64,000 bases of DNA from assembly GCF_014773485.1 (NCBI RefSeq), contig NZ_JACXBP010000005.1, forward strand, positions 310,001 to 374,000, given 5' to 3'. Each line of letters starts with the position of its first letter. Within the stretch, counting starts at the first letter, position 1. Positions 1 to 64,000 of this stretch are shown here, one piece after another. This DNA comes from Erwinia aphidicola. GTDB taxonomy: Bacteria; Pseudomonadota; Gammaproteobacteria; Enterobacterales; Enterobacteriaceae. Under the pieces are notes generated by a model. It had not been told where the DNA came from and ran no database searches. It saw only the letters and a program-made list of their open reading frames with translations. Both the position numbers and the translations under genes were made by a program.

Positions 1-502
1 TGATGTCGGCGATCGTGTATTCGCCCTCACCGGCAGATTCCCAGAACACGCCTTCATCGGCGGCAGCGCCGGCTGCGCGGGTGCGGACTGACACTTTATC
101 GGCCACGATAAACGCCGAGTAGAAACCAACACCAAACTGGCCGATCAGCTGGCTGTCTTTCGCCTGGTCTGAACCCAGTGATTCAAGGAAGGATTTGGTG
201 CCTGACTTGGCAATGGTACCGAGGTTTTCAATCACTTCGTCACGACGCATCCCGATACCGTTGTCGCTCAACGTCAGGGTGCGTTTTTCCTTGTCGACCG
301 AAACCCGTACGCGCAGCTCGCCGTCACCCTGGTAAAGGTCCGGGGTGGATAACGCACGGAAGCGCAGCTTGTCGGCGGCGTCAGAGGCGTTTGAGATCAG
401 CTCACGCAGGAAGATTTCTTTATTTGAATAGAGGGAGTGGATCATCAGGTGCAGAAGTTGTTTTACCTCTGACTGGAAGCCACGGGTCTCTTGTCCTTTC
501 AT
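1..502 (-). CDS. htpG: HtpG (Hsp90 chaperone), N-terminal part, cut by window edge
   Basis: Bacterial Hsp90, a cytosolic ATP-dependent chaperone. Only the first 167 residues are inside the window. The translation begins [17 protein letters not shown] and contains the GHKL ATP-binding pieces: the [14 protein letters not shown] helix, the SDNGIGM loop and the [12 protein letters not shown] segment. An ATG two codons upstream (at 508) is also possible; 502 was chosen because it matches the E. coli start. It lies downstream of recR on the same strand and has its own predicted sigma-32 promoter in the gap. Identification is certain; the rest of the gene is not visible. Confidence 0.97.
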
Positions 503-550
503 GGTCATTGCTACCTCAACTAAGAACAGGTTGATGAACGTTGAGGATAT

Positions 551-578
551 AAGTGGGGGGATATTTGGGGATTTCAAG
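551..578 (-). promoter_or_regulatory. Predicted sigma-32 (heat shock) promoter of htpG
   Basis: On the minus strand a CTTGAA -35 element (578-573) is followed after 14 nt by a CCCCACTT -10 element (558-551). This matches the sigma-32 consensus CTTGAA-N13-17-CCCCATnT. It sits about 50 nt before the htpG start, as expected for a heat-shock gene. Confidence 0.75.
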
Positions 579-601
579 ACGGCACGATCAACTCGTGCCG
601 T
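579..601 (-). terminator. Hairpin after recR
   Basis: A 9-bp inverted repeat (arms ACGGCACGA and TCGTGCCGT, 5-nt loop) lies 8 nt after the recR stop and directly before the htpG sigma-32 promoter. There is no proper U-tract, so it may be a weak terminator or an mRNA 3' stabiliser. Confidence 0.4.
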
Positions 602-608
602 TGATTGT

Positions 609-1214
609 TCAGAATTTAATCTTGAGGCGCCCGGCCAGAGAGTGCGACAGCGTGGTGCCGTCGACCATTTCCAGCTCGCCGCCCACCGGCACGCCGTGCG
701 CGATGCGGCTGGCGTCCACACCATACTGTTCACACAGGCTGGCAATGTAGTTGGCGGTAGCTTCGCCTTCAACCGTCGGGTTGGTGGCGAGGATCACTTC
801 CTGAATTGACTCTTTTTCCAGCCGCTGCTCAAGGCGATCGAGGCCGATATCATTCGGTCCGATGCCATCCAGCGGCGACAGATGGCCCATCAGCACAAAG
901 TAGCGCCCGGCAAACTGCCCGGTCTGCTCAATGGCGTGAATATCTGCCGGGCTCTCCACCACGCAGATCAGGCCGTTCTGCTGACGCCGGGGATTGGCGC
1001 AGATGGTGCAGGTTTCCTGCTCGGTGAATGTCCGGCAGTCGGCACAGTGACCAATCTCCGACATCGCCCGCGTCAGGGCCTGCGCCAGTCGCATACCGCC
1101 ACTGCGGTCGCGCTGTAACAGCTGGAAAGCCATGCGCTGTGCCGACTTCGGCCCGACGCCCGGCAGGCAACGCAGCGACTCCATCAGTGCTTCAAGGAGC
1201 GGGCTGGTTTGCAT
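609..1214 (-). CDS. recR: Recombination mediator RecR
   Basis: 201 residues, the standard RecR length. RecR works with RecO and RecF to load RecA on SSB-coated single-stranded DNA at gaps. The N-terminal helix-hairpin-helix ([17 protein letters not shown]) is followed by a four-cysteine zinc finger (CADC...CTIC, about residues 57-72) and a Toprim domain ([14 protein letters not shown]...). The start codon overlaps the stop of ybaB by one base (TGATG), so the two are translationally coupled. It is the last gene of the dnaX-ybaB-recR operon, as in E. coli. Confidence 0.97.
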
Positions 1215-1543
1215 CAGAATGGCATCTTGAAGCCAGGTGGCAGAGACATTCCGCTGGAAACGGCCGCCATTTTCTCTTTCTGGGTTTCAGCAACGCGACG
1301 TGCGGCATCATTGAATGCCGCAGCAATCAGGTCTTCCAGCATGTCTTTGTCATCTTCCAGCAGGCTTGGATCCACTTCCACGCGGCGGCAGTTGTGCGCA
1401 CCGTTGATGGTGACCTTGACCATGCCAGCGCCAGATTCACCGGTCACTTCCATCGCAGCGATCTCTTCCTGCACCTGCGCCATTTTGTCCTGCATTTGCT
1501 GGGCCTGCTTCATCAGGTTGCCCAATCCGGCTTTACCAAACAT
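1214..1543 (-). CDS. ybaB: YbaB/EbfC nucleoid-associated protein
   Basis: A 109-residue member of the YbaB/EbfC family. These are small dimeric DNA-binding proteins, encoded next to dnaX and recR in most bacteria. The sequence begins [21 protein letters not shown], the typical amphipathic N-terminal helix, and has the conserved segment [16 protein letters not shown]. It sits 51 nt after dnaX and overlaps recR by one base. Its precise role is not settled; nucleoid association and a part in recombination or replication are the usual proposals. Confidence 0.95.
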
Positions 1544-1594
1544 AAGTTCTCTCTCTTCAGCTCAGGCCACATCATCACGTGATAATGCGGCGGG

Positions 1595-3532
1595 TTAAAC
1601 AGGTCGGATACTCTCTTCGTCTACGTCAGCGTCGAAAAATCGCTGCAGCGTCTGGATATGAGTATCCGTGATAATCGACTGACGCGCCTGCGCCAGTTTC
1701 TCTTCGTAAATTTTTTGCCGCCACTCCAGCGGGGTCAGCACCGCCGGATTATCATCTTCCACCACGGTTAATTCAATGGGGTGTGCGGAAGCAGCATTCA
1801 AGGCATCACTCAGCGCTTTCTGCGCCGAGGGCGAATTCAGATGGCGCTGGCTGGAGCGCAGATGCAGGCAGATGCCGTTTTCGGTCGGCTCTTTCCAGGC
1901 GTTGAGCGCCAGCTGCTGCACCAGTTTTGGCATCGTAAGCGCAGCGATCTCGGCAGCCCAGGCATCACGCTGTAATGACTCAGCAACCAGCTTCGCCACC
2001 AGTTCCGGATGTTTTTCCAGCTCAAGTGCGGTGCGCAGCGCTTTTGGCGTGGCGACCTTTTCCGTTTTTACTTCTGTCGGATTGAGCGCTTTCCAGCGGT
2101 AGGCCTCTTCCTTTACCGGCGCGGCGGGTTGCGCTGCGGCCTGCTGCAGGCGCTGCTGCCCGCGTTCGGTAACGGCGGCCAGGCGCTCCAGTGCCGAGCT
2201 TGCCGGCCGCGCACCCTGCGCCGCCGGCTCACTCTTTTTTGGCTTACTCGCCCCCTGATGGCGCAGCAGCTGCGTGCGCGCCTGAAGGAGCTGGCTGGTG
2301 GTATCCGGTAATCCCTGCGGTGGCGGGGACTCCACGGTATGCGCTGCAGGCGGGCTGGACGGCGGCGCGGCATCCGGTGCAGGCATCACCGCAGCAGTCG
2401 CCTGTGGCGTCATGGTCGGGCGTGCAACCGGTTCAGCAATCACCGCTTTCGGATGAAAAGCCAGCGCGCGCAGCAGCGTCATCTCGACGCCCATGCGGCG
2501 ATCCGGCGCCAGCGGCAGCTCTTTGCGCCCCATCAGCAGCGTTTGATAATAGAGCTGCACATCTGCCGGTGGCAGCACCCGCGCCAGTTCACGCAGCCGC
2601 TGTTCAATCGCGGCCATGTCATCACCGAGCGCTGAAGGCAGCAGTTGGATCATCGCCACGCGGTGCAGCAAGGTAAGCATCTCCACCAGCAGCGCTTCCC
2701 ACTCCACGCCACGCGATGCGGCCTGAGTCAGCAGCGCCATCACCTGTTCACCGTCGGCATTAACCAGCGCTTCAATCAGCGCCAGCGGCTGTTCGTCGTC
2801 AAGGGTGCCGAGCATGTCATTCACCGTGGCGGTGGTCACCTGCCCCTGCCCCATGGCGATGGCTTGATCGGTCAGGCTCAGCGCGTCGCGCATACTGCCG
2901 TCTGCGGCACGCGCCAGCAGCTGCAGTGCACGCGTTTCCGCAGCAATCTGTTCGGCCTTCAGCACGTGCTCAAGCTGGCCGCGAATCTGTTCCTGATCGA
3001 GCGCCTTGAGGTGGAACTGCAGGCAGCGCGACAGAATGGTCACCGGCAGCTTTTGCGGGTCGGTGGTGGCTAGCAGAAATTTGACGTGCTCCGGCGGCTC
3101 TTCCAGGGTTTTCAACAGCGCGTTAAAGCTGTGGCGCGAGAGCATGTGAACTTCATCGATCAGATAGACTTTAAAACGACCACGCGCCGGAGCGTACTGG
3201 ACGTTATCCAGCAGATCGCGCGTGTCTTCCACTTTAGTACGGGAAGCGGCATCGATTTCAATCAGATCGACAAAGCGCCCCTGTTCGATTTCACGGCAGT
3301 TGTCACACTGCCCGCACGGGGTAGCGGTTATGCCGGTTTCACAGTTCAGCCCCTTTGCCAGCAGGCGGGCAATGGTGGTCTTACCAACGCCACGGGTGCC
3401 GGAGAAAAGATAGGCGTGATGGATGCGGCCAAGGGACAAACCGTTAGCCAGCGCGGTCAGAACATGTTGCTGACCGACAACATCAGTAAACGCTTGCGGA
3501 CGCCACTTGCGGGCCAGTACCTGATAGCTCAT
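1595..3532 (-). CDS. dnaX: DNA polymerase III tau/gamma subunit
   Basis: The 645-residue tau form of the clamp-loader ATPase. It loads the beta clamp and, through the tau C-terminus, links polymerase cores to DnaB. Visible parts are the Walker A motif GTRGVGKTT (about residues 45-53), a zinc module of four Cys (about 64-79), Walker B IDEVHML, the sensor region, and domains IV/V ending DVDEESIRPV as in E. coli. A shorter gamma form is predicted by -1 frameshifting after codon 433 (separate entry). In E. coli the upstream neighbour is apt; here 4.7 kb of surface-protein genes separate them, so dnaX probably depends on a promoter inside 3533-4029. Confidence 0.98.
   Translation of the reverse strand: MSYQVLARKWRPQAFTDVVGQQHVLTALANGLSLGRIHHAYLFSGTRGVGKTTIARLLAKGLNCETGITATPCGQCDNCREIEQGRFVDLIEIDAASRTKVEDTRDLLDNVQYAPARGRFKVYLIDEVHMLSRHSFNALLKTLEEPPEHVKFLLATTDPQKLPVTILSRCLQFHLKALDQEQIRGQLEHVLKAEQIAAETRALQLLARAADGSMRDALSLTDQAIAMGQGQVTTATVNDMLGTLDDEQPLALIEALVNADGEQVMALLTQAASRGVEWEALLVEMLTLLHRVAMIQLLPSALGDDMAAIEQRLRELARVLPPADVQLYYQTLLMGRKELPLAPDRRMGVEMTLLRALAFHPKAVIAEPVARPTMTPQATAAVMPAPDAAPPSSPPAAHTVESPPPQGLPDTTSQLLQARTQLLRHQGASKPKKSEPAAQGARPASSALERLAAVTERGQQRLQQAAAQPAAPVKEEAYRWKALNPTEVKTEKVATPKALRTALELEKHPELVAKLVAESLQRDAWAAEIAALTMPKLVQQLALNAWKEPTENGICLHLRSSQRHLNSPSAQKALSDALNAASAHPIELTVVEDDNPAVLTPLEWRQKIYEEKLAQARQSIITDTHIQTLQRFFDADVDEESIRPV
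2202..2256 (-). other. dnaX: Programmed -1 ribosomal frameshift signal in dnaX
   Basis: All three elements known from E. coli dnaX are present on the minus strand. They are an internal Shine-Dalgarno-like AGGGGG (2256-2251), a slippery heptamer A AAA AAG (2240-2234) 10 nt later, and a stem-loop (2228-2202) with arms GCCGGC-G-GCGCA and TGCGC-G-GCCGGC around a GGG loop. After the slip the next codons are GAG and TGA (stop at 2231-2229), giving a predicted gamma of 434 residues. In E. coli gamma also ends one Glu after the slip. Confidence 0.92.
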
Positions 3533-4029
3533 TAAGACTTCATCATTGTTTTTTAGTCGAGGGTAAACCTAAACAGTGAGAAACCGTAGTTTAGCCTGTT
3601 AATGGATATCGGCAAAAACGGCCGGTTAGCGGCAGTTCAGCGGATTAAGGAGAGGTACTATAACAGATGGCCTGGCTGTCGCCATGCTGTTGGCCGCTTT
3701 ATTTTGTCTTCAGGCACCCTATGATTTTTATTCGACCTGACAACCAAAAACCAGCACATTACTATGGATAAATTACGAAAATCAGCATTAAACACCATGA
3801 TTAACACGATCTGTTCATTTGCGGCAAAACGATTATGTCAGATTGAGCGCGCGATTCACTTCCAGGGCACATGAGGTGCCTTTCCCCGGCATACAAGGAA
3901 CGACAGTGCCTAATAATCCGATTATCCCCTGATAAAACCAATCTGCATCTCAATGTACCGAAGAGCGATGCCGCCTGTTTTTCATCCAGTTGCTGCATCA
4001 CAAGGATTTCACCGATAAAGGATTAATTT
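3533..4029. other. Intergenic region between dnaX and the autotransporter gene
   Basis: 497 nt between two divergent genes. It must hold the promoters for dnaX (minus) and the autotransporter (plus), but no promoter with both elements well matched was found. Short ORFs here (for example 3801-4001, minus) lack a ribosome binding site and resemble nothing known. The only clear element is the AAGGA ribosome binding site at about 4017-4021. Confidence 0.4.
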
Positions 4030-7000
4030 ATGAAACAGACAACGATTGGACAACTCAGCAATATCCCGTTTAGAAAGTCTCGTCTGGTCAATTCTCTTCC
4101 TGCGCTTGTACTGCTCTCACTGCCTGTTTTCAGCACTTATGTCTCAGCAGCGGGTAATCTCCCCGCCGCGAACGAACCCCCTGCCTCAAGCCAGACCATC
4201 ACCCTTGGCAGCAAAGGCGGAAGTGGTGAAGATGGAGAGAATGCGGGCCTCAGCGCCAGCGCAGGAAATGGGGGGAGCGGGAATAAGGGCGCTAATGGAA
4301 GCCGGGGTAACAACGGCGGCTCGGGCGGCATCGGGTTTAACGGCGATAACGGTAGCAACGGGGTTGCAGGTGCTGCTGCCGCTGCGGCTTTGAATGGCAG
4401 CAGTGGCAGTAGCGGCCGCTTGGGCGCTAAGGGTGCCGCCGGGCAGCCCGGCGCCTCGGAAACGCTCTCCATAGACAAGGATCATGGCTCCTTTAGCACT
4501 ATTGCGCTCGGAGCTAACGGCGGGAATGGCGGTGCAGCAGGCGTCTCTTCCGCTGGCGCAGCGGGTGGAACAGGCGGTGATGGCGGAGCCGGTGGCGATG
4601 CGGGCAATGGCGGCTCGGGTGGCGATGCCGGTAGCGGTTCATCCGGCGGCAATGGCGGTAATGGTGGCAACGGCGGCAACGGAGGCAGCGGTGCGTCAGG
4701 CGGCCACGGAGCTAACGGCGCTGCAGGTTCTCGCGGGGGTGACGGGGGTGACGGCGCTACAGGAGGGAATGGAAAACTCAGCCTCAACGGAGGTGATTTT
4801 AGCGCTGATAATATCATCCTCGGCGGTAGTGGCGGCCAGGCTGGTGCCGCCACTGAGGGGACTGCCGGTGGCCAGGGTGCTGATGGTGGTCTGCAAGGAG
4901 CAAGGGGGCAGAGCGGCTCAAGCGGTGCCAGCGGGGTGGATGGTACTAAAGGTTCTGGCGGCGAAGGCGGCTGGGGAGGCAGCGGCGGTAGCGGCGGCCC
5001 AGGTGGCAACGGCGGTCATGGCGGCGCGGGAGCAGCAGGCGCCAACGGTGGCAACGGCGCACAGGGAGGTCATGCTTTATTGAGCCTCAACCACTCGCGC
5101 CTGACAGTCAATAACCACTTGCAGGCCGGTGGGGCTGGCGGTGAGGGTTCCCGTGGCGGCAACGGTGCGCAACAGGGCAACAATGGAGTGACCTATTCCG
5201 GCAAGGGTGGCGAGGGCGCAAATGGTGGCATGGGCGGAGCCGGTGCTGCTGGAGGGAATGGCGGCAATGCTCTTATCCATGTCACTGACAGTACCCTAAG
5301 CCTTCACTCAATCACGCTAGGGGGTGATGGCGCCAGCGGCAGCCAGGGCGGCGATGCTGCGCTGAATGCGCCTGGCGGACTGGGTGGTGCCGGCGGTCAC
5401 GGCGGTCACGCTAGCCTGAGATTTGAGAACAGCAAGATCCTGAACGGCGGAATTATGCAGCTGGGCGGCAACGGCGGTAAAACGGGTAGCGACGGCAGTG
5501 ACGCCGGCGCGACTGCCGCAGGACGCGGCGGCCAGGGCGGTAACGCTGGCAACGGCTATGCGCAGTTCAATGGCGGCAGTGGACAGATCGCCACGGATAT
5601 CCAGCTTGGTGGTAAAAATGGCGGCGCAGGTCAGGCTGGCAGTGGACAGCTTACGATTACTGCGGGGAGCTTCAGCGCAAACAGTCTATCCATAGGCCAG
5701 GCAGACACTCAAAACAGCTGTGACAATCAGTATCTGCAAACCGGGGGGATCTTTACCACCGAACGTAGCGCGCTTCACGCCGGGGCGCTGCGCATTGACG
5801 GCGGGCTGTATGCCAGCAGCTTGCTCGATGCTTCACGGGGTCTGATTGAGGTAACAAAGCAGGCAGCGGCGATCATTGGTACGCGCCAGCTGAATGCGGA
5901 ACGCTGGCAGCAGGGGGCTGAATGGATGGCTCAGCAGCAGGCTGCGCCATTTGACGGCACCCTGGTGATTGCTGCTGGTCAGAGTGCCAACCTCTCCAGC
6001 GCGGATGTTGGCTGGAGTGTAGGCAGCAATGATCATCAGCAGCATTTTGCTGGCTCATCGCTGACGGTCATTTCTGCCAAACCGTATGTTGGCCAGCGTT
6101 CAGCCCCCCTTCTGACCGGCGAGGGGCGCATAGACACCAACGCCAAAATGATGGTGATCGCAGATGATAATCTGAAAACCACTGAAGCTTTCACCGCCAG
6201 CCTGGGCGGTAGCGCCCGGGATGGATTCTGGCAACAGCAGAACATTGTCAGTACCAGCCGACTGTTAAATATGATCGCCAGCAGCAGTGGCAATGCCCAT
6301 CGCCTCAGCGCGGAGCAAGCGGCACTCCCGCTACTGCCGCAGTACACTGCCGATCTGCTGGCGGATATGGCGAAACAGCAGGGGGTCAATACCCACTCTG
6401 CCGATGCCAGCCAGCGTTTTGTTTCGCAGGTAATGGATATCCGCTTCATTCGTGACAGGGTGGTGGCCAGCCGGGTGGTGCAGTCTGCCCTGCATATGGC
6501 TTCGGTGATTGGCGTTCAGCACACGACCTTTATGGCGCTGTCAGCCGCGGAACAGGCGGTTGCCCGCCATCTCGCCTCTGACCTGCATGACAGCAGCAGC
6601 GGGGGTAATCTGTGGGCCACGCTATTGTCAGATAACAGCAGTTCCCATGGATTCTCTTCGGGAGAGTGGCAGGCGCGTGCCGCCACTCACCTCGGTGGAG
6701 TGGCGCTGGGCAGTGATTACCGGACAGATGGCGGCGATTATGGAAGTTTAACCAGCGGTATAGCGCTGAATGCTGGCGGGGGGAAAAGTTCCAGCCGGGG
6801 GAATGTCAGCCCAACGCGGAATGACTTCAATTTCTGGGGGACCACGCTTTACAGCAGCTGGCAGCTGGATGCGGCGAGTGTGATGGCAGATGTTAGCTAC
6901 ACGGGCAGCCATAACCGGCTGAAACAGCAAACTCCTGCGGGCGTTGATGGCTCGGCGCTGCGTGCGGGTGTGAACAGTTGGGCCGTTAGCAGTGGTATCA

Positions 7001-7458
7001 AGGTAAATTACCTTTGGCAGAGTGGCCTGGCGGATGTAGAACCACACGCTGGAGTGCGCTACACCCTGCTTAAGAGTGAAGGTTTTAAAACGCATAATGA
7101 GCTGGGTAACCTGTTCGATACCGCTAGCGGTTCACAAAGTATCTGGTCATTCCCGCTGGGCGTTTCGCTGTCTAAAGCGTTCACCACCTCAGCTGGCTAT
7201 CAGATTAAACCCACTATTGACCTGACGTGGACTGGGAATAGTGGCGATGTAACAGCAAAGAGCCGTAGCTGGATGCCTGGTGAGGAAGGCAGTTCTTCAA
7301 CGACACACTCAACTATCACTGACCACTCAGTGTTTAGCGGTAACGTAGGTATTGAGCTGTCGCACCAGCAGCTGGGGTATAGCCTCAACTATCAGTTGAA
7401 CGAGTCATCCCATACCTCCGACAACATTATTCAGGCGGGAGTTAAGTTCTCATTCTGA
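4030..7458 (+). CDS. Glycine-rich autotransporter with C-terminal beta-barrel
   Basis: A 1142-residue predicted type V secreted surface protein. A signal peptide (about residues 1-40, ending near YVSA/A) precedes a passenger that is extremely rich in Gly, Ala, Ser and Asn (about 55-560). Runs of GGxGG triplets alternate with a recurring hydrophobic unit of the form LxLxxGxFxxxxIxLGG, seen near 145, 249, 350, 415, 462, 510 and 540. A mixed region (560-850) leads to an autotransporter barrel from about 858 (NLWATLL...) to the C-terminus, which ends GVKFSF with the terminal aromatic expected for outer membrane insertion. The ribosome binding site AAGGA lies 8 nt before the ATG. Adhesion is plausible but unproven. 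It is not present between apt and dnaX in E. coli and looks like an acquired gene. Confidence 0.85.
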   Translation: MKQTTIGQLSNIPFRKSRLVNSLPALVLLSLPVFSTYVSAAGNLPAANEPPASSQTITLGSKGGSGEDGENAGLSASAGNGGSGNKGANGSRGNNGGSGGIGFNGDNGSNGVAGAAAAAALNGSSGSSGRLGAKGAAGQPGASETLSIDKDHGSFSTIALGANGGNGGAAGVSSAGAAGGTGGDGGAGGDAGNGGSGGDAGSGSSGGNGGNGGNGGNGGSGASGGHGANGAAGSRGGDGGDGATGGNGKLSLNGGDFSADNIILGGSGGQAGAATEGTAGGQGADGGLQGARGQSGSSGASGVDGTKGSGGEGGWGGSGGSGGPGGNGGHGGAGAAGANGGNGAQGGHALLSLNHSRLTVNNHLQAGGAGGEGSRGGNGAQQGNNGVTYSGKGGEGANGGMGGAGAAGGNGGNALIHVTDSTLSLHSITLGGDGASGSQGGDAALNAPGGLGGAGGHGGHASLRFENSKILNGGIMQLGGNGGKTGSDGSDAGATAAGRGGQGGNAGNGYAQFNGGSGQIATDIQLGGKNGGAGQAGSGQLTITAGSFSANSLSIGQADTQNSCDNQYLQTGGIFTTERSALHAGALRIDGGLYASSLLDASRGLIEVTKQAAAIIGTRQLNAERWQQGAEWMAQQQAAPFDGTLVIAAGQSANLSSADVGWSVGSNDHQQHFAGSSLTVISAKPYVGQRSAPLLTGEGRIDTNAKMMVIADDNLKTTEAFTASLGGSARDGFWQQQNIVSTSRLLNMIASSSGNAHRLSAEQAALPLLPQYTADLLADMAKQQGVNTHSADASQRFVSQVMDIRFIRDRVVASRVVQSALHMASVIGVQHTTFMALSAAEQAVARHLASDLHDSSSGGNLWATLLSDNSSSHGFSSGEWQARAATHLGGVALGSDYRTDGGDYGSLTSGIALNAGGGKSSSRGNVSPTRNDFNFWGTTLYSSWQLDAASVMADVSYTGSHNRLKQQTPAGVDGSALRAGVNSWAVSSGIKVNYLWQSGLADVEPHAGVRYTLLKSEGFKTHNELGNLFDTASGSQSIWSFPLGVSLSKAFTTSAGYQIKPTIDLTWTGNSGDVTAKSRSWMPGEEGSSSTTHSTITDHSVFSGNVGIELSHQQLGYSLNYQLNESSHTSDNIIQAGVKFSF

Positions 7459-7466
7459 TAACACAG

Positions 7467-7487
7467 GGGCAGCATTCGCTGCCCTTT
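7467..7487 (+). terminator. Probable terminator of the autotransporter gene
   Basis: Arms GGGCAGC and GCTGCCC with an ATTC loop are followed by only three T. It lies 9 nt after the stop codon, in the gap between two convergent genes. Confidence 0.6.
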
Positions 7488-7506
7488 CCACGTTCTGTTG
7501 AACAAA

Positions 7507-8109
7507 TCAGAAACGATACCCCACGCCAACGTTGAAGCCGTGACTGGACGTATTCTGCAGGTGACCGCCCTGATAACCGACGTCCAGCGCCAGGTTATCA
7601 ATCAGGTTGAACTGCATTCCCGCCCCCCAGGCAAAACGCGAACGGGCCCTTTTTTTGCGCCCGGAATGTTCACCAGCAGCATCTCGAAGGTGAGTGATGT
7701 TGGTGCTGCTTTCCCAACCCGGGCCAGCCAGCGCGTAGAGACTGGCCCAATGGCTGATGCGATAAGCCGGCCCCACCATCAGCGAATAGTAGCGCACGCG
7801 ATGGTATTTATTCTCTGAGGCGCCATCAAACTGTGCAAACTGGCTGCCGCGCCCGTTCATCCAGGTGAGAGACACCATCGCGCTGAGCGGCAGCTGAGGG
7901 ATTTCGTAGCGATATTTAAGGTTAAGACCTTTGATATTGTTGAAATGCTGAATGTGGCTCTGGGCGTATCCCAGCGTGAAGGTGTGCAGCCCGCTGATAT
8001 CTTTTGTCCGGTACTGATAATCAACAGGGGCCTTAGTCTGAGCGGCGTTTGCGGCTGTGGCACCCGCCAGTACGGCGAGGAGAGTAGTAACGGTAGCGAT
8101 TTTGTTCAT
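7507..8109 (-). CDS. Ail/OmpX-family outer membrane protein
   Basis: 200 residues with a clear signal peptide (about 1-22, cleaved near ANA/AQ). The rest fits an eight-stranded barrel of the Ail/Lom/OmpX family: alternating strands such as HTFTLGYAQS, GLNLKYRYE, YYSLMVGPAYRI, YALAGPGWE, FAWGAGMQFN and LALDVGYQ, and a C-terminal GVGYRF ending in Phe. Family members act in adhesion, serum resistance or stress adaptation in the outer membrane. The loop around residues 140-158 is basic (GRKKRARS). It is convergent with the autotransporter gene, and both are absent from this position in E. coli. Family assignment is fairly sure; function is not known. Confidence 0.8.
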   Translation of the reverse strand: MNKIATVTTLLAVLAGATAANAAQTKAPVDYQYRTKDISGLHTFTLGYAQSHIQHFNNIKGLNLKYRYEIPQLPLSAMVSLTWMNGRGSQFAQFDGASENKYHRVRYYSLMVGPAYRISHWASLYALAGPGWESSTNITHLRDAAGEHSGRKKRARSRFAWGAGMQFNLIDNLALDVGYQGGHLQNTSSHGFNVGVGYRF

Positions 8110-8248
8110 CCCGAACTTCCTTTATCACGGTGACGGCTGCATTTTGCCGCACAAGTGTAAGCATCAGGGGGGATGAATCGCTGCTTTTTGTGCCGAACAG
8201 CGGCTGAAGGCATTTGGTGTACAGGGAGAGAAGCAGATGAGGAGAGAT

Positions 8249-8269
8249 CGGGGCGGACCAGCCGCCCCG
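8249..8269 (-). terminator. Hairpin after apt
   Basis: A GC-rich inverted repeat (arms CGGGGCGG and CCGCCCCG, loop of five) lies 8 nt after the apt stop. No strong U-tract follows on either strand, so its terminator role is tentative. Confidence 0.45.
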
Positions 8270-8276
8270 CAAAATC

Positions 8277-8828
8277 TTAGTGACCGGGGAAGTTCACCAG
8301 ACTGTAGCTTTCAATGCCCTGCGCCTTCAGGCGTGATTCGCCGGTGAGGTCAAACAGATTAATGATGAAAGCGGCATCTTTCACGGTGCCGCCCGCGCGG
8401 CGGATCAGCTTCACGGTGGCCTCAATCGTGCCACCGGTCGCCAGCAGATCGTCAACCACCAGCACCACGTCACCCGGCTGGATAGCATCACAATGCAGCT
8501 CTAACTGGTCGGTGCCGTACTCCAGCTCGTAGCTTTCGGCAAAAGTTTTACGCGGCAGCTTGCCGGGTTTACGCACCGGTACGAAGCCCACGCCCAGCCC
8601 AAGCGCAACCGGTGCGCCGAACAGGAAACCGCGCGCCTCAGTGCCCACCACCTTGGTGATGCCAGCGTGACGATAGCGTTCAACTAACAGCTCAATGCTC
8701 AACGCATACGCTTTCGGATCTTCCAGCAGGCTGGTGACGTCACGAAAGAGAATGCCCGGTTTTGGGTAGTCCGGGATGCTTTTGATACTGTTTTTAAGGA
8801 ATTCAAGCTGCTGCGCAGTCGCGGTCAT
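8277..8828 (-). CDS. apt: Adenine phosphoribosyltransferase
   Basis: 183 residues, as in E. coli. It converts adenine and PRPP to AMP in purine salvage, in the cytosol. The PRPP-binding motif [14 protein letters not shown] is near residues 121-134, and the N-terminal segment [15 protein letters not shown] is typical of Apt. In E. coli apt lies directly upstream of dnaX; here that link is broken by 4.7 kb of inserted genes, and apt appears to have its own 3' hairpin. Confidence 0.97.
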
Positions 8829-8982
8829 AGTGTTGTGCCTGGTAAATACAAATCTGACTCACGCGGCTTGCTTCACGCACGACGATAAAGCCGGGTGAAA
8901 TTCAAACACTGGGGGAAAGCCGCGCACGAAAACGACCAAATCTAGGCAAAACGCCGGACAATTGCAACCGTGTTTAGCGAAA

Positions 8983-9360
8983 TCAGCGCTTTTCCTGCTC
9001 TTCGTCAACCACTGGCAGGCGGATCATAAAGATCAGCAGGCAGCAGAGTATCGCCAGCAGCAGCAGGCGTACCCAGAGAATTTTGACCATCCACAAGGAA
9101 AAGGCAAAGGTCAGCAGAATAAACAGGATCGCCCTGCCCTTGGCGCCCGGTGGCATTGCCCGATGCTGCTGCCAGTGACGCAGGTAGCGCCCGAATACCG
9201 AGCGGTGCAGTAGCCAGTGATGGAAGCGCGGAGAAGACCGGGCAAAGCACCAGGCCGCCAGCAGTAAAAATGGCGTGGTTGGCAGCAGCGGCAGTACCAC
9301 GCCGAGCGTGGCCAGTACCACCGCCAACCAGCCAAGAGTAATAAGAAGATAACGTTGCAT
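8983..9360 (-). CDS. ybaN: YbaN, DUF454 inner membrane protein
   Basis: A 125-residue small membrane protein of the DUF454 family, with predicted hydrophobic helices near residues 5-35 and 75-120. The sequence begins MQRYLLITLGWLAVVLATLGVVLP and contains the family segment LPTTPFLLLAAWCFARSSPRFHHWLL. It is divergent from priC across a 65-nt gap, the same arrangement as in E. coli. Function unknown. Confidence 0.9.
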   Translation of the reverse strand: MQRYLLITLGWLAVVLATLGVVLPLLPTTPFLLLAAWCFARSSPRFHHWLLHRSVFGRYLRHWQQHRAMPPGAKGRAILFILLTFAFSLWMVKILWVRLLLLAILCCLLIFMIRLPVVDEEQEKR

Positions 9361-9425
9361 GGCGTACCCGAAAAAATTGGCTCTAAACAGGGTATCATAG
9401 CCGCAATACTGCCCTGGAGAACACG

Positions 9426-9962
9426 ATGAAAAGCGCAGCTTTACTGCAACAACTGGAAACGCAGCTGGAACAGCTGGCGCTGGCTGTCGAGCCGCATGCT
9501 AATAAACGTAATGCGCAGGCGCGCTTTGACCATCAGTTATTTCACAGCCACTCTACCCGCCTGGGCGATTATCTGCAGGAAGTCAGACAGACCATGGCGC
9601 TGTTAAAACAGAGCGTGAGGGATAATCGCCCGGAAAGCGTGGCATGGATGGCCGAACGCGTGGTGCTGCAGATGAGCGCCATGCAGCGCGAACTGGCAAC
9701 GCTCAAGATGCGCAGCAGTGAGACCCGCGCGACGCCGGTGCGCGAGAACCTGTATGAAAAGCTGGCCGAACATCAGGATTTTGAGCGCCGCCTGCGGGCG
9801 ATGATTCAGGACCGGGAAAGTCTGCTGGCCGTGCAGGAAACGCTGGCACAGCAGCAGCAACTTCAGCGTGAGGTGGCTGCACTCGAAGGGCGTTTGCAGC
9901 GCTGCCTGCAGGCGTTGAAGCGAATTGAGCGCGGCATCGAAAATCGCGAGCGCGGGCTATAA
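9426..9962 (+). CDS. priC: Primosomal replication protein PriC
   Basis: 178 residues (E. coli 175). PriC helps reload DnaB at stalled forks in the PriA-independent restart route and binds SSB. The protein is helical and basic, with long heptad-like stretches such as LLQQLETQLEQLALAVEPH and a C-terminal QREVAALEGRLQRCLQALKRIE. Start supported by a GGAGAA ribosome binding site. The neighbours ybaN and rsmS are those expected. Confidence 0.93.
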   Translation: MKSAALLQQLETQLEQLALAVEPHANKRNAQARFDHQLFHSHSTRLGDYLQEVRQTMALLKQSVRDNRPESVAWMAERVVLQMSAMQRELATLKMRSSETRATPVRENLYEKLAEHQDFERRLRAMIQDRESLLAVQETLAQQQQLQREVAALEGRLQRCLQALKRIERGIENRERGL

Positions 9963-9994
9963 TCGGATGATAACTCGCTGAAAGAGAGGCCGCT

Positions 9995-10240
9995 ATGGGG
10001 CTGATTAGCTGGATGGTAACCGGTTTGCTGGTGGGCGTTATTGCACGCCGTTTTTCCCCCGGCCGCCCCGGCGGCCTGATGCCAACGTTGTTATTGACTG
10101 CAGTGGGTGCCTTGATTGGCGGCTATGTCAGCAGTTATTTTGACTACGGGACGCTGGCAATCTTCCACCCGCGGGCGCTGCTGGCCGCGTTTGCCGGCGC
10201 GCTGGTCATGGTTGGCATGGTCAGAATGCTGCGCATCTGA
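9995..10240 (+). CDS. GlsB/YeaQ/YmgE-family small membrane protein
   Basis: 81 residues resembling the GlsB/YeaQ (transglycosylase-associated) family. It has three hydrophobic helices, the family-type start MGLISWMVTGLLVGVIARRF, the SPGRPGG turn and an internal LLLTAVGALIGGY helix, ending GMVRMLRI. A ribosome binding site (AGAGAGG) precedes the ATG. It sits between priC and rsmS, where E. coli has no such gene. Role unknown; relatives are often linked to envelope stress. Confidence 0.8.
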   Translation: MGLISWMVTGLLVGVIARRFSPGRPGGLMPTLLLTAVGALIGGYVSSYFDYGTLAIFHPRALLAAFAGALVMVGMVRMLRI

Positions 10241-10266
10241 AATTTTTATTACTATAAGGAAGACGT

Positions 10267-10416
10267 ATGTCGCTGGATACTGCACCGGAAGAGGTCAAAC
10301 TGGCCGTAGATTTGATTATGCTGTTGGAAGAGAATCAGATAGCGCCAGAAACCGTGCTGGCAGCGCTGGCGATTGTGCAGCGAGATTTCGAGCAGAAAGT
10401 CGCCGCACGTTCATAA
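10267..10416 (+). CDS. rsmS: RsmS (YbaM), short replication-linked protein
   Basis: A 49-residue protein starting [20 protein letters not shown], very close to E. coli YbaM (53 residues), now called RsmS. The C-terminus (QKVAARS) is shorter than in E. coli. A ribosome binding site (AAGGAAG) is 6-7 nt upstream. In E. coli it lies between mscK and priC; here mscK is absent and rsmS is convergent with acrR, with only 7 nt between their ends. Confidence 0.9.
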
Positions 10417-10423
10417 TTTCGCG

Positions 10424-11062
10424 CTATGCTGGCTTGCGCAAGGTTGGGCACCCGATCAGCATCTCGATCAGCGTGTCCACCAGCTGCGGCGCGTCGGCGG
10501 CGAGGTCAAAGCTCTCCGGCATAAACAGCCAGTTTTCCATGATGCCGCTGATGTAGCCACGCATCACTACAGCGACGCGACGCGTGTTAAGATTTTCCGG
10601 AAGTTGCTTTGCATCAATACACTGTTGTAAAACCTCTTCTATCTTCTCATAACATTCAAGATAGAGATTTTGCTGCATTAGCTGGAGGGTAGTCATTTCA
10701 CCGACGAACTCACATTTATGGTAAATAATTTCCATAAGTGCACGTCTTCTCGGATCAGTGGCTGCCGCGTCAAGGACATACAGCAACATAGCTCGCATAA
10801 CAGAGAGTGGATCCGCCGGGTATTTTGATTGATACTCAAGCTCCAGGTCTGCCATTCCGGATTCGGACTGTGCCCAAATCTCATTGAGCAAATCCGTTTT
10901 ATTTTTGAAATGCCAGTAGATTGCACCCCGCGTCACGCCAGCACTTGCGGCAATATCAGCCAGTGACGTTTTAGAAACGCCATGCTCAGAAAAGCGCTCA
11001 ATAGCCGCATCTATGATGTGATTTCGCGTTTCCTGAGCTTGTTGTTTGGTATTTCGTGCCAT
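10424..11062 (-). CDS. acrR: TetR-family repressor AcrR
   Basis: 212 residues. A local repressor of the acrAB efflux genes that is released by bound drugs. The N-terminal TetR helix-turn-helix is clear (about residues 11-57; the segment [24 protein letters not shown] is the recognition region), followed by an all-helical ligand domain. It is divergent from acrA, and a near-perfect AcrR operator lies in the 141-nt gap. Confidence 0.97.
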
Positions 11063-11090
11063 GAGGGTGTTTTTTACAAAGCGTTAGACT

Positions 11091-11114
11091 TACATACATT
11101 TCCGAATGTATGTA
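11091..11114. promoter_or_regulatory. AcrR operator between acrR and acrA
   Basis: A 24-bp inverted repeat with outer arms TACATACATT and AATGTATGTA. It agrees with the known E. coli AcrR operator except at the central bases (TCCG here, TGTG in E. coli, from memory). Its position between the divergent genes suits control of both acrAB and acrR. Confidence 0.9.
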
Positions 11115-11203
11115 CCATAGCACGACCATAATTTAAACGCAGCAATGGGTTTATGGGTTTGTGATCCATTGAACAATCGATATCGGACACTCGAGGTTTA
11201 TTT

Positions 11204-12403
11204 ATGAACAAAAACAGAGGGTTAACGCCTCTGGCGGCCGTTCTGATGCTTTCAGGCAGCTTAGTGCTAACAGGATGTGATAACAAAGATTCTCAGCAGG
11301 CCGGTCAGCAACAGGCCCCTGAAGTGGGTATCACGACGCTAAAAAGCGCGCCGCTTAAAATTACCACCGACCTGCCGGGTCGCACCTCATCGTTCCGTAT
11401 TGCAGAAGTTCGCCCACAGGTTTCCGGCATTATTCTGAAACGCAACTTCGTTGAGGGTAGTGATATCAAGGCTGGCGAATCCTTGTATCAAATTGATCCG
11501 GCCACTTATCAGGCCGCTTACGACAGCGCCAAAGGTGACCTCGCACAGGCTCAGGCCAACGCGCAGATCGCCGCTTTAACCGTAAAACGCTACAAGCCTC
11601 TGCTGGGTACTAAGTACATCAGTCAGCAGGATTACGATACCGCGGCAGCCACCCAGAGCCAGACCGCTGCCGCCGTTCAGGCAGCACAGGCAGCCGTTGA
11701 ATCTGCCCGTATTAACCTTGCCTATACCAAAGTGACCTCGCCTATCAGCGGACGCATTGGTAAATCCTCAGTCACCGAAGGTGCGCTGGTGCAGAGTGCT
11801 CAGACGACCGCTCTGGCAACTGTGCAGCAGCTGGACCCGATCTACGTTGACGTAACCCAGTCGAGCGAAGACTTTATTCGTCTGCGCGACGAGCTGAAAT
11901 CCGGCCAGCTGCAGCAGACCAACGGCAAAGCTGAAGTCAAACTGTTAACGCAGGATGGTAAAGAATACTCGCAGAGCGGAACATTAGAATTCTCTGATGT
12001 CACCGTCGACGAGACCACCGGCTCCATCACACTGCGTGCAGTGTTCCCTAACCCGGACCACAACCTGCTGCCAGGCATGTTCGTACGAGCTCGCCTGGAT
12101 GAAGGCACCAACCCAAATGCATTGCTGGTTCCTCAGCAGGGCATCACCCGCACGCCAACTGGCCAGGCGACTGCCATGGTTGTCGGTGCGGATAACAAGG
12201 TTGAAGTGCGTAATGTGACAGCCGATCAAGCTTTCGGCGACAAATGGCTGGTCACGTCCGGTCTGAAAGATGGCGATCGTGTGATCACCACCGGTCTGCA
12301 GCGTGTGAAAGCCGGTGCGGCGGTGACCCCACAGGAAGTTAGCGACGACAGTGCCAAAGAAGCCCCTCAGTCTCAGGCACAGTCTGAACAACCGAAGTCT
12401 TAA
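11204..12403 (+). CDS. acrA: Efflux periplasmic adaptor AcrA
   Basis: A 399-residue membrane fusion protein that bridges AcrB to TolC in multidrug efflux. The lipoprotein signal ends LVLTGC, with Cys25 as the lipidated residue. Lipoyl, alpha-hairpin and beta-barrel segments follow: EVRPQVSGIILKRNFVEGSD, the hairpin near 100-170, and TKVTSPISGRIGKSSVTEGAL. It is 16 nt from acrB, one operon, and is controlled through the AcrR operator upstream. Confidence 0.98.
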   Translation: MNKNRGLTPLAAVLMLSGSLVLTGCDNKDSQQAGQQQAPEVGITTLKSAPLKITTDLPGRTSSFRIAEVRPQVSGIILKRNFVEGSDIKAGESLYQIDPATYQAAYDSAKGDLAQAQANAQIAALTVKRYKPLLGTKYISQQDYDTAAATQSQTAAAVQAAQAAVESARINLAYTKVTSPISGRIGKSSVTEGALVQSAQTTALATVQQLDPIYVDVTQSSEDFIRLRDELKSGQLQQTNGKAEVKLLTQDGKEYSQSGTLEFSDVTVDETTGSITLRAVFPNPDHNLLPGMFVRARLDEGTNPNALLVPQQGITRTPTGQATAMVVGADNKVEVRNVTADQAFGDKWLVTSGLKDGDRVITTGLQRVKAGAAVTPQEVSDDSAKEAPQSQAQSEQPKS

Positions 12404-12419
12404 CAGGAGCCGCTGATAC

Positions 12420-15400
12420 ATGGCTAAGTTCTTTATCGATCGCCCCATCTTTGCCTGGGTTATCGCCATCATTATTATGCTGGCGGGTGCGCTGTCGATC
12501 CTGAAACTGCCGATTGAGCAATATCCTAACGTTGCTCCACCGGCAATCGAGATCACCGCCACCTACCCGGGTGCCGATGCGAAAACTTTGCAGGACTCCG
12601 TCACGCAGGTTATCGAACAAAACATGAACGGCATCGACGGCCTGATGTACATGGGTTCAAGCAGCGACTCTTCGGGTACGCTGCAGCTGACTCTGACATT
12701 CCAGTCCGGTACCGATGCTGATATCGCGCAGGTGCAGGTTCAGAACAAACTGCAGCTGGCGATGCCGTTGCTCCCGCAGGAAGTACAGCAGCAGGGGATT
12801 AAAGTTCAGAAATCCTCCAGTAGCTTCCTGATGGTTGCCGGTTTCATCAACGATAACGGCACCATGACGCAGAACGACATCTCCGACTACGTGGGTTCTA
12901 ATATTAAAGATCCCATTAGTCGTGTCTCCGGCGTGGGTGATACCCAGCTGTTCGGGGCGCAGTATGCGATGCGTATCTGGATGGACCCGCATAAACTCAA
13001 CAACTACTCACTGACGCCGGTCGATGTGATCAGCGCCATCAACACCCAGAACGCCCAGGTGGCGGCCGGTCAGCTCGGTGGTTCACCACCGGTGAAAGGC
13101 CAGCAGCTGAATGCCTCGATCATCGCGCAGACGCGTCTGACCTCGGCTGAAGAGTTCGGTAAGATCCTGCTGAAAGTGAACAGCGACGGTTCGCGTGTCC
13201 GTCTGAGCGACGTGGCGCATATCGAGCTGGGTGGTGAGAACTACGAGATTATTGCACGCTATAACGGTCAACCGGCCTCGGGTCTGGGGATCAAGCTGGC
13301 AACCGGTGCTAACGCCCTGGATACCGCTGCGGCGGTAAAAGCTGAGCTTGCCAAACTGGAGCCGTTCTTCCCGGCCGGCATGAAAATCGTCTATCCGTAT
13401 GACACCACGCCATTCGTTAAGATCTCGATTAACGAAGTTGTAAAAACACTGGTCGAAGCTATCGTGCTGGTGTTCCTGGTGATGTACCTGTTCCTGCAAA
13501 ACTTCCGCGCCACGCTGATCCCAACGATTGCGGTGCCGGTTGTCTTGCTCGGCACCTTTGCGATTATCAGCGCGTTTGGCTACTCGATAAACACCCTGAC
13601 GATGTTCGGGATGGTGCTCGCCATCGGCCTGTTGGTGGATGACGCCATCGTGGTGGTCGAGAACGTCGAGCGCGTCATGGCCGAAGAGGGCCTACCGCCC
13701 AAGGAAGCCACGCGTAAATCGATGGAGCAGATCCAGGGCGCGCTGGTCGGTATTGCGCTGGTGCTGTCAGCGGTATTTATTCCAATGGCCTTCTTCGGCG
13801 GGTCTACCGGGGTTATCTATCGTCAGTTCTCGATTACTATCGTTTCCGCGATGGTGCTGTCGGTTATCGTCGCGCTGATCCTGACCCCGGCACTGTGTGC
13901 CACCATGCTGAAGCCGATTGCGAAAGGCGACCATGGCAAAACCACCGGTTTCTTCGGCTGGTTTAACCGCCTGTTCGACAAAAGCACCAATCACTACACC
14001 GACAGCGTGGGCCACATCGTGCGCAGCACCGGTCGTTATCTGGTGATTTATCTGGTGATCGTGGTGGGCATGGCCTATCTGTTTATGCGCCTGCCAACCT
14101 CCTTCCTGCCGGAAGAAGACCAGGGGGTATTCCTGACCATGGCACAGCTGCCAGCAGGTGCCACGCAGGAACGTACACAGAAAGTGCTGGACCAGGTGAC
14201 GGATTACTACCTGAATAAAGAGAAAGCGAACGTTAACTCGGTGTTCACCGTTAACGGCTTTGGCTTTGCAGGTCGTGGTCAGAACACCGGTATCGCCTTC
14301 GTCAGCCTGAAACCGTGGGATGAACGTTCGGGTTCAGATAACAAGGTGCCGGCGATTGCCGGGCGTGCCATGGGCGCGCTGTCAGCGATCAAAGATGCGA
14401 TGGTGATTCCGTTCAACCTGCCGGCGATTGTTGAGCTGGGTACGGCGACCGGTTTTGACTTCCAGCTGATCGATCAGGGTGGCCTTGGCCATGAGAAACT
14501 GACCGCAGCACGTAACCAGCTGCTTGGCATGATTGCTCAGCATTCAGATACCCTGGTAGGCGTGCGTCCTAACGGTCTGGAAGATACGCCACAGTACAAA
14601 CTGACTATCGACCAGGAAAAAGCGTCGGCGCTGGGGGTATCGCTCTCCGATATCAACACCACGCTGGCGGCAGCCTGGGGCGGATCCTACGTTAATGACT
14701 TCATTGACCGCGGCCGCGTGAAGAAAGTGTACGTGATGGGCGATGCGCCTTACCGTATGTTGCCAAGTGATATTGGCAACTGGTATGTGCGTGCCAGCAG
14801 CGGTGAAATGGTGCCGTTCAGCGCCTTTGCCTCTGCACAGTGGGTTTACGGTTCACCACGACTGGAGCGTTATAACGGCCTGCCGTCGATGGAGCTGTTA
14901 GGACAGCCAGCACCAGGTAAGAGCTCGGGTGAAGCAATGAATCTGATGCAGGACCTGGCGTCGAAACTGCCTACCGGTATTGGTTACGACTGGACGGGGA
15001 TGTCCTATCAGGAACGTCTGTCCGGTAACCAGGCTCCGGCACTGTATGCCATCTCGCTGATTGTGGTCTTCCTCTGTCTGGCCGCACTGTACGAGAGCTG
15101 GTCAATACCGTTCGCGGTAATGCTGGTCGTACCGTTGGGTGTGGTCGGGGCGCTGATCTTTACCACCCTGCGCGGGCTGAGCAACGACGTGTACTTTGTG
15201 GTGGGGCTGCTAACCACCATAGGGCTATCGGCGAAGAACGCCATCCTGATCGTCGAGTTCGCTAAGGACCTGATGGAGAAGGAAGGCAAAGGCCTGGTGG
15301 AAGCGACTCTGGAAGCGGTACGTATGCGTTTACGTCCAATCCTGATGACTTCTCTGGCGTTTATCCTCGGGGTTCTGCCGCTGGCTATCAGTACCGGTGC

Positions 15401-15569
15401 GGGTTCCGGTGCTCAGAACGCCGTAGGTACTGGCGTGATGGGCGGGATGGTCACCGCGACTATCCTGGCGATCTTCTTCGTTCCAGTGTTCTTCGTGGTG
15501 GTTCGCCGCCGCTTCAGTAAGAACAAAGAAGAGCTGGAACATAGCCACCCAGTCGATCATCATCACTAA
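12420..15569 (+). CDS. acrB: RND multidrug efflux pump AcrB
   Basis: 1049 residues, the E. coli length. A proton-driven trimeric inner membrane exporter with 12 transmembrane helices and two large periplasmic loops. The start [19 protein letters not shown] is typical. The TM4 proton relay is visible as [16 protein letters not shown], with the paired Asp residues. The C-terminus is His-rich (HPVDHHH), as in AcrB. A strong terminator follows the gene. Confidence 0.98.
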
Positions 15570-15591
15570 TTCACGCAAGTTAATGTGAACC

Positions 15592-15621
15592 AGAGGCCGC
15601 TTAATGCGGCCTCTTTTTTTT
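15592..15621 (+). terminator. acrAB terminator
   Basis: A perfect 9-bp stem (AGAGGCCGC / GCGGCCTCT, loop TTAAT) is followed by a run of eight T. A classic Rho-independent terminator, 23 nt after acrB. Confidence 0.92.
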
Positions 15622-15676
15622 GTCTTTTTTCCAGCGTACGCGCAGTTGCAATTTGCTCACCTGCGGCGCATACTAT

Positions 15677-15691
15677 TGTTATAGTATAACA
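15677..15691 (+). promoter_or_regulatory. Predicted Zur box before rpmE2-rpmJ2
   Basis: The palindrome TGTTATAGTATAACA, symmetric except for the central base, agrees with the core of the enterobacterial Zur consensus. It ends 18 nt before the rpmE2 start codon, where a repressor would block transcription. Zur control of these ribosomal paralogues is known in E. coli (ykgMO). Confidence 0.8.
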
Positions 15692-15709
15692 TAACAAGTG
15701 GAGTAACAG

Positions 15710-15970
15710 ATGAAACAGAGTATTCATCCAACCTATCGCCAGGTGGTGTTTCATGACACCACGGCAGATGCCTGGTTTGTCGTGGGGTCGACCATCAAAA
15801 CCGATCGCACGATTGAGCATGAAGGCAAACAGATGCCTTACGTGACGCTGGATGTCTCTTCGGCCTCACACGTCTATTACACCGGCAAGCAGAAAGATTT
15901 TGCCAAAGAGGGCAGCGCCGCACGCTTCAACCAGCGCTTCGGCAGCTTCCTCGGCGCGATGAAAAAGTAA
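15710..15970 (+). CDS. rpmE2: Ribosomal protein L31 type B (zinc-free)
   Basis: 86 residues, the YkgM/L31B paralogue. It replaces zinc-containing L31 in ribosomes under zinc starvation and so frees zinc. The sequence starts [17 protein letters not shown] and contains no cysteine at all, so the zinc site of classical L31 is absent. The ribosome binding site GTGGAG is upstream, and the gene lies 9 nt before rpmJ2 in one operon. In E. coli this pair is elsewhere in the chromosome. Confidence 0.93.
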
Positions 15971-15979
15971 GGAGCCATC

Positions 15980-16123
15980 ATGCAGGTCTTAAGCTCTCTG
16001 GCCTCGGCCAAAAAACGCCACAAAGATTGTAAAATCGTCCGCCGTCACGGCCGCGTATTCGTCATTTGCAAAAGTAACCCACGCTTCAAGGCCGTACAGG
16101 GCCGGGGTGGCAAGAAGCATTAA
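15980..16123 (+). CDS. rpmJ2: Ribosomal protein L36 type B (zinc-free)
   Basis: A 47-residue YkgO-type L36 starting [17 protein letters not shown], with the conserved [15 protein letters not shown]. Normal L36 binds zinc with three Cys and one His. Here only Cys17 and Cys30 remain, and the first Cys and the His are replaced, as in zinc-independent paralogues. The ribosome binding site AAGGAG overlaps the end of rpmE2, so the two are co-expressed. Confidence 0.93.
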
Positions 16124-16150
16124 TTGATGACTCTCAAGCATGCAACACAA

Positions 16151-16178
16151 GGGGATAGCCGCGGCTATCCCCTTTTTT
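16151..16178 (+). terminator. rpmE2-rpmJ2 terminator
   Basis: A 10-bp perfect stem (GGGGATAGCC / GGCTATCCCC, 2-base loop) followed by six T. It lies between convergent operons; the U-tract favours the plus strand. Confidence 0.88.
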
Positions 16179-16204
16179 ATGCAGCTTAATCACCGGCTGG
16201 ACGC

Positions 16205-17083
16205 TTATTTCATGCTGCTGACCATCGCATTGACGTTATGTTTGAAAGCATTAATGTAGCTGTCTGCTTCACCGCCCTGCCCGGTCAATGCTTCCGGATA
16301 CAGCTCGCCGCCCGGCTGCGCGCCGCCGGCAGCGGCAATCTGTTTAACCAGGCGCGGATCGGTCTGATTCTCGATAAAGTAGGCATGGATCTTCTCCTGC
16401 TTCAGCTGAGCGATCAGCGCGGCGACGTCGGAAGCGCTGGCCTCAGATTCGGTGGAGAAACCGACCGGTGAGAGGAACGTCACCCCGTATCGCTGGCCGA
16501 AGTAGCCGAAAGCATCATGGCTGGTCAGCACCTTACGTTTGCTCTGCGCAATAGCGCTGAACTCTTGCTGCGCCCAGCTATCCAGCTGCTTAAGCTGTGC
16601 GATGTAGGCGCTGCCGTGCTGACGGAAATAATCTGCATCCTGCGGATCGGCGGCGATCAGCGCATTCATCACGTTAGTGGCATAGATAACACCGTTCTGC
16701 ATGCTGTTCCACGCGTGCGGGTCGGTAACCGTTTCTCCGTCCTCTTCCATTTTTCGCGTGTTGATCCCGGCTGAAGCCACTACCGTCTCTCCCTTATAGC
16801 CCGATGCGGCGATCAGACGATCCATCCACCCTTCCATTCCCAGTCCGCTAACAAACACGACATCGGCATGCGCCAGCGCCTGGCTATCTTTTGGCGTAGG
16901 TTCAAAGCTGTGCGGGTCGCCATTTGGCCCCACCAGGCTTTTCACCACGACGTGTTCGCCGCCAACGTTTTTTACGATATCCGCCAGCACGGTAAAACTG
17001 GCAACCGCTTCAACGGTTTTCGCCATTGCAGCAGGTGCGGCCAGCAATACGGACAGCGCCAGCGCCACAGGTAACTTCTTCAT
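16205..17083 (-). CDS. Zinc-type ABC transporter substrate-binding protein
   Basis: A 292-residue periplasmic cluster A-I metal-binding protein with a signal peptide (about 1-21, cleaved after AMA). Candidate metal ligands line up with ZnuA-type proteins: His58 in GDPHSFEPTP, His123 in DPHAWNS and His189 in TSHDAFGYF. Three His point to zinc rather than the His-His-Glu-Asp set of manganese binders. The long His-rich loop of classical ZnuA is absent; a short acidic loop (KMEEDGE) is in its place. It is the last gene of the operon, 9 nt after the permease. A paralogue of znuA is more likely than znuA itself, which in E. coli lies elsewhere. Confidence 0.85.
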   Translation of the reverse strand: MKKLPVALALSVLLAAPAAMAKTVEAVASFTVLADIVKNVGGEHVVVKSLVGPNGDPHSFEPTPKDSQALAHADVVFVSGLGMEGWMDRLIAASGYKGETVVASAGINTRKMEEDGETVTDPHAWNSMQNGVIYATNVMNALIAADPQDADYFRQHGSAYIAQLKQLDSWAQQEFSAIAQSKRKVLTSHDAFGYFGQRYGVTFLSPVGFSTESEASASDVAALIAQLKQEKIHAYFIENQTDPRLVKQIAAAGGAQPGGELYPEALTGQGGEADSYINAFKHNVNAMVSSMK

Positions 17084-17092
17084 ACTTACTCC

Positions 17093-17950
17093 CTATCTGA
17101 TTGCCAATGGTTTACGCCCGGCAAAAATGCCGCCGCAGGGACCGATTAAAATGGAAAGAAAGAACAACAGTGCCGCACTCAGCACCACGGCGGGCCCGGC
17201 AGGTAACGAGAGGTAAAACGAGGCGTAAAGCCCGCTGAAACTGGCCAGCGTGGCGATGATCATTGCCGCCGCCAGCGTCCCGGCGAGATGACGGCTCCAG
17301 AATCGGGCACTGGCCGCAGGCAGCATCATCAGCCCGACGCTCATCAGGGTGCCAAGCACCTGAAAGCCCGCCACCAGGTTGATGACAACCAGCACCAGAA
17401 AAATGGCGTGCACCAGCGGTGAGGTCCAGCGGTTCTGGGCGCGCAGAAAGCTCGGGTCAAAGGCATCAATGGTCAGCGGGCGGTAGATCAGCGCGAAGAT
17501 CAGCAGGGTGACCGCACTGATACTGCTGACCAGCACGATGGAGGGCGTATCGACCGCCAGCAGCGAGCCGAACAGGACATGCAGAAGATCGACGCTGGAA
17601 CCGCGCAGCGACACCAGCGTGACGCCCAGCGCCAGTGAGCCAAGATAGAAACCGGCAAAGCTGGCATCCTCACGCAGCGGCGTATAGCGACTGACCGCGC
17701 CTGACAACAGAGCCACCGTCAGACCGGCAATCGCTCCGCCAATGCCCATCGCGACCAGCGAAAGTCCGGAGAGTAAATAGCCGATTGCGGCACCGGGAAG
17801 CACCGCGTGCGACAGCGCATCGCCCACCAGGCTCATGCGGCGCAGTAGCAGGAAGACGCCGAGCGGCGTCGCGCTCAGCGACAGCGCGACGCAGGCCACC
17901 AGCGCCCGGCGCATAAATCCAAATTCGATAAATGGCTGGATCAGCATCAT
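17093..17950 (-). CDS. Zinc-type ABC transporter permease (ZnuB/MntB family)
   Basis: A 285-residue inner membrane permease of the ABC-3 family with about eight or nine hydrophobic helices. Typical segments are RRMSLVGDALSHAVLPGAAIGYLL, with the family Gly/Asp-containing coupling loop, and TLMSVGLMMLPAASARFW. The start ATG overlaps the ATPase stop by four bases (ATGA), so the subunits are translationally coupled. It works with the flanking ATPase and binding protein to import Zn(II), inferred from the Zur box upstream. Confidence 0.87.
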   Translation of the reverse strand: MMLIQPFIEFGFMRRALVACVALSLSATPLGVFLLLRRMSLVGDALSHAVLPGAAIGYLLSGLSLVAMGIGGAIAGLTVALLSGAVSRYTPLREDASFAGFYLGSLALGVTLVSLRGSSVDLLHVLFGSLLAVDTPSIVLVSSISAVTLLIFALIYRPLTIDAFDPSFLRAQNRWTSPLVHAIFLVLVVINLVAGFQVLGTLMSVGLMMLPAASARFWSRHLAGTLAAAMIIATLASFSGLYASFYLSLPAGPAVVLSAALLFFLSILIGPCGGIFAGRKPLAIR

Positions 17951-18636
17951 GCGCTGGCCCCCCCACGGCGACTAAAGCTCAGCCCGGTCACGCCGCAGCC
18001 GCGGCAGGTCCATTCGCTGTGCTGCTCTTTCAGGCGTAACACCTGCGGGAAATGCTGCGCCACCGTAGCCATGTCGTGCAGGACAACAATCAGTGTCGCC
18101 CCGGCCTGATGCCGCTCCGCCAGCAGCGCCAGCAGCAGTTCGGTGGTATCGCTGTCGACGCCGGTAAAAGGCTCATCCAGCAGCAGCAGTTCTGCGTCCT
18201 GTATCAGCAGCCGGGCAAACAGCACGCGCTGCAGCTGCCCGCCGGATAAGGTTCCCGGCGCGGCGGCAGCGAACGGCAGCATATTGACGCGCTGCAGTGC
18301 CGACATGACCTGCTCACGCTGCTGGCGGTTTAAGCCTTTAAACCAGCCACTCTGACGCCAGAAGCCCATTGCCACCAGATCGAAAACGGTCAAAGGGAAT
18401 GTTTTCTCCAGCTCAGCGTGCTGGGGCAGCCAGGCAACGGTCGGTCGTGGCGCAGAGAGGCTGACCGAACCACTGACCGGGGGCAACATCCCGCACAGCG
18501 TCTTCAGCAGCGTTGATTTTCCGCAGCCATTTGCCCCCACGAGGGCCGTCATGCTGCCGCGTGCAAACTCACCATTTAACTGCGGCGTCACCGCACGATG
18601 CTGATAGCCAACCACCAGCTGATTAAGTACGATCAT
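17947..18636 (-). CDS. Zinc-type ABC transporter ATPase
   Basis: 229 residues from the chosen ATG. Walker A is GANGCGKST, the signature is LSGGQLQR, Walker B is LLLLDEPF, and the switch His is in VVLHDMA. A longer reading frame reaches 18828, but its extra 64 residues do not resemble an ABC protein and overlap another ORF; the ATG at 18636 gives a normal N-terminus (MIVLNQLVVGYQ). That ATG overlaps the stop of a 41-codon ORF as TGATG. The C-terminus carries an unusual CRGC pair (Cys211, Cys214) that might bind metal. Confidence 0.88.
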   Translation of the reverse strand: MIVLNQLVVGYQHRAVTPQLNGEFARGSMTALVGANGCGKSTLLKTLCGMLPPVSGSVSLSAPRPTVAWLPQHAELEKTFPLTVFDLVAMGFWRQSGWFKGLNRQQREQVMSALQRVNMLPFAAAAPGTLSGGQLQRVLFARLLIQDAELLLLDEPFTGVDSDTTELLLALLAERHQAGATLIVVLHDMATVAQHFPQVLRLKEQHSEWTCRGCGVTGLSFSRRGGASA

Positions 18637-18761
18637 CAGAGTGCCGCCCACCAGGTGAGCGCCGCCAGCGCGCCGACCAGGTGTAAGGTCAGCACCATAC
18701 GCAGCCATGCCGGGCAGCTGAGCAAGGTGCCGATGCGAATAAAAGCCGGAGAGGTGTTCAT
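18636..18761 (-). CDS. 41-residue putative membrane peptide leading the zinc ABC operon
   Basis: A short ORF starting MNTSPAFIRIGTLLSCPAWL and ending in one hydrophobic helix (about residues 22-41, with a TWWAA end). Its TGA stop overlaps the ATPase ATG (TGATG). It begins 17 nt downstream of the predicted Zur box, so it would be the first gene of the mRNA. The ribosome binding site is weak (AAGTGG). It may be a real single-pass membrane peptide or a leader that couples translation to the ATPase. Not recognised from any named family. Confidence 0.55.
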   Translation of the reverse strand: MNTSPAFIRIGTLLSCPAWLRMVLTLHLVGALAALTWWAAL

Positions 18762-18777
18762 TAAAAAGCCACTTAAA

Positions 18778-18792
18778 TGTTATAACATAACA
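18778..18792 (-). promoter_or_regulatory. Predicted Zur box before the zinc ABC operon
   Basis: An imperfect palindrome, TGTTATAACATAACA, related to the Zur box at 15677-15691. It lies just upstream of the 41-codon ORF and 142 nt before the ATPase start. One half deviates from the consensus, so the call is less secure than for the first box. Confidence 0.65.
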
Positions 18793-19048
18793 ATAAAGTA
18801 GCGTGGATGGAGGCAGGACGGATATCATTAAAATGTATCTAATTATTACGTTGGAGCCGGATGGCTGAAGCGTTTTTTATATAAAAAAAACTCAACATGG
18901 TGATGGTTTTATGCGGAAGCATGCCGGTGCGAGTAAAATAATTAACTGTTAAATCATCAATATAGGCTACACTAAATTTATAACCTGGCTTATCCACTCG
19001 GCTACAGCAATTAAGCTGATAAGCAAAATTTAACTCTGAGAGGGAAAA

Positions 19049-19402
19049 ATGCGCAAAACTTTACCATTAAAATATCGTCAAACTAACATTGAACCACTAG
19101 AATTAATGCATGAGATCGAACAGATAATTCCCAAAATAGAAGATGACCTGATTGGTTCATTGGAATGGTATTCACAAAATGCGCGATATGTTCCCGAAAG
19201 TCTGAAAATTATTTCCCTGGAATATTTGCAACAATCACGTTATAAAATGAACTACAGCTTCCGCTGGAACGTATTCAATGCCTGTCTGGATATTGATGCG
19301 AGTGAAACAACCCATCAGTCGGTCAATTTTACCCTTACTCCTGATGCGCTGGTGTTTGATTTCATTGATAACGATCGCCACAACATGTCCGATGAATTGT
19401 AA
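19049..19402 (+). CDS. Hypothetical protein, 117 residues
   Basis: Not recognised. It begins MRKTLPLKYRQTNIEPLELM and ends NDRHNMSDEL, is soluble and acidic overall, with an aromatic-rich middle (RYKMNYSFRWNVFNAC). A good ribosome binding site (GAGAGGG) lies before the ATG. The DNA is more AT-rich than the neighbours, like tomB-hha just downstream (143 nt away). It has no counterpart in the E. coli tomB region. It could belong with the biofilm/Hha functions, but that is only a guess from position. Confidence 0.65.
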   Translation: MRKTLPLKYRQTNIEPLELMHEIEQIIPKIEDDLIGSLEWYSQNARYVPESLKIISLEYLQQSRYKMNYSFRWNVFNACLDIDASETTHQSVNFTLTPDALVFDFIDNDRHNMSDEL

Positions 19403-19545
19403 TATTTGGTCAGTCGAGCGGCAGGTTAATTTAAATAAGTTATATTTTGTTTAGATGTTACATAGCATAGTAATTATCACTTCCTGGCACCCATGTTTAA
19501 AGTGCGGTTTAATGGCCTGTTTCGCAAGCTTAGGAGGGGAAAAAG

Positions 19546-19926
19546 ATGGACGAATACTCACCGAGAAGGCATGATATTGCCCAGCTGAAATTTTTGTGTG
19601 AAAACCTGTACGATGAAAGCCTGGCTACGTTAGGCGACAGCCACCACGGCTGGGTTAACGATCCTACCTCTGCTGCCAATCTGCAGCTTAACGACCTGAT
19701 CGAGCATATTGCAGCATTCACCATGAATTACAAAATTAAGCACATCGAGGACAGCGATCTGATAAGTCAGATTGATGAATACCTGGATGACACCTTTATG
19801 CTGTTCAGCAATTACGGCATTAATGTTCAGGACTTACAACGCTGGCAGAAATCCGCCAAACGACTGTTCAACATTTTTGCAGAGGAATGTGCAACAAGCC
19901 TGACACAGGCCAGCCATTCGTTTTAG
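19546..19926 (+). CDS. tomB: TomB, Hha antidote and biofilm modulator
   Basis: 126 residues, very close to E. coli TomB (YbaJ). It begins [14 protein letters not shown] and contains [16 protein letters not shown] and [23 protein letters not shown]. TomB counters Hha toxicity, as an antitoxin-like partner that promotes Hha oxidation, and affects biofilm formation. The ribosome binding site GGAGGGG is strong. It is 28 nt upstream of hha, one operon, as in E. coli. Confidence 0.96.
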
Positions 19927-19954
19927 CAACCCATTACTCATTTACGGTTTAATA

Positions 19955-20173
19955 ATGACAGACAAACTTTTAACAAAAACTGATTATCTGATGCGCCTCA
20001 GACGCTGTCGTTCCATCGACACGCTTGAGCGCGTCATCGAAAAGAACAAGTACGAATTATCTGATGATGAACTGGCTGTATTCTATTCCGCTGCCGATCA
20101 TCGTCTGGCCGAACTGACAATGAATAAGCTTTATGACAAAGTGCCCGTTGCAGTATGGAAGTTTGTTCGCTAA
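19955..20173 (+). CDS. hha: Hha, H-NS co-regulator
   Basis: A 72-residue small helical protein that binds H-NS filaments and strengthens silencing of AT-rich genes. The sequence [19 protein letters not shown]... is almost the same as in E. coli. The C-terminus is [10 protein letters not shown]. It is co-transcribed after tomB. Confidence 0.97.
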
Positions 20174-20228
20174 CTAATGATGTGTGATTTGAAACGAATG
20201 AAGTCGTGAGGGCTGGTGAGGCAGAATT

Positions 20229-20342
20229 GGGTGGGGGCCCTGCCAGCTACATCCCGGCACACGCGTCATCTGTTACGGCTGCTTCCTTCCGGACCTGACC
20301 GAGTTCACAAATTAGCATTGCGGGAGAACCAACCGGGCCCCC
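20229..20342 (-). ncRNA. ffs: 4.5S RNA of the signal recognition particle
   Basis: 114 nt on the minus strand. It contains the conserved Ffh-binding domain GGTCAGGTCCGGAAGGAAGC and the closing helix GGGGGCCC / GGGCCCCC, with the GATGACGCGTGTGCC arm. It directs inner membrane proteins to SecYEG together with Ffh. It is located between hha and atl, as expected from E. coli. Confidence 0.97.
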
Positions 20343-20373
20343 ATTGAGTGCCCTGGGTAACCAGAGCGCAGGC

Positions 20374-20402
20374 ATTATCAATGATGCCCCCGGCAATTGC
20401 AA
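20374..20402 (-). promoter_or_regulatory. Promoter of ffs
   Basis: On the minus strand, -35 TTGCAA (20402-20397), a 17-nt spacer and -10 GATAAT (20379-20374). A start about 7 nt later leaves a leader of roughly 25 nt before the mature 4.5S RNA, matching the known 24-nt leader removed by RNase P in E. coli. Confidence 0.75.
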
Positions 20403-20465
20403 GCCGCCCCCTGGTGACCGTTGGTTTCTTGCACGATCTGCAGATTATTTCCTCGCTATAGGCTT

Positions 20466-20780
20466 ATGACCATCGAACAGGACAGTTTTCAACAGCGTAT
20501 TTATCAAATTGTTGCCGCGATCCCTTATGGCAGCGTCACCACCTATGGCGAAGTGGCCCGGCTGGCCGGTTCATCGCGCGCGGCGCGTCAGGTTGGCGGC
20601 GTGCTGAAGCGCCTGCCTGAAGGCAGCAAACTGCCGTGGCACCGGGTGATTAATCGTAAAGGTGAAATTTCGCTGACGGGTGACGATCTCAGCAGACAGC
20701 GTAAAGCACTGCAGGCGGAAGGGATTGAGGTATCGCGCGAGGGGAAAATCGACCTGGTGAAGTATCGCTGGCACTGGTAA
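20466..20780 (+). CDS. atl: Alkyltransferase-like protein Atl (YbaZ)
   Basis: 104 residues, homologous to the C-terminal domain of O6-methylguanine-DNA methyltransferase. The active-site motif PCHRV is PWHRV here, so the acceptor Cys is replaced by Trp and it cannot transfer the alkyl group. Such proteins bind O6-alkylguanine and flag it for nucleotide excision repair. The HTH segment TTYGEVARLAGSSRAARQVG is present. The ATG at 20466 was chosen over an upstream TTG because it gives the family N-terminus. Confidence 0.94.
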   Translation: MTIEQDSFQQRIYQIVAAIPYGSVTTYGEVARLAGSSRAARQVGGVLKRLPEGSKLPWHRVINRKGEISLTGDDLSRQRKALQAEGIEVSREGKIDLVKYRWHW

Positions 20781-20817
20781 TGCAATTTTCGGGCGCGGAT
20801 GCCGCGCCCGACAAACG

Positions 20818-21375
20818 TTACATCGACGTTGGCGCAGGAACGGCGCCTGATGGCGTTACCAGGGTAGGCGAAGTGGAAGGCACGGTTGCTGGTGCCCCAC
20901 TGGTGGTTGGCATCGCCATTTCAGGCACAGGCACCAGCGTCAGGTCCTGACGCGTTCCGCCCGTGGTGACCACCTGTTTCACCGTATCGGTGATAAACAT
21001 CAGTTTGCCATCCACGCTTACCGCCGCACTCAGCAGAATGCGTGCTTTTGGCTGGATATCCGCCGGGTTAAACGGCAGGGTAAACTGGAACGGCGCCTGC
21101 TTACCTTCCGTGCGCACCACGCGCTGCGCCAGCACTTTAGACGGTGCATCAGCCAGCGAAGCATCCGACAGCGTCACGGTCAGCACCGCATCCGGTGGCA
21201 GCGCCACTTTCTGACGGATCCACACGGTCCCGCTCACGTTCGGTTGCCTAATCACCCCCTGCTGACCTTCTACCTGCGATCCCAGCGTTGGGGTCGGCAC
21301 ATCTTTGCTTTTGTCAGCACACCCTGTAATTACCACAGCCAGAGCCGCGCCACTTAATACATGCCAGATTTTCAT
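20818..21375 (-). CDS. ybaY: YbaY-family lipoprotein
   Basis: 185 residues from the ATG at 21375. The lipobox VVITGC near residue 19 marks an exported lipoprotein, followed by a beta-rich YscW-type domain (SGTVWIRQKVALPPDAVLTVTLSD...) and a Pro/Thr/Ala-rich tail. The 13 extra N-terminal residues of the longer frame would spoil the signal peptide. It is convergent with atl and divergent from tesB. Molecular role unknown. Confidence 0.92.
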   Translation of the reverse strand: MKIWHVLSGAALAVVITGCADKSKDVPTPTLGSQVEGQQGVIRQPNVSGTVWIRQKVALPPDAVLTVTLSDASLADAPSKVLAQRVVRTEGKQAPFQFTLPFNPADIQPKARILLSAAVSVDGKLMFITDTVKQVVTTGGTRQDLTLVPVPEMAMPTTSGAPATVPSTSPTLVTPSGAVPAPTSM

Positions 21376-21602
21376 TGATAACTTCTCCTTCCAATGAATG
21401 ATTACGACAGCCAAATTACCGCGAATAGGCAGAGCTTTCCTGCCTGCGTAAGCTTAATTCTGGCACAACTTACTGATTTTTTCCTGGAAGCGCCGATTTT
21501 TGCGCATTTCCCCCTGACGCCACAGATTGCAAAAACAGTCATTGACGATAACTGGTCGGATTTCGCAAACTGAGGGCTGAAATATTACTGAGGATGCGTT
21601 TT

Positions 21603-22463
21603 ATGAGCCAGGCGCTGCAAAATTTACTGAATCTGCTGGATCTGGAAACCCTGGAAGAGGGGCTGTTTCGCGGGCAGAGTGAAGATCTGGGGCTACGCCA
21701 GGTATTTGGTGGCCAGGTGGTGGGCCAGGCGCTGTATGCCGCAAAACAGACGGTGCCACAGGAACGCATTATCCATTCGTTTCACAGCTACTTTCTGCGC
21801 CCGGGCGACAGCCAGAAAGCGATTATCTACGACGTGGAGAACCTGCGCGACGGCCAGAGCTTTAGCGCCCGCCGGGTAAAAGCCGTACAGAACGGTAAAC
21901 CGATCTTTTACATGACCGCCTCTTTCCAGGGCCCGGAAACCGGCTTCGAGCATCAGAAAACCATGCCGCAGGTTGTCGGCCCGGATTCTCTGCCTTCCGA
22001 GCGGGAGATTGCCCAGCAGCTGGCGCAGTATATTCCAGAAAAGGCGCGCGATAAGTTCCTCGCGGAGAAGCCTTTTGAAATCCGTCCGGTGGAGTTTCAT
22101 AACCCGTTAAAGGGCCATACCAGTAACCCGGTGCGCTATACCTGGCTGCGCGCGAACGGCATCATGCCGGCTGACAAGCGTATTCATCAGTATCTGCTCG
22201 GCTATGCTTCCGATTTCAACTTCCTGCCGGTTTCGCTACAGCCGCACGGTAAAGGCTTTCTGGAGCCGGGCATGCAGGTGGCGACGATTGACCACTCCAT
22301 GTGGTTCCACCGCCCTTTCGATCTCAATGACTGGTTACTTTACAGCGTGGAGAGTACCTCAGCCTCCAGCGCGCGTGGATTTGTGCGCGGTGAATTCTGG
22401 AACCAGCAGGGCGTCCTGGTTGCCTCAACGGTGCAGGAAGGGGTGATCCGTCAGCGTTCTTAA
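21603..22463 (+). CDS. tesB: Acyl-CoA thioesterase II
   Basis: 286 residues, the E. coli TesB length. It hydrolyses medium and long acyl-CoA in the cytosol. A double hot-dog fold is indicated by [13 protein letters not shown] in the first half and [19 protein letters not shown] in the second. The start MSQALQNLL matches E. coli; an ATG three codons upstream was not used. Confidence 0.96.
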
Positions 22464-22477
22464 TCATCAGCCATAAA

Positions 22478-22503
22478 AAAGCGGGCCTGAAATGGCCCGC
22501 TTT
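22478..22503. terminator. Bidirectional terminator between tesB and amtB
   Basis: Stem GCGGGCC / GGCCCGC with flanking A and T runs on both sides, placed between convergent genes. Confidence 0.85.
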
Positions 22504-22550
22504 GTCATTGTTTTTAGCGCACTACTTTTCTTATCAGTGTCAGCTTCAGC

Positions 22551-23837
22551 TTAGTTGTTGTAAGCATTCTCGCCGTGGCTGTTGACGTCCAGACCTTCAC
22601 GCTCCTGATCTTCCGGTACACGCAGGCCAACAATCATATCCGCCACTTTAAATCCGATGAAGGCAACAACAGCAGTCCAGACAATGGTCAGGCCGACGCT
22701 GAACAGCTGTACCCAGACCTGATGGCCCATGGTTACGCCCTCTGCATAACCCACGCCACCCAGTGAAGAGGAGGCAAAGATGCCGGTCATAATGCAGCCA
22801 ACGATGCCGCACACGCCGTGCACGCCGAATACGTCACAAGGGTCATCAACGCGCAGCCATTTTTTCAGTGACGTCACGCCCCACAGGCCTGCAAGCCCAC
22901 CGACAAGGCCGATGATCAGCGCACCACCCACCCCCACGTAACCGCAGGCTGGGGTAATAGCGACCAGACCGGCAATCACACCTGAGCTCACGCCCAGCAG
23001 AGAAGGTTTGCCGCGCAGCGCCCACTCACCGAAGGTCCAGGTCAGCATTGCCCCCGCCGTGGCGATCACGGTGTTGAGGAAGGCCAGACCGGCGATTTCG
23101 TTAGCCGCACTGGCAGAGCCGGCGTTGAAGCCGAACCAGCCGAAGTACAGGATCGCAGTACCGGTAAATACCATCGGCAGGTTGTGCGGTTTGAACGATT
23201 CTTTACCGAAACCGGCACGTTTACCCACCAGGTAAGCCCCCACCAGGCCAGCAACGGCGGCGTTGATATGGACAACGGTACCGCCCGCGAAGTCCAGCGC
23301 GCCATCCTGAGCCAGGAAACCGCCCGCCCACACCATATGTGCGATAGGCAGGTAGGCAAAGGTCAGCCAGATAACCACGAAGATCAGCACCGCAGAGAAG
23401 CGGATACGTTCAGCAATAGCGCCGACGATCAGACCCACGGTGATACAGGCGAAGGAGGCCTGGAACGCGACGTGGATATATTGATAGAAAGAGCCCATCA
23501 GCGCGGTCGGGGCGATATTTTTCAGCATCGCCCAGTTAAAGCTACCAAAGAAGGCGTTACCTTCGCTGAAGGCCAGCGAGTAACCGTAAACCATCCACAG
23601 TACGCATACCATCGCGAAGGTCATCGCCACCTGGGTCAGCATTGACAGCACGTTCTTGGCGCGGATCAGGCCGCCGTAGAACAGCGCAATACCCGGGATC
23701 GTCATAAACAGCACCAGCGCGGTGCAGATCATCATAAAAGCGTTATCGGCTTTATCAGCTACCGCAGGCGCGGCTGCCATGGCCAGCGACGGTAAAAGAG
23801 TCACGCCGGCGAGGCCAAACTTAGCGAGTTTTTTCAT
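22551..23837 (-). CDS. amtB: Ammonium transporter AmtB
   Basis: 428 residues, the E. coli length, with a cleaved signal peptide (about 1-22) and 11 transmembrane helices. The twin pore histidines lie in IAHMVWAGG and in GVHGVCG. The start MKKLAKFGLAG was chosen because the longer frame (to 23954) runs into the glnK end. It lies 34 nt after glnK in the nitrogen-regulated glnK-amtB operon; the GlnK T-loop blocks the AmtB pore when nitrogen is plentiful. Confidence 0.97.
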   Translation of the reverse strand: MKKLAKFGLAGVTLLPSLAMAAAPAVADKADNAFMMICTALVLFMTIPGIALFYGGLIRAKNVLSMLTQVAMTFAMVCVLWMVYGYSLAFSEGNAFFGSFNWAMLKNIAPTALMGSFYQYIHVAFQASFACITVGLIVGAIAERIRFSAVLIFVVIWLTFAYLPIAHMVWAGGFLAQDGALDFAGGTVVHINAAVAGLVGAYLVGKRAGFGKESFKPHNLPMVFTGTAILYFGWFGFNAGSASAANEIAGLAFLNTVIATAGAMLTWTFGEWALRGKPSLLGVSSGVIAGLVAITPACGYVGVGGALIIGLVGGLAGLWGVTSLKKWLRVDDPCDVFGVHGVCGIVGCIMTGIFASSSLGGVGYAEGVTMGHQVWVQLFSVGLTIVWTAVVAFIGFKVADMIVGLRVPEDQEREGLDVNSHGENAYNN

Positions 23838-23871
23838 TTTATCCCATCCCATCACAATTCTTAGCCCCGAA

Positions 23872-24210
23872 TTACAGTGCTGCTTCGTCAGTTTCACCGG
23901 TGCGAATACGGATGACACGCTGCAATTCTGCAACGAAGATCTTCCCGTCACCAATTTTGCCGGTATAAGCGGCTTTGCTAATCACATCAACCACTTCATC
24001 CAGCTGGTCATCTGCAATCGCAATATCGATTTTTACTTTTGGCAGGAAGTTCACGCTGTATTCAGCACCGCGATACAATTCTGCATGCCCTTTCTGGCGG
24101 CCAAAGCCTTTGACTTCAGTCACAGTCAGGCCCTGAATACCGATAGACGACAGCGCTTCACGCACGTCTTCCAGTTTGAACGGTTTGATTACCACGGTAA
24201 CCAGCTTCAT
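23872..24210 (-). CDS. glnK: PII nitrogen regulator GlnK
   Basis: 112 residues beginning MKLVTVVIKPFKLEDVREAL. The T-loop contains GRAEY-type sequence with the uridylylation site Tyr51 (YRGAEYSVNF), and the ATP/2-oxoglutarate B-loop TGKIGDGKIFV is intact. It controls AmtB by direct binding and is modified by GlnD. A perfect sigma-54 promoter lies 53 nt upstream. Confidence 0.97.
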   Translation of the reverse strand: MKLVTVVIKPFKLEDVREALSSIGIQGLTVTEVKGFGRQKGHAELYRGAEYSVNFLPKVKIDIAIADDQLDEVVDVISKAAYTGKIGDGKIFVAELQRVIRIRTGETDEAAL

Positions 24211-24262
24211 ACGATCCCCTCCAGGTATAAAAACGGTTGTTTTGCCGACACGAAATCTATTA

Positions 24263-24278
24263 AGCAAACGCTGTGCCA
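24263..24278 (-). promoter_or_regulatory. Sigma-54 promoter of glnK-amtB
   Basis: TGGCAC-N5-TTGCT on the minus strand, a full match to the sigma-54 consensus (GG at -24, GC at -12). NtrC-dependent expression under nitrogen limitation is expected. Confidence 0.9.
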
Positions 24279-24378
24279 TAGTTCAAAAATCTGAATTTTT
24301 CAGACGATTAGTCAGTGCTGGTCTGAGTCGCGACTGGGAGGAAGATCGCCGTGAAAATCACAGTACGGGATTGAGCAC

Positions 24379-24405
24379 AAAAAAAACGCACCATTACGGT
24401 GCGTT
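24379..24405 (-). terminator. mdlAB terminator
   Basis: An 8-bp stem (AACGCACC / GGTGCGTT, 5-nt loop) followed on the minus strand by an eight-T run. It lies downstream of mdlB. The GCACC-N5-GGTGC core also resembles an NtrC enhancer site upstream of glnK. Confidence 0.82.
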
Positions 24406-24479
24406 GTGCGTTAGTGCAGTGCATTTGAGGGAATGCAGGCCGTTATTCGCCTGCATTTGGTGCAGCGCAGCGGCGCAGA

Positions 24480-26243
24480 TTACTGATTTTCCGCCGCAGC
24501 CAGCTCTTCACCTGCCAGCTGTAGCTGGTACATTTGCCAGTAGCGCCCGCGTGCGGCCAGCAGTTGCTGATGGCTGCCGCGCTCGACTGCCTGCCCACGG
24601 TGCAACACTAAAATGGTATCGGCTTCGGTAATGGTTGAGAGGCGGTGCGCAATCACCACCAGCGTGGTACGTTCGCGCACGGCGCGCAGCGCCTTCTGAA
24701 TCGCCTGCTCGGTACCGGAGTCGATGTTCGCAGTGGCCTCATCCAGAATCAGGATCTGCGGCGTGGCAACCAGCACGCGCGCCATCGCCAGCAGCTGCTT
24801 CTGACCGACGGAGAGGTTATTACCCTGCTCCCCCAGCCGGGTATAAATGCCATCGCTCATTTCACGCGCCAGCCCGGCCAGCTGCACCGTTTCCAGCGCC
24901 TGCCACACCGCATCCTCACTGACATCCCTTCCTAAGGTGACGTTGGCAAAGAAGGTATCGGCCAGCACCACCGGATCCTGCTGTACCATCGCCACGCTGT
25001 CGCGCAGGGCGGCATGGCTGAGCGTCGGTAGCGAGCGTCCGTCCAGCAGGATCTCCCCCTTGCTCAGCGGGTAATAGCCCATCAGCAGGTTCGCCAGCGT
25101 GCTTTTGCCGCTGCCGGTGTGCCCGACCAGGGCAACAAAATTACGCGATGGCACCGAGAGATTGATATCGCTCAGCACCGGGCGCCCTTCACGATAGGCA
25201 AAGGTCAGGTCACGGATCTCAATACTGCCGCTTTGCAGCGGCTGAACATCCTCACCATAGGGCTGGCGCGGTGCATCCATCAGTTCGAAAATCCGCTCGC
25301 CGGCCACCACCGCCTGCTGCAGCATCGACTGCTGAGTGGTGAGTTCGATCAGCGGTTCATTTAAGCGCCCGAGGTAGTTGATAAAGGCGTAGAGCACGCC
25401 GACCTCGATAGAACCGACCGAGGAAAAGCCAAACAGCAGCATCAGCCCACAGAGGATCAGCGCGGAAAACAGGCTGAGCAGCGGCCGCAGCAGGAAGCCG
25501 TCGAGCCGCAGGGTCTGCATGCGCGCCAGATAGTGCGAATGGCTGGAATCCCGCATGCGTTCGCCAAAGCGTGCCTGCTGACGGAACTGCTGGATCACGC
25601 TCATGCCGTTGATCACTTCGTTGAAGCCGTTATTAATCTCCGCCAGATAACTGCGCACCCGGCGTACAATCGGCGTGCTGTAACGCTGGTAGATCAGCAT
25701 GACAACAATCACCGCCGGGAAGATTGCAATCGCAATCAGCGCCATGCGCCAGTCGAGGCTAAACATCGCCACCAGCATGGCACCCACCAGCGCCGCACTG
25801 CGCAGCACGGTCGCCACCACGGTGACGTAGAGGTCACGCACCACTTCGGTGTCATTGGTGACGCGTGAAATAATCTGGCCTACCGGCTGGGTATCGAAGG
25901 CGCTCAGCGGCTGACGCAGCGCCGCATCCATCACGTCGGTGCGCAGGCGCTGGACAACGCCCACGGCGGCCTGGTTGAACAGCAGCGCCTGCCAATAGTG
26001 CAGTCCGGCGGCCAGCAGTTGCAGCAGCAGAAAACTGACCACCAGCCCGACAGCGATCCCGACCGGCATATGATGTTTTGCCACCATATTGTCGATGAAA
26101 TAGCTGACCAGCACCGGTCCGAGCACTTCTGCCGCTGCCGCAATCCACAGCATCACTACGGCCATGCCGAGGGATTTGCGCCACGGGCTGCCGTAGGAGA
26201 GCAGCCGTTTAATTGTCGGCCACTGATGGGTTACTCTAGCCAT
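24480..26243 (-). CDS. mdlB: Heterodimeric ABC exporter half MdlB
   Basis: 587 residues from the ATG at 26243. Six N-terminal transmembrane helices precede an ATPase domain with Walker [11 protein letters not shown], signature LSVGQKQ and Walker [10 protein letters not shown] with its catalytic Glu. The start overlaps the end of mdlA by 8 nt. It is thought to form an exporter with MdlA; the substrate is not known. The 34 extra residues of the longer frame overlap mdlA and look spurious. Confidence 0.95.
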
Positions 26244-28005
26244 GCGGCACTCCCTGTTCGATCTCGTCGTCATCCAGCGCCGCTTCCAGCTGCTGATAGC
26301 GGTACATATCGCGATACCAGCCCGGGCTGCTGGCGAGCTGTTCATGATTGCCGCGCTGAGCCACTACGCCGTGCTGCAGCACCAGGATTTCACTGGCCTC
26401 AGTCAGCGCAGACAGACGATGAGCACTAATGATCACCGTGCGCCCTTCTCCCCAGCGCCGCAAGTTATGCAGAATTTGATGTTCAGTACGGCCATCGACC
26501 GCTGACAGGGCATCATCCAGAATCAGGATCTCAGCATTCATCAGCAGCGCCCGGGCGATGGAGATACGCTGTTTTTGCCCGCCGGAGAGCATCACGCCAC
26601 GCTCACCGACTTCGGTTTCATAACCTTCCGGAAGGCGCAGAATATCGTCATGGACAAACGCCAGCTGTGCAGCCTGTTCAATCTCGCTCTGTGTCGCACC
26701 CGGGCGGCCAAGGGCAATATTGTTGGCGACGCTGTCGGAAAACAGGAAAGGCGTCTGGCTGACTACCGCCAGACGGCTGCGCCAGCTGTCCAGCCGCAGC
26801 TGCGGCAGCGGGATAGCGTGGTAGCGAATATCCCCCTGATCGATATCAAAGTGGCGCTGTACCAGACTCAGCAACGTGCTTTTTCCCGAGCCGGTCGGGC
26901 CACATAATCCGAGCATCTGCCCCGGTTTGATATTGACGTTGAGGTTGCGAAGCGAAGGCTGCTGCGCCCCCGGATAGCAAAACTCGCGCACCGCGATTTG
27001 CAGCAGGCCCCGCCCTTCCGGCACCTGCTTGCTGCCGTCGGTGACCGCGGGCGCTTCCGCCAGCAGCGACTGAATGCGGCTCCAGGCCGCGCTACCGCGC
27101 TCGACGATATTAAACATCCACGCCAGTGCCAGCATGGGCCAGATCATCAGCCCAAGGTACATAACAAAACTGGTCAGCTGGCCGAGGGTCAGCGTGCCGT
27201 GCCACACCATCCAGCTACCCCCGCCGATCGCCAGCAGATTAGAGAGCCCGATGGCGATATAGATGGTTGGGTCAAAACGCGCATCAACGCGCGCCACGCG
27301 CAGGTTTTTCTCGCCGGTGTCTTTGGCGATAGCAGCAAACTGCCCGGACTGGTGATCTTCCAGACCAAAAGCTTTGATCATGCGAATGCTGGTCAGGCTC
27401 TCCTGCGTCTGATCGTTGAGCGAGGAGAACGCCGCCTGCGCCAGTTTGAAGCGCTGATGGAGTTGGTCGCCATAGCGCTTGATCACCAGCGCCATCACCG
27501 GCATCGGCAGCAGTGCCAGCAGCGTCAGCTGCCAGCTGATCTGAGTACTCATGACGATCAGCACCGCCAGCCCCATCACCAGCGAATCGACCAGCGTCAG
27601 CACGCCTTCACCCGCCGCAAATACCACGCGGTCCACATCGTTGGTGGCGCGGGCAATCAGGTCACCGGTGCGGTGGCGCAGGTAAAAGCCGGGATGCTGG
27701 CGGCTGAGCTGGCGGTAGAAATCTTCGCGCAGCTCCACGGCCAGCTGGTAAGAGGCACCAAACAGCAGCACGCGCCAGACATAGCGCAGCAAATAGACCA
27801 CCACGGCGGTGAGCAGCATCGCCCCCACCCACAGCAGGAGCTGAGCGCTGCTCATACCGTCACGGCTGACGCCATCAACGATTTTTCCCACCACGTGCGG
27901 CGGCAGCAGTTGCAGTAAGGCAATCACGATCAGCAGCAGAACCGCGCCGAGATAGCGGCGCCATTCGCGCAGAAAATACCAGCTTAATTGGCTAAAAAGT
28001 CGCAC
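26236..28005 (-). CDS. mdlA: Heterodimeric ABC exporter half MdlA
   Basis: 589 residues from a GTG start at 28005, which has an AGGAT ribosome binding site and gives the E. coli-like N-terminus (M)[10 protein letters not shown]. An ATG at 28062 is possible but overlaps decR. Walker A is GPTGSGKST and the signature LSGGQKQ, but Walker B reads ILILDDALS. The catalytic Glu is therefore Asp, the usual sign of the degenerate site in heterodimeric exporters, with MdlB supplying the active one. Confidence 0.93.
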
Positions 28006-28051
28006 AAAAACATCCTGATCATCGATCGAAGAGAGAGAGCGGTCAGCCTCA

Positions 28052-28525
28052 CTAGGGGGCAACCGGCAATGCGGTAGTGTATTTTATCTCTTCCATGGCA
28101 AAACTCGAAGTGACATCGATTAGCCCCGGGACGCCGTTCACCAGGCGTTTATAAAAGCCGTCGTAGCTTTTCATATCTGCGACCTGAACGCGCAGCAGAT
28201 AGTCATACTCCCCGGCCATACGGTAAAAGCCCATTACTTCCGGCATCGCCTGCACCAGCTCGACAAACTGCTGAAACCAGCTGCTGCTGTGCTGCTGAGT
28301 TTTGATTAATACGAAGGCGGTCAGACCAAGGCCGAGTTTCTCGCCATCCAGCAGCGCGACCCGGCCGCGAATATAGCCTTCATCCTCCAGCCTTTTCAAG
28401 CGCTTCCAGCAGGGGGTGGTGGTCAGGCTGACGGCATCGGCCAGCGCCTGCAAAGAGAGTGTGCAATCTCGCTGCAGCAGATCTAGCAGCATTCTGTCTT
28501 TTTTATCCAGCGGATTTGGGAGCAA
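28052..28525 (-). CDS. decR: Lrp/AsnC-family regulator DecR
   Basis: A 157-residue Lrp-type regulator. The winged HTH ([25 protein letters not shown], about 23-47) precedes a RAM ligand domain ([23 protein letters not shown]). In E. coli DecR (YbaO) responds to cysteine and activates its detoxification genes. It lies upstream of mdlA on the same strand and is divergent from the DMT transporter gene, which it might also control; that is inference. Confidence 0.93.
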
Positions 28526-28621
28526 AATTTTCTCTCAGAGATAAGAAAGGGAGTAGAATTATAGCAACCTTTTCCCCAGGCGTTTAGTTAATCTGGTCCC
28601 CTACTATTACAATCTTCAGGG

Positions 28622-29560
28622 ATGACCAAAATGAACGCTAATCGTTACCATAATCTACTGATTATCGGCCTGTTTACGGCTGTTGCTCTGACCTGGGGCA
28701 CGACGTGGATGGCGATGAAAATTACCGTGGCGACCGTGCCGCCGATTTTCGCTACCGGGCTGCGCTTTCTCTGTGCTGCACCGCTGCTGCTGCTGCTGGC
28801 GCGTTATAAAAAGGTGCCACTACTGTTTCCCCGTGGTCAGCGTGGCTTCCAGCTCTGCGTGATGCTGTTCTATTTTGCCATCCCTTTTACGCTGATGATT
28901 TACGGTGAGCGCTACACCTCGTCGAGCCTCGCAGCCATTATCTTTGCCACCATGCCTGCTGCCGTGCTGGCCGCTTCAATCCTGTTTTTACGTGAAAAGA
29001 CCACGCTACAGCAGCTGCTGGGGTTGGCTATCAGTATCGGCGCACTGAGCACTATTTTATGGCATGAAACTCGCGCCAGCGGCGACAGCCAGTGGCAGGG
29101 CGTGGCCGCGCTGGTGGCGGCCGTGGTGATCCATGCGCTGATGTACGTACAGTGCAAAAAACGCTGCTCGGGCATCTCGGTACTGAGCTACAACGCGCTA
29201 CCCTGCCTGGGTGCGGGCGTGCTGCTGACGCTGGCTGGCCTGACGGAAGCGCCGGATTATCACAGCTTTACCCCTCAGGCTCTGCTGTCTATTGCTTATC
29301 TCGGCGTAGTGGCGGGAGTGGGCGGTATTCTGGCGTACTTCGCGCTGCAGCAGGTGGCTAAGCCGTTTCAGGCCTCGCTGGTGTTCCTTGTGTTCCCGCT
29401 GATTGCCGTGGCGCTGGAGAGTGCGCTGAGCGGAAACAGCATCAGCCGCGAATCGCTGTGGCTTCTGCTGCCCTTCCTGCTGGGAATTTTGCTGACGCTG
29501 TACCGTGGCGCGCGTGCTCGACAGGCCATTTTGGCCGCAGAGCGTGCTGCACGTCACTAA
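28622..29560 (+). CDS. EamA/DMT-family transporter
   Basis: 312 residues with about ten hydrophobic helices in two EamA repeats. The first has ALTWGTTWMAMKI and the marker FATMPAAVLAASILFLREK; the second has LGVVAGVGGILAYFALQQV and SLVFLVFPLIAVALES. Relatives export amino acids or other metabolites. E. coli has no such gene between decR and cof. The divergent pairing with decR hints at a role in cysteine or amino acid efflux, but the substrate cannot be read from sequence. Confidence 0.87.
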   Translation: MTKMNANRYHNLLIIGLFTAVALTWGTTWMAMKITVATVPPIFATGLRFLCAAPLLLLLARYKKVPLLFPRGQRGFQLCVMLFYFAIPFTLMIYGERYTSSSLAAIIFATMPAAVLAASILFLREKTTLQQLLGLAISIGALSTILWHETRASGDSQWQGVAALVAAVVIHALMYVQCKKRCSGISVLSYNALPCLGAGVLLTLAGLTEAPDYHSFTPQALLSIAYLGVVAGVGGILAYFALQQVAKPFQASLVFLVFPLIAVALESALSGNSISRESLWLLLPFLLGILLTLYRGARARQAILAAERAARH

Positions 29561-29563
29561 ACG

Positions 29564-29588
29564 AAAAAAGCCGGACATCCTGTCCGGC
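29564..29588 (-). terminator. cof terminator
   Basis: Stem GCCGGACA / TGTCCGGC with a 3-nt loop and a six-T run on the minus strand, 21 nt after the cof stop. Confidence 0.88.
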
Positions 29589-29608
29589 ACACTGGATAAC
29601 GGGCCTCA

Positions 29609-30427
29609 TTATTCGGGGGAATAGTCGAGGTGTGGTGTGTTCAGCCAGTGATTCAGGTAATGAGACACGCCCTGTGTCGCACAGTCTCCAATGATCGGCA
29701 GCTGGGGCAGCATCGCTTTCAGCTGCTCCATCGCATTACGCATAATAAAGCCGTGACCCACGCTGCCCAGCATCTCCAGGTCATTCATCGCATCGCCAAA
29801 CGCCATACACTCCGTCATTTCCACACCCAGCCGTGCGGACAGGCGAGCCAGTGCGGCGCCTTTATTGCAGCTGAGCGGCAGCACTTCCAGACAGTCGCGC
29901 GCAGAAAAACAGAGATGGACACTGTCGCCAAACGCTTCGCGCAGCTGGATCTGCAGCTGGCATAGCGCCTGATAATCAGCGATAAAGCAGACTTTCGTCA
30001 CCTGATGCGCGGGGATCCGGCGCAGGTCGGTGAGCTGATAACGAAAACCACTCAGCTGATGCGCCCGCAGGATCTCTGGCACATCGTACTGCGTAAACCA
30101 GCCATTATCGTTAAACACGTGCAGGCTGGCGCGCGTCTCCCAGTGGCTGTGAAGAACCTGCCAGGCAGCATCGGGAGGGAGATCGCAGGCGTACAAAGGG
30201 TTCCCCAGCGGGTCGTGAATGCGGGTGCCGTTGCCGCTGATCAGATACGCCGGCAGATCGTACTGCTGCATCAGCGGCTGCATCTCAAGAAAATGGCGTC
30301 CTGTGGCAAACGTGAGCTGAACCGGATGCGATCTCAGCGCCCGCAGGCTTTGCAGGGTCTGCTCACCCAGTTTGTGGTCTGGCAGCAGCAGCGTACCGTC
30401 CATATCAAAAGCAGCAAGGCGCACCAT
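29609..30427 (-). CDS. cof: HMP-PP phosphatase Cof (HAD family)
   Basis: 272 residues from the ATG at 30427, equal to E. coli Cof. A HAD hydrolase of the Cof type that dephosphorylates the thiamine precursor HMP-PP and other sugar phosphates. Motif I is FDMDGTLL, motif II TFATGRH, motif III around NKGAAL, and motif [13 protein letters not shown]. It is divergent from ybaE across 103 nt. Confidence 0.95.
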
Positions 30428-30530
30428 TTTCTCTCCAAGTGGTCGAATTTTCATCTGCCAGGAGTATCCCCTGGTATTTGCGGAACTAATAGTGAATACT
30501 TTTTAAAAATTGTTCCGGGTTTGGGGCGAG

Positions 30531-32231
30531 ATGCGACAGCTCAATCGATTGAACCAGTACCAAAGGCTCTGGCAGCACAGCGCCGGGCAGCCGCAGTCCA
30601 CCAGCGTAAGCGAAATTGGCAGCCGCTGTTTTTGCAGCGAGCGCCATGCCCGAACCCTGTTACGCCAGTGGCAGCAGAGTGGCTGGCTGGACTGGCAGGC
30701 CAGTTCAGGGCGCGGCAAGCGCGGCACGCTGATTTTTCTGCAGTCCCCCGCCGCGTTACGCAGCGATCTGATGCTGCAACAGCTGGATAACGGCCAGCCG
30801 CAGCATGCGCTGCAAATGGTGGCGCTGGCGCCGGAACAGCTTAGCCAATTACTGCAGCCCTTTATGGGCGGCCAGTGGCAAAATAACCAGCCAACGCTGC
30901 GTATTCCCTACTATCGTCCGCTCGATTCGCTGCGCCCCATGCAGCAGGCCGGGCGCGCAGAGCAGCATCTGGCCCAGCAGGTGTTTGCCGGGCTGAGCCG
31001 CCTGGCGGGTGATGAGGCCATTCCCGACCTCGCCCATCACTGGCAGGTCAGCGATGATGGGCTAAGCTGGTATTTCTTTTTACGCCCGCAGCTACGCTGG
31101 CATCACGGTGAAGCCGTCAGCGCCGGACAGCTACAGCAGCGCCTGCAGGCTATCGTCGCCAGTCAGGTCGGCCAGCAGCTACTCCCGGCGGTAAAAACCG
31201 TCTGCGCCGCGCACCGGCTCTGCCTGCGGATTGATTTACTGCGGCCAGACTGCTGGCTGGCACATCGCCTCGCCAGCGTTCACTGCCTGCTGCCCCATCC
31301 GGACAATCCGGATATCGGCTGCGGCCCCTGGCGCGTGATGATCAACACACCCGCACTGCTGCGCCTGGAAAGCCACGGCTGGTATCACGCCGCGCACCCG
31401 CTGATGCAGGCCATAGAGTACTGGATAGCGCCGCAGCTCTTTGACCGTGAGCTCGGCACCAGCTGCCGTCATCCGGTGCAGATTGCGATTGGCACTCAGC
31501 ACGAGCTGGCGCAGCTTCAGCCGGTCAGCCAGCGTATCAGCCTTGGCTTTTGCTATCTGGCGAGAGGCCAGCACAGCCCGCTGTCGGCCGCGCAGGCGCA
31601 GCAAATTATGGCGCTGGTACATCAGCCTGAAGTGATTGAACAGCTGCCGCTGGAAGAGGGATTAATTACGCCGAGCCGGGAAATGCTGCCGGGCTGGCAG
31701 ATCCCCGACTGGCAGCCGCAGGCGCAGCTCTCTCTGCCTGCGCACCTTAGCCTGCACTACCATCTGCCGGTTGAACTGCATGCGATGGCGGAAAAATTAC
31801 GTCAGCTGCTGGCGCTGCATGGCTGTGAGCTGACGCTCTGTTTCCATGCGGCAAAGAACTGGCAGGATTACCCGTCGCTGGGCCAGGCCGACCTGGTGAT
31901 GGGCGACCGTCTGATTGGCGAAGCGCCGGTGTTTACCCTGGAAAGCTGGCTGCGGCTCGATCCGCTCTGGCCGGAGATGCTTGGCCAGCAGCGCTGGCAA
32001 CGCCTGCTGCGCCAGCTTGACCATTTACAGCAGCATACTGAACTGACTCAGCGACACGCCGGGCTGCAGGCGCTGTTCCAGCAGCTGATGAGCGATGCCA
32101 TCATCACCCCTCTGTTTAACTACCGCTATCAGGTCAGTGCCCCGCCGGACGTGGAGGGTATTCACCTGAATGCCTGGGGCTGGTTTGATTTCTCCCGTGC
32201 GTGGATCCCGCCTCCGGTTGCTATCTCCTGA
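30531..32231 (+). CDS. ybaE: YbaE, SgrR-like transcriptional regulator
   Basis: 566 residues from the ATG at 30531, as in E. coli YbaE. The N-terminal SgrR-type winged HTH (VSEIGSRCFCSERHARTLLRQ, near 29-49) is fused to a solute-binding SBP_bac_5 domain, like SgrR. Such proteins probably sense a small molecule in the cytosol; the ligand and target genes of YbaE are unknown. No signal peptide is seen, which fits a regulator rather than a periplasmic binding protein. Confidence 0.9.
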   Translation: MRQLNRLNQYQRLWQHSAGQPQSTSVSEIGSRCFCSERHARTLLRQWQQSGWLDWQASSGRGKRGTLIFLQSPAALRSDLMLQQLDNGQPQHALQMVALAPEQLSQLLQPFMGGQWQNNQPTLRIPYYRPLDSLRPMQQAGRAEQHLAQQVFAGLSRLAGDEAIPDLAHHWQVSDDGLSWYFFLRPQLRWHHGEAVSAGQLQQRLQAIVASQVGQQLLPAVKTVCAAHRLCLRIDLLRPDCWLAHRLASVHCLLPHPDNPDIGCGPWRVMINTPALLRLESHGWYHAAHPLMQAIEYWIAPQLFDRELGTSCRHPVQIAIGTQHELAQLQPVSQRISLGFCYLARGQHSPLSAAQAQQIMALVHQPEVIEQLPLEEGLITPSREMLPGWQIPDWQPQAQLSLPAHLSLHYHLPVELHAMAEKLRQLLALHGCELTLCFHAAKNWQDYPSLGQADLVMGDRLIGEAPVFTLESWLRLDPLWPEMLGQQRWQRLLRQLDHLQQHTELTQRHAGLQALFQQLMSDAIITPLFNYRYQVSAPPDVEGIHLNAWGWFDFSRAWIPPPVAIS

Positions 32232-32296
32232 GCAGTGCTGTTTTTATTGCGCATCAGGCAGTACCATAGCCGGCAGCAAATCATGAGGAAAAGATA

Positions 32297-32992
32297 ATGA
32301 AACGTGCAGTGGTGGTATTCAGCGGTGGGCAGGACTCAACGACCTGCCTGATTCAGGCTTTGCAGCAGTATGATGAAGTGCACTGCATTACCTTTGATTA
32401 TGGCCAGCGCCACCGTGCGGAAATCGACATTGCCGGCGAACTGTCGCAAGCGCTGGGCGCAAGGGCGCACAAAGTGCTGGATGTCACCATGCTCAACGAG
32501 CTGGCAGTCAGCAGCCTGACGCGCGACAACATTCCGGTACCGACTTACGACCCTGAAGCCAGCGGCTTGCCAAGTACCTTTGTTCCGGGCCGTAATATTC
32601 TGTTCCTGACGCTCGCCTCGATTTACGCTTACCAGATCGAAGCGGAAGCGGTGATCGCCGGCGTATGTGAAACCGATTTCTCGGGCTATCCGGACTGCCG
32701 CGATGAGTTTGTTAAAGCGTTGAATCATGCCGTGGCGCTGGGAATGGCGCGGGATGTCAGATTCGAAACCCCGCTGATGTGGCTGAATAAAGCCGAGACC
32801 TGGGCACTGGCCGACTACTGGCAGCAGCTGGCGCTGGTGCGTGACCAGACGCTGACCTGCTATAACGGCATTAAGGGCAGCGGCTGCGGTGACTGTGCCG
32901 CCTGCCATCTGCGTGCCAACGGGCTGCAGGAGTACCAGCAAAATCCGTCAGCGGTGATGCAGGCGATGAAGACAAAAACCGGACTTCAGTGA
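32297..32992 (+). CDS. queC: 7-cyano-7-deazaguanine synthase QueC
   Basis: 231 residues, the E. coli length. It makes preQ0 from 7-carboxy-7-deazaguanine, ammonia and ATP on the way to queuosine in tRNA. The N-terminal PP-loop is FSGGQDSTT, and a four-Cys zinc site near the C-terminus is formed by CETDF and [11 protein letters not shown]. The ribosome binding site GAGGAAAAG precedes the ATG. Confidence 0.97.
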
Positions 32993-33015
32993 CTAAAACG
33001 GCATGCTTAAAACCA

Positions 33016-33042
33016 GGGCGAGGCATGCCTCGCCCCTACGGG
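33016..33042. repeat. Intergenic palindrome with CGCCCCTAC tail, copy 1
   Basis: A perfect 20-bp palindrome (half GGGCGAGGCA) after queC, followed by CTACGGG. A related element with the same CGCCCCTAC junction lies at 60279-60306. It could act as a REP-like element or an mRNA end. Confidence 0.6.
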
Positions 33043-33060
33043 TAGGTTAGTGATATTCAG

Positions 33061-33462
33061 TCAAGCTAGCATACTTTCGAGGTGGGCTTTCAGTTCCCCT
33101 TCCAGCGGCAGCGCTTTCTGGCTGTGCAGATCGATGCAGACAAAGGTCAGCTGCGCATCAGCCACCTCAGTGCCATCGCCATCCAGCGTAATGCGCTGAG
33201 CAATCACTCCGCTTTTGCCTCCCAGCTTCAGCAGCTGACTGTCGATATTCAGCACATCGCCCATCACCGCCGGGCGGCGATAGTTAATGTTAATATTTAC
33301 CACCACAAACGCCAGATTTCTCTGCGTCATCCACTGAAAGGCGCTTAGCTGTTCAAACCACGCCCAGCGCGCTTCTTCGAGGAATTCCAGGTAGCGGGCA
33401 TTGTTCACGTGTTGATAGATATCCAGATGGTAGCCGCGTACTTTAATGGTGGTGGTTGTCAC
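33061..33462 (-). CDS. fadM: Long-chain acyl-CoA thioesterase FadM
   Basis: A 133-residue single hot-dog-fold thioesterase (thioesterase III, YbaW), which removes dead-end acyl-CoAs during beta-oxidation of unsaturated fatty acids. The conserved stretch GYHLDIYQHVNNARYLEFLEE carries the catalytic Asp. Another marker is VVVNININYRRPAV. It is convergent with queC. Confidence 0.95.
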   Translation of the reverse strand: MTTTTIKVRGYHLDIYQHVNNARYLEFLEEARWAWFEQLSAFQWMTQRNLAFVVVNININYRRPAVMGDVLNIDSQLLKLGGKSGVIAQRITLDGDGTEVADAQLTFVCIDLHSQKALPLEGELKAHLESMLA

Positions 33463-33564
33463 GATAATCTCCCGATAAAAAAGGCCATACCAACTGGTAT
33501 GACCTCTGAGATTAGCAGCCAGGCTGCATTTGTTGCAGGTCGAATTAAAGACTCTGGATGCGGA

Positions 33565-33939
<375 letters not shown>

Positions 33940-34043
33940 CTACTCCCGCGCCGTCACCCCGACAAACAGCCGATCCCAGAAATGGAAAAGGCCGCATAAG
34001 CGGCCTTTGGGTGTTGCAGTAAGTTGCAGTGAATTTGCGAGGC

Positions 34044-35915
34044 TTATTGCGCCTGCGCTGCTGCACCGTACTTGATCTTGGCTTCTTTGCGCAGGTTGCT
34101 CAGCAATGCAGCGAAGGCCAGCTGGGCATTGTTCTGGGTGATACCCTGAACCATTGCCTGCTTCTGCGCCTCCGGCAGGTTGCCGCTCTGCACTTTGTCC
34201 AGCGCCAGCAGTACGACGTTGCCCTGAGCATCTTCACTGATGCCGTACGACGGCTTGTCTGCGGCTGGCAGTGGCAGCGTGAATGCCGCCTGTGACAGTG
34301 CATCCTGACCGGTACGTGCCAGCGTCTGCTGAGCACCGAAGGTCAGACCGGCCGCTTTCAGCGCTTCATCGCCCTTACCTGCTTTCAGCTCGGCCAGCAG
34401 TTTCTCTGCCTGAGCTTTCGCCTGCTGCTGAGCTTTCTGCTGCTTCAGCGCAGCGGTGATCTGCGCGCTGACCTCAGCCAGTGGTTTTTCCGCTTCCGGT
34501 TTGTGCTCGCTGATGCGCAGTACGAAGGCACGGTCACCATCGACGGTAATAATGTCAGAGTTACTGCCCGGAGCACCGCCCTGACCAACCAGACCACCGT
34601 TGAAGATAGCATCCTGCACCGCTTTGAAATTCAGCTCGGCAGGCACGTTGTCGTGACTAAACCAGCTGGTTTCAACCGCTTTCACGCCCGCAACCTGCTC
34701 TGCGCTGGCCAGTGACTCATTGTCATTGCTGGCAGCATCGCTGACTTTGGTCTGCAGTTTGTAATAGGCATCGATGGCTTTTTCCTGCTTCACTTTCGCC
34801 GCGATGTCGTCGTGAACTTCAGACAGCGCTTTGATTTTTTGCGGCTGAATATCATCCAGACGGGCAATAATGAAGCCAACGGAAGATTTAATCACCTCAG
34901 ACAGCTGGCCCTTCTCTTTCAGACCTGCGCCTTTCAGCTCGTCCGGCGTGGTATCCGGCTCAAGCCAGCCCATATCACCGCCGTTACGGGCAGAGATTGG
35001 GTCAGCGGATTTCTCTTTCGCCAGTGCGGCGAAGTCAGCGCCTTTTTTCAGCGCATCCAGTACCGACTGTGCTTCAGCTTCGGTTTTGGTCTGAATGATG
35101 CTGTAGCGCTCGCGCTGTGGCTGCGTGTAGTCCTGCTGATGTTGATCGTACCAGCTCTGAATATCCGCTTCGCTGACCGGCTGCTGCATGCTGGCTGCAT
35201 CCAGCTTGATATAGCTGACGCGGAACTGCTCCGGCGACATAAACTCATTTTTATGCTGCTGGTAGTAGCTGTTAATCTCATCCGCGGTCACGTTCTGCTT
35301 CGCCGCCAGTGCATTGACGTTAATCGTCACTTCCCGCACCAGACGCTGCTGAGCGACCAGCGCTGCCAGCGAGTCTGCTTCGTTCCCCAGCACAAAATCT
35401 GTACCGGTAACGGACTGGATCAGCTGCTGAGTGGTCAGCTGCTTACGCAGCGCTTCCGCATACTGATCGGCGGAGAAGCCCAGGTTGCCGATCATGCCAA
35501 GGTATTTCGCATTATCAAACTTACCGTTGGTCTGGAAAGCGGGCTGGGTGAAGATTGCCTGTTTGATCTGGTCATCGCTAATCGCCAGGCCAATATCTTT
35601 CGCGTACTGGTCAAGCAGCTGCTCATCAATCAGCTGCGACAGTGCCTGCTGGCGGATCTGCTGCATGTAGCCTTCATTGCCTGCCAGCTGAGAGAACTGC
35701 TCGCCCAGCATCTGCTGCTGACGAGAACGTTCGCTGCTAAAAGCGCGCTCAAGCTGAGCACGGCTGATTTCCTGACCGTTCACTTTCGCGGCGTAATCAC
35801 CGTTTCCGCCCGTCAGATAACCACCTACGCCGGTGAGGACGAAGGAAAGGATGATCAGACCCAGTAAAATTTTGAGCACGACATTGTTCGACGCCGCGCG
35901 TAAATTGTCCATCAT
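34044..35915 (-). CDS. ppiD: Periplasmic chaperone PpiD
   Basis: 623 residues from the ATG at 35915, the E. coli length. One N-terminal membrane anchor (VVLKILLGLIILSFVLTGVGGYL) holds a periplasmic SurA-like chaperone with a parvulin PPIase domain (about 265-355, including GGDMGWLEP). PpiD assists proteins leaving SecYEG. It is downstream of hupB on the same strand. Confidence 0.96.
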   Translation of the reverse strand: MMDNLRAASNNVVLKILLGLIILSFVLTGVGGYLTGGNGDYAAKVNGQEISRAQLERAFSSERSRQQQMLGEQFSQLAGNEGYMQQIRQQALSQLIDEQLLDQYAKDIGLAISDDQIKQAIFTQPAFQTNGKFDNAKYLGMIGNLGFSADQYAEALRKQLTTQQLIQSVTGTDFVLGNEADSLAALVAQQRLVREVTINVNALAAKQNVTADEINSYYQQHKNEFMSPEQFRVSYIKLDAASMQQPVSEADIQSWYDQHQQDYTQPQRERYSIIQTKTEAEAQSVLDALKKGADFAALAKEKSADPISARNGGDMGWLEPDTTPDELKGAGLKEKGQLSEVIKSSVGFIIARLDDIQPQKIKALSEVHDDIAAKVKQEKAIDAYYKLQTKVSDAASNDNESLASAEQVAGVKAVETSWFSHDNVPAELNFKAVQDAIFNGGLVGQGGAPGSNSDIITVDGDRAFVLRISEHKPEAEKPLAEVSAQITAALKQQKAQQQAKAQAEKLLAELKAGKGDEALKAAGLTFGAQQTLARTGQDALSQAAFTLPLPAADKPSYGISEDAQGNVVLLALDKVQSGNLPEAQKQAMVQGITQNNAQLAFAALLSNLRKEAKIKYGAAAQAQ

Positions 35916-36064
35916 GGTGTGACAACACTCCGCTGTAGTATGAATGTAAAACCCTGCGCTTATCATCCCTCCAGGGACGGACTACGCCGATGCGCTGCGG
36001 CAACTCAAAAACAACGTGGAGTTGCACTTTGTCGACAACCGCATTGCGCGTTTGTCATTGAAAC

Positions 36065-36097
36065 ATAAAAAAAGGCACATCATTATGCTGATGTGCC
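36065..36097 (-). terminator. hupB terminator
   Basis: Stem GGCACATCA / TGATGTGCC with a 6-nt loop and a seven-T run on the minus strand, between hupB and ppiD. Confidence 0.88.
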
Positions 36098-36172
36098 CGG
36101 TATGTTACATGAGAACGCGCGGGCGATCCTCACTCCGCCGAAGAAATCTGCTTCAACGGCAGCTTAATTAAC

Positions 36173-36445
36173 TTAGTTTACTGAATCTTTCAGTGCTTTA
36201 CCGGCACGGAAGCCAGGGACTTTGCCCGCAGCAATAGTGATCTCTTTACCGGTTTGTGGGTTACGACCGGTACGCTCAGCGCGCTCACGCACTGAGAAGG
36301 TGCCAAAACCAACCAGCGCTACTTCGTCGCCAGCCTGCAGAGATTCGGTGACTGAACCGATAAATGCATCTAATACACGTCCGGCTGCCGCTTTAGAAAT
36401 ATCGGCGTTTGCAGCAATTTTGTCGATCAACTGTGACTTATTCAC
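36173..36445 (-). CDS. hupB: DNA-binding protein HU-beta
   Basis: 90 residues, beginning [24 protein letters not shown] bends and wraps DNA as an alpha-beta dimer. The DNA-contact arm carries [10 protein letters not shown], with the intercalating Pro. It is located after lon, as in E. coli. Confidence 0.98.
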
Positions 36446-36601
36446 TCACTCATCCCCTATTATTTTATACACCGTGAGTCGGACTCTTCCGCTCACCTGG
36501 GTGCAATCATTTGTTATGGCCGTTTAGCCTGAGTTTGTTGAGCCTCAGAGACTCGCAACCTTGCCGTCACTGGCTTAACAGCACTTAAAGTAGCGGCACA
36601 T

Positions 36602-36635
36602 AAAAAAGCTGGCAAGCACCATTTCACTCGCCAGC
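36602..36635 (-). terminator. lon terminator
   Basis: Stem GCTGGC / GCCAGC with some extra pairing inside and a six-T run on the minus strand, about 30 nt after the lon stop. Confidence 0.8.
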
Positions 36636-36666
36636 CTTAGTTTTACAGTGAATTTGCCTTAAATCA

Positions 36667-39021
36667 CTATTTCGCGGTGACAACCTGCATGCCGTAAGGG
36701 GCATTTTGCAGGGCCAGAGCCAGAACTTCCTCGATGCGTTTCACCGGGTGAATATCCAGATCGGCAATCACGTTGTCCGGGATCTCTTCCAGATCGCGCT
36801 TGTTCTCATCCGGGATCAGCACGGTTTTGATGCCGCCACGGTGAGCCGCCAGCAGTTTCTCTTTCAGGCCACCGATCGGCAGCACCTGGCCACGCAGCGT
36901 GATTTCACCGGTCATTGCCACATCGGCACGTACCGGGTTACCGGTCAGGCAGGAAACCAGCGCAGTACACATGGCGATACCGGCACTTGGACCATCCTTC
37001 GGCGTTGCCCCTTCCGGAACGTGGACGTGGATGTCGCGCTTCTCGTAGAAATCTGCGTTGATGCCCAGCTTCTCCGCGCGGGCGCGCACCACGGTCAGTG
37101 CGGCCTGGATAGATTCCTGCATCACTTCACCAAGCGACCCGGTGTAGGTCAGTTTGCCCTTGCCCGGAACACAGGCGGTTTCAATGGTCAGCAGATCGCC
37201 GCCCACTTCCGTCCATGCCAGACCGGTCACCTGACCGACGCGGTTTTCGCTGTCGGCACGACCGTAGTCGAAACGCTGCACCCCGAGGAAATCTTTCAGA
37301 TTGTCGGCGTTGATTTCGATATGTTTGATCGACTTATCCATCAGCAGGGTTTTCACCGCCTTACGGCACAGCTTGGACAGTTCACGCTCAAGGCTACGCA
37401 CGCCCGCTTCACGGGTGTAGTAACGAATGATGCCAACGATGGCGCTGTCGTCCACGGTCAGCTCATTTTTCTTCAGCGCATTGCGCTCAATCTGCTTGGA
37501 CAGCAGGTGCTGCTTAGCAATATTGAGTTTTTCGTCCTCGGTGTAGCCGGACAGGCGAATCACTTCCATACGATCCAGCAGCGGTGCTGGAATGTTCATC
37601 GAGTTTGAGGTCGCGACAAACATCACATCGGAGAGATCGTAATCCACTTCCAGATAGTGATCGTTAAAGGCGATGTTCTGCTCAGGATCAAGAACTTCCA
37701 GCAGTGCCGAGGCCGGGTCACCGCGCATGTCCGAGGACATTTTGTCGATCTCATCCAGCAGGAACAGCGGGTTTTTAACGCCCACTTTTGCCATTTTCTG
37801 GATCAGCTTACCTGGCATAGAGCCGATGTAAGTTCGGCGGTGGCCGCGTATCTCTGCTTCATCACGCACCCCACCCAGCGCCATACGCACGTATTTACGT
37901 CCGGTGGCTTTGGCAATTGACTGCCCCAGCGAGGTTTTACCCACGCCCGGCGGTCCAACCAGGCAGAGGATTGGGCCTTTGATTTTGCTGACGCGGCTCT
38001 GGACGGCCAAATATTCCAGGATACGGTCTTTCACACGCTCAAGGCCGAAGTGGTCGGTATCCAGCGTTTCCTGTGCTTTCAGCAGGTCTTTCTTCACCTT
38101 GCTGCGCGCATTCCACGGCACCTGCACCATCCAGTCGATATAGCCGCGCACGACGGTAGCTTCTGCCGACATCGGCGACATCATCTTCAGCTTCTGCAGC
38201 TCAGCTTCCGTTTTGTCGCGCGCTTCTTTCGGCATTTTGGCCGCGTCGATTTTGCGCTTCAGCGCTTCGTTTTCGTCCGGGGCATCGTCCATCTCGCCGA
38301 GTTCTTTCTGAATCGCCTTCATCTGCTCATTCAGATAGTACTCACGCTGGCTCTTTTCCATCTGTTTTTTGACGCGGTTACGGATACGTTTCTCAACCTG
38401 CAACAGGTCGATTTCCGATTCCATCATCGCCATCAGATATTCCAGACGCTCGTTAACGTCGGACATTTCCAGAACGGACTGCTTATCAGCCAGCTTAAGC
38501 GGCATATGCGCCGCAACGGTATCTGCCAGGCGTGCAGCGTCATCAATGCTGTTCAGGGAAGTCAGCACTTCCGGCGGGATCTTCTTGTTCAGTTTGATGT
38601 AGCCTTCAAACTGATTGATCGCCGTACGCACCAGCACTTCCTGCTCGCGCTCTTCGATTTCCGGCGACGCCAGGTACTCTGCCTGGGCGGTAAAATGGTC
38701 GCCGTTATCAGATAACGTAGTGATATGTGCGCGCTGCAACCCTTCCACCAGCACTTTCACCGTGCCATCAGGGAGTTTCAGCATCTGTAAAATTGAGGCA
38801 ACGGTCCCGACTGAAAAGAGATCGTTAATGCCAGGTTCATCCGTTGAAGCTTCTTTCTGAGCGACCAGCATGATCTTTTTGTCATGATCCATGGCGGCTT
38901 CGAGGCAGCGAATTGATTTTTCACGACCGACAAACAACGGAATGACCATGTGCGGATAAACCACTACGTCACGCAATGGCAACACAGGGATTTCAATGCG
39001 TTCAGAACGCTCAGGATTCAT
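36667..39021 (-). CDS. lon: ATP-dependent protease Lon
   Basis: 784 residues from the ATG at 39021 ([20 protein letters not shown]), equal to E. coli. It degrades misfolded and regulatory proteins such as SulA and RcsA in the cytosol. It has an N-terminal substrate domain, an AAA+ module with Walker [10 protein letters not shown] and Walker [11 protein letters not shown], and a protease domain with the Ser679 motif [11 protein letters not shown] and the Lys722 region. The longer frame to 39135 reads through its own promoter and was rejected. It lies downstream of clpX copy A. Confidence 0.98.
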
Positions 39022-39107
39022 AGAGCTCTCTCTTAGTTTAATTTCCGCCAGGGTAAGGGGAACCACATCATCCAGAAAAAGTGCAGTTTGACCCACAGGT
39101 ATCTGAG

Positions 39108-39137
39108 TATATGGGGATGAACGGAATAGATTCAATG
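39108..39137 (-). promoter_or_regulatory. Sigma-32 promoter of lon
   Basis: A -35 TTGAA (39135-39131), a 14-nt spacer and -10 CCCCATATA (39116-39108) on the minus strand. The -10 element is the same as recalled for E. coli lon. Confidence 0.85.
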
Positions 39138-39156
39138 TTGGGGTAACGAGAAAAGC

Positions 39157-39182
39157 AAAAGGGGGAACATTTTCCCCCTTTT
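39157..39182 (-). terminator. Terminator after clpX copy A
   Basis: An 11-bp stem of AAAAGGGGGAA with TTCCCCCTTTT around a short loop. It lies 30 nt after the clpX stop and before the lon promoter. Confidence 0.8.
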
Positions 39183-39211
39183 AAGATAACTGACTGGATT
39201 GATTTGGTTAT

Positions 39212-40486
39212 TTATTCGCCAGAAGCCTGCTGCGCTTCCGGTTTTCCATAAATCAACATCGGCTGGCTTTCACCGGCGATCACCGATTCATCAATTACCA
39301 CCTTCTCGACGTCGTCAATCGACGGCAGATCGTACATGGTATCCAGCAGCGCGCCTTCCACGATTGAACGCAGGCCGCGCGCGCCGGTTTTGCGCGACAT
39401 CGCCTTTTTAGCGATCGCCGTCAGCGCTTCATCACGGAACTCCAGCTCCACGCCTTCCAGATTAAACAGCGCCTGATACTGCTTGGTCAGCGCGTTTTTC
39501 GGCTCGCGCAGGATCTGGATCAGCGCGTCTTCACTCAGCTCGGTCAGCGTCGCCACCACCGGCAGACGGCCGATGAACTCCGGGATCAGACCAAACTTGA
39601 TCAAATCTTCCGGCTCCACCTGCGCCAGCAGCTCGCCTTCGGTGGCTTTCTCTGACTTGCCCTTCACCGAGGCGCCAAAGCCAATCCCGGTGCCGGTATC
39701 CACGCGCTGCGACACCACTTTGTCCAGGCCGGCAAACGCCCCGCCGCAGATAAACAGAATTTTCGAGGTATCAACCTGTAAAAACTCCTGCTGCGGATGC
39801 TTACGCCCGCCCTGCGGAGGAACCGCCGCCACCGTGCCTTCGATCAGCTTCAGCAGCGCCTGCTGCACGCCTTCGCCGGAGACATCGCGGGTAATCGACG
39901 GGTTGTCAGATTTACGCGAAATCTTGTCAATTTCATCGATGTAAACAATGCCGCGCTGCGCTTTCTGCACGTCGTAGTCGCACTTCTGCAGCAGCTTCTG
40001 AATGATGTTTTCCACATCCTCGCCCACGTAACCCGCTTCGGTCAGCGTGGTGGCATCCGCCATGGTAAACGGCACGTCCAGCAGGCGCGCCAGCGTTTCC
40101 GCCAGCAGGGTTTTACCGCTACCGGTCGGGCCGATCAGCAGAATGTTACTTTTGCCCAGCTCAATACCGTTGCTGGTGTCGCCGTTGCGCAGGCGCTTGT
40201 AGTGGTTATACACCGCCACCGACAGCACCTTTTTCGCCCGCTCCTGGCCGATAACGTAATCGTCAAGGTGGTGGCGGATCTCATGCGGCGTAGGCAGGGA
40301 GTTACGCTCACGGTGCGGCGCAACCTCTTTAATCTCTTCACGGATGATGTCGTTACATAAGTCGACGCATTCATCGCAGATATAGACTGACGGGCCGGCA
40401 ATCAGCTTACGCACTTCATGCTGGCTTTTGCCGCAAAAAGAGCAGTACAGCAGCTTCCCTGAACCGTCTTTGCGCTTCTCTGTCAT
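39212..40486 (-). CDS. clpX: ClpX unfoldase, copy A (next to lon)
   Basis: A full-length 424-residue AAA+ unfoldase that recognises substrates and feeds them to ClpP. The zinc-binding domain has Cys15, Cys18, Cys37 and Cys40; Walker A is GPTGSGKT, Walker [10 protein letters not shown], the ClpP-docking IGF loop is GIGFGA, and the pore GYVG is intact. The C-terminus ([26 protein letters not shown] region) is the more E. coli-like of the two copies. It is not next to clpP: clpX copy B, a bidirectional terminator and the divergent clpP-like gene lie between. It probably needs its own promoter in 40487-40792, where only a possible -10 TATATT was seen. Confidence 0.95.
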
Positions 40487-40792
40487 CAGTTAACCTCATG
40501 CCTTATCAACAGACCTGAAGTGGGCTGTCTCATTTATGCGTATCAGCCCTTAATATAGCCCATTTCCCCCGACCAATGGCAGTAAAACTCCATAACACCG
40601 GGTTAAAGGTGCACAGGATAGTGCGCAGAGCGCGACTGTACTAAAAGTGAGCAAGGGGCTGAACATGATGCCAGATTTCGATTTAACATGCTGTTTTAGA
40701 TAAGAAATAGGGGTCAATGTTACTGTTGATTTAGCTGATAATTGGATTATGCTAAACTCTGGTCACTTATGATAATCCGATGGAGTGTAAAC
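40487..40792. other. Divergent regulatory region between clpX copy A and the clpP-like gene
   Basis: 306 nt. On the minus strand a GAGG ribosome binding site precedes clpX copy A, and a TATATT about 65 nt upstream could be a -10. On the plus strand it carries the predicted promoter of the clpP-like gene. No sigma-32 element was found here, unlike at clpP, lon and htpG. Confidence 0.5.
40726..40753 (+). promoter_or_regulatory. Predicted sigma-70 promoter of the clpP-like gene
   Basis: -35 TTGATT (40726-40731), a 16-nt spacer and -10 TATGCT (40748-40753), about 40 nt before the start codon. Confidence 0.55.
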
Positions 40793-41386
40793 ATGCCGCA
40801 AGAGCCAGAGAAAGAAGAAACCGGCCAGGAAGAGAAGAGTTCAGCGCTGGCAGTCAATAAACTGCTGCAGTCACGCTCTATTATCATTTCCGGTGAGATT
40901 AATCAGGCACTTGCCGAGAAAGTTACCGCTCAGCTGCTGATCCTGCAGGAAATGGGCGATGAGCCGATCAAGCTGTTCATCAACAGCCAGGGCGGTCACG
41001 TCGAAGCGGGTGATACCATCCACGACATGATCAAATTCGTTAAGCCGAAAGTGATGGTTATCGGTACCGGCTGGGTCGCCAGCGCTGGGATCACCATCTT
41101 CCTTGCTGCCGAGAAAAATGACCGCTACTCGCTCCCTAATACTCGCTTTATGATCCACCAGCCGTTGGGCGGCGTGCGCGGTAAGGTTTCAGACATTGAA
41201 ATCGAGGCCAAAGAGCTGCTGCGCGCCCGTGAGCGTATTAATAAGCTGATCAGCAATGCAACCGGTCAGCCGCTGGAGAAAGTCGAGAAAGACACCGACA
41301 GCAACTACTGGATGAGTCCGCAGCAGGCCGTTGATTACGGTATTGCTACTCACGTTGTCAGTAGCTGGGATGAACTCGAAGCCTGA
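40793..41386 (+). CDS. Divergent ClpP-type serine peptidase (second ClpP)
   Basis: 197 residues from the ATG at 40793, which has a GGAGTG ribosome binding site. It is a Clp protease family S14 protein, clearly distant from the main ClpP of this window. A complete catalytic triad is visible: Ser97 in VASAG, His122 in MIHQPLGG and Asp167 in EKDT. The oxyanion segment NSQGG replaces the NSPGG of ClpP. The N-terminus is charged (PQEPEKEETGQEE) and lacks the processed propeptide of ClpP. It lies between two clpX genes but on the opposite strand, with its own promoter and terminator. It could form a separate peptidase barrel or mix with ClpP; this is not known. Confidence 0.88.
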   Translation: MPQEPEKEETGQEEKSSALAVNKLLQSRSIIISGEINQALAEKVTAQLLILQEMGDEPIKLFINSQGGHVEAGDTIHDMIKFVKPKVMVIGTGWVASAGITIFLAAEKNDRYSLPNTRFMIHQPLGGVRGKVSDIEIEAKELLRARERINKLISNATGQPLEKVEKDTDSNYWMSPQQAVDYGIATHVVSSWDELEA

Positions 41387-41405
41387 TTTACGTGCTCCGG
41401 GGATA

Positions 41406-41439
41406 AAAAACGGCCCGTATGTTTATACGGGCCGTTTTT
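41406..41439. terminator. Bidirectional terminator between the clpP-like gene and clpX copy B
   Basis: A 15-bp perfect stem (AAAAACGGCCCGTAT with its complement, GTTT loop) with A and T runs on both ends, so it can stop transcription of both convergent genes. Confidence 0.9.
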
Positions 41440-41457
41440 ATTTGCCTCGCTCGCCGC

Positions 41458-42732
41458 TTATTCGCCGGAAGCCTGCTGGGTTTCGTGCTGACCGTAGATC
41501 ACCTTAGGCTCACTATCACCTTCGATAACCTGAGCATCCACCACCACTTTCTCGACGTCGTCCAGCGACGGCAGATCGTACATGGTATTCAGCAGTGCCG
41601 CTTCCACGATTGAACGCAGGCCGCGCGCGCCGGTTTTGCGCGACATCGCTTTCTTAGCAATCGCCGTCAGCGCATCCTCACGGAACTCCAGCTCCACGCC
41701 TTCCAGGTTAAACAGCGCCTGGTACTGCTTGGTCAGCGCGTTTTTCGGCTCGCGCAGGATCTGGATCAGCGCGTCTTCACTCAGCTCGGTCAGCGTTGCC
41801 ACCACCGGCAGACGGCCGATGAACTCCGGGATCAGACCAAACTTGATCAAATCTTCCGGCTCCACCTGGGCCAGCAGCTCGCCTTCGGTGGCTTTCTCTG
41901 ACTTGCCCTTCACCGAGGCGCCAAAGCCAATCCCGGTGCCGGTATCCACGCGCTGCGACACCACTTTGTCCAGGCCGGCAAACGCCCCGCCACAGATAAA
42001 CAGAATTTTCGAGGTATCAACCTGTAAAAACTCCTGCTGCGGATGCTTACGCCCGCCCTGCGGAGGAACCGCCGCCACCGTGCCTTCGATCAGCTTCAGC
42101 AGCGCCTGCTGCACGCCTTCGCCGGAGACATCGCGGGTAATCGACGGGTTGTCAGATTTACGCGAAATCTTGTCAATTTCATCGATGTAAACAATGCCGC
42201 GCTGCGCTTTCTGCACGTCGTAATCGCACTTCTGCAGCAGCTTCTGAATGATGTTTTCCACATCCTCGCCCACGTAACCCGCTTCGGTCAGCGTGGTGGC
42301 ATCCGCCATGGTGAACGGCACGTCCAGCAGGCGCGCCAGCGTTTCCGCCAGCAGGGTTTTACCGCTACCGGTCGGGCCGATCAGCAGAATATTACTTTTG
42401 CCCAGCTCAATACCGTTGCTGGTGTCGCCGTTGCGCAGGCGCTTGTAGTGGTTATACACCGCCACCGACAGCACCTTTTTCGCCCGCTCCTGGCCGATAA
42501 CGTAATCGTCAAGGTGGTGGCGGATCTCATGCGGCGTAGGCAGCGAGTTGCGATCGCGGTGCGGCGCAACCTCTTTAATCTCTTCGCGGATGATGTCGTT
42601 ACATAAGTCGACGCATTCATCGCAGACATACACTGACGGGCCGGCAATCAGCTTACGCACTTCATGCTGGCTTTTGCCGCAAAAAGAGCAGTACAGCAGC
42701 TTCCCTGAACCGTCTTTGCGTTTATCGGTCAT
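41458..42732 (-). CDS. clpX: ClpX unfoldase, copy B (next to clpP)
   Basis: 424 residues with all motifs of an active ClpX (zinc Cys residues, Walker A and B, GYVG pore loop, IGF loop). It follows clpP by 109 nt and so holds the usual clpPX operon position. It is identical to copy A over residues 61-351. It differs at 3, 36 and 60 and at 16 positions after 351 (for example [15 protein letters not shown] near the end). Several of these C-terminal changes depart from E. coli ClpX, so copy B seems the more derived one. Both copies look functional. Confidence 0.95.
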
Positions 42733-42841
42733 TTACTTTCCCCTCATTGTCACACTCACCTTCCCACGTGGGGTCAGCTTCGCAGGCCGCCACCTGAACG
42801 GCCTGCAGAGGCAACGGCACTATGTCACAACAACATGTTAA

Positions 42842-43465
42842 TCAGTTACGCTGGGACAACACGGAATCCACTAAGCCGTACTCTACGGATTCGCTCGCCG
42901 ACAGGAAACGGTCGCGATTGGTATCGCGCTCGATCGTTTCAATCGTCTGACCCGTATGTTTCGCCATGAGTTCATTCATCATGTGCTTGGTTTTGATAAT
43001 TTCACGCGCATGGATATCAATATCAGATGCCTGGCCCTGGAAACCGCCCAGTGGCTGGTGGATCATCACGCGTGAATTTGGCAGGCAGTAACGCTTACCT
43101 TTCGCCCCTGCGGTCAGCAGAAATGCTCCCATGGAGCAAGCCTGGCCCATACAGATGGTGCTGACATCAGGTTTAATAAACTGCATGGTGTCGTAAATCG
43201 ACATCCCTGCGGTGATCACGCCACCAGGAGAGTTAATATACAGGTGGATGTCTTTTTCTGGATTCTCCGCTTCCAGAAACAGCATCTGTGCGACGATCAG
43301 GTTGGCCATGTGGTCTTCAACCTGGCCAGTCAGGAAAATAATGCGCTCTTTCAGCAGGCGCGAGTAGATGTCGTATGAACGCTCTCCGCGAGAAGTTTGT
43401 TCAACCACCATTGGCACTAAAGCCATCTGAGGTGCAGTTAGTTCACGTTCGCCGCTGTATGACAT
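42842..43465 (-). CDS. clpP: ATP-dependent Clp protease proteolytic subunit ClpP
   Basis: 207 residues from the ATG at 43465, the E. coli length. A tetradecameric serine peptidase that works with ClpX or ClpA. The short propeptide ([15 protein letters not shown]) is followed by [10 protein letters not shown], the catalytic Ser in QACSMGAF, His in MIHQPLGG and Asp in ERDTNRDRF. It has a predicted sigma-32 promoter upstream and follows tig. Confidence 0.97.
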
Positions 43466-43741
43466 TATCGTCTCCTGGATAAATTTCATTTGGCAACACT
43501 CTGTAGTGATATTACTTGAGAGCGATCAGGAACACTATGATTCCAGGCCTTACACCCGATGCCGCCCGGACAGTTATCGGGCTGGTGACTTCGTGGTTAC
43601 GATTTGGGGATGATCCCCTGCTATTTCAAGCATAACAACGTTTTTATCAACTGCTAACCAGGAAAAGTAGCTTACGCGATAATTTGCAGATTAAATGAGC
43701 AAACAACCGTTAAAAGTAGTCGGATTTTTCCCTATAAATGA
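43466..43741 (-). other. clpP upstream region
   Basis: About 280 nt between tig and clpP. It holds the sigma-32 promoter at 43602-43630; the rest is AT-rich leader with no convincing ORF. Confidence 0.5.
43602..43630 (-). promoter_or_regulatory. Sigma-32 promoter of clpP
   Basis: CTTGAA (43630-43625), a 15-nt spacer, then CCCCAAAT (43609-43602) on the minus strand. It resembles the E. coli clpP heat-shock promoter. Confidence 0.78.
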
Positions 43742-43772
43742 CAAAAGCCCGCAACCGGGAGGTTGCGGGCTT
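43742..43772 (-). terminator. tig terminator
   Basis: A 12-bp perfect stem (AAGCCCGCAACC / GGTTGCGGGCTT, 4-nt loop) with a short T run on the minus strand, 25 nt after the tig stop. Confidence 0.85.
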
Positions 43773-43796
43773 CACGTCAACTTACAGATTTGATAA

Positions 43797-45101
43797 TCAG
43801 GCCGGCTGGCTCTGGTTCATCAGTTCCTGGAAGTTAGTGGCTTTTTCAGTCACTTTCGCTTTTTCCAGCACGGCTTCAACAGCCTGCTCTTCCAGCGCGA
43901 CATTACGCATGTTGTTCATCAGCTCGTTGTTCTTGCTGTAGAACTCGATGACTTCTGATGGATCTTCGTAAGCAGAAGCCATCTCTTCGATCATCGTTTT
44001 CACGCGCTCTTCGTCAGCTTTCAGCTCGTGGGTACGAATCACTTCACCCAACAGCAGGCCAACAACTACGCGGCGTTTTGCCTGCTCTTCGAACAGCTCG
44101 CGTGGCAGCTCAAGTGCCTGCGCTTCGTTGCCGCCAAAGCGCTGTGCAGCCTGGCGCTTCAGCACGTCGATTTCACCGTCGATCAGTGCAGCGGGAACGT
44201 CGATGTCGTTCGCTTTCACCAGACCATCGATTGCCTGAGTCTTCACGCGGTTACGCACAGCGCCTTTCAGCTCACGCTGCATGTTTTTACGCACTTCTGC
44301 ACGCAGACCGTCGACAGAACCATCTTCAACGCCAAAGCGTTTGATGAACTCTTCGGTGAATTCTGGCAGCTCACGCTCTTCAACTTTCTTCAGCACGATT
44401 TCAAACTTCGCTGCTTTCCCTTTCAGGTTTTCAGCGTGGTAATCTTCCGGGAAGTTGACGTCGATAGTGAAGGTTTCGCCCGCTTTGTGGCCAACAACAC
44501 CCTCTTCGAAGCCTGGGATCATACGACCCTGGCCCATCGCCAGTACGAAGTCAGACGCTTTGCCGCCTTCGAACTCTTCACCGTCTACAGAACCGGAGAA
44601 ATCGATGGTTGCGCGGTCTTCAGCTGTCGCTGCTGCGTCGGTTTCTTTCCAGGTGGCCTGCTGCTTGCGCAGGGTGTCCAGCATGGTGTCAACGTCAGCA
44701 TCAGTCACTTCAACAACCGGTTTTTCAACTTCGATTGCGTCCAGACCTTTCAGCTCAACTTCCGGATAAACTTCGAACTCTGCAGAGAAAGTGAAGTCTT
44801 CGCCGATTTTGTATTCGCCCGGCACATACTGAGGTGCGCCAGCCGGATTGATTTTTTCTTTGATGATCGCGTCAACAAAGTTGCGCTGCATCAGATCGCC
44901 CAGAACATCCTGGCGAACGGAAGCACCGTAACGCTGTGTCACTACGCTCATCGGCACTTTTCCTTTGCGGAAACCGTCGATGCGCACTTTCTTAGCTACG
45001 CTGACCAGCTCACTTTTCACCGCGTTCTCGATCACATCTTTATCAACGGTAATCGTTACGCGACGGCCCAGGCCCTGAGTTGTTTCTACTGAAACTTGCA
45101 T
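43797..45101 (-). CDS. tig: Trigger factor
   Basis: A 434-residue ribosome-bound chaperone with PPIase activity, acting on nascent chains. The ribosome-docking motif GFRKGKVP is near residues 43-50, the FKBP-type PPIase domain lies around 150-245 ([20 protein letters not shown]), and helical chaperone arms follow. It is between bolA and clpP as in E. coli, but separated from bolA by an accessory island. A striking perfect hairpin sits in its leader. Confidence 0.97.
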
Positions 45102-45138
45102 CTTATTACCTCAAAAAATCACGTGCTCGGTCAACTTC

Positions 45139-45171
45139 AGACGCCGCCTGTGGTGAACACAGGCGGCGTCT
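45139..45171 (-). promoter_or_regulatory. Perfect 14-bp hairpin in the tig leader
   Basis: Arms AGACGCCGCCTGTG and CACAGGCGGCGTCT around a 5-nt loop, ending 37 nt before the tig ATG. No U-tract follows directly, so it is not an ordinary terminator; a TTTTTT occurs about 25 nt later. It may regulate tig translation or stability, or mark the 5' boundary of the inserted island. Confidence 0.7.
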
Positions 45172-45853
45172 AAGAACCGGGACGGTTTCTGGTGCCAGAA
45201 CCGCATTCCCTGTTAACAGAAGCGTCCCGAAGACATTCCGGAAAAATAGACGCAGCATTATAGCGACAACGTCTAAGCGAGTCGAGGCTACACGCCCCTC
45301 CAAATCGCGCTACTTTTACCCTTTTTGTCGATATTGCGTCAGATAATACTGAGGACAAGGGGTTTTGGCGGCTATAAATGATAAATGCGGCCCGTAGACC
45401 TTTTCAGTCTGGTGGCAAAGTAGTGGCTGTAAGACCAGGACTTTGTTCTCAGCCAGTACAATTTCCGACCGATTACCATGATCAAACAACCCGCTCCACA
45501 GCAACCCCGTTTGAAATTATCGCCTTCCATAATGGGCCCTGAGACTATCGGGTGGATAAAATCGAAACCGCTATTGAATTCGAATGCATTAGCAATGCCG
45601 TAAACATCTCATTGTCCCGACAACCGTAGGCCTGCCTTCAAGCCGTCCATGTGGGGGAAGCAGCTCGGATCACTGTGGCTACCTGGTCACTTGGCTGGCC
45701 TTTAAAAATTATTGCTTTTCGATAATCCCCTGTTGACCAGTTATCGTTTATCGATAATAATGCTCTTACTGACCGGTTCAGTAACTCAAAATTATCGTAG
45801 GATATATTCAGCTCCGGACTGAATCTGAAAAGTTCTACCCGATAGAGGAAAAA
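45172..45853. other. Intergenic region at the start of the tig-bolA island
   Basis: About 680 nt with no supported gene. It should contain the tig promoter (minus) and the promoter of the DUF2975-like gene (plus). Short ORFs here, such as a 41-codon one at 45478, lack a ribosome binding site or known relatives. A TTATCG-rich stretch at about 45720-45765 could be an operator for the downstream XRE regulator; that is speculative. Confidence 0.35.
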
Positions 45854-46381
45854 ATGATGCTGAGAAATCCTAAAGTTCTCTTTTGGTGCAGATTTATGGA
45901 AAGTACATTAACTCTTGGCTTGATATCGCTCCCACTGATAAGTCAGCTTTTAATCTGGGGCCCTTCAGATTTTGAAATGATGGATTTCACTGGCACCATA
46001 TACCCTTTGCATGATGTCCCATCAGATATTCATCCTGACAAGTTATCTCTGGCAATACAAAGTGCGATCAGCGATTTAATCATTTGTGTAATGCTGTGGC
46101 AGTTTCACCAGGTATTCAAAAGCATCAGAATGGCCGTAGTTTTCGGAAATAAACAGGTACAAAGGATTAAAGTAACGGGTGTCTGCTTTATCGCACTATC
46201 GATATACTCTTTAATTAGTGACCTTTTATTATCGCTTATGTACACCAGCACTCAAATGTTTTCATACACTATTGAATTCAATAACATGGTATATTTACCA
46301 ATTGGCGCTGGACTTCTAATTTTGAGTCATGTTTTAAGACTGGCAAGCGACATTGAAGCAGAACAAGAGTTGGTGATTTAG
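45854..46381 (+). CDS. DUF2975-like four-helix membrane protein
   Basis: 175 residues with about four hydrophobic helices (near 15-35, 65-85, 105-130 and 145-165). The C-terminal segment ILSHVLRLASDIEAEQELVI follows the DUF2975 pattern, in which a conserved VFK/R...L..E.DLTV precedes the stop. The ribosome binding site AGAGG lies before tandem ATGs. The next gene starts 2 nt after the stop and encodes a small XRE regulator, the standard partner of DUF2975 proteins. Function unknown. The DNA is more AT-rich than the flanks, suggesting acquisition. Confidence 0.75.
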   Translation: MMLRNPKVLFWCRFMESTLTLGLISLPLISQLLIWGPSDFEMMDFTGTIYPLHDVPSDIHPDKLSLAIQSAISDLIICVMLWQFHQVFKSIRMAVVFGNKQVQRIKVTGVCFIALSIYSLISDLLLSLMYTSTQMFSYTIEFNNMVYLPIGAGLLILSHVLRLASDIEAEQELVI

Positions 46382-46382
46382 C

Positions 46383-46589
46383 ATGCCTGTCGTCATACAT
46401 CTGGATAAACTTTTGAAAGAAAGGAAAATGACCGCAAAGGAGCTAGCTAATGCGATAGATATCACAGAGGCAAACTTATCTATCCTGAAAAGCGGCAAAG
46501 CAAAAGCCATACGATTCACTACCTTAGAATCAATATGCGAGGTACTTGATTGCCAACCTGGTGACATTATTAAATACGATAAAACTTAA
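46383..46589 (+). CDS. Small XRE-family regulator (YozG-like)
   Basis: A 68-residue single-domain Cro/CI-type helix-turn-helix protein. The segment MTAKELANAIDITEANLSILKSGKAKAIRF is the HTH, and LESICEVLDCQPGDIIKYD is the standard C-terminal part of YozG-type regulators. It begins 2 nt after the DUF2975-like gene, so the two are translationally coupled. It probably controls its own operon. Confidence 0.88.
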   Translation: MPVVIHLDKLLKERKMTAKELANAIDITEANLSILKSGKAKAIRFTTLESICEVLDCQPGDIIKYDKT

Positions 46590-46824
46590 TTGATACGCTA
46601 AGAGTTATTCGAGTGCAGGAAAGCGATAAAAGAGACTCCCGATACATTTATTTATTCGTGTGACACTTTACAGCTAACTATCCTGCACTAGAAAACCAAG
46701 GATATAGTTATCTATCTTTACACCCCAAAACTCCAGGGGCGGTTAACCCATAACCAAAACCAACTATAAAGCATAAGAACATTAACTTACCTCTACTTCC
46801 AATCGATATTAAAATGGTGAAACA

Positions 46825-48192
46825 ATGAAATTATTTTCAATAATAACCACTTCATTAATCGTTATTTTTTCATCATCAACCTCACAGGCAAAAGTAAATT
46901 TAAAAAATGAAGCATATGTAGAATCCATTTTTTCAGCCACCCGAAAGGCATGGCCAGCTCTGGAGAAGGTATGGGAAACTGACATATTTAGAAAACTCAG
47001 ACTGGTTGTTGCCGATGACAAAAATGCCTGGGCCATCGACAGCCAGACTCTTATTAAAATCCCTTACAGCGAAATTCAGCGGCGAAACTTATCCATAGAG
47101 TATATGCATTATCAGATAATTCAGTGGCCTGATGGTCGGCCGACACTGTATGTGAGTTTGGGAACTAAACTGCCATATGAAGAGGAGCTCCGCCTTCAGA
47201 ACGAGAAAAATCCCGTGCCAGAAATTTTCAACGTCGCAACTCATGAAGCTTTTCATTTTTTTGTGCAAGATGAGACATGGAAAAGAACCGGGTCAGATAA
47301 TGTTTCTCGGGCAACCCCCTTCCCGGTTCAGGCCGCAGGGCGATATTACCGTAACAGCATCATACGGGCATTATACGCGGCACTCGACGGGACTGAAAAC
47401 TCGCTGGGCCACGCAAGATATTGGTTTGATCTGTGGAAAGAACTTTACCCCGAGGATGCAAGGAGAATACGTCAAACAGATATTAACGAAGGCAGTGCGA
47501 AATATATTGAAATCATTGCGGAGATTATTTCACAAGGCAGTAATATAGACACCTTAGAGTTTCGACATGCGTTTACCAGAAAAATGAAAGATGATGCCAC
47601 TCTCATACACACGCAATCTGATACAGAAAGTTATGCGATTGGCGCATTATCGGGATTTATTCTTAATATGAAAGAAAGGGAATGGCAATCACGTGTTGCC
47701 CAGGGAACCCCGCCCCTGGATATCCTTCTGGAAAATGTCCCCCCTGTTGTACAACAAAGGGACAGAGAAATCGGAATAATGTTGCGTAAAAAAATAAATG
47801 AAATTAATAGCACGCTGGCCTCTGCAATTGATAGATTTGAACAAGCGTACCATTATCGAGGAGCAACAAGAATCTTAATTTGTTCAAGTTTATCAGGAAG
47901 TTACTCAATCAGCCATGGCTTTTTCCGTTCCAAAAAGATCCCTTATGACCTTATGGTGGGATTAGATTCATCAGCGACCTGGCCCGGTGGAAGTTACAGT
48001 TTACAGCAGGTCGTAGCGGCTGAAATTAATAACCCCTCAGTTTGCAACGATACCGGTGGGTTAATGGTTATTTATCCAGGAAGAATTCCGCCTGCCAAAG
48101 ATGGACGATTGATATTAAATACGAATAAAATATCGCTTAACATTCCTTACCCTGAGAATATTGATACTAAGCGAGAAATTCAATTGCCGTAA
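46825..48192 (+). CDS. Secreted protein with HExxH metallopeptidase signature
   Basis: 455 residues, not recognised as a named family. It has a signal peptide (about 1-22, ending SQA/K). A zincin motif, HEAFH, is at residues 140-144 (THEAFHFF), and a downstream NEGSAKYIE at 221-229 offers Glu222 as third zinc ligand, the layout of gluzincin metallopeptidases. The C-terminal part (about 345-440) has a GSYSISHGFF stretch and two cysteines (Cys353, Cys407). Ribosome binding is weak (GGTGA). The gene is AT-rich and stands alone in the tig-bolA island. Function is inferred from the motif only. Confidence 0.75.
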   Translation: MKLFSIITTSLIVIFSSSTSQAKVNLKNEAYVESIFSATRKAWPALEKVWETDIFRKLRLVVADDKNAWAIDSQTLIKIPYSEIQRRNLSIEYMHYQIIQWPDGRPTLYVSLGTKLPYEEELRLQNEKNPVPEIFNVATHEAFHFFVQDETWKRTGSDNVSRATPFPVQAAGRYYRNSIIRALYAALDGTENSLGHARYWFDLWKELYPEDARRIRQTDINEGSAKYIEIIAEIISQGSNIDTLEFRHAFTRKMKDDATLIHTQSDTESYAIGALSGFILNMKEREWQSRVAQGTPPLDILLENVPPVVQQRDREIGIMLRKKINEINSTLASAIDRFEQAYHYRGATRILICSSLSGSYSISHGFFRSKKIPYDLMVGLDSSATWPGGSYSLQQVVAAEINNPSVCNDTGGLMVIYPGRIPPAKDGRLILNTNKISLNIPYPENIDTKREIQLP

Positions 48193-48477
48193 TGACATTT
48201 TAAAGATCGTTGGATACATAAAAACCCATCAAGGTGATTTTATTGTAATAGGTAAAACTGGCCATACGTTACGCAAAAAAAGTATCTGTTTACTGACTCT
48301 TCTGGCGCAAGGATCGCCGTTATTTTATTCGTCCTGTAGTCACCTGTTGTCTATTAAGGCTAGAGAATACCGCTTTGCGTTCGGTCTGCTGTATCTACCA
48401 CGGCAACTTAAAGGAAAGAAAAATCGTCGCCAGAAGAGGATGTAAAAATATCGCGATCAGGATCTGCGCTCGCGACA
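48193..48477. other. Gap between the HExxH protein gene and bolA
   Basis: About 285 nt before the bolA terminator. Overlapping ORFs (for example 48161-48445) run out of the upstream gene and show no recognisable domain or ribosome binding site. Nothing else supported. Confidence 0.35.
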
Positions 48478-48508
48478 TAAAAGAAACCCCACGAATAAAC
48501 GTGGGGTT
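48478..48508 (-). terminator. bolA terminator
   Basis: A 9-bp perfect stem (AACCCCACG / CGTGGGGTT, 6-nt loop) with a T-rich tail (TTTCTTTTA) on the minus strand. Confidence 0.85.
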
Positions 48509-48560
48509 CATCTGTAGTCTGAAACGGACCCGTAGGCCGTTTTCTGTGAGTGCGCTTAAT

Positions 48561-48875
48561 TTACGCCAGGGTTCCGGCGCCACGGCAGTTCGGTGAGGCG
48601 GGTACGGTATCCTGTAACCCCTCCCACTCCTTCAAGGTGTAGCTGTGTAATGCCAGTGCATGCACGCTGCCCGCCAGCTCCTCAGACAACACGCCATAAA
48701 TAGCGCGATGCCGCGTGAGGAAACGCTGATCGACAAAGCTGTCGCTAACGATCACGACTTTGAAATGACTCTCTGCACCCGCCGGCACGTTATGGCGGTA
48801 GCTTTCATCATGCACTTCAAGGTGCACCGGCGAAAACGCCGTACGTAACTTTTCTTCTATTTGTTCGCGGATCAT
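48561..48875 (-). CDS. bolA: BolA transcription/iron-sulfur regulator
   Basis: 104 residues from the ATG at 48875 ([14 protein letters not shown]). BolA is a stress-induced regulator of morphology and biofilm that forms iron-sulfur complexes with monothiol glutaredoxin. Conserved [19 protein letters not shown] and [15 protein letters not shown] are present. The 12 extra residues of the longer frame are not conserved. In E. coli it precedes tig; here 3.4 kb of inserted DNA separates them. Confidence 0.96.
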
Positions 48876-49163
48876 ACCTGAACTCCTCTGATGCAGAGAA
48901 CTACGCCCCATCCCTTTAAATCGTAGTCTGTTTTTAGCTAAAACTGGCCCGTTTTACTGAATTTTTCCCACCATGGCAGATAACTCTGACGGCACAAAGA
49001 AACCTAACGCGGTTCCGAAGGTCAAAGCGTCACGCGTTCAGATGTCTGAAAAATCCGCAACGCGATGAATTTACGCGCTATCAGGGCTTCCACTGGCTAC
49101 TGGCGATGTTATGATGACCGCAGTTTTGTCAGCAATACTACTCACGTTATCGAGAAAATAAGC

Positions 49164-49742
49164 ATGTTAAAAAAATTATTTTTCCCTCTGCTGGCCGCAT
49201 TTATTCTGGCTGGCTGTGCGAGTAACAGCAATACGCTTGATGTAGCACCAAAAATTCAGCTGCCGCAGCGCGACCCAAGCCTGATGGGCATCACCGTCAG
49301 CATCAACGGGGCCGATCAGCGCAGCGATCAGGCTCTGGCGAAGGTAAACCGCGACGGCCAGCTCATCACGTTGACGCCATCACGCGACCTGCGCTTCCTG
49401 CTGCAGGAAACGCTGGAGAAACAAATGACGGCCCGTGGTTATATGATCGGCCCTAACGGCGCGGTTGACCTGCAGATCGTGGTTAATGGTCTGTATGCCG
49501 ATGTCACCGAGGGCAACGTGCGTTACAGCATCACGACCAAAGCGGATATCTCGATCATTGCCACCGCGAAAAACGGCAGCAAACAGGTCAAGAACTACCG
49601 TCAGACTAACAGCGTTGAAGGGGCCTTCTCCGCCACCAATCAGAAAATCACTAATGTCGTGAACCAGAGTCTGGGCGACGTGATTGCTGATATGGCGCAG
49701 GATACCAGCGTGAGCGAATTCATTAAGCAGAACGCGCGTTAA
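49164..49742 (+). CDS. yajG: YajG lipoprotein
   Basis: 192 residues from the ATG at 49164. Signal peptide with lipobox FILAGC (Cys18) and the YajG-family body (PSLMGITVSINGADQRSDQA...). The longer frame begins 33 codons upstream without a signal sequence. It is 44 nt upstream of ampG, same operon as in E. coli. Function unknown. Confidence 0.94.
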   Translation: MLKKLFFPLLAAFILAGCASNSNTLDVAPKIQLPQRDPSLMGITVSINGADQRSDQALAKVNRDGQLITLTPSRDLRFLLQETLEKQMTARGYMIGPNGAVDLQIVVNGLYADVTEGNVRYSITTKADISIIATAKNGSKQVKNYRQTNSVEGAFSATNQKITNVVNQSLGDVIADMAQDTSVSEFIKQNAR

Positions 49743-49786
49743 TCCCCCCTGGCCCGGCAGGAAGCCGGGCCTGATTTAAGGTCCGT

Positions 49787-51274
49787 ATGTCCAATCACTA
49801 TCTGCAGATTTTCACCCGGCGCAATTCTGCCCTCCTTCTATTACTCGGTTTCGCCTCCGGCCTTCCGCTGGCTCTGACATCCGGTACGCTGCAGGCGTGG
49901 ATGGCGGTGGAAAATGTCGATATCAAAACCATCGGCTTCTTTTCACTGGTCGGTCAGGCCTATGTCTTTAAGTTCCTCTGGTCCCCGCTGATGGACCGCT
50001 ACACGCCGCCGTTTCTCGGGCGCAGGCGTGGATGGCTATTACTCACGCAGCTGCTGCTGATTGTCGGCATTGCGCTAATGGGCTTTATGCAGCCCTCACG
50101 TGACCTGACCATGCTGGCTGCGCTGGCGGTGCTGGTTGCGTTCTGCTCGGCCTCCCAGGATATCGTTTTTGATGCATGGAAAACCGACGTGCTCTCCGCT
50201 GTTGAACGCGGTAACGGTGCGGCCATCAGCGTGCTGGGCTACCGGCTGGCAATGCTGGTTTCTGGCGGTCTGGCGTTGTGGCTGGCAGACCGTTACCTCG
50301 GCTGGCAGGCGATCTGGTGGCTGATGGCAGCGATGATGGTGCCCGGCGTGATTGCCACGCTGCTGGCGAAAGAGCCAGACAGCAGCATTGCCCGGCCTAA
50401 CACGCTGGAAGAAGCGGTCATTGCTCCCCTGCGCGATTTCTTTAACCGTAATAATGCGTGGCTTATCCTGTCGCTGATTGTGCTCTACAAGCTCGGGGAT
50501 GCCTTTGCGGCCAGCCTGACGACTATCTTCCTGATCCGCGGCGTTGGCTTTGATGCCGGCGACGTTGGGCTGGTGAATAAAACGCTGGGGCTGATCGCGA
50601 CCATTATTGGCGCACTGGCAGGCGGCGTGCTGATGCAGCGGCTCAGCCTGTTCCGTGCCCTGCTGCTGTTTGGCATTTTTCAGGCAGTTTCTAACCTCGG
50701 TTATTGGGTACTTTCAGTCACCGACAAACATCTCTACAGCATGGCTGTCGCAGTGTTTGTTGAAAACCTGTGCGGCGGAATGGGCACGGCGGCCTTTGTC
50801 GCTTTACTGATGACGCTGTGCAATAAGTCATTTTCCGCCACCCAGTTCGCGCTGCTCTCTGCTCTCTCTGCCGTCGGGCGGGTCTATGTCGGGCCGGTGG
50901 CAGGATGGTTTGTTGAAAGCTGGGGCTGGCCTACCTTCTATGCATTCTCGGTGATCGCTGCGCTACCCGGGCTGTTACTGCTGCTCGGGTGCCGAACCAC
51001 GCTGGAATATGCGCAGAATAATGCTGATTTTCTGCCACGCACAGACTACCCTTCAGGGTATCGCTGGGCGGTGCGCGGGCTGATCGCCGGCTGCGCACTG
51101 CTGATCGCGTGGCTGCTGACGCTGGCGGTAAATGCACTGGGCTGGCTGACGTTACAGGGCATCAGTTCTGCTCTGTTTGAAGGCGGGATCGCGCTGTTGC
51201 TGGCGGGCATTGTCTGTGGGACCCTGCTTGACTTCCTCTCCCTGCGTAAAACGCACAGACGGTTAAATTTGTAG
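49787..51274 (+). CDS. ampG: Muropeptide permease AmpG
   Basis: A 495-residue (E. coli 491) inner membrane MFS-type transporter, with about 14 helices, that imports anhydromuropeptides for cell wall recycling and beta-lactamase induction. Conserved parts are FASGLPLALTSGTLQAWM near the N-terminus and the loop LMDRYTPPFLGRRRGW. It is co-transcribed with yajG. Confidence 0.96.
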   Translation: MSNHYLQIFTRRNSALLLLLGFASGLPLALTSGTLQAWMAVENVDIKTIGFFSLVGQAYVFKFLWSPLMDRYTPPFLGRRRGWLLLTQLLLIVGIALMGFMQPSRDLTMLAALAVLVAFCSASQDIVFDAWKTDVLSAVERGNGAAISVLGYRLAMLVSGGLALWLADRYLGWQAIWWLMAAMMVPGVIATLLAKEPDSSIARPNTLEEAVIAPLRDFFNRNNAWLILSLIVLYKLGDAFAASLTTIFLIRGVGFDAGDVGLVNKTLGLIATIIGALAGGVLMQRLSLFRALLLFGIFQAVSNLGYWVLSVTDKHLYSMAVAVFVENLCGGMGTAAFVALLMTLCNKSFSATQFALLSALSAVGRVYVGPVAGWFVESWGWPTFYAFSVIAALPGLLLLLGCRTTLEYAQNNADFLPRTDYPSGYRWAVRGLIAGCALLIAWLLTLAVNALGWLTLQGISSALFEGGIALLLAGIVCGTLLDFLSLRKTHRRLNL

Positions 51275-51797
51275 CGTTTTTTGCCTGAAGCGAGAATGTT
51301 AATAAAATTATCCGTACAACAATGAGTTAACAAACCCGGATCGGCCGTTGGCCATCCGGGCGCCAGCCCAGCGGAAACCCATCAGCGATACTGATAGCTT
51401 CGCCCGAATATTATTTTGCCTATTTATTAATTCGCTCAAAAAAAAATCGCGCTCATCCGGCCTGTCATTTTGAGGTATTAAAACCCGGTGAGTAATTATT
51501 TTAAGTTAATTTATATCGCTTAAATGATGCGTTTTTGTTAAATAATTGGTGCATTGAATGACTGGTTATAGCAGATACAATTTCTGTAGGGTTTTTTTCA
51601 TCGGATTTTGTTATATTAGCGCCAACCCTTTGCCAGCATTCATATTTTGTCACCTCCGGCAACATATGTGACAGCGTTTGCAAAAGGTGTCAACACGCCG
51701 CTGACACAACCTGTTGCAGGTTTACAGTACTGAAACCTTCCCGTAAAATGCCGCCACACTTAAACGACAATAGAGCCCTTGTCATTGAGGTCGTTAA
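51275..51797. other. Upstream region of the cyo operon
   Basis: 523 nt, AT-rich, no gene. It should contain the cyoABCDE promoter. Two GTTAA-containing sequences, AGTTAATTTA (51504-51513) and TGTTAAATAA (51536-51545), resemble ArcA half-sites about three helical turns apart. That would fit the known ArcA repression of cyo in low oxygen, but the match is weak. Confidence 0.4.
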
Positions 51798-52736
51798 ATG
51801 AGACTCAGGAAATACAATAAAAGTTTGGGGATTTTGTCATTAATCGCAAGCATGGTTTTGTTAAGTGGTTGTGATAGTGCGTTATTAAGTCCCAAAGGAC
51901 AGGTTGCAATGGAGCAACGCTCGCTGATTTTGACGGCCTTTGGCCTGATGATGATCGTCGTTATTCCGGCAGTCTTAATGGCCATCGTGTTCGCCTGGAA
52001 ATATCGGGCATCGAACACCAATGCAAAATACAGCCCTAACTGGTCCCACTCGAACAAAGTGGAAGCCGTGGTCTGGACTGTGCCGATCTTGATCATTGTC
52101 TTCCTTGGTATTCTGACGTGGAAATCAACCCACGCGCTGGAACCGAGCAAGCCACTGGCGTCGGATGCTAAGCCTGTAGTGATTGAAGTTGTGTCACTTG
52201 ACTGGAAATGGTTGTTCATTTACCCAGAGCAGGGTATCGCTACCGTGAACCAGATTGCTTTCCCGGCTAACCGCCCGGTCAGCTTCAAGATTACTTCAAA
52301 CACCGTAATGAACTCCTTCTTTATTCCAACCCTCGGTAGCCAGATTTACGCTATGGCGGGCATGCAAACTAAATTGCATCTGATTGCGAATGAAGCCGGC
52401 ACTTTTGACGGTATCTCCTCCAACTTCAGTGGTCGTGGTTTCTCTGGTATGAAGTTCAAGGCGATTGCTACCCCTGACGAAGCGACTTTCGATCAGTGGG
52501 TTGCCAAAGCTAAGCAGTCTCCAGATACCCTCACTACGATGGATGATTTTAAAAAGCTGGCAGCGCCTAGCGAAAATCACCCGGTTGAATTCTTCTCAAG
52601 TGTTAAACCTGAACTGTTCCAGGACATCATTGGTCAGTTCAAGATGAATCACGGCGGAAGCATGGACATGTCACACGGCGAAGGCCATGAAGGCATGGAT
52701 ATGAGCAACACCGCTAAAGCGGGAGCCGAGGAATAA
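51798..52736 (+). CDS. cyoA: Cytochrome bo3 ubiquinol oxidase subunit II
   Basis: A 312-residue lipoprotein (lipobox LLSGC, Cys25) with two membrane helices and a periplasmic cupredoxin-like domain that lacks the CuA ligands, as in quinol oxidases. Characteristic segments are [23 protein letters not shown] and [21 protein letters not shown]. The C-terminus is Met/His-rich ([14 protein letters not shown]). First gene of cyoABCDE, 4 nt before cyoB. Confidence 0.98.
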
Positions 52737-52740
52737 TACG

Positions 52741-54732
52741 ATGTTAGGAAAATTAACACTGGATGCAGTGCCGTATCATGAACCTATTATCATGGTTACG
52801 GTTGCCGCTATCATCCTGGGCGGTTTGGCGCTTGTCGCCGCTCTGACTTACTTCGGTAAGTGGAAATACCTGTGGACCGAGTGGCTGACCTCAGTTGACC
52901 ATAAAAAACTCGGTATCATGTACATCATCATGGCTTTCGTCATGCTGCTGCGCGGCTTTGCCGATGCAGTAATGATGCGTACTCAGCAGGTACTCGCTTC
53001 TGCGGGTGAAGCTGGCATTCTGCCACCGCACCACTACGACCAGATCTTCACTGCCCACGGCGTGATTATGATCTTCTTCGTAGCGATGCCGTTTGTTGTT
53101 GGTCTGATGAACATCGCTGTTCCTCTGCAGATCGGCGCACGCGACGTGGCCTTCCCGTTCCTGAACAACCTGAGCTTCTGGTTCACGGCTGTCGGTGTGG
53201 TGCTGGTTAACCTGTCACTGGGCGTGGGCGAATTCGCTCAGACCGGCTGGCTGGCTTATCCACCACTTTCGGGGGCGGAATACAGTCCGGGGGTCGGTGT
53301 TGACTACTGGATATGGAGTCTACAGCTCTCCGGTATTGGTACGACCCTGACAGGTATCAACTTCTTCGTGACCATCATGAAGATGCGTGCGCCTGGCATG
53401 ACTATGTTCAAAATGCCGGTGTTCACCTGGGCTTCCCTGTGTACTAACGTGCTGATCATCGCTGCGTTCCCGGTTCTGACCGTGACGTTGGCTCTGCTGA
53501 CCCTTGACCGTTATCTTGGTTTCCATTTCTTTACCAATGATATGGGCGGCAACATGATGATGTACGTCAACCTGATTTGGGTTTGGGGTCATCCGGAAGT
53601 TTACATTCTGGTTCTGCCGGTCTTCGGTGTGTTCTCAGAAGTTGTTGCTACCTTCTCGAAAAAGCGTCTGTTTGGTTACACCTCACTGGTGTGGGCAACG
53701 GTGGTTATTACCGTACTGTCCTTCATCGTGTGGCTGCACCACTTCTTCACCATGGGTGCGGGTGCCAACGTCAACGCCTTCTTCGGTATTATGACGATGA
53801 TCATCGCCATTCCTACCGGGGTTAAAATCTTTAACTGGCTGTTCACCATGTATCAGGGTCGCATTCAGATGCACTCCTGCATGCTGTGGACCATTGGCTT
53901 CCTGGTGACCTTCTCTGTAGGTGGTATGACCGGGGTTCTGCTGGCCGTGCCAGGTGCAGACTTCGTGCTGCACAACAGTCTGTTCCTGATTGCTCACTTC
54001 CATAACGTGATTATCGGTGGTGTTGTATTCGGTTGCTTTGCTGGTGTGACTTACTGGTTCCCGAAAGCATTCGGCTTCAAGCTGAATGAAACTTGGGGTA
54101 TCCGTGCGTTTTGGTTCTGGATTATCGGCTTCTTCGTTGCCTTTATGCCGCTGTACGTACTGGGCTTCATGGGTATGACCCGTCGTATTAGTCAGGATAT
54201 CGATCCACAGTTCCACCCGATGCTGGTTGTTGCGGCATGTGGTGCTGGCCTGATCGCCTGTGGTGTTATCTGCCAGATTACCCAGTTCTACGTTTCGGTC
54301 CGTGACCGTGAACAGCTGCGTGACCTGACCGGTGACCCGTGGGGTGCGCGTACCCTGGAGTGGGCAACCTCTTCACCACCGCCGTTCTATAACTTTGCTG
54401 TAGTACCTGAAATTCACGAGCGCGATGCGTTCTGGGAAATGAAGGAAAAAGGTGAAGCGTATAAGCAGCCGGCTCACTATGAAGAAATTCATATGCCGAA
54501 GAACAGCGGCGCTGGTGTGGTAATTGGTTTCTTCAGCGTACTCTTTGGTTTTGCAGCGATCTGGCATATCTGGTGGCTGGTAGGCCTGTCATTCCTGGGC
54601 ATGATCGTGTCCTGGATCGTCAAGAGCTTTGACGAAGACGTGGATTACTACGTTCCTGTTGCTGAGATTCAAAAAATCGAGAATCAGCACTTTGACGAAA
54701 TTAGCAAAGCAGGTCTGAAAAATGTCGACTGA
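52741..54732 (+). CDS. cyoB: Cytochrome bo3 ubiquinol oxidase subunit I
   Basis: 663 residues, identical in length to E. coli. The catalytic haem-copper subunit, with 15 helices, reduces oxygen to water and pumps protons. Haem and copper ligands are visible in [30 protein letters not shown] (His-Tyr crosslink), WLHHFFTMG and [13 protein letters not shown]. It overlaps cyoC by 11 nt. Confidence 0.98.
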
Positions 54733-55336
54733 AACTGTGACTAAACACCACGACGCCCATGCGGAGCATGGGCATCACGATGCAGGAGCCAATAAAGTCT
54801 TCGGCTTCTGGATCTACCTGATGAGTGACTGCATCATCTTCGCAACCCTGTTTGCGACCTATGGTGTGATGGTAAACAACACCGCGGGTGGCCCGGCAGG
54901 GAAAGATATCTTTGAACTGCCGTTCGTCCTGGTGGAAACCGCCCTGCTTCTGTTGAGCTCCATTACCTATGGTTTTGCAGTTATCAACATGAACAAAGAG
55001 CAGAAAGGTGCAGTTATCGGCTGGTTGGCGATGACGTTCCTGTTCGGCCTGGGCTTCATCGGTATGGAGATCTATGAATTCCATCACCTGATTAAAGAAG
55101 GTTTCGGCCCTGACCGTAGTGGCTTCCTGTCTGCCTTCTTTACGCTGGTAGGAACTCACGGTCTGCATGTGACGTCTGGTCTGATCTGGATGCTGGTGCT
55201 GATGTATCAGATTGCCACTCGTGGTCTTAACGCAACTAACCGTACCCGTATCATGTGCCTCAGCCTGTTCTGGCACTTCCTGGATGTGGTTTGGATCTGC
55301 GTATTCACCATTGTTTACCTGATGGGGGTTATGTAA
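54722..55336 (+). CDS. cyoC: Cytochrome bo3 ubiquinol oxidase subunit III
   Basis: A 204-residue membrane protein with five helices, the standard length. It starts within the end of cyoB, and its stop overlaps the cyoD start by one base (TAATG). Conserved [19 protein letters not shown] and [18 protein letters not shown] are present. Confidence 0.97.
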
Positions 55337-55665
55337 TGAGCCATCCTGCAACTGAACATGGCGCTTCTCATGGTAGCGTGAAGTCTTATATGATCGGCTT
55401 TATCCTGTCGATCATTCTGACCGGTATCCCATTCTGGATGGTGATGGACGGTGGCGCTTCTAAAGCCACTATCCTAGCTGTGGTTCTGGTATGTGCCGTA
55501 GTCCAGGTGCTGGTGCACCTGGTGTACTTCCTGCACCTGGACAGCAAGTCCGAGGGGGGCTGGAACCTGATTGCTATCGTGTTTGCAGCACTTATCATCC
55601 TGATTGTTGTTGTCGGCTCGCTATGGATCATGTGGAACCTCAACTACAACATGATGAGCCACTAA
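55336..55665 (+). CDS. cyoD: Cytochrome bo3 ubiquinol oxidase subunit IV
   Basis: A 109-residue three-helix assembly subunit. The start overlaps the cyoC stop. It contains the conserved [21 protein letters not shown]. Confidence 0.97.
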
Positions 55666-55678
55666 CCGAGCTACTGTG

Positions 55679-56566
55679 ATGATTAAGCAATACCTGCAAG
55701 TAACAAAACCAGGAATTATTTTCGGAAATTTAATTTCTGTCATCGGGGGATTTCTGCTGGCTTCGAAAGGCAGCATTGACTATGCCCTGTTTGTCTCCAC
55801 CTTAGTCGGTGTTTCGCTGGTGGTCGCATCGGGTTGTGTTTATAACAACTTTATCGACCGTGATATCGACAAAAAAATGGAGAGGACCAAGAATCGGGTG
55901 CTGGTAAAAGGCCTTATCTCTCCGAAATTAAGCCTGGTTTATGCAACCGTTCTGGGTATTGCTGGCTTCGCGCTGTTGTATTTCGGAGCAAATCCGCTGG
56001 CGATGTGGCTGGCGGTGATGGGCTTTGTGGTTTATGTCGGCGTCTACAGCCTGTACATGAAGCGCAACTCCGTGTACGGCACGCTGATTGGTAGCCTGTC
56101 CGGCGCTGCGCCGCCGGTCATTGGCTACTGTGCCGTGACCAACCAGTTTGATGCTGGTGCGTTGATCCTGCTGGCTATCTTTAGCCTGTGGCAGATGCCG
56201 CATTCTTATGCGATAGCCATCTTCCGCTTTAAAGATTACCAGGCCGCTAACATCCCGGTTCTGCCGGTGGTGAAAGGTATCTCGGTGGCGAAAAACCATA
56301 TTACGCTCTATATCCTGGCGTTTATGGTTGCCACGCTGATGCTGACGCTGGTGGGTTATGCGGGCTACAAATATCTGGTCGTGGCAGCCGCCGTGAGTGT
56401 CTGGTGGCTGGGGATGGCACTGTCAGGTTACAAAACTCAGAACGATCGTGTCTGGGCGCGTAAGCTGTTTGTGTTCTCGATTGTGGCCATCACTGCGCTA
56501 AGCGTGATGATGTCCATCGACTTTATGACCCCGGCGTCAAAAGACCTGCTGACGATGGTCAGATAA
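55679..56566 (+). CDS. cyoE: Protohaem IX farnesyltransferase (haem O synthase)
   Basis: 295 residues from the ATG at 55679 (a GTG one codon earlier is less likely). A UbiA-type membrane prenyltransferase that makes haem O for the bo3 oxidase. The Asp-rich motif [18 protein letters not shown] and the second motif [15 protein letters not shown] are intact. Last gene of the operon. Confidence 0.97.
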
Positions 56567-56586
56567 CAGCACGAACCATCACTACT

Positions 56587-56615
56587 AAGGGCGCGATTTC
56601 GCGCCCTTTCTTTTT
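56587..56615 (+). terminator. cyoABCDE terminator
   Basis: Stem AAGGGCGCGA / TCGCGCCCTT with a tight loop, followed by a T-rich tail (TCTTTTT). Confidence 0.9.
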
Positions 56616-56726
56616 GTTACCACTGCTTAAAAAGTAATGTTTTACCCGCCCTCTCCTGCCACTTAAAATAGACAAAAATTACCCCAAAGATTTCCAGATG
56701 AAGGGTATCCCCGCATTGAGGTAGTA

Positions 56727-58094
56727 ATGAACGATAATAAAATGACCCCGGTCGAGCTGCGTGCGACATGGGGTTTAGGAACGGTCTTTTCCCTGCGCAT
56801 GCTGGGAATGTTTATGGTATTACCCGTTCTCACCACTTATGGCATGGCATTGCAGGGAGCAAGTGAAGCACTGATCGGACTGGCTATTGGCATCTACGGC
56901 TTAGCCCAGGCCATCTTTCAAATTCCATTCGGGCTGTTGTCCGACCGCATAGGTCGTAAGCCGCTCATCGTTGGCGGCCTGCTGATCTTTGTTATTGGCA
57001 GCGTGATTGCCGCGATGACCACCTCTATCTGGGGGGTGATCCTTGGCCGCGCACTGCAGGGATCCGGCGCCATTGCCGCTGCAGTGATGGCGCTGCTGTC
57101 CGACCTGACGCGCGAGCAGAACCGCACCAAAGCGATGGCGTTTATCGGCATCAGCTTCGGGATTACCTTTGCGATAGCGATGGTTCTTGGCCCGATTATC
57201 ACCAACGCGCTGGGCCTGCATGCGCTGTTCTGGATGATTGCCCTGCTGGCAACTGCGGGCATTGTTATCACGCTGCTGGTGGTTCCCTCTGCCTCCAACC
57301 ACGTGCTGAACCGTGAGTCCGGGATTGTGAAAGGCAGTATACGTGATGTGCTGGCCAACAGCCGTCTGGTCAAACTCAATATCGGCATCCTCTGCCTGCA
57401 CATCCTGCTGATGTCGAGCTTCGTTGCCCTGCCCGGCCAGTTTGAGCAGGCCGGCCTGCCCGCCGCCGAGCACTGGAAAGTCTATCTGGTCACTATGCTG
57501 GTGGCCTTCGCCGCCGTACTGCCGTTTATCATCTACGCCGAAGTGAAACGCCGCATGAAGCGGGTATTTGTCGGCTGCGTGGCGCTGGTGCTGGTGGCTG
57601 AAGTGGTGCTGTGGGGCGCAGGTAACCATTTCTGGACGCTGGTGATTGGCGTTCAGCTGTTCTTTATCGGCTTTAACCTGATGGAAGCCATCCTGCCCTC
57701 GCTGGTCAGTAAAGAGTCCCCTCCGGGATACAAAGGGACGGCGATGGGTCTCTACTCCACCAGCCAGTTCCTTGGGGTGGCCATTGGCGGCAGCATGGGC
57801 GGCTGGGTGTACGGTCATATCGATGCACAAAGCGTGTTCCTGGTCGGGGCGCTGGTGGCGTTCGTCTGGCTGCTGGTGAGCCTGACTATGCAGGAACCGC
57901 CCTATGTCAGCAGCCTGCGCGTTACTTTGGAAGGAAGTTCGCTGGATAAAAGCGAGCTGGAGCGCCAGCTGAAGGCTCAGCCAGGCGTTTCCGCGGTGTT
58001 TATCGTGGCGGAAGAGAAAAGTGCCTACATCAAAATCGACAGCAAAGTGACCAACCGTGCCGAGATTGAGAAACTCATCGCGACAGCAGCTTAA
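56727..58094 (+). CDS. yajR: MFS transporter YajR
   Basis: 455 residues (E. coli 454). Twelve helices of the major facilitator family with motif A GLLSDRIGRKP, plus the extra cytosolic YAM domain at the C-terminus (about 395-455, LEGSSLDKSELERQLKAQPG...). The substrate is unknown. It is convergent with yajQ. Confidence 0.95.
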   Translation: MNDNKMTPVELRATWGLGTVFSLRMLGMFMVLPVLTTYGMALQGASEALIGLAIGIYGLAQAIFQIPFGLLSDRIGRKPLIVGGLLIFVIGSVIAAMTTSIWGVILGRALQGSGAIAAAVMALLSDLTREQNRTKAMAFIGISFGITFAIAMVLGPIITNALGLHALFWMIALLATAGIVITLLVVPSASNHVLNRESGIVKGSIRDVLANSRLVKLNIGILCLHILLMSSFVALPGQFEQAGLPAAEHWKVYLVTMLVAFAAVLPFIIYAEVKRRMKRVFVGCVALVLVAEVVLWGAGNHFWTLVIGVQLFFIGFNLMEAILPSLVSKESPPGYKGTAMGLYSTSQFLGVAIGGSMGGWVYGHIDAQSVFLVGALVAFVWLLVSLTMQEPPYVSSLRVTLEGSSLDKSELERQLKAQPGVSAVFIVAEEKSAYIKIDSKVTNRAEIEKLIATAA

Positions 58095-58113
58095 TTAACA
58101 GGCGGGCAGAAAG

Positions 58114-58144
58114 CAGGGGCCGATGGTTTTCCAACCGGCCCCTG
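58114..58144. terminator. Hairpin between yajR and yajQ
   Basis: A 9-bp stem (CAGGGGCCG / CGGCCCCTG, 13-nt loop) between convergent genes. No strong U-tract on either strand. Confidence 0.5.
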
Positions 58145-58154
58145 GAAGTTAGAG

Positions 58155-58646
58155 TTAGTCGCGGAAGTTCTTGAACTGGAACGGCTGGCCCAGATCGGCT
58201 TTGCGCACAATCGCCATCGCACTCTGCAAATCATCACGTGATTTACCGGTGACGCGCAGTTCATCACCCTGAATCTGCGTCTGCACCTTCACTTTGCTGT
58301 CTTTAATCTGCTTCACCAGCTTTTTAGCGATGTCAGATTCGATGCCTTTTTTCATTTTGGCTTCGACACTCCAGCTTTTACCGCTGTGTACGATCTGCTC
58401 CGGCACATCAAGCGCTGCACCTTCGATGCCACGCTTCAGCAGCTTCTCGCGCAGAATGTCCACCAGCTGCTTAACCTGAAAATCAGATTCGCTCAGCACC
58501 TTGATGGATTCGTTCTTATCATTCAGCTCAAAGCTGGCTTCCACGCCGCGAAAGTCAAAGCGGGTAGCGATTTCACGGTTAGCAGTATCTACTGCGTTAC
58601 GCACTTCCTGCATATCAATTTCAGAAACGATATCGAAAGATGGCAT
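58155..58646 (-). CDS. yajQ: YajQ nucleotide-binding protein
   Basis: A 163-residue member of the YajQ/UPF0234 family with two ferredoxin-like domains. It starts [20 protein letters not shown] and ends [12 protein letters not shown]. Family members bind nucleotides, and a Xanthomonas relative binds cyclic di-GMP. Role here unknown. Confidence 0.95.
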
Positions 58647-58783
58647 GATCTATTCTCCTGATACTAAAGTGACAGGCATAATACCTGCTTGCCGCGGGTA
58701 AATAAAATGACAGGCGCTGATAGCTATAATAATGAGCAGGCGGGCTGCACGGCAATGAACATAACCCGCACGCGGGAGGAACA

Positions 58784-59704
58784 ATGAAAATTACCGTACT
58801 CGGATGCGGCGCTTTAGGGCAGATCTGGCTGGCTGCTCTTGATAAACAGGGACACGAGGTACAGGGCTGGCTGCGGGTTCCGCAACCTTACTGCTCGGTG
58901 AATGTGGTTGACCTTGACGGTCACACCGTCAACAAAACCTTTATTGCCAACGATCCGGCTTTTCTCGCCGCCAGCGAACTGCTGATTGTGACGCTTAAAG
59001 CCTGGCAGGTTTCTGAATCGGTTAAAAACCTGCAGGCTATTCTGCCGGAAAATTGCCCGGTGCTGCTGCTGCACAACGGTATGGGTACGTTGGATGAGTT
59101 GAGAAGCCTGCCCCAGCCGCTGCTGCGCGGCGTGACCACGCATGCGGCTAAGCGCGACGGCACGGTGATCGTCCATGTTGCTTCCGGCATTACTCATATT
59201 GGCCCAACATCGCCCGCGAGCGAAGCGATGAGCGATCTGGCAGAAATGCTGCATCTCGCCCTGCCCGACGTTGCGTGGCATAACAACGTGGCTTCCGCCG
59301 CGTGGCAGAAGCTGGAGGTTAACTGCGTGATAAACCCGCTCACAGTGCTGTACAACTGCACCAACGGCGAGCTGGCGCACAGGCGTGCGGAGATTGAGGC
59401 GCTGTGCGACGAAGTCGCCAGCGTGATGGAGCGTGAAGGTCAGCATATTTCACGCGAATGGCTGGTCGACTATGTCCTGGAAGTCATTCGCACCACCGCG
59501 GGTAATACCTCATCAATGCTGCAGGATATCCGCGCCCAGCGCCGCAGCGAAATCGACTATATCAACGGCTACGTCATCCGCCGCGCCCGTGCTCAGGGCA
59601 TCGCCACGCCGGAAAACAACCGTCTTTATGAATTTATTAAACGAAAGGAACATGATTATGACCGCGAATCCATCGGTTCTGGTTTGCCTGGCACCTGGCA
59701 GTGA
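58784..59704 (+). CDS. panE: 2-Dehydropantoate 2-reductase
   Basis: 306 residues (E. coli 303). It reduces ketopantoate to pantoate with NADPH in pantothenate and CoA synthesis. The Rossmann motif GCGALGQ is at the N-terminus, the catalytic Lys in [15 protein letters not shown], and the Glu-containing [12 protein letters not shown] is near the C-terminus. Its end overlaps yajL by 47 nt. Confidence 0.96.
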
Positions 59705-60254
59705 AGAGACAGAGGCCGTCACCACCATCGATTTGCTGGTCCGTGCCGGGCTGAGGGTGGTCACCGCCAGCGTTGCCGATGACGGCAGCTGCGAAATCGT
59801 CTGTTCACGCGGCGTGCGCCTGCTGGCCGACGCGCCGCTGGTTGAAGTTGCCGACGATGACTACGCCGCCATCGTGCTGCCCGGTGGCCTCAAAGGCGCC
59901 GAGTGTTTTCGCGACAGCCCGCTGCTGGTGGAGACCGTGCGCCAGTTCAACCTGGCAGGACGCATTGTTGCCGCGATCTGCGCTGCGCCCGGCACCGTAC
60001 TGATCCCCCACAATCTGTTCCCGGTCGGCAATATGACCGGCTTTCCGGCTCTGAAAGAGACCATTCCGGAAGAGAAGTGGATGGACCGCCGCGTGGTATG
60101 GGACCGCCGCGTCAATCTGCTGACCAGCCAGGGGCCGGGCACGGCGATCGATTTCGCACTGAAGCTGATTGATTTAGTGGCAGGGAAAGAGAAAGCGCGT
60201 GAAGTGGCTGAACAGATGGTGCTGGCGGCGGGAATTTACGATTATCGCGATTAA
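59658..60254 (+). CDS. yajL: DJ-1-family protein YajL
   Basis: 198 residues from the ATG at 59658; an ATG at 59652 sits too close to the AAGGA ribosome binding site. A DJ-1/PfpI-type protein with the nucleophile Cys in AAICAAPG and a conserved Glu in APGSEETEA. Linked to protection from oxidative and glycation damage. The longer frame from 59433 lies inside panE and was rejected. Confidence 0.94.
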
Positions 60255-60278
60255 TGGCGCGAGGCCGGATTTGCATGC

Positions 60279-60306
60279 GGGCGGACCGAAAAAAGGTCCG
60301 CCCCTA
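60279..60306. repeat. Intergenic inverted repeat with CGCCCCTAC tail, copy 2
   Basis: Arms GGGCGGACC and GGTCCGCCC with a 7-nt A-rich loop, followed by CTAC. It has the same CGCCCCTAC junction as the element at 33016-33042. It lies between convergent yajL and thiI. Confidence 0.6.
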
Positions 60307-60310
60307 CAGG

Positions 60311-61759
60311 TTATGGGCGATAAACCTTGACGTTTTTGAAGCCCTGCTCGTGCAGATAGAGTGCCTGCAGGCGGCTCATCACCCCACGCTCACAGTACAG
60401 CAGCCAGGTTTTGCTCTGATCGAGGTCGCCAAACTGCGTACCCAGCTTGTAAAACGGCAGGGATTTAACCTCGACGCCGTCTACGCTCAGCGGGCGGGCT
60501 TCCTGCTCGTCGTTCGAGCGAATATCCAGCACCACATCGTTTTCCGCAAACGAAGCCACCGTTTCGACTTCCACCACTTCCTCTTCGGTTTTCTCTGCAA
60601 TCTCGCGGATATCCACGTTAGTTGCCTGCTCAACCATGCGGTCGAGAATAGAGAAATCAAAGTTCTGCTCTTCGGCCTCAATTTTCGCCTTCACCGCTTT
60701 CACGGTCGGGCTTTTTGAAATCACGCCGCAGTATTCCGGCATGGTGCGGGCAAAATCTTCGGTGCCAATCTCACGCGCAATCTTAATGATGTGCTCTTTA
60801 TCGTGGGAGATCAGCGGGCGCAGGATCAGGGTATCGCTGGCATTGTCGATCAGGCGCAGGTTAGTCAGCGTCTGGCTGGAGACCTGCCCCAGCGCTTCGC
60901 CTGTCACCAGTGCCTGCACGCCGTAACGCTCAGCAATTTGTGACGCGGCGCGCACCATCATACGCTTCAGCACCACGCCCATCTGGCCGTCATCCACTTT
61001 TTCCAGAATCTCACCGACTACCGGCTCAAAGTTGATAGCGACAAAGCGCACGCGGTGCGAGCTACCGTAGCGCTTCCACAGATAGTGGGCCACCTGACGA
61101 ACGCCAATCTCATGAGCAGCACCGCCAAGGTTAAAGAAGCAGTAGTGCACACGACAGCCGCGGCGCATCAGCATATAGCTGGAAACCCCGGAGTCAAAGC
61201 CGCCAGAAATCAGCGACAGCACATCCTCCTGAGTACCGATCGGATAGCCGCCGATGCCTTCGTAACGTGCGGTCACCAGCACCAGCTTGTCATCTTCAAT
61301 TTCAAGATTGACCGTCACTTCCGGGCGGTTGAGCTGCACCTGGGCGCTGGCCACGTGCTGATTTAGCCCGCCCCCCACATAGCGTTCCACGTCCTGCGAG
61401 CTGAACTCGTGCTTCCCGCGCCGCTTAACGCGCACGCAGAAGGTTTTGCCTTCAATGCGCTCGCGATTCATCTCCAGCACCTGCTCAAAGATATTATGCA
61501 CATCGGTATACGGACGATCTTCTACCGCCAGCACATGATGGATACCGGGAATGCGCGTCAGCTCGGCGATAATCGCCGCACGCTGGCTTTCATCTTTTGC
61601 ACGCACTTCAATGTTGTCCCAGTGGCGCACCACGGCAAGGGTTTCATCGAAAGGTTTTAGGACGTTGCGAATATTTCCGGTCAGGATTTTGATAAAACGC
61701 AGGCGAACTGACTGACTTTTAATCGTAATTTCAGGGAATAACTTAATGATAAACTTCAT
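60311..61759 (-). CDS. thiI: tRNA 4-thiouridine synthetase / thiamine sulfurtransferase ThiI
   Basis: 482 residues, the E. coli length. It makes 4-thiouridine-8 in tRNA and donates sulfur for the thiamine thiazole. A ferredoxin-like domain and THUMP domain (about 61-165) come first, then a PP-loop [10 protein letters not shown], and a C-terminal rhodanese domain with the active Cys456 in [10 protein letters not shown]. Convergent with yajL, divergent from xseB. Confidence 0.97.
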
Positions 61760-62004
61760 GGCGGTATATATTCGTCAGGTAATTAAGTGCTGAAAAGAGG
61801 GGCGCTTAACTGATAAAATCAGAGTCTTGCAACGGGCTTGCGCTCTTTGCATCCAGGAAAAACAGTATATCATCTTTGACCGGTGGCTGCTGCCGATATC
61901 ACCCTTCCCCGCCGCGTGAAAAATGCAGGGGATATTTTGCTAATCATTTAGAGTCGGCTACCATGAGCGCTTGCTGATGAAAAATGATAAGTCAGGATCT
62001 AAAA

Positions 62005-62247
62005 ATGCCGAAAAAAGCCGAACCGCCTGCCAGTTTTGAAACATCGCTACAGCAGCTGGAGCAGATCGTCACCCGTCTGGAAAGCGGCAACCTTCCGCTG
62101 GAAGAGGCGCTGAATGAGTTTGAGCGTGGTGTGCAGCTGGCACGTGCCGGGCAGCAGACGCTACAGCAGGCCGAGCAGCGGGTACAGATATTACTCAGCG
62201 ATGATAAGAACGCCGAACTGACGCCTTTCACGCCGGAAAATGAGTGA
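62005..62247 (+). CDS. xseB: Exodeoxyribonuclease VII small subunit
   Basis: 80 residues from the ATG at 62005 ([15 protein letters not shown]), as in E. coli. A helical protein; contains [25 protein letters not shown]. The stop overlaps the ispA ATG (TGATG), starting the xseB-ispA-dxs operon. Confidence 0.97.
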
Positions 62248-63146
62248 TGGATTTTAACCTGATCCTTAGCGCGCACTTTCAACGAGTTAATGCTGCGCTT
62301 CAGCGCTTTATCTCCGGGCAACCATTTCAGAGTTCTCCTCTGGTGAATGCCATGGAATATGGTGCATTATTAGGGGGTAAAAGGCTGCGCCCTTTCCTGG
62401 TTTACGCCACTGGCACCATGCTACATGCTGACGATGCAGCGCTGGATGCCCCGGCTGCTGCGGTTGAATGTGTTCATGCGTATTCCCTGATCCATGACGA
62501 TTTACCGGCCATGGATGACGACAGCCTGCGGCGTGGCCAGCCCACCTGCCATATTAAGTTTGGCGAAGACACGGCGATTCTTGCCGGTGATGCCCTGCAG
62601 ACTCTGGCTTTCTCCATCCTTGCCGATACCCCGATGCCAGGCGTCACGGCGGAGGCGCGTATTGCAATGCTGTCCGAACTGGCCCAGGCTAGCGGCGTAG
62701 CGGGCATGTGCGGAGGACAAGCACTGGACCTGGCCGCTGAAGGCCAGCAGGTTGATTTAGCCGCGCTGGAGCAGATCCACCGCCACAAAACCGGGGCATT
62801 AATCCGCTCGGCGGTGCGTCTCGGTGCATTAACCGCGGGCGAACGCGGGCGCGATGCCCTCCCTGCGCTTGACCGCTACGCCAACGCAATTGGCCTGGCT
62901 TTCCAGGTGCAGGACGATATTCTGGACGTTATTGGTGATACCGCCATTATCGGTAAGCGGCAGGGAGCCGATCAGCAGTTAGGCAAGAGTACCTACCCGG
63001 CCTTAATGGGGCTTGACAGTGCGAAGGCAAAAGCATGGGATCTGTATCAGGAATCCCTCAGCGCATTAGAAACGCTGGCCGCGCAGTCGTATGACACGAC
63101 CCCACTGCGGGCGCTGGCAGGCTTTATAATTGAACGCGATAAATAA
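62247..63146 (+). CDS. ispA: Farnesyl diphosphate synthase
   Basis: 299 residues from the ATG at 62247. It condenses IPP with DMAPP/GPP to FPP in isoprenoid synthesis. Both Asp-rich motifs are present: HDDLPAMDDD and the second QVDDILD-type segment (FQVQDDILDV). GGKRLRP binds the diphosphate. Translationally coupled to xseB. Confidence 0.97.
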   Translation: MDFNLILSAHFQRVNAALQRFISGQPFQSSPLVNAMEYGALLGGKRLRPFLVYATGTMLHADDAALDAPAAAVECVHAYSLIHDDLPAMDDDSLRRGQPTCHIKFGEDTAILAGDALQTLAFSILADTPMPGVTAEARIAMLSELAQASGVAGMCGGQALDLAAEGQQVDLAALEQIHRHKTGALIRSAVRLGALTAGERGRDALPALDRYANAIGLAFQVQDDILDVIGDTAIIGKRQGADQQLGKSTYPALMGLDSAKAKAWDLYQESLSALETLAAQSYDTTPLRALAGFIIERDK

Positions 63147-63164
63147 CTTCCAAATGAGTCTTCG

Positions 63165-64000
63165 ATGAGCTTTGAACCTGCAAAATACCCGACGCTTGCC
63201 CTCGCAAGCACGGTGCAAGAATTACGTTTGCTACCGAAAGAGAGTCTGCCAAAACTCTGTGACGAGCTGCGCCAGTATCTGCTCGACAGCGTTAGCCGCT
63301 CCAGCGGTCATTTTGCTTCCGGCCTCGGCGTGGTTGAGCTCACCGTTGCGCTGCATTATGTCTACAACACGCCGTTCGATCATCTGGTGTGGGACGTTGG
63401 CCATCAGGCCTATCCGCATAAAATCCTGACCGGCCGCCGTGACCGTATCGGCACCATCCGCCAGAAAAATGGCCTGCACCCGTTCCCGTGGCGTGATGAG
63501 AGCGAGTACGACGTGCTGAATGTCGGCCACTCCTCAACCTCAATCAGCGCAGGTCTGGGCATGGCAGTCGCCGCCGGCAAAGAAGGCAAAGGCCGCCGTA
63601 CCGCCTGCGTAATAGGCGATGGGGCGATCACTGCCGGGATGGCGTTCGAAGCGATGAACCATGCAGGCGATATCAAAGCCGACCTGCTGGTGGTGCTGAA
63701 CGACAATGAGATGTCGATTTCAGAAAACGTGGGGGCGCTCAACAACCGTCTGGCACAGATCCTCTCCGGCAAGACCTATTCCCGCCTGCGTGAAGGCGGT
63801 AAAAAGGTGCTCGGCGGCCTGCCGCCGATCAAAGAGCTGGTGAAGCGCACCGAAGAGCACCTGAAAGGTATGGTGGTGCCGGGAACGCTGTTTGAGGAAC
63901 TGGGCTTTAACTATATCGGCCCGGTCGACGGCCATGACGTGCTGGCGCTGGTGCAGACCCTAAGCAATATGCGCGCACTCAAAGGCCCGCAGTTCCTGCA
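63165..64000 (+). CDS. dxs: 1-Deoxy-D-xylulose-5-phosphate synthase, N-terminal part, cut by window edge
   Basis: The first 278 codons are in the window, from ATG ([15 protein letters not shown]) to ...RALKGPQFL. The first enzyme of the MEP isoprenoid pathway, TPP-dependent. The TPP motif is GDGAITAG...LNDNEMSIS and the His in VGHQAYPHK is present. It lies 18 nt after ispA, same operon. Confidence 0.97.

Follow-up and report, generated by a model that had tools for sequence, protein, structure and literature searches.

Between its two complete clpX genes, the clpP-clpX-lon locus of Erwinia aphidicola carries a second peptidase gene, clpP2. As judged from sequence comparison, the stretch that reaches from inside clpP1 as far as clpX_A is inherited as one module, accompanied by a distinctive ClpP1 allele in each of 17 carriers. 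Why would a bacterium keep two ClpPs and two ClpXs? We consider it reasonably probable that the module provides a mixed-ring ClpP1-ClpP2 peptidase together with two ClpX copies of dosage or regulatory role, a machine whose assembly and activity we infer. The textbook case is the ClpXP of E. coli, built with a single ClpP. The module suggests a mixed two-ring machine that is absent from E. coli; it would seem that a close, plant-associated relative of E. coli has adopted a mixed-ring ClpP, and compensating changes can be seen in its ordinary subunit. Species that carry the module and sister species that lack it offer a natural before and after of the passage from a homo- to a hetero-oligomeric protease, with no need for engineered variants.

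The window, by which we mean the whole 64,000-nucleotide stretch of DNA analysed, has the minus-strand order tig, clpP1, clpX_B, clpX_A, lon, with clpP2 on the plus strand between the clpX genes (Table 1). Open reading frames, family profiles and the layout in relatives confirm the original prediction of two complete clpX genes flanking an opposite-strand ClpP-type gene. Both clpX copies lie on a 425-kb contig, more than 70 kb from either end. Since they differ in sequence, they are not a single copy read twice, and the layout recurs in several genomes on megabase contigs (3.8 Mb in G395, 4.7 Mb in G413 and 4.8 Mb in G415); an assembly artefact was therefore rejected. E. coli had been said to carry one clpX and one clpP here, and each of the five records listed agrees; the region was matched in 5374 of 5426 E. 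coli genomes, at a median of one place.

Table 1. Features of the clpP-clpX-lon locus, in window positions
Feature	Position	Strand	Description
lon	36667..39135	-	Flanking gene, not in the co-inherited block; ORF call, usual start probably further in
clpX_A	39212..40486	-	lon-side copy, 424 aa; TIGR00382 709.2 bits
Divergent control region	40487..40792		Between clpX_A and clpP2
clpP2	40793..41386	+	Putative Listeria-ClpP1-type peptidase, 197 aa, ATG to stop; NF009205 269.7 bits
Hairpin	41405..41440		Separates the convergent genes clpP2 and clpX_B; resembles a terminator on either strand
clpX_B	41458..42732	-	Copy adjoining clpP1, 424 aa; TIGR00382 704.1 bits
clpP1	42842..43465	-	Housekeeping ClpP, 207 aa, carrier-type allele; NF001368 365.5 bits
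tig	43797..45101	-	Flanking gene outside the co-inherited block

Tested against the S14 peptidase subfamily NF009205/PRK12553, clpP2 scores above the cut-off (269.7 versus 228 bits), and it reaches 218.8 bits with PF00574. Its product has the predicted triad S97-H122-N171, the sensor D169-S170 and KVS at the QXT position. The best solved-structure match is 4jcq/4ryf (E 6e-76), the sequence of which is the ClpP of a Listeria record, and ClpP2 is 64.4% identical to a Listeria ClpP over 88%. At the column where 4jcr has Asp, 4jcq has Asn; so does ClpP2, in which Asn replaces the catalytic Asp (N171) in the window and in 17/17 carriers. The sensor stretch reads DTDSN in 17/17 carriers, with Asp169 kept and Arg changed to Ser170, and DRN in 87 of 112 tabulated clpP2-related loci, some of which share a genome. 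With the sensor Arg lost, carrier ClpP2 is thus a diverged relative of the Listeria ClpP1 type and not a plain member. Ser and His are retained at all 112 loci, and dN/dS is about 0.036 (160 codons, 17 carriers). These comparisons show clpP2 to be a conserved gene for a predicted Listeria-ClpP1-type peptidase, under purifying selection. A phage- or plasmid-borne Clp cassette was rejected as a candidate: the best clpP2 match in both collections is 64.4% identical. Among 173 matching plasmid records, identity reaches 60% or more in four, two from Listeria and two from Azospirillum; among 415 matching phage records it does so in four, each labelled as a Listeria phage.

Does ClpP2 contribute activity or restrain it? 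As a regulatory or damping subunit, it would join ClpP1 and lower or alter ATP-dependent proteolysis rather than boost it, for instance if it blocked one of the faces used by ClpX. The Asn triad and the missing sensor Arg are in keeping with such a role, as are the residues at the positions we take to form the apical pocket, KFITYL in ClpP2 versus YYIMFL in several enterobacterial ClpP1 proteins. However, the retention of Ser and His at all 112 loci and the low dN/dS of clpP2 argue against it, and we hold a damping role to be improbable.

The ordinary subunit of carriers is also distinctive. ClpP1 of the window has QAS as its QXT motif, the oligomerization sensor N183-R184 and the catalytic D185. 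At the acidic sensor position, the sequence is T[NQ]RD in 17/17 carriers and TERD in 18/18 non-carriers (16 of genus Erwinia and two outgroup); among 392 family genomes, a non-acidic sensor pattern inside clpP1 occurs in three, exactly the three with the module. Comparison of 16 Erwinia carriers with 17 non-carriers yields 11 fixed ClpP1 sites, nine of them in residues 136-185, a stretch picked after inspection of the data. Residues 136-172 hold six of the 11 (p 0.005, or p 0.049 against a background of variable sites), and most carrier-fixed changes fall in or near the ring-ring region. G427 was excluded from the clpP1 tree and from this count because of its length, and G401 and G426 are absent from the clpP1 set. 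QAS also stands at the QXT position of 2/18 non-carriers. A general rule by which ClpP2 loses the Arg and ClpP1 the acid fails outside Erwinia, where 22 genomes were compared: the Arg is also lost in four Vibrio/Enterovibrio ClpP2 proteins (DYN) and one of Xenorhabdus (NHN), but their ClpP1 keeps the acid, which is present in all 23 ClpP1-type genes of the 22 genomes. Both ordinary components evolve faster in carriers than in non-carriers (dN/dS 0.023 versus 0.008 for ClpP1, about 0.05 versus 0.011 for ClpX), which could reflect relaxation.

The search of relatives that the original prediction had proposed recovered clpX-clpP2-clpX in 16 of 37 Erwinia genomes, and the layout also occurs in one genome of another genus (G696), bringing the carriers to 17. 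Three further Erwinia genomes with carrier-type clpP1 (G405, G406 and G423) have clpX pieces that end at contig edges, and an assembly artefact explains their split clpX. Parts of the module can be lost separately, since G414 has two clpX genes without clpP2 and G411 has a broken clpX_A. In the clpP1 tree carriers form one clade (support 100/99); a single carrier clade is rejected by lon (AU p 0.0007) and by tig (AU p 0.0017), in tests that presume a group named before the tree was inspected. The lon tree is without G405, G406 and G423, which have no lon. Taken by themselves, nt 1-402 of clpP1 do not unite the carriers in one clade (2 changes); only the last 216 nt and the whole gene do so. 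The clpP1 of G696 is itself a mosaic, about 96% identical to its congeners up to nt 206 and 73-75% after nt 402. Independent pairs on the lon tree number two on well-supported branches and four on all branches, too few to inform a sign test (p 0.5).

Because clpP1 adjoins clpP2 closely, linkage hitchhiking could produce much of their association. Taken to its limit, this would mean that both the arrival of clpP2 and the doubling of clpX were chance events, that the ClpP1 changes are merely linked, and that the clpX copies have no role and are kept by conversion. The adjoining genes and the mosaic transfer in G696 fit such an account, as do the states of G414 and G411 and the accelerated protein change seen in carrier ClpX and ClpP1. 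Yet TERD-type clpP1 is found in 0/17 carriers, promoter elements are conserved, and dN/dS is low for clpP1, clpP2 and both clpX genes. Moreover, nine of the 11 fixed ClpP1 changes gather in one stretch, and the sensor acid is kept in all 18 non-carriers and throughout the 22 other genomes searched. We therefore regard chance linkage as highly doubtful.

Both ClpX proteins score above the TIGR00382 cut-off of 370.75 in a profile search (709.2 and 704.1 bits), and, as had been predicted, each has every ClpX motif at the same positions, namely what we take to be the Walker A, Walker B, GYVG pore loop, RKH, IGF and zinc-finger motifs. The 1275-nt genes differ at 56 positions and their products at 19 residues, with identity throughout residues 61-351. 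Both copies are full-length in 16 genomes; in 14 of these the core of the lon-side clpX is nearest the paralogue of the same genome, and the two exceptions are one species; G411_A (broken frame) and G394_A (length) were excluded from clpX comparisons. At the level of sequence, this shows copies kept alike within genomes, evidently by gene conversion, while promoters and neighbours differ. The same identity and paralogue affinity do not agree with a diverged duplication of the Myxococcus kind. When the 32 copies of carriers are set against 17 single copies, just one ClpX site is fixed, 406 in the tail. A fixed carrier change in the ClpX docking loop was sought and none was found; the nearby sites 258, 263, 266 and 279 differ in the majority only. 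With the proteins identical over residues 61-351 and the DNA homogenised, the earlier proposal of two ClpXP machines that differ in their substrates has poor support on the ClpX side; if two machines exist, they would differ in ClpP ring composition and promoters. The least probable reading pairs a ClpP2 homo-tetradecamer with one ClpX copy and ClpP1 with the other: a complete pair of ClpX genes and a pair of ClpP genes, separately promoted, would permit it, but with identical, gene-converted AAA+ cores neither ClpX seems committed to a particular ClpP, ClpP2 by its Asn triad and changed pocket fits a type described as mainly inactive heptamers when alone, and ClpP1 is altered in step with clpP2.

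How might the mixed-ring machine that we favour work? A heptameric ClpP2 ring would stack on a ClpP1 ring to form a mixed ClpP1-ClpP2 barrel, and ClpX would dock mainly on the ClpP1 face because the apical-pocket residues of ClpP2 are changed. ClpP1 keeps the sensor Arg without the acid, and ClpP2 the Asp without the Arg; with the charges split in this way, an Arg-Asp contact would be possible only in a mixed pair, favouring hetero-assembly. The second clpX, with clpX_A presumably transcribed divergently from clpP2 and clpX_B following clpP1, may supply extra or differently timed ClpX rather than an ATPase of separate specificity. According to the relevant passages of PMC5361862, Listeria ClpP1 is active only in complex with ordinary ClpP, which makes a shared hetero-ring likelier here than a separate ClpXP2. 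On docking, the portions of the sources that treat it differ: ClpX "does not seem to bind" via the Listeria ClpP1 ring (PMC5361862), or "can bind to either" ring (PMC9035409). A bolder extension, which we put forward tentatively and think rather unlikely, is that carrier Erwinia gave up a self-sufficient ClpP, so that an active 14-mer would form well only from mixed rings, and that the split-sensor pair moves between species in a single recombination block with two gene-converted clpX genes.

Among known systems, the closest is Listeria monocytogenes ClpP1/ClpP2 (LmClpP1; 4jcq, 4ryf, 6sfx). Like clpP2, to which it has 64% identity, LmClpP1 has a Ser-His-Asn triad, a canonical ClpP as partner and, read by eye, Thr in place of the Met of canonical ClpP, at what we take to be a pocket position. 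Unlike the Erwinia module, in which clpP2 lies inside clpPX-lon between two clpX genes, the 6.5-kb Listeria region inspected contains no clpX; in Erwinia, moreover, Ser replaces the sensor Arg of ClpP2, and ClpP1, the canonical partner, is without the sensor acid. PDB entries 7m1l and 9ndj, presumably Pseudomonas aeruginosa ClpP2, are the second-best kind of structure match (E 1e-53). That protein is likewise a second ClpP beside the canonical one in a gammaproteobacterium, but keeps both the catalytic Asp and the sensor Arg. Mycobacterium tuberculosis differs from the Erwinia module in ClpP subfamilies and gene order, and we know of no second clpX there. It resembles the module in that the QXT motifs of its two ClpPs are altered (SAA and QFS), and its ClpP1P2 is active only as a mixed tetradecamer, according to sections of PMC9035409 that also describe the roles of the QXT motif, sensor and handle in ClpP. 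Myxococcus xanthus shares the possession of more than one ClpX and more than one ClpP per cell, with two ClpPs and three ClpXs, and multiple ClpXs are called rare in bacteria in the part of PMC11423568 concerned. Its ClpX proteins, as that part presents them, are 42-65% identical, scattered and functionally diverged, whereas the Erwinia pair is 96% identical, adjacent and gene-converted.

For work on Erwinia, the module has a practical consequence. ClpXP-dependent RpoS turnover figures in the work reviewed in passages of PMC12910134, and in such studies a clpX deletion in a carrier species would need to take out two genes. The present locus is absent among the matches listed for clpX/clpP duplicates of Erwinia in the literature, a search whose coverage mostly leaves subscription papers outside.

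The original prediction also gave clpP2 a promoter and terminator of its own. The putative promoter, TTGATT-N16-TATGCT, ends 39 nt before the ATG; its -10 TATGCT is present in 17/17 carriers and its -35 TTGATT in 15/17. This conservation speaks for the promoter, although a consensus promoter scan gave none on the clpP2 strand. On the other strand, a -10-like TATATT ends 65 nt before the clpX_A ATG and is found in 15/17 carriers. For the terminator, a strong hairpin does stand at about 41405-41440, unlisted by a terminator scan. Its fold is strong on either strand (z -5.06 and -6.13), so it is probably shared by clpP2 and clpX_B rather than belonging to clpP2 alone. Inverted repeats with T runs can be seen by eye in the clpP2-clpX_B gap of other carriers.

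The run that the original prediction had placed here, clpP, clpX, an opposite-strand clpP-like gene, clpX and lon, is present in the window, which spans positions 310001-374000 of a 425-kb contig. In a profile search, each of the four Clp proteins passes the model of its family, and both ClpX copies carry, as claimed, the full set of ClpX motifs (zinc-finger, Walker A/B, pore, RKH and IGF) at the same positions. Beyond these two copies, no clpX match of comparable strength was found elsewhere in the window genome. The region was matched in 5374 of 5426 E. coli genomes, at a median of one place each.

Features of the clp locus and its surroundings in the window
Feature	Coordinates	Strand	Remarks
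lon		-	last in the order tig, clpP1, clpX_B, clpX_A, lon
sraA small RNA	39097-39191	+	Rfam match, 68.1 bits; overlaps both the clpX_A-lon gap and the 5' end of the lon ORF
clpX_A	39212-40486	-	lon-side copy
clpP2	40793-41386	+	inserted peptidase gene, between the two clpX copies
clpX_B	41458-42732	-	copy adjoining clpP1
clpP1	42842-43465	-	housekeeping ClpP gene
tig		-	first in the order
DUF2975 gene			between tig and the 455-aa ORF
455-aa ORF	46825-48192	+	start signal-like by eye; no Pfam match at E 0.001

How widespread is this module of clpP2 and two clpX genes? Among 37 genus genomes, 17 encode a ClpP2-like protein at E <= 1e-60, and 16 of these proteins, that of the window genome included, are 86-100% identical; the other, the second ClpP of G401 (L063), is a 52% relative with Ser-His-Asp and an acidic sensor (the oligomerization-sensor residues), and no clpX lies near it. 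The predicted layout recurs in related genomes: in 16 of 16 genus carriers, a clpX gene flanks clpP2 on either side, and the three genes stand between clpP1 and lon. Two clpX genes occur in these carriers and in G414, one in 17 genomes, and split copies in three (G405, G406 and G423), where the pieces stop exactly at contig edges, the pattern that a near-identical repeat leaves in short-read assemblies; these three have no clpP2 match and a clpP1 of carrier type. Across 392 family genomes, clpP2 was matched in 44, three of which combine 86-100% identity with the layout: G000, G412 and G696, a carrier from another genus. Of the remaining 41, 28 genomes were examined (24 + 4 loci), and none has clpX next to the match, in flanks of 1.5 kb or more wherever the contig is long enough. 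The layout is seen in at least seven named records among 80 loci listed: E. rhapontici, E. piriflorinigrans, E. phyllosphaerae, Erwinia sp. 198, Erwinia sp. JUb26, 'Pantoea coffeiphila' and an uncultured Erwinia. All seven belong to the genomes already counted. The other 73 loci have no clpX in flanks of up to 5 kb. In Erwinia sp. 198 (G394; L228 / L062), a putative acyltransferase-like gene of about 360 aa is inserted between clpX_B and clpP2.

The closest solved structure to the clpP2 product is Listeria ClpP1 (4jcq, E 6e-76), followed by 9ndj and 7m1l (1e-53), presumably Pseudomonas aeruginosa ClpP2. By alignment, the third triad position, Asn in native Listeria ClpP1 and Asp in 4jcr, is Asn171. 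The clpP2 gene is under purifying selection (dN/dS about 0.036, 160 codons, excluding pairs with unusable dS). In a quick-method protein tree, the 17 carriers form one clade (support 97), its nearest surroundings being G163 (from a different family, 82% identity), a Brenneria sp. and four more enterobacterial rows (support 81); clostridial, Vibrio and Xenorhabdus proteins are farther out, and a further 51 rows, enterobacterial in every named case, group separately. From this placement, clpP2 was probably gained horizontally. A ClpP gene with 55.6% identity to clpP2 is present in a plasmid record of 4.1 kb that bears the label Staphylococcus epidermidis (AP029235.1, H19). Two matched Listeria records listed as plasmids, NZ_CP030101.1 (H6, 2.9 Mb) and NZ_LR134403.1 (H7, 407 kb), look like chromosomal sequence, whole or in part, and their plasmid label is probably wrong.

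The two clpX copies were compared in 15 carriers and in G414, the 16 genomes where both are full-length and equally long. They differ at 11-93 of 1272 nt, and in 11 of 16 genomes the last twelfth of the gene is the one with the most differences. In the window, residues 61-351 of the proteins are identical. Mean distance over the core (nt 211-954) is 0.015 within a genome versus 0.118-0.119 between genomes, and the A core is nearer its own B copy than any other genome in 14 of 16, the exceptions (the window genome and G396) being one species. This greater similarity within than between genomes reflects gene conversion. Regulation of the copies is unlike: clpX_B lies downstream of clpP1, and clpX_A is preceded by a conserved -10-like element of its own (TATATT in 15/17), pointing away from the clpP2 promoter. 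In G411 (L214) the clpX_A frame is broken near codons 277-295 and clpX_B is intact.

The module is coupled to a ClpP1 allele. Eleven ClpP1 sites are fixed between 16 Erwinia carriers and 17 non-carriers (142, 150, 157, 159, 162, 169, 175, 177, 183, 204 and 205), nine of them within 136-185, a region picked after seeing the data (Fisher p 5.9e-5; p 0.010 against sites variable in non-carriers). According to the review PMC9035409, whose E. coli ClpP numbering we apply to carrier ClpP1, tetradecamers form through interdigitating handle domains and mutual sensor contacts, the ring-interface QXT motif is Q145-A146-T147, and R184 is an oligomerization-sensor residue. Carrier ClpP1 has QAS instead of QAT in 17/17 (also in 2/18 non-carriers) and retains Arg184, with Asn or Gln replacing Glu183 in 17/17 carriers versus 0/18 non-carriers. 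A search for the non-acidic-sensor pattern, in which arginine was allowed only as CGN codons, gave matches in 15 of the 392 family genomes; the three matches inside clpP1 are exactly the three module genomes. Carrier ClpP2 reads Asp169-Ser170-Asn171 in 17/17, and Asp-Arg-Asn is found in 87 of 112 ClpP2-related loci; some loci share a genome, and seven of the 112 are the named carriers. The sensor Arg is Tyr in ClpP2 of four Vibrio/Enterovibrio genomes (L128, L139, L144 and L147) and His in one Xenorhabdus ClpP2, all with normal ClpP1; thus, losing the sensor in one of the two proteins does not compel its loss in the partner. In both Vibrio records among the four, some 4 kb separates clpP2 from tig.

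How does such a pair most likely work? Judged from sequence, the ClpP1 and ClpP2 sensor residues are complementary. Listeria ClpP1 on its own forms mainly inactive heptamers (PMC5361862), and by analogy Erwinia ClpP2 would stack on ClpP1. The AlphaFold monomer has a pLDDT of 86.5. Read against PMC9035409, Arg184 of ClpP1 could contact Asp169 of ClpP2 in a mixed pair, and ClpP1-ClpP1 and ClpP2-ClpP2 pairs would both be without an Arg-acid contact. The two clpX copies would provide ClpX from two promoters.

Carriers as one clade are rejected on lon (35 rows, p 0.0007; 0.005 without G696) and on tig (p 0.0017), whereas the clpP1 tree (37 rows) places them in a single clade (100/99). The last 216 nt of clpP1 alone also unite them; with the first 402 nt they are not a single clade (2 changes). 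G696 clpP1 shares about 96% identity with its congeners up to nt 206 and 73-75% beyond nt 402, most of its carrier-type residues falling in the foreign part; in its three sampled congeners, clpP2 had no match. The conflicting trees and this mosaic gene indicate that a block starting inside clpP1 moves by recombination. The association of carriers with the ClpP1 allele rests on few independent events, and linkage can account for part of it. G414 (L213) has a clpP1 of non-carrier type and retains both clpX genes without clpP2, a state that fits later loss of clpP2, an order of events that we infer; parts of its 0.4-kb spacer align to the divergent control region.
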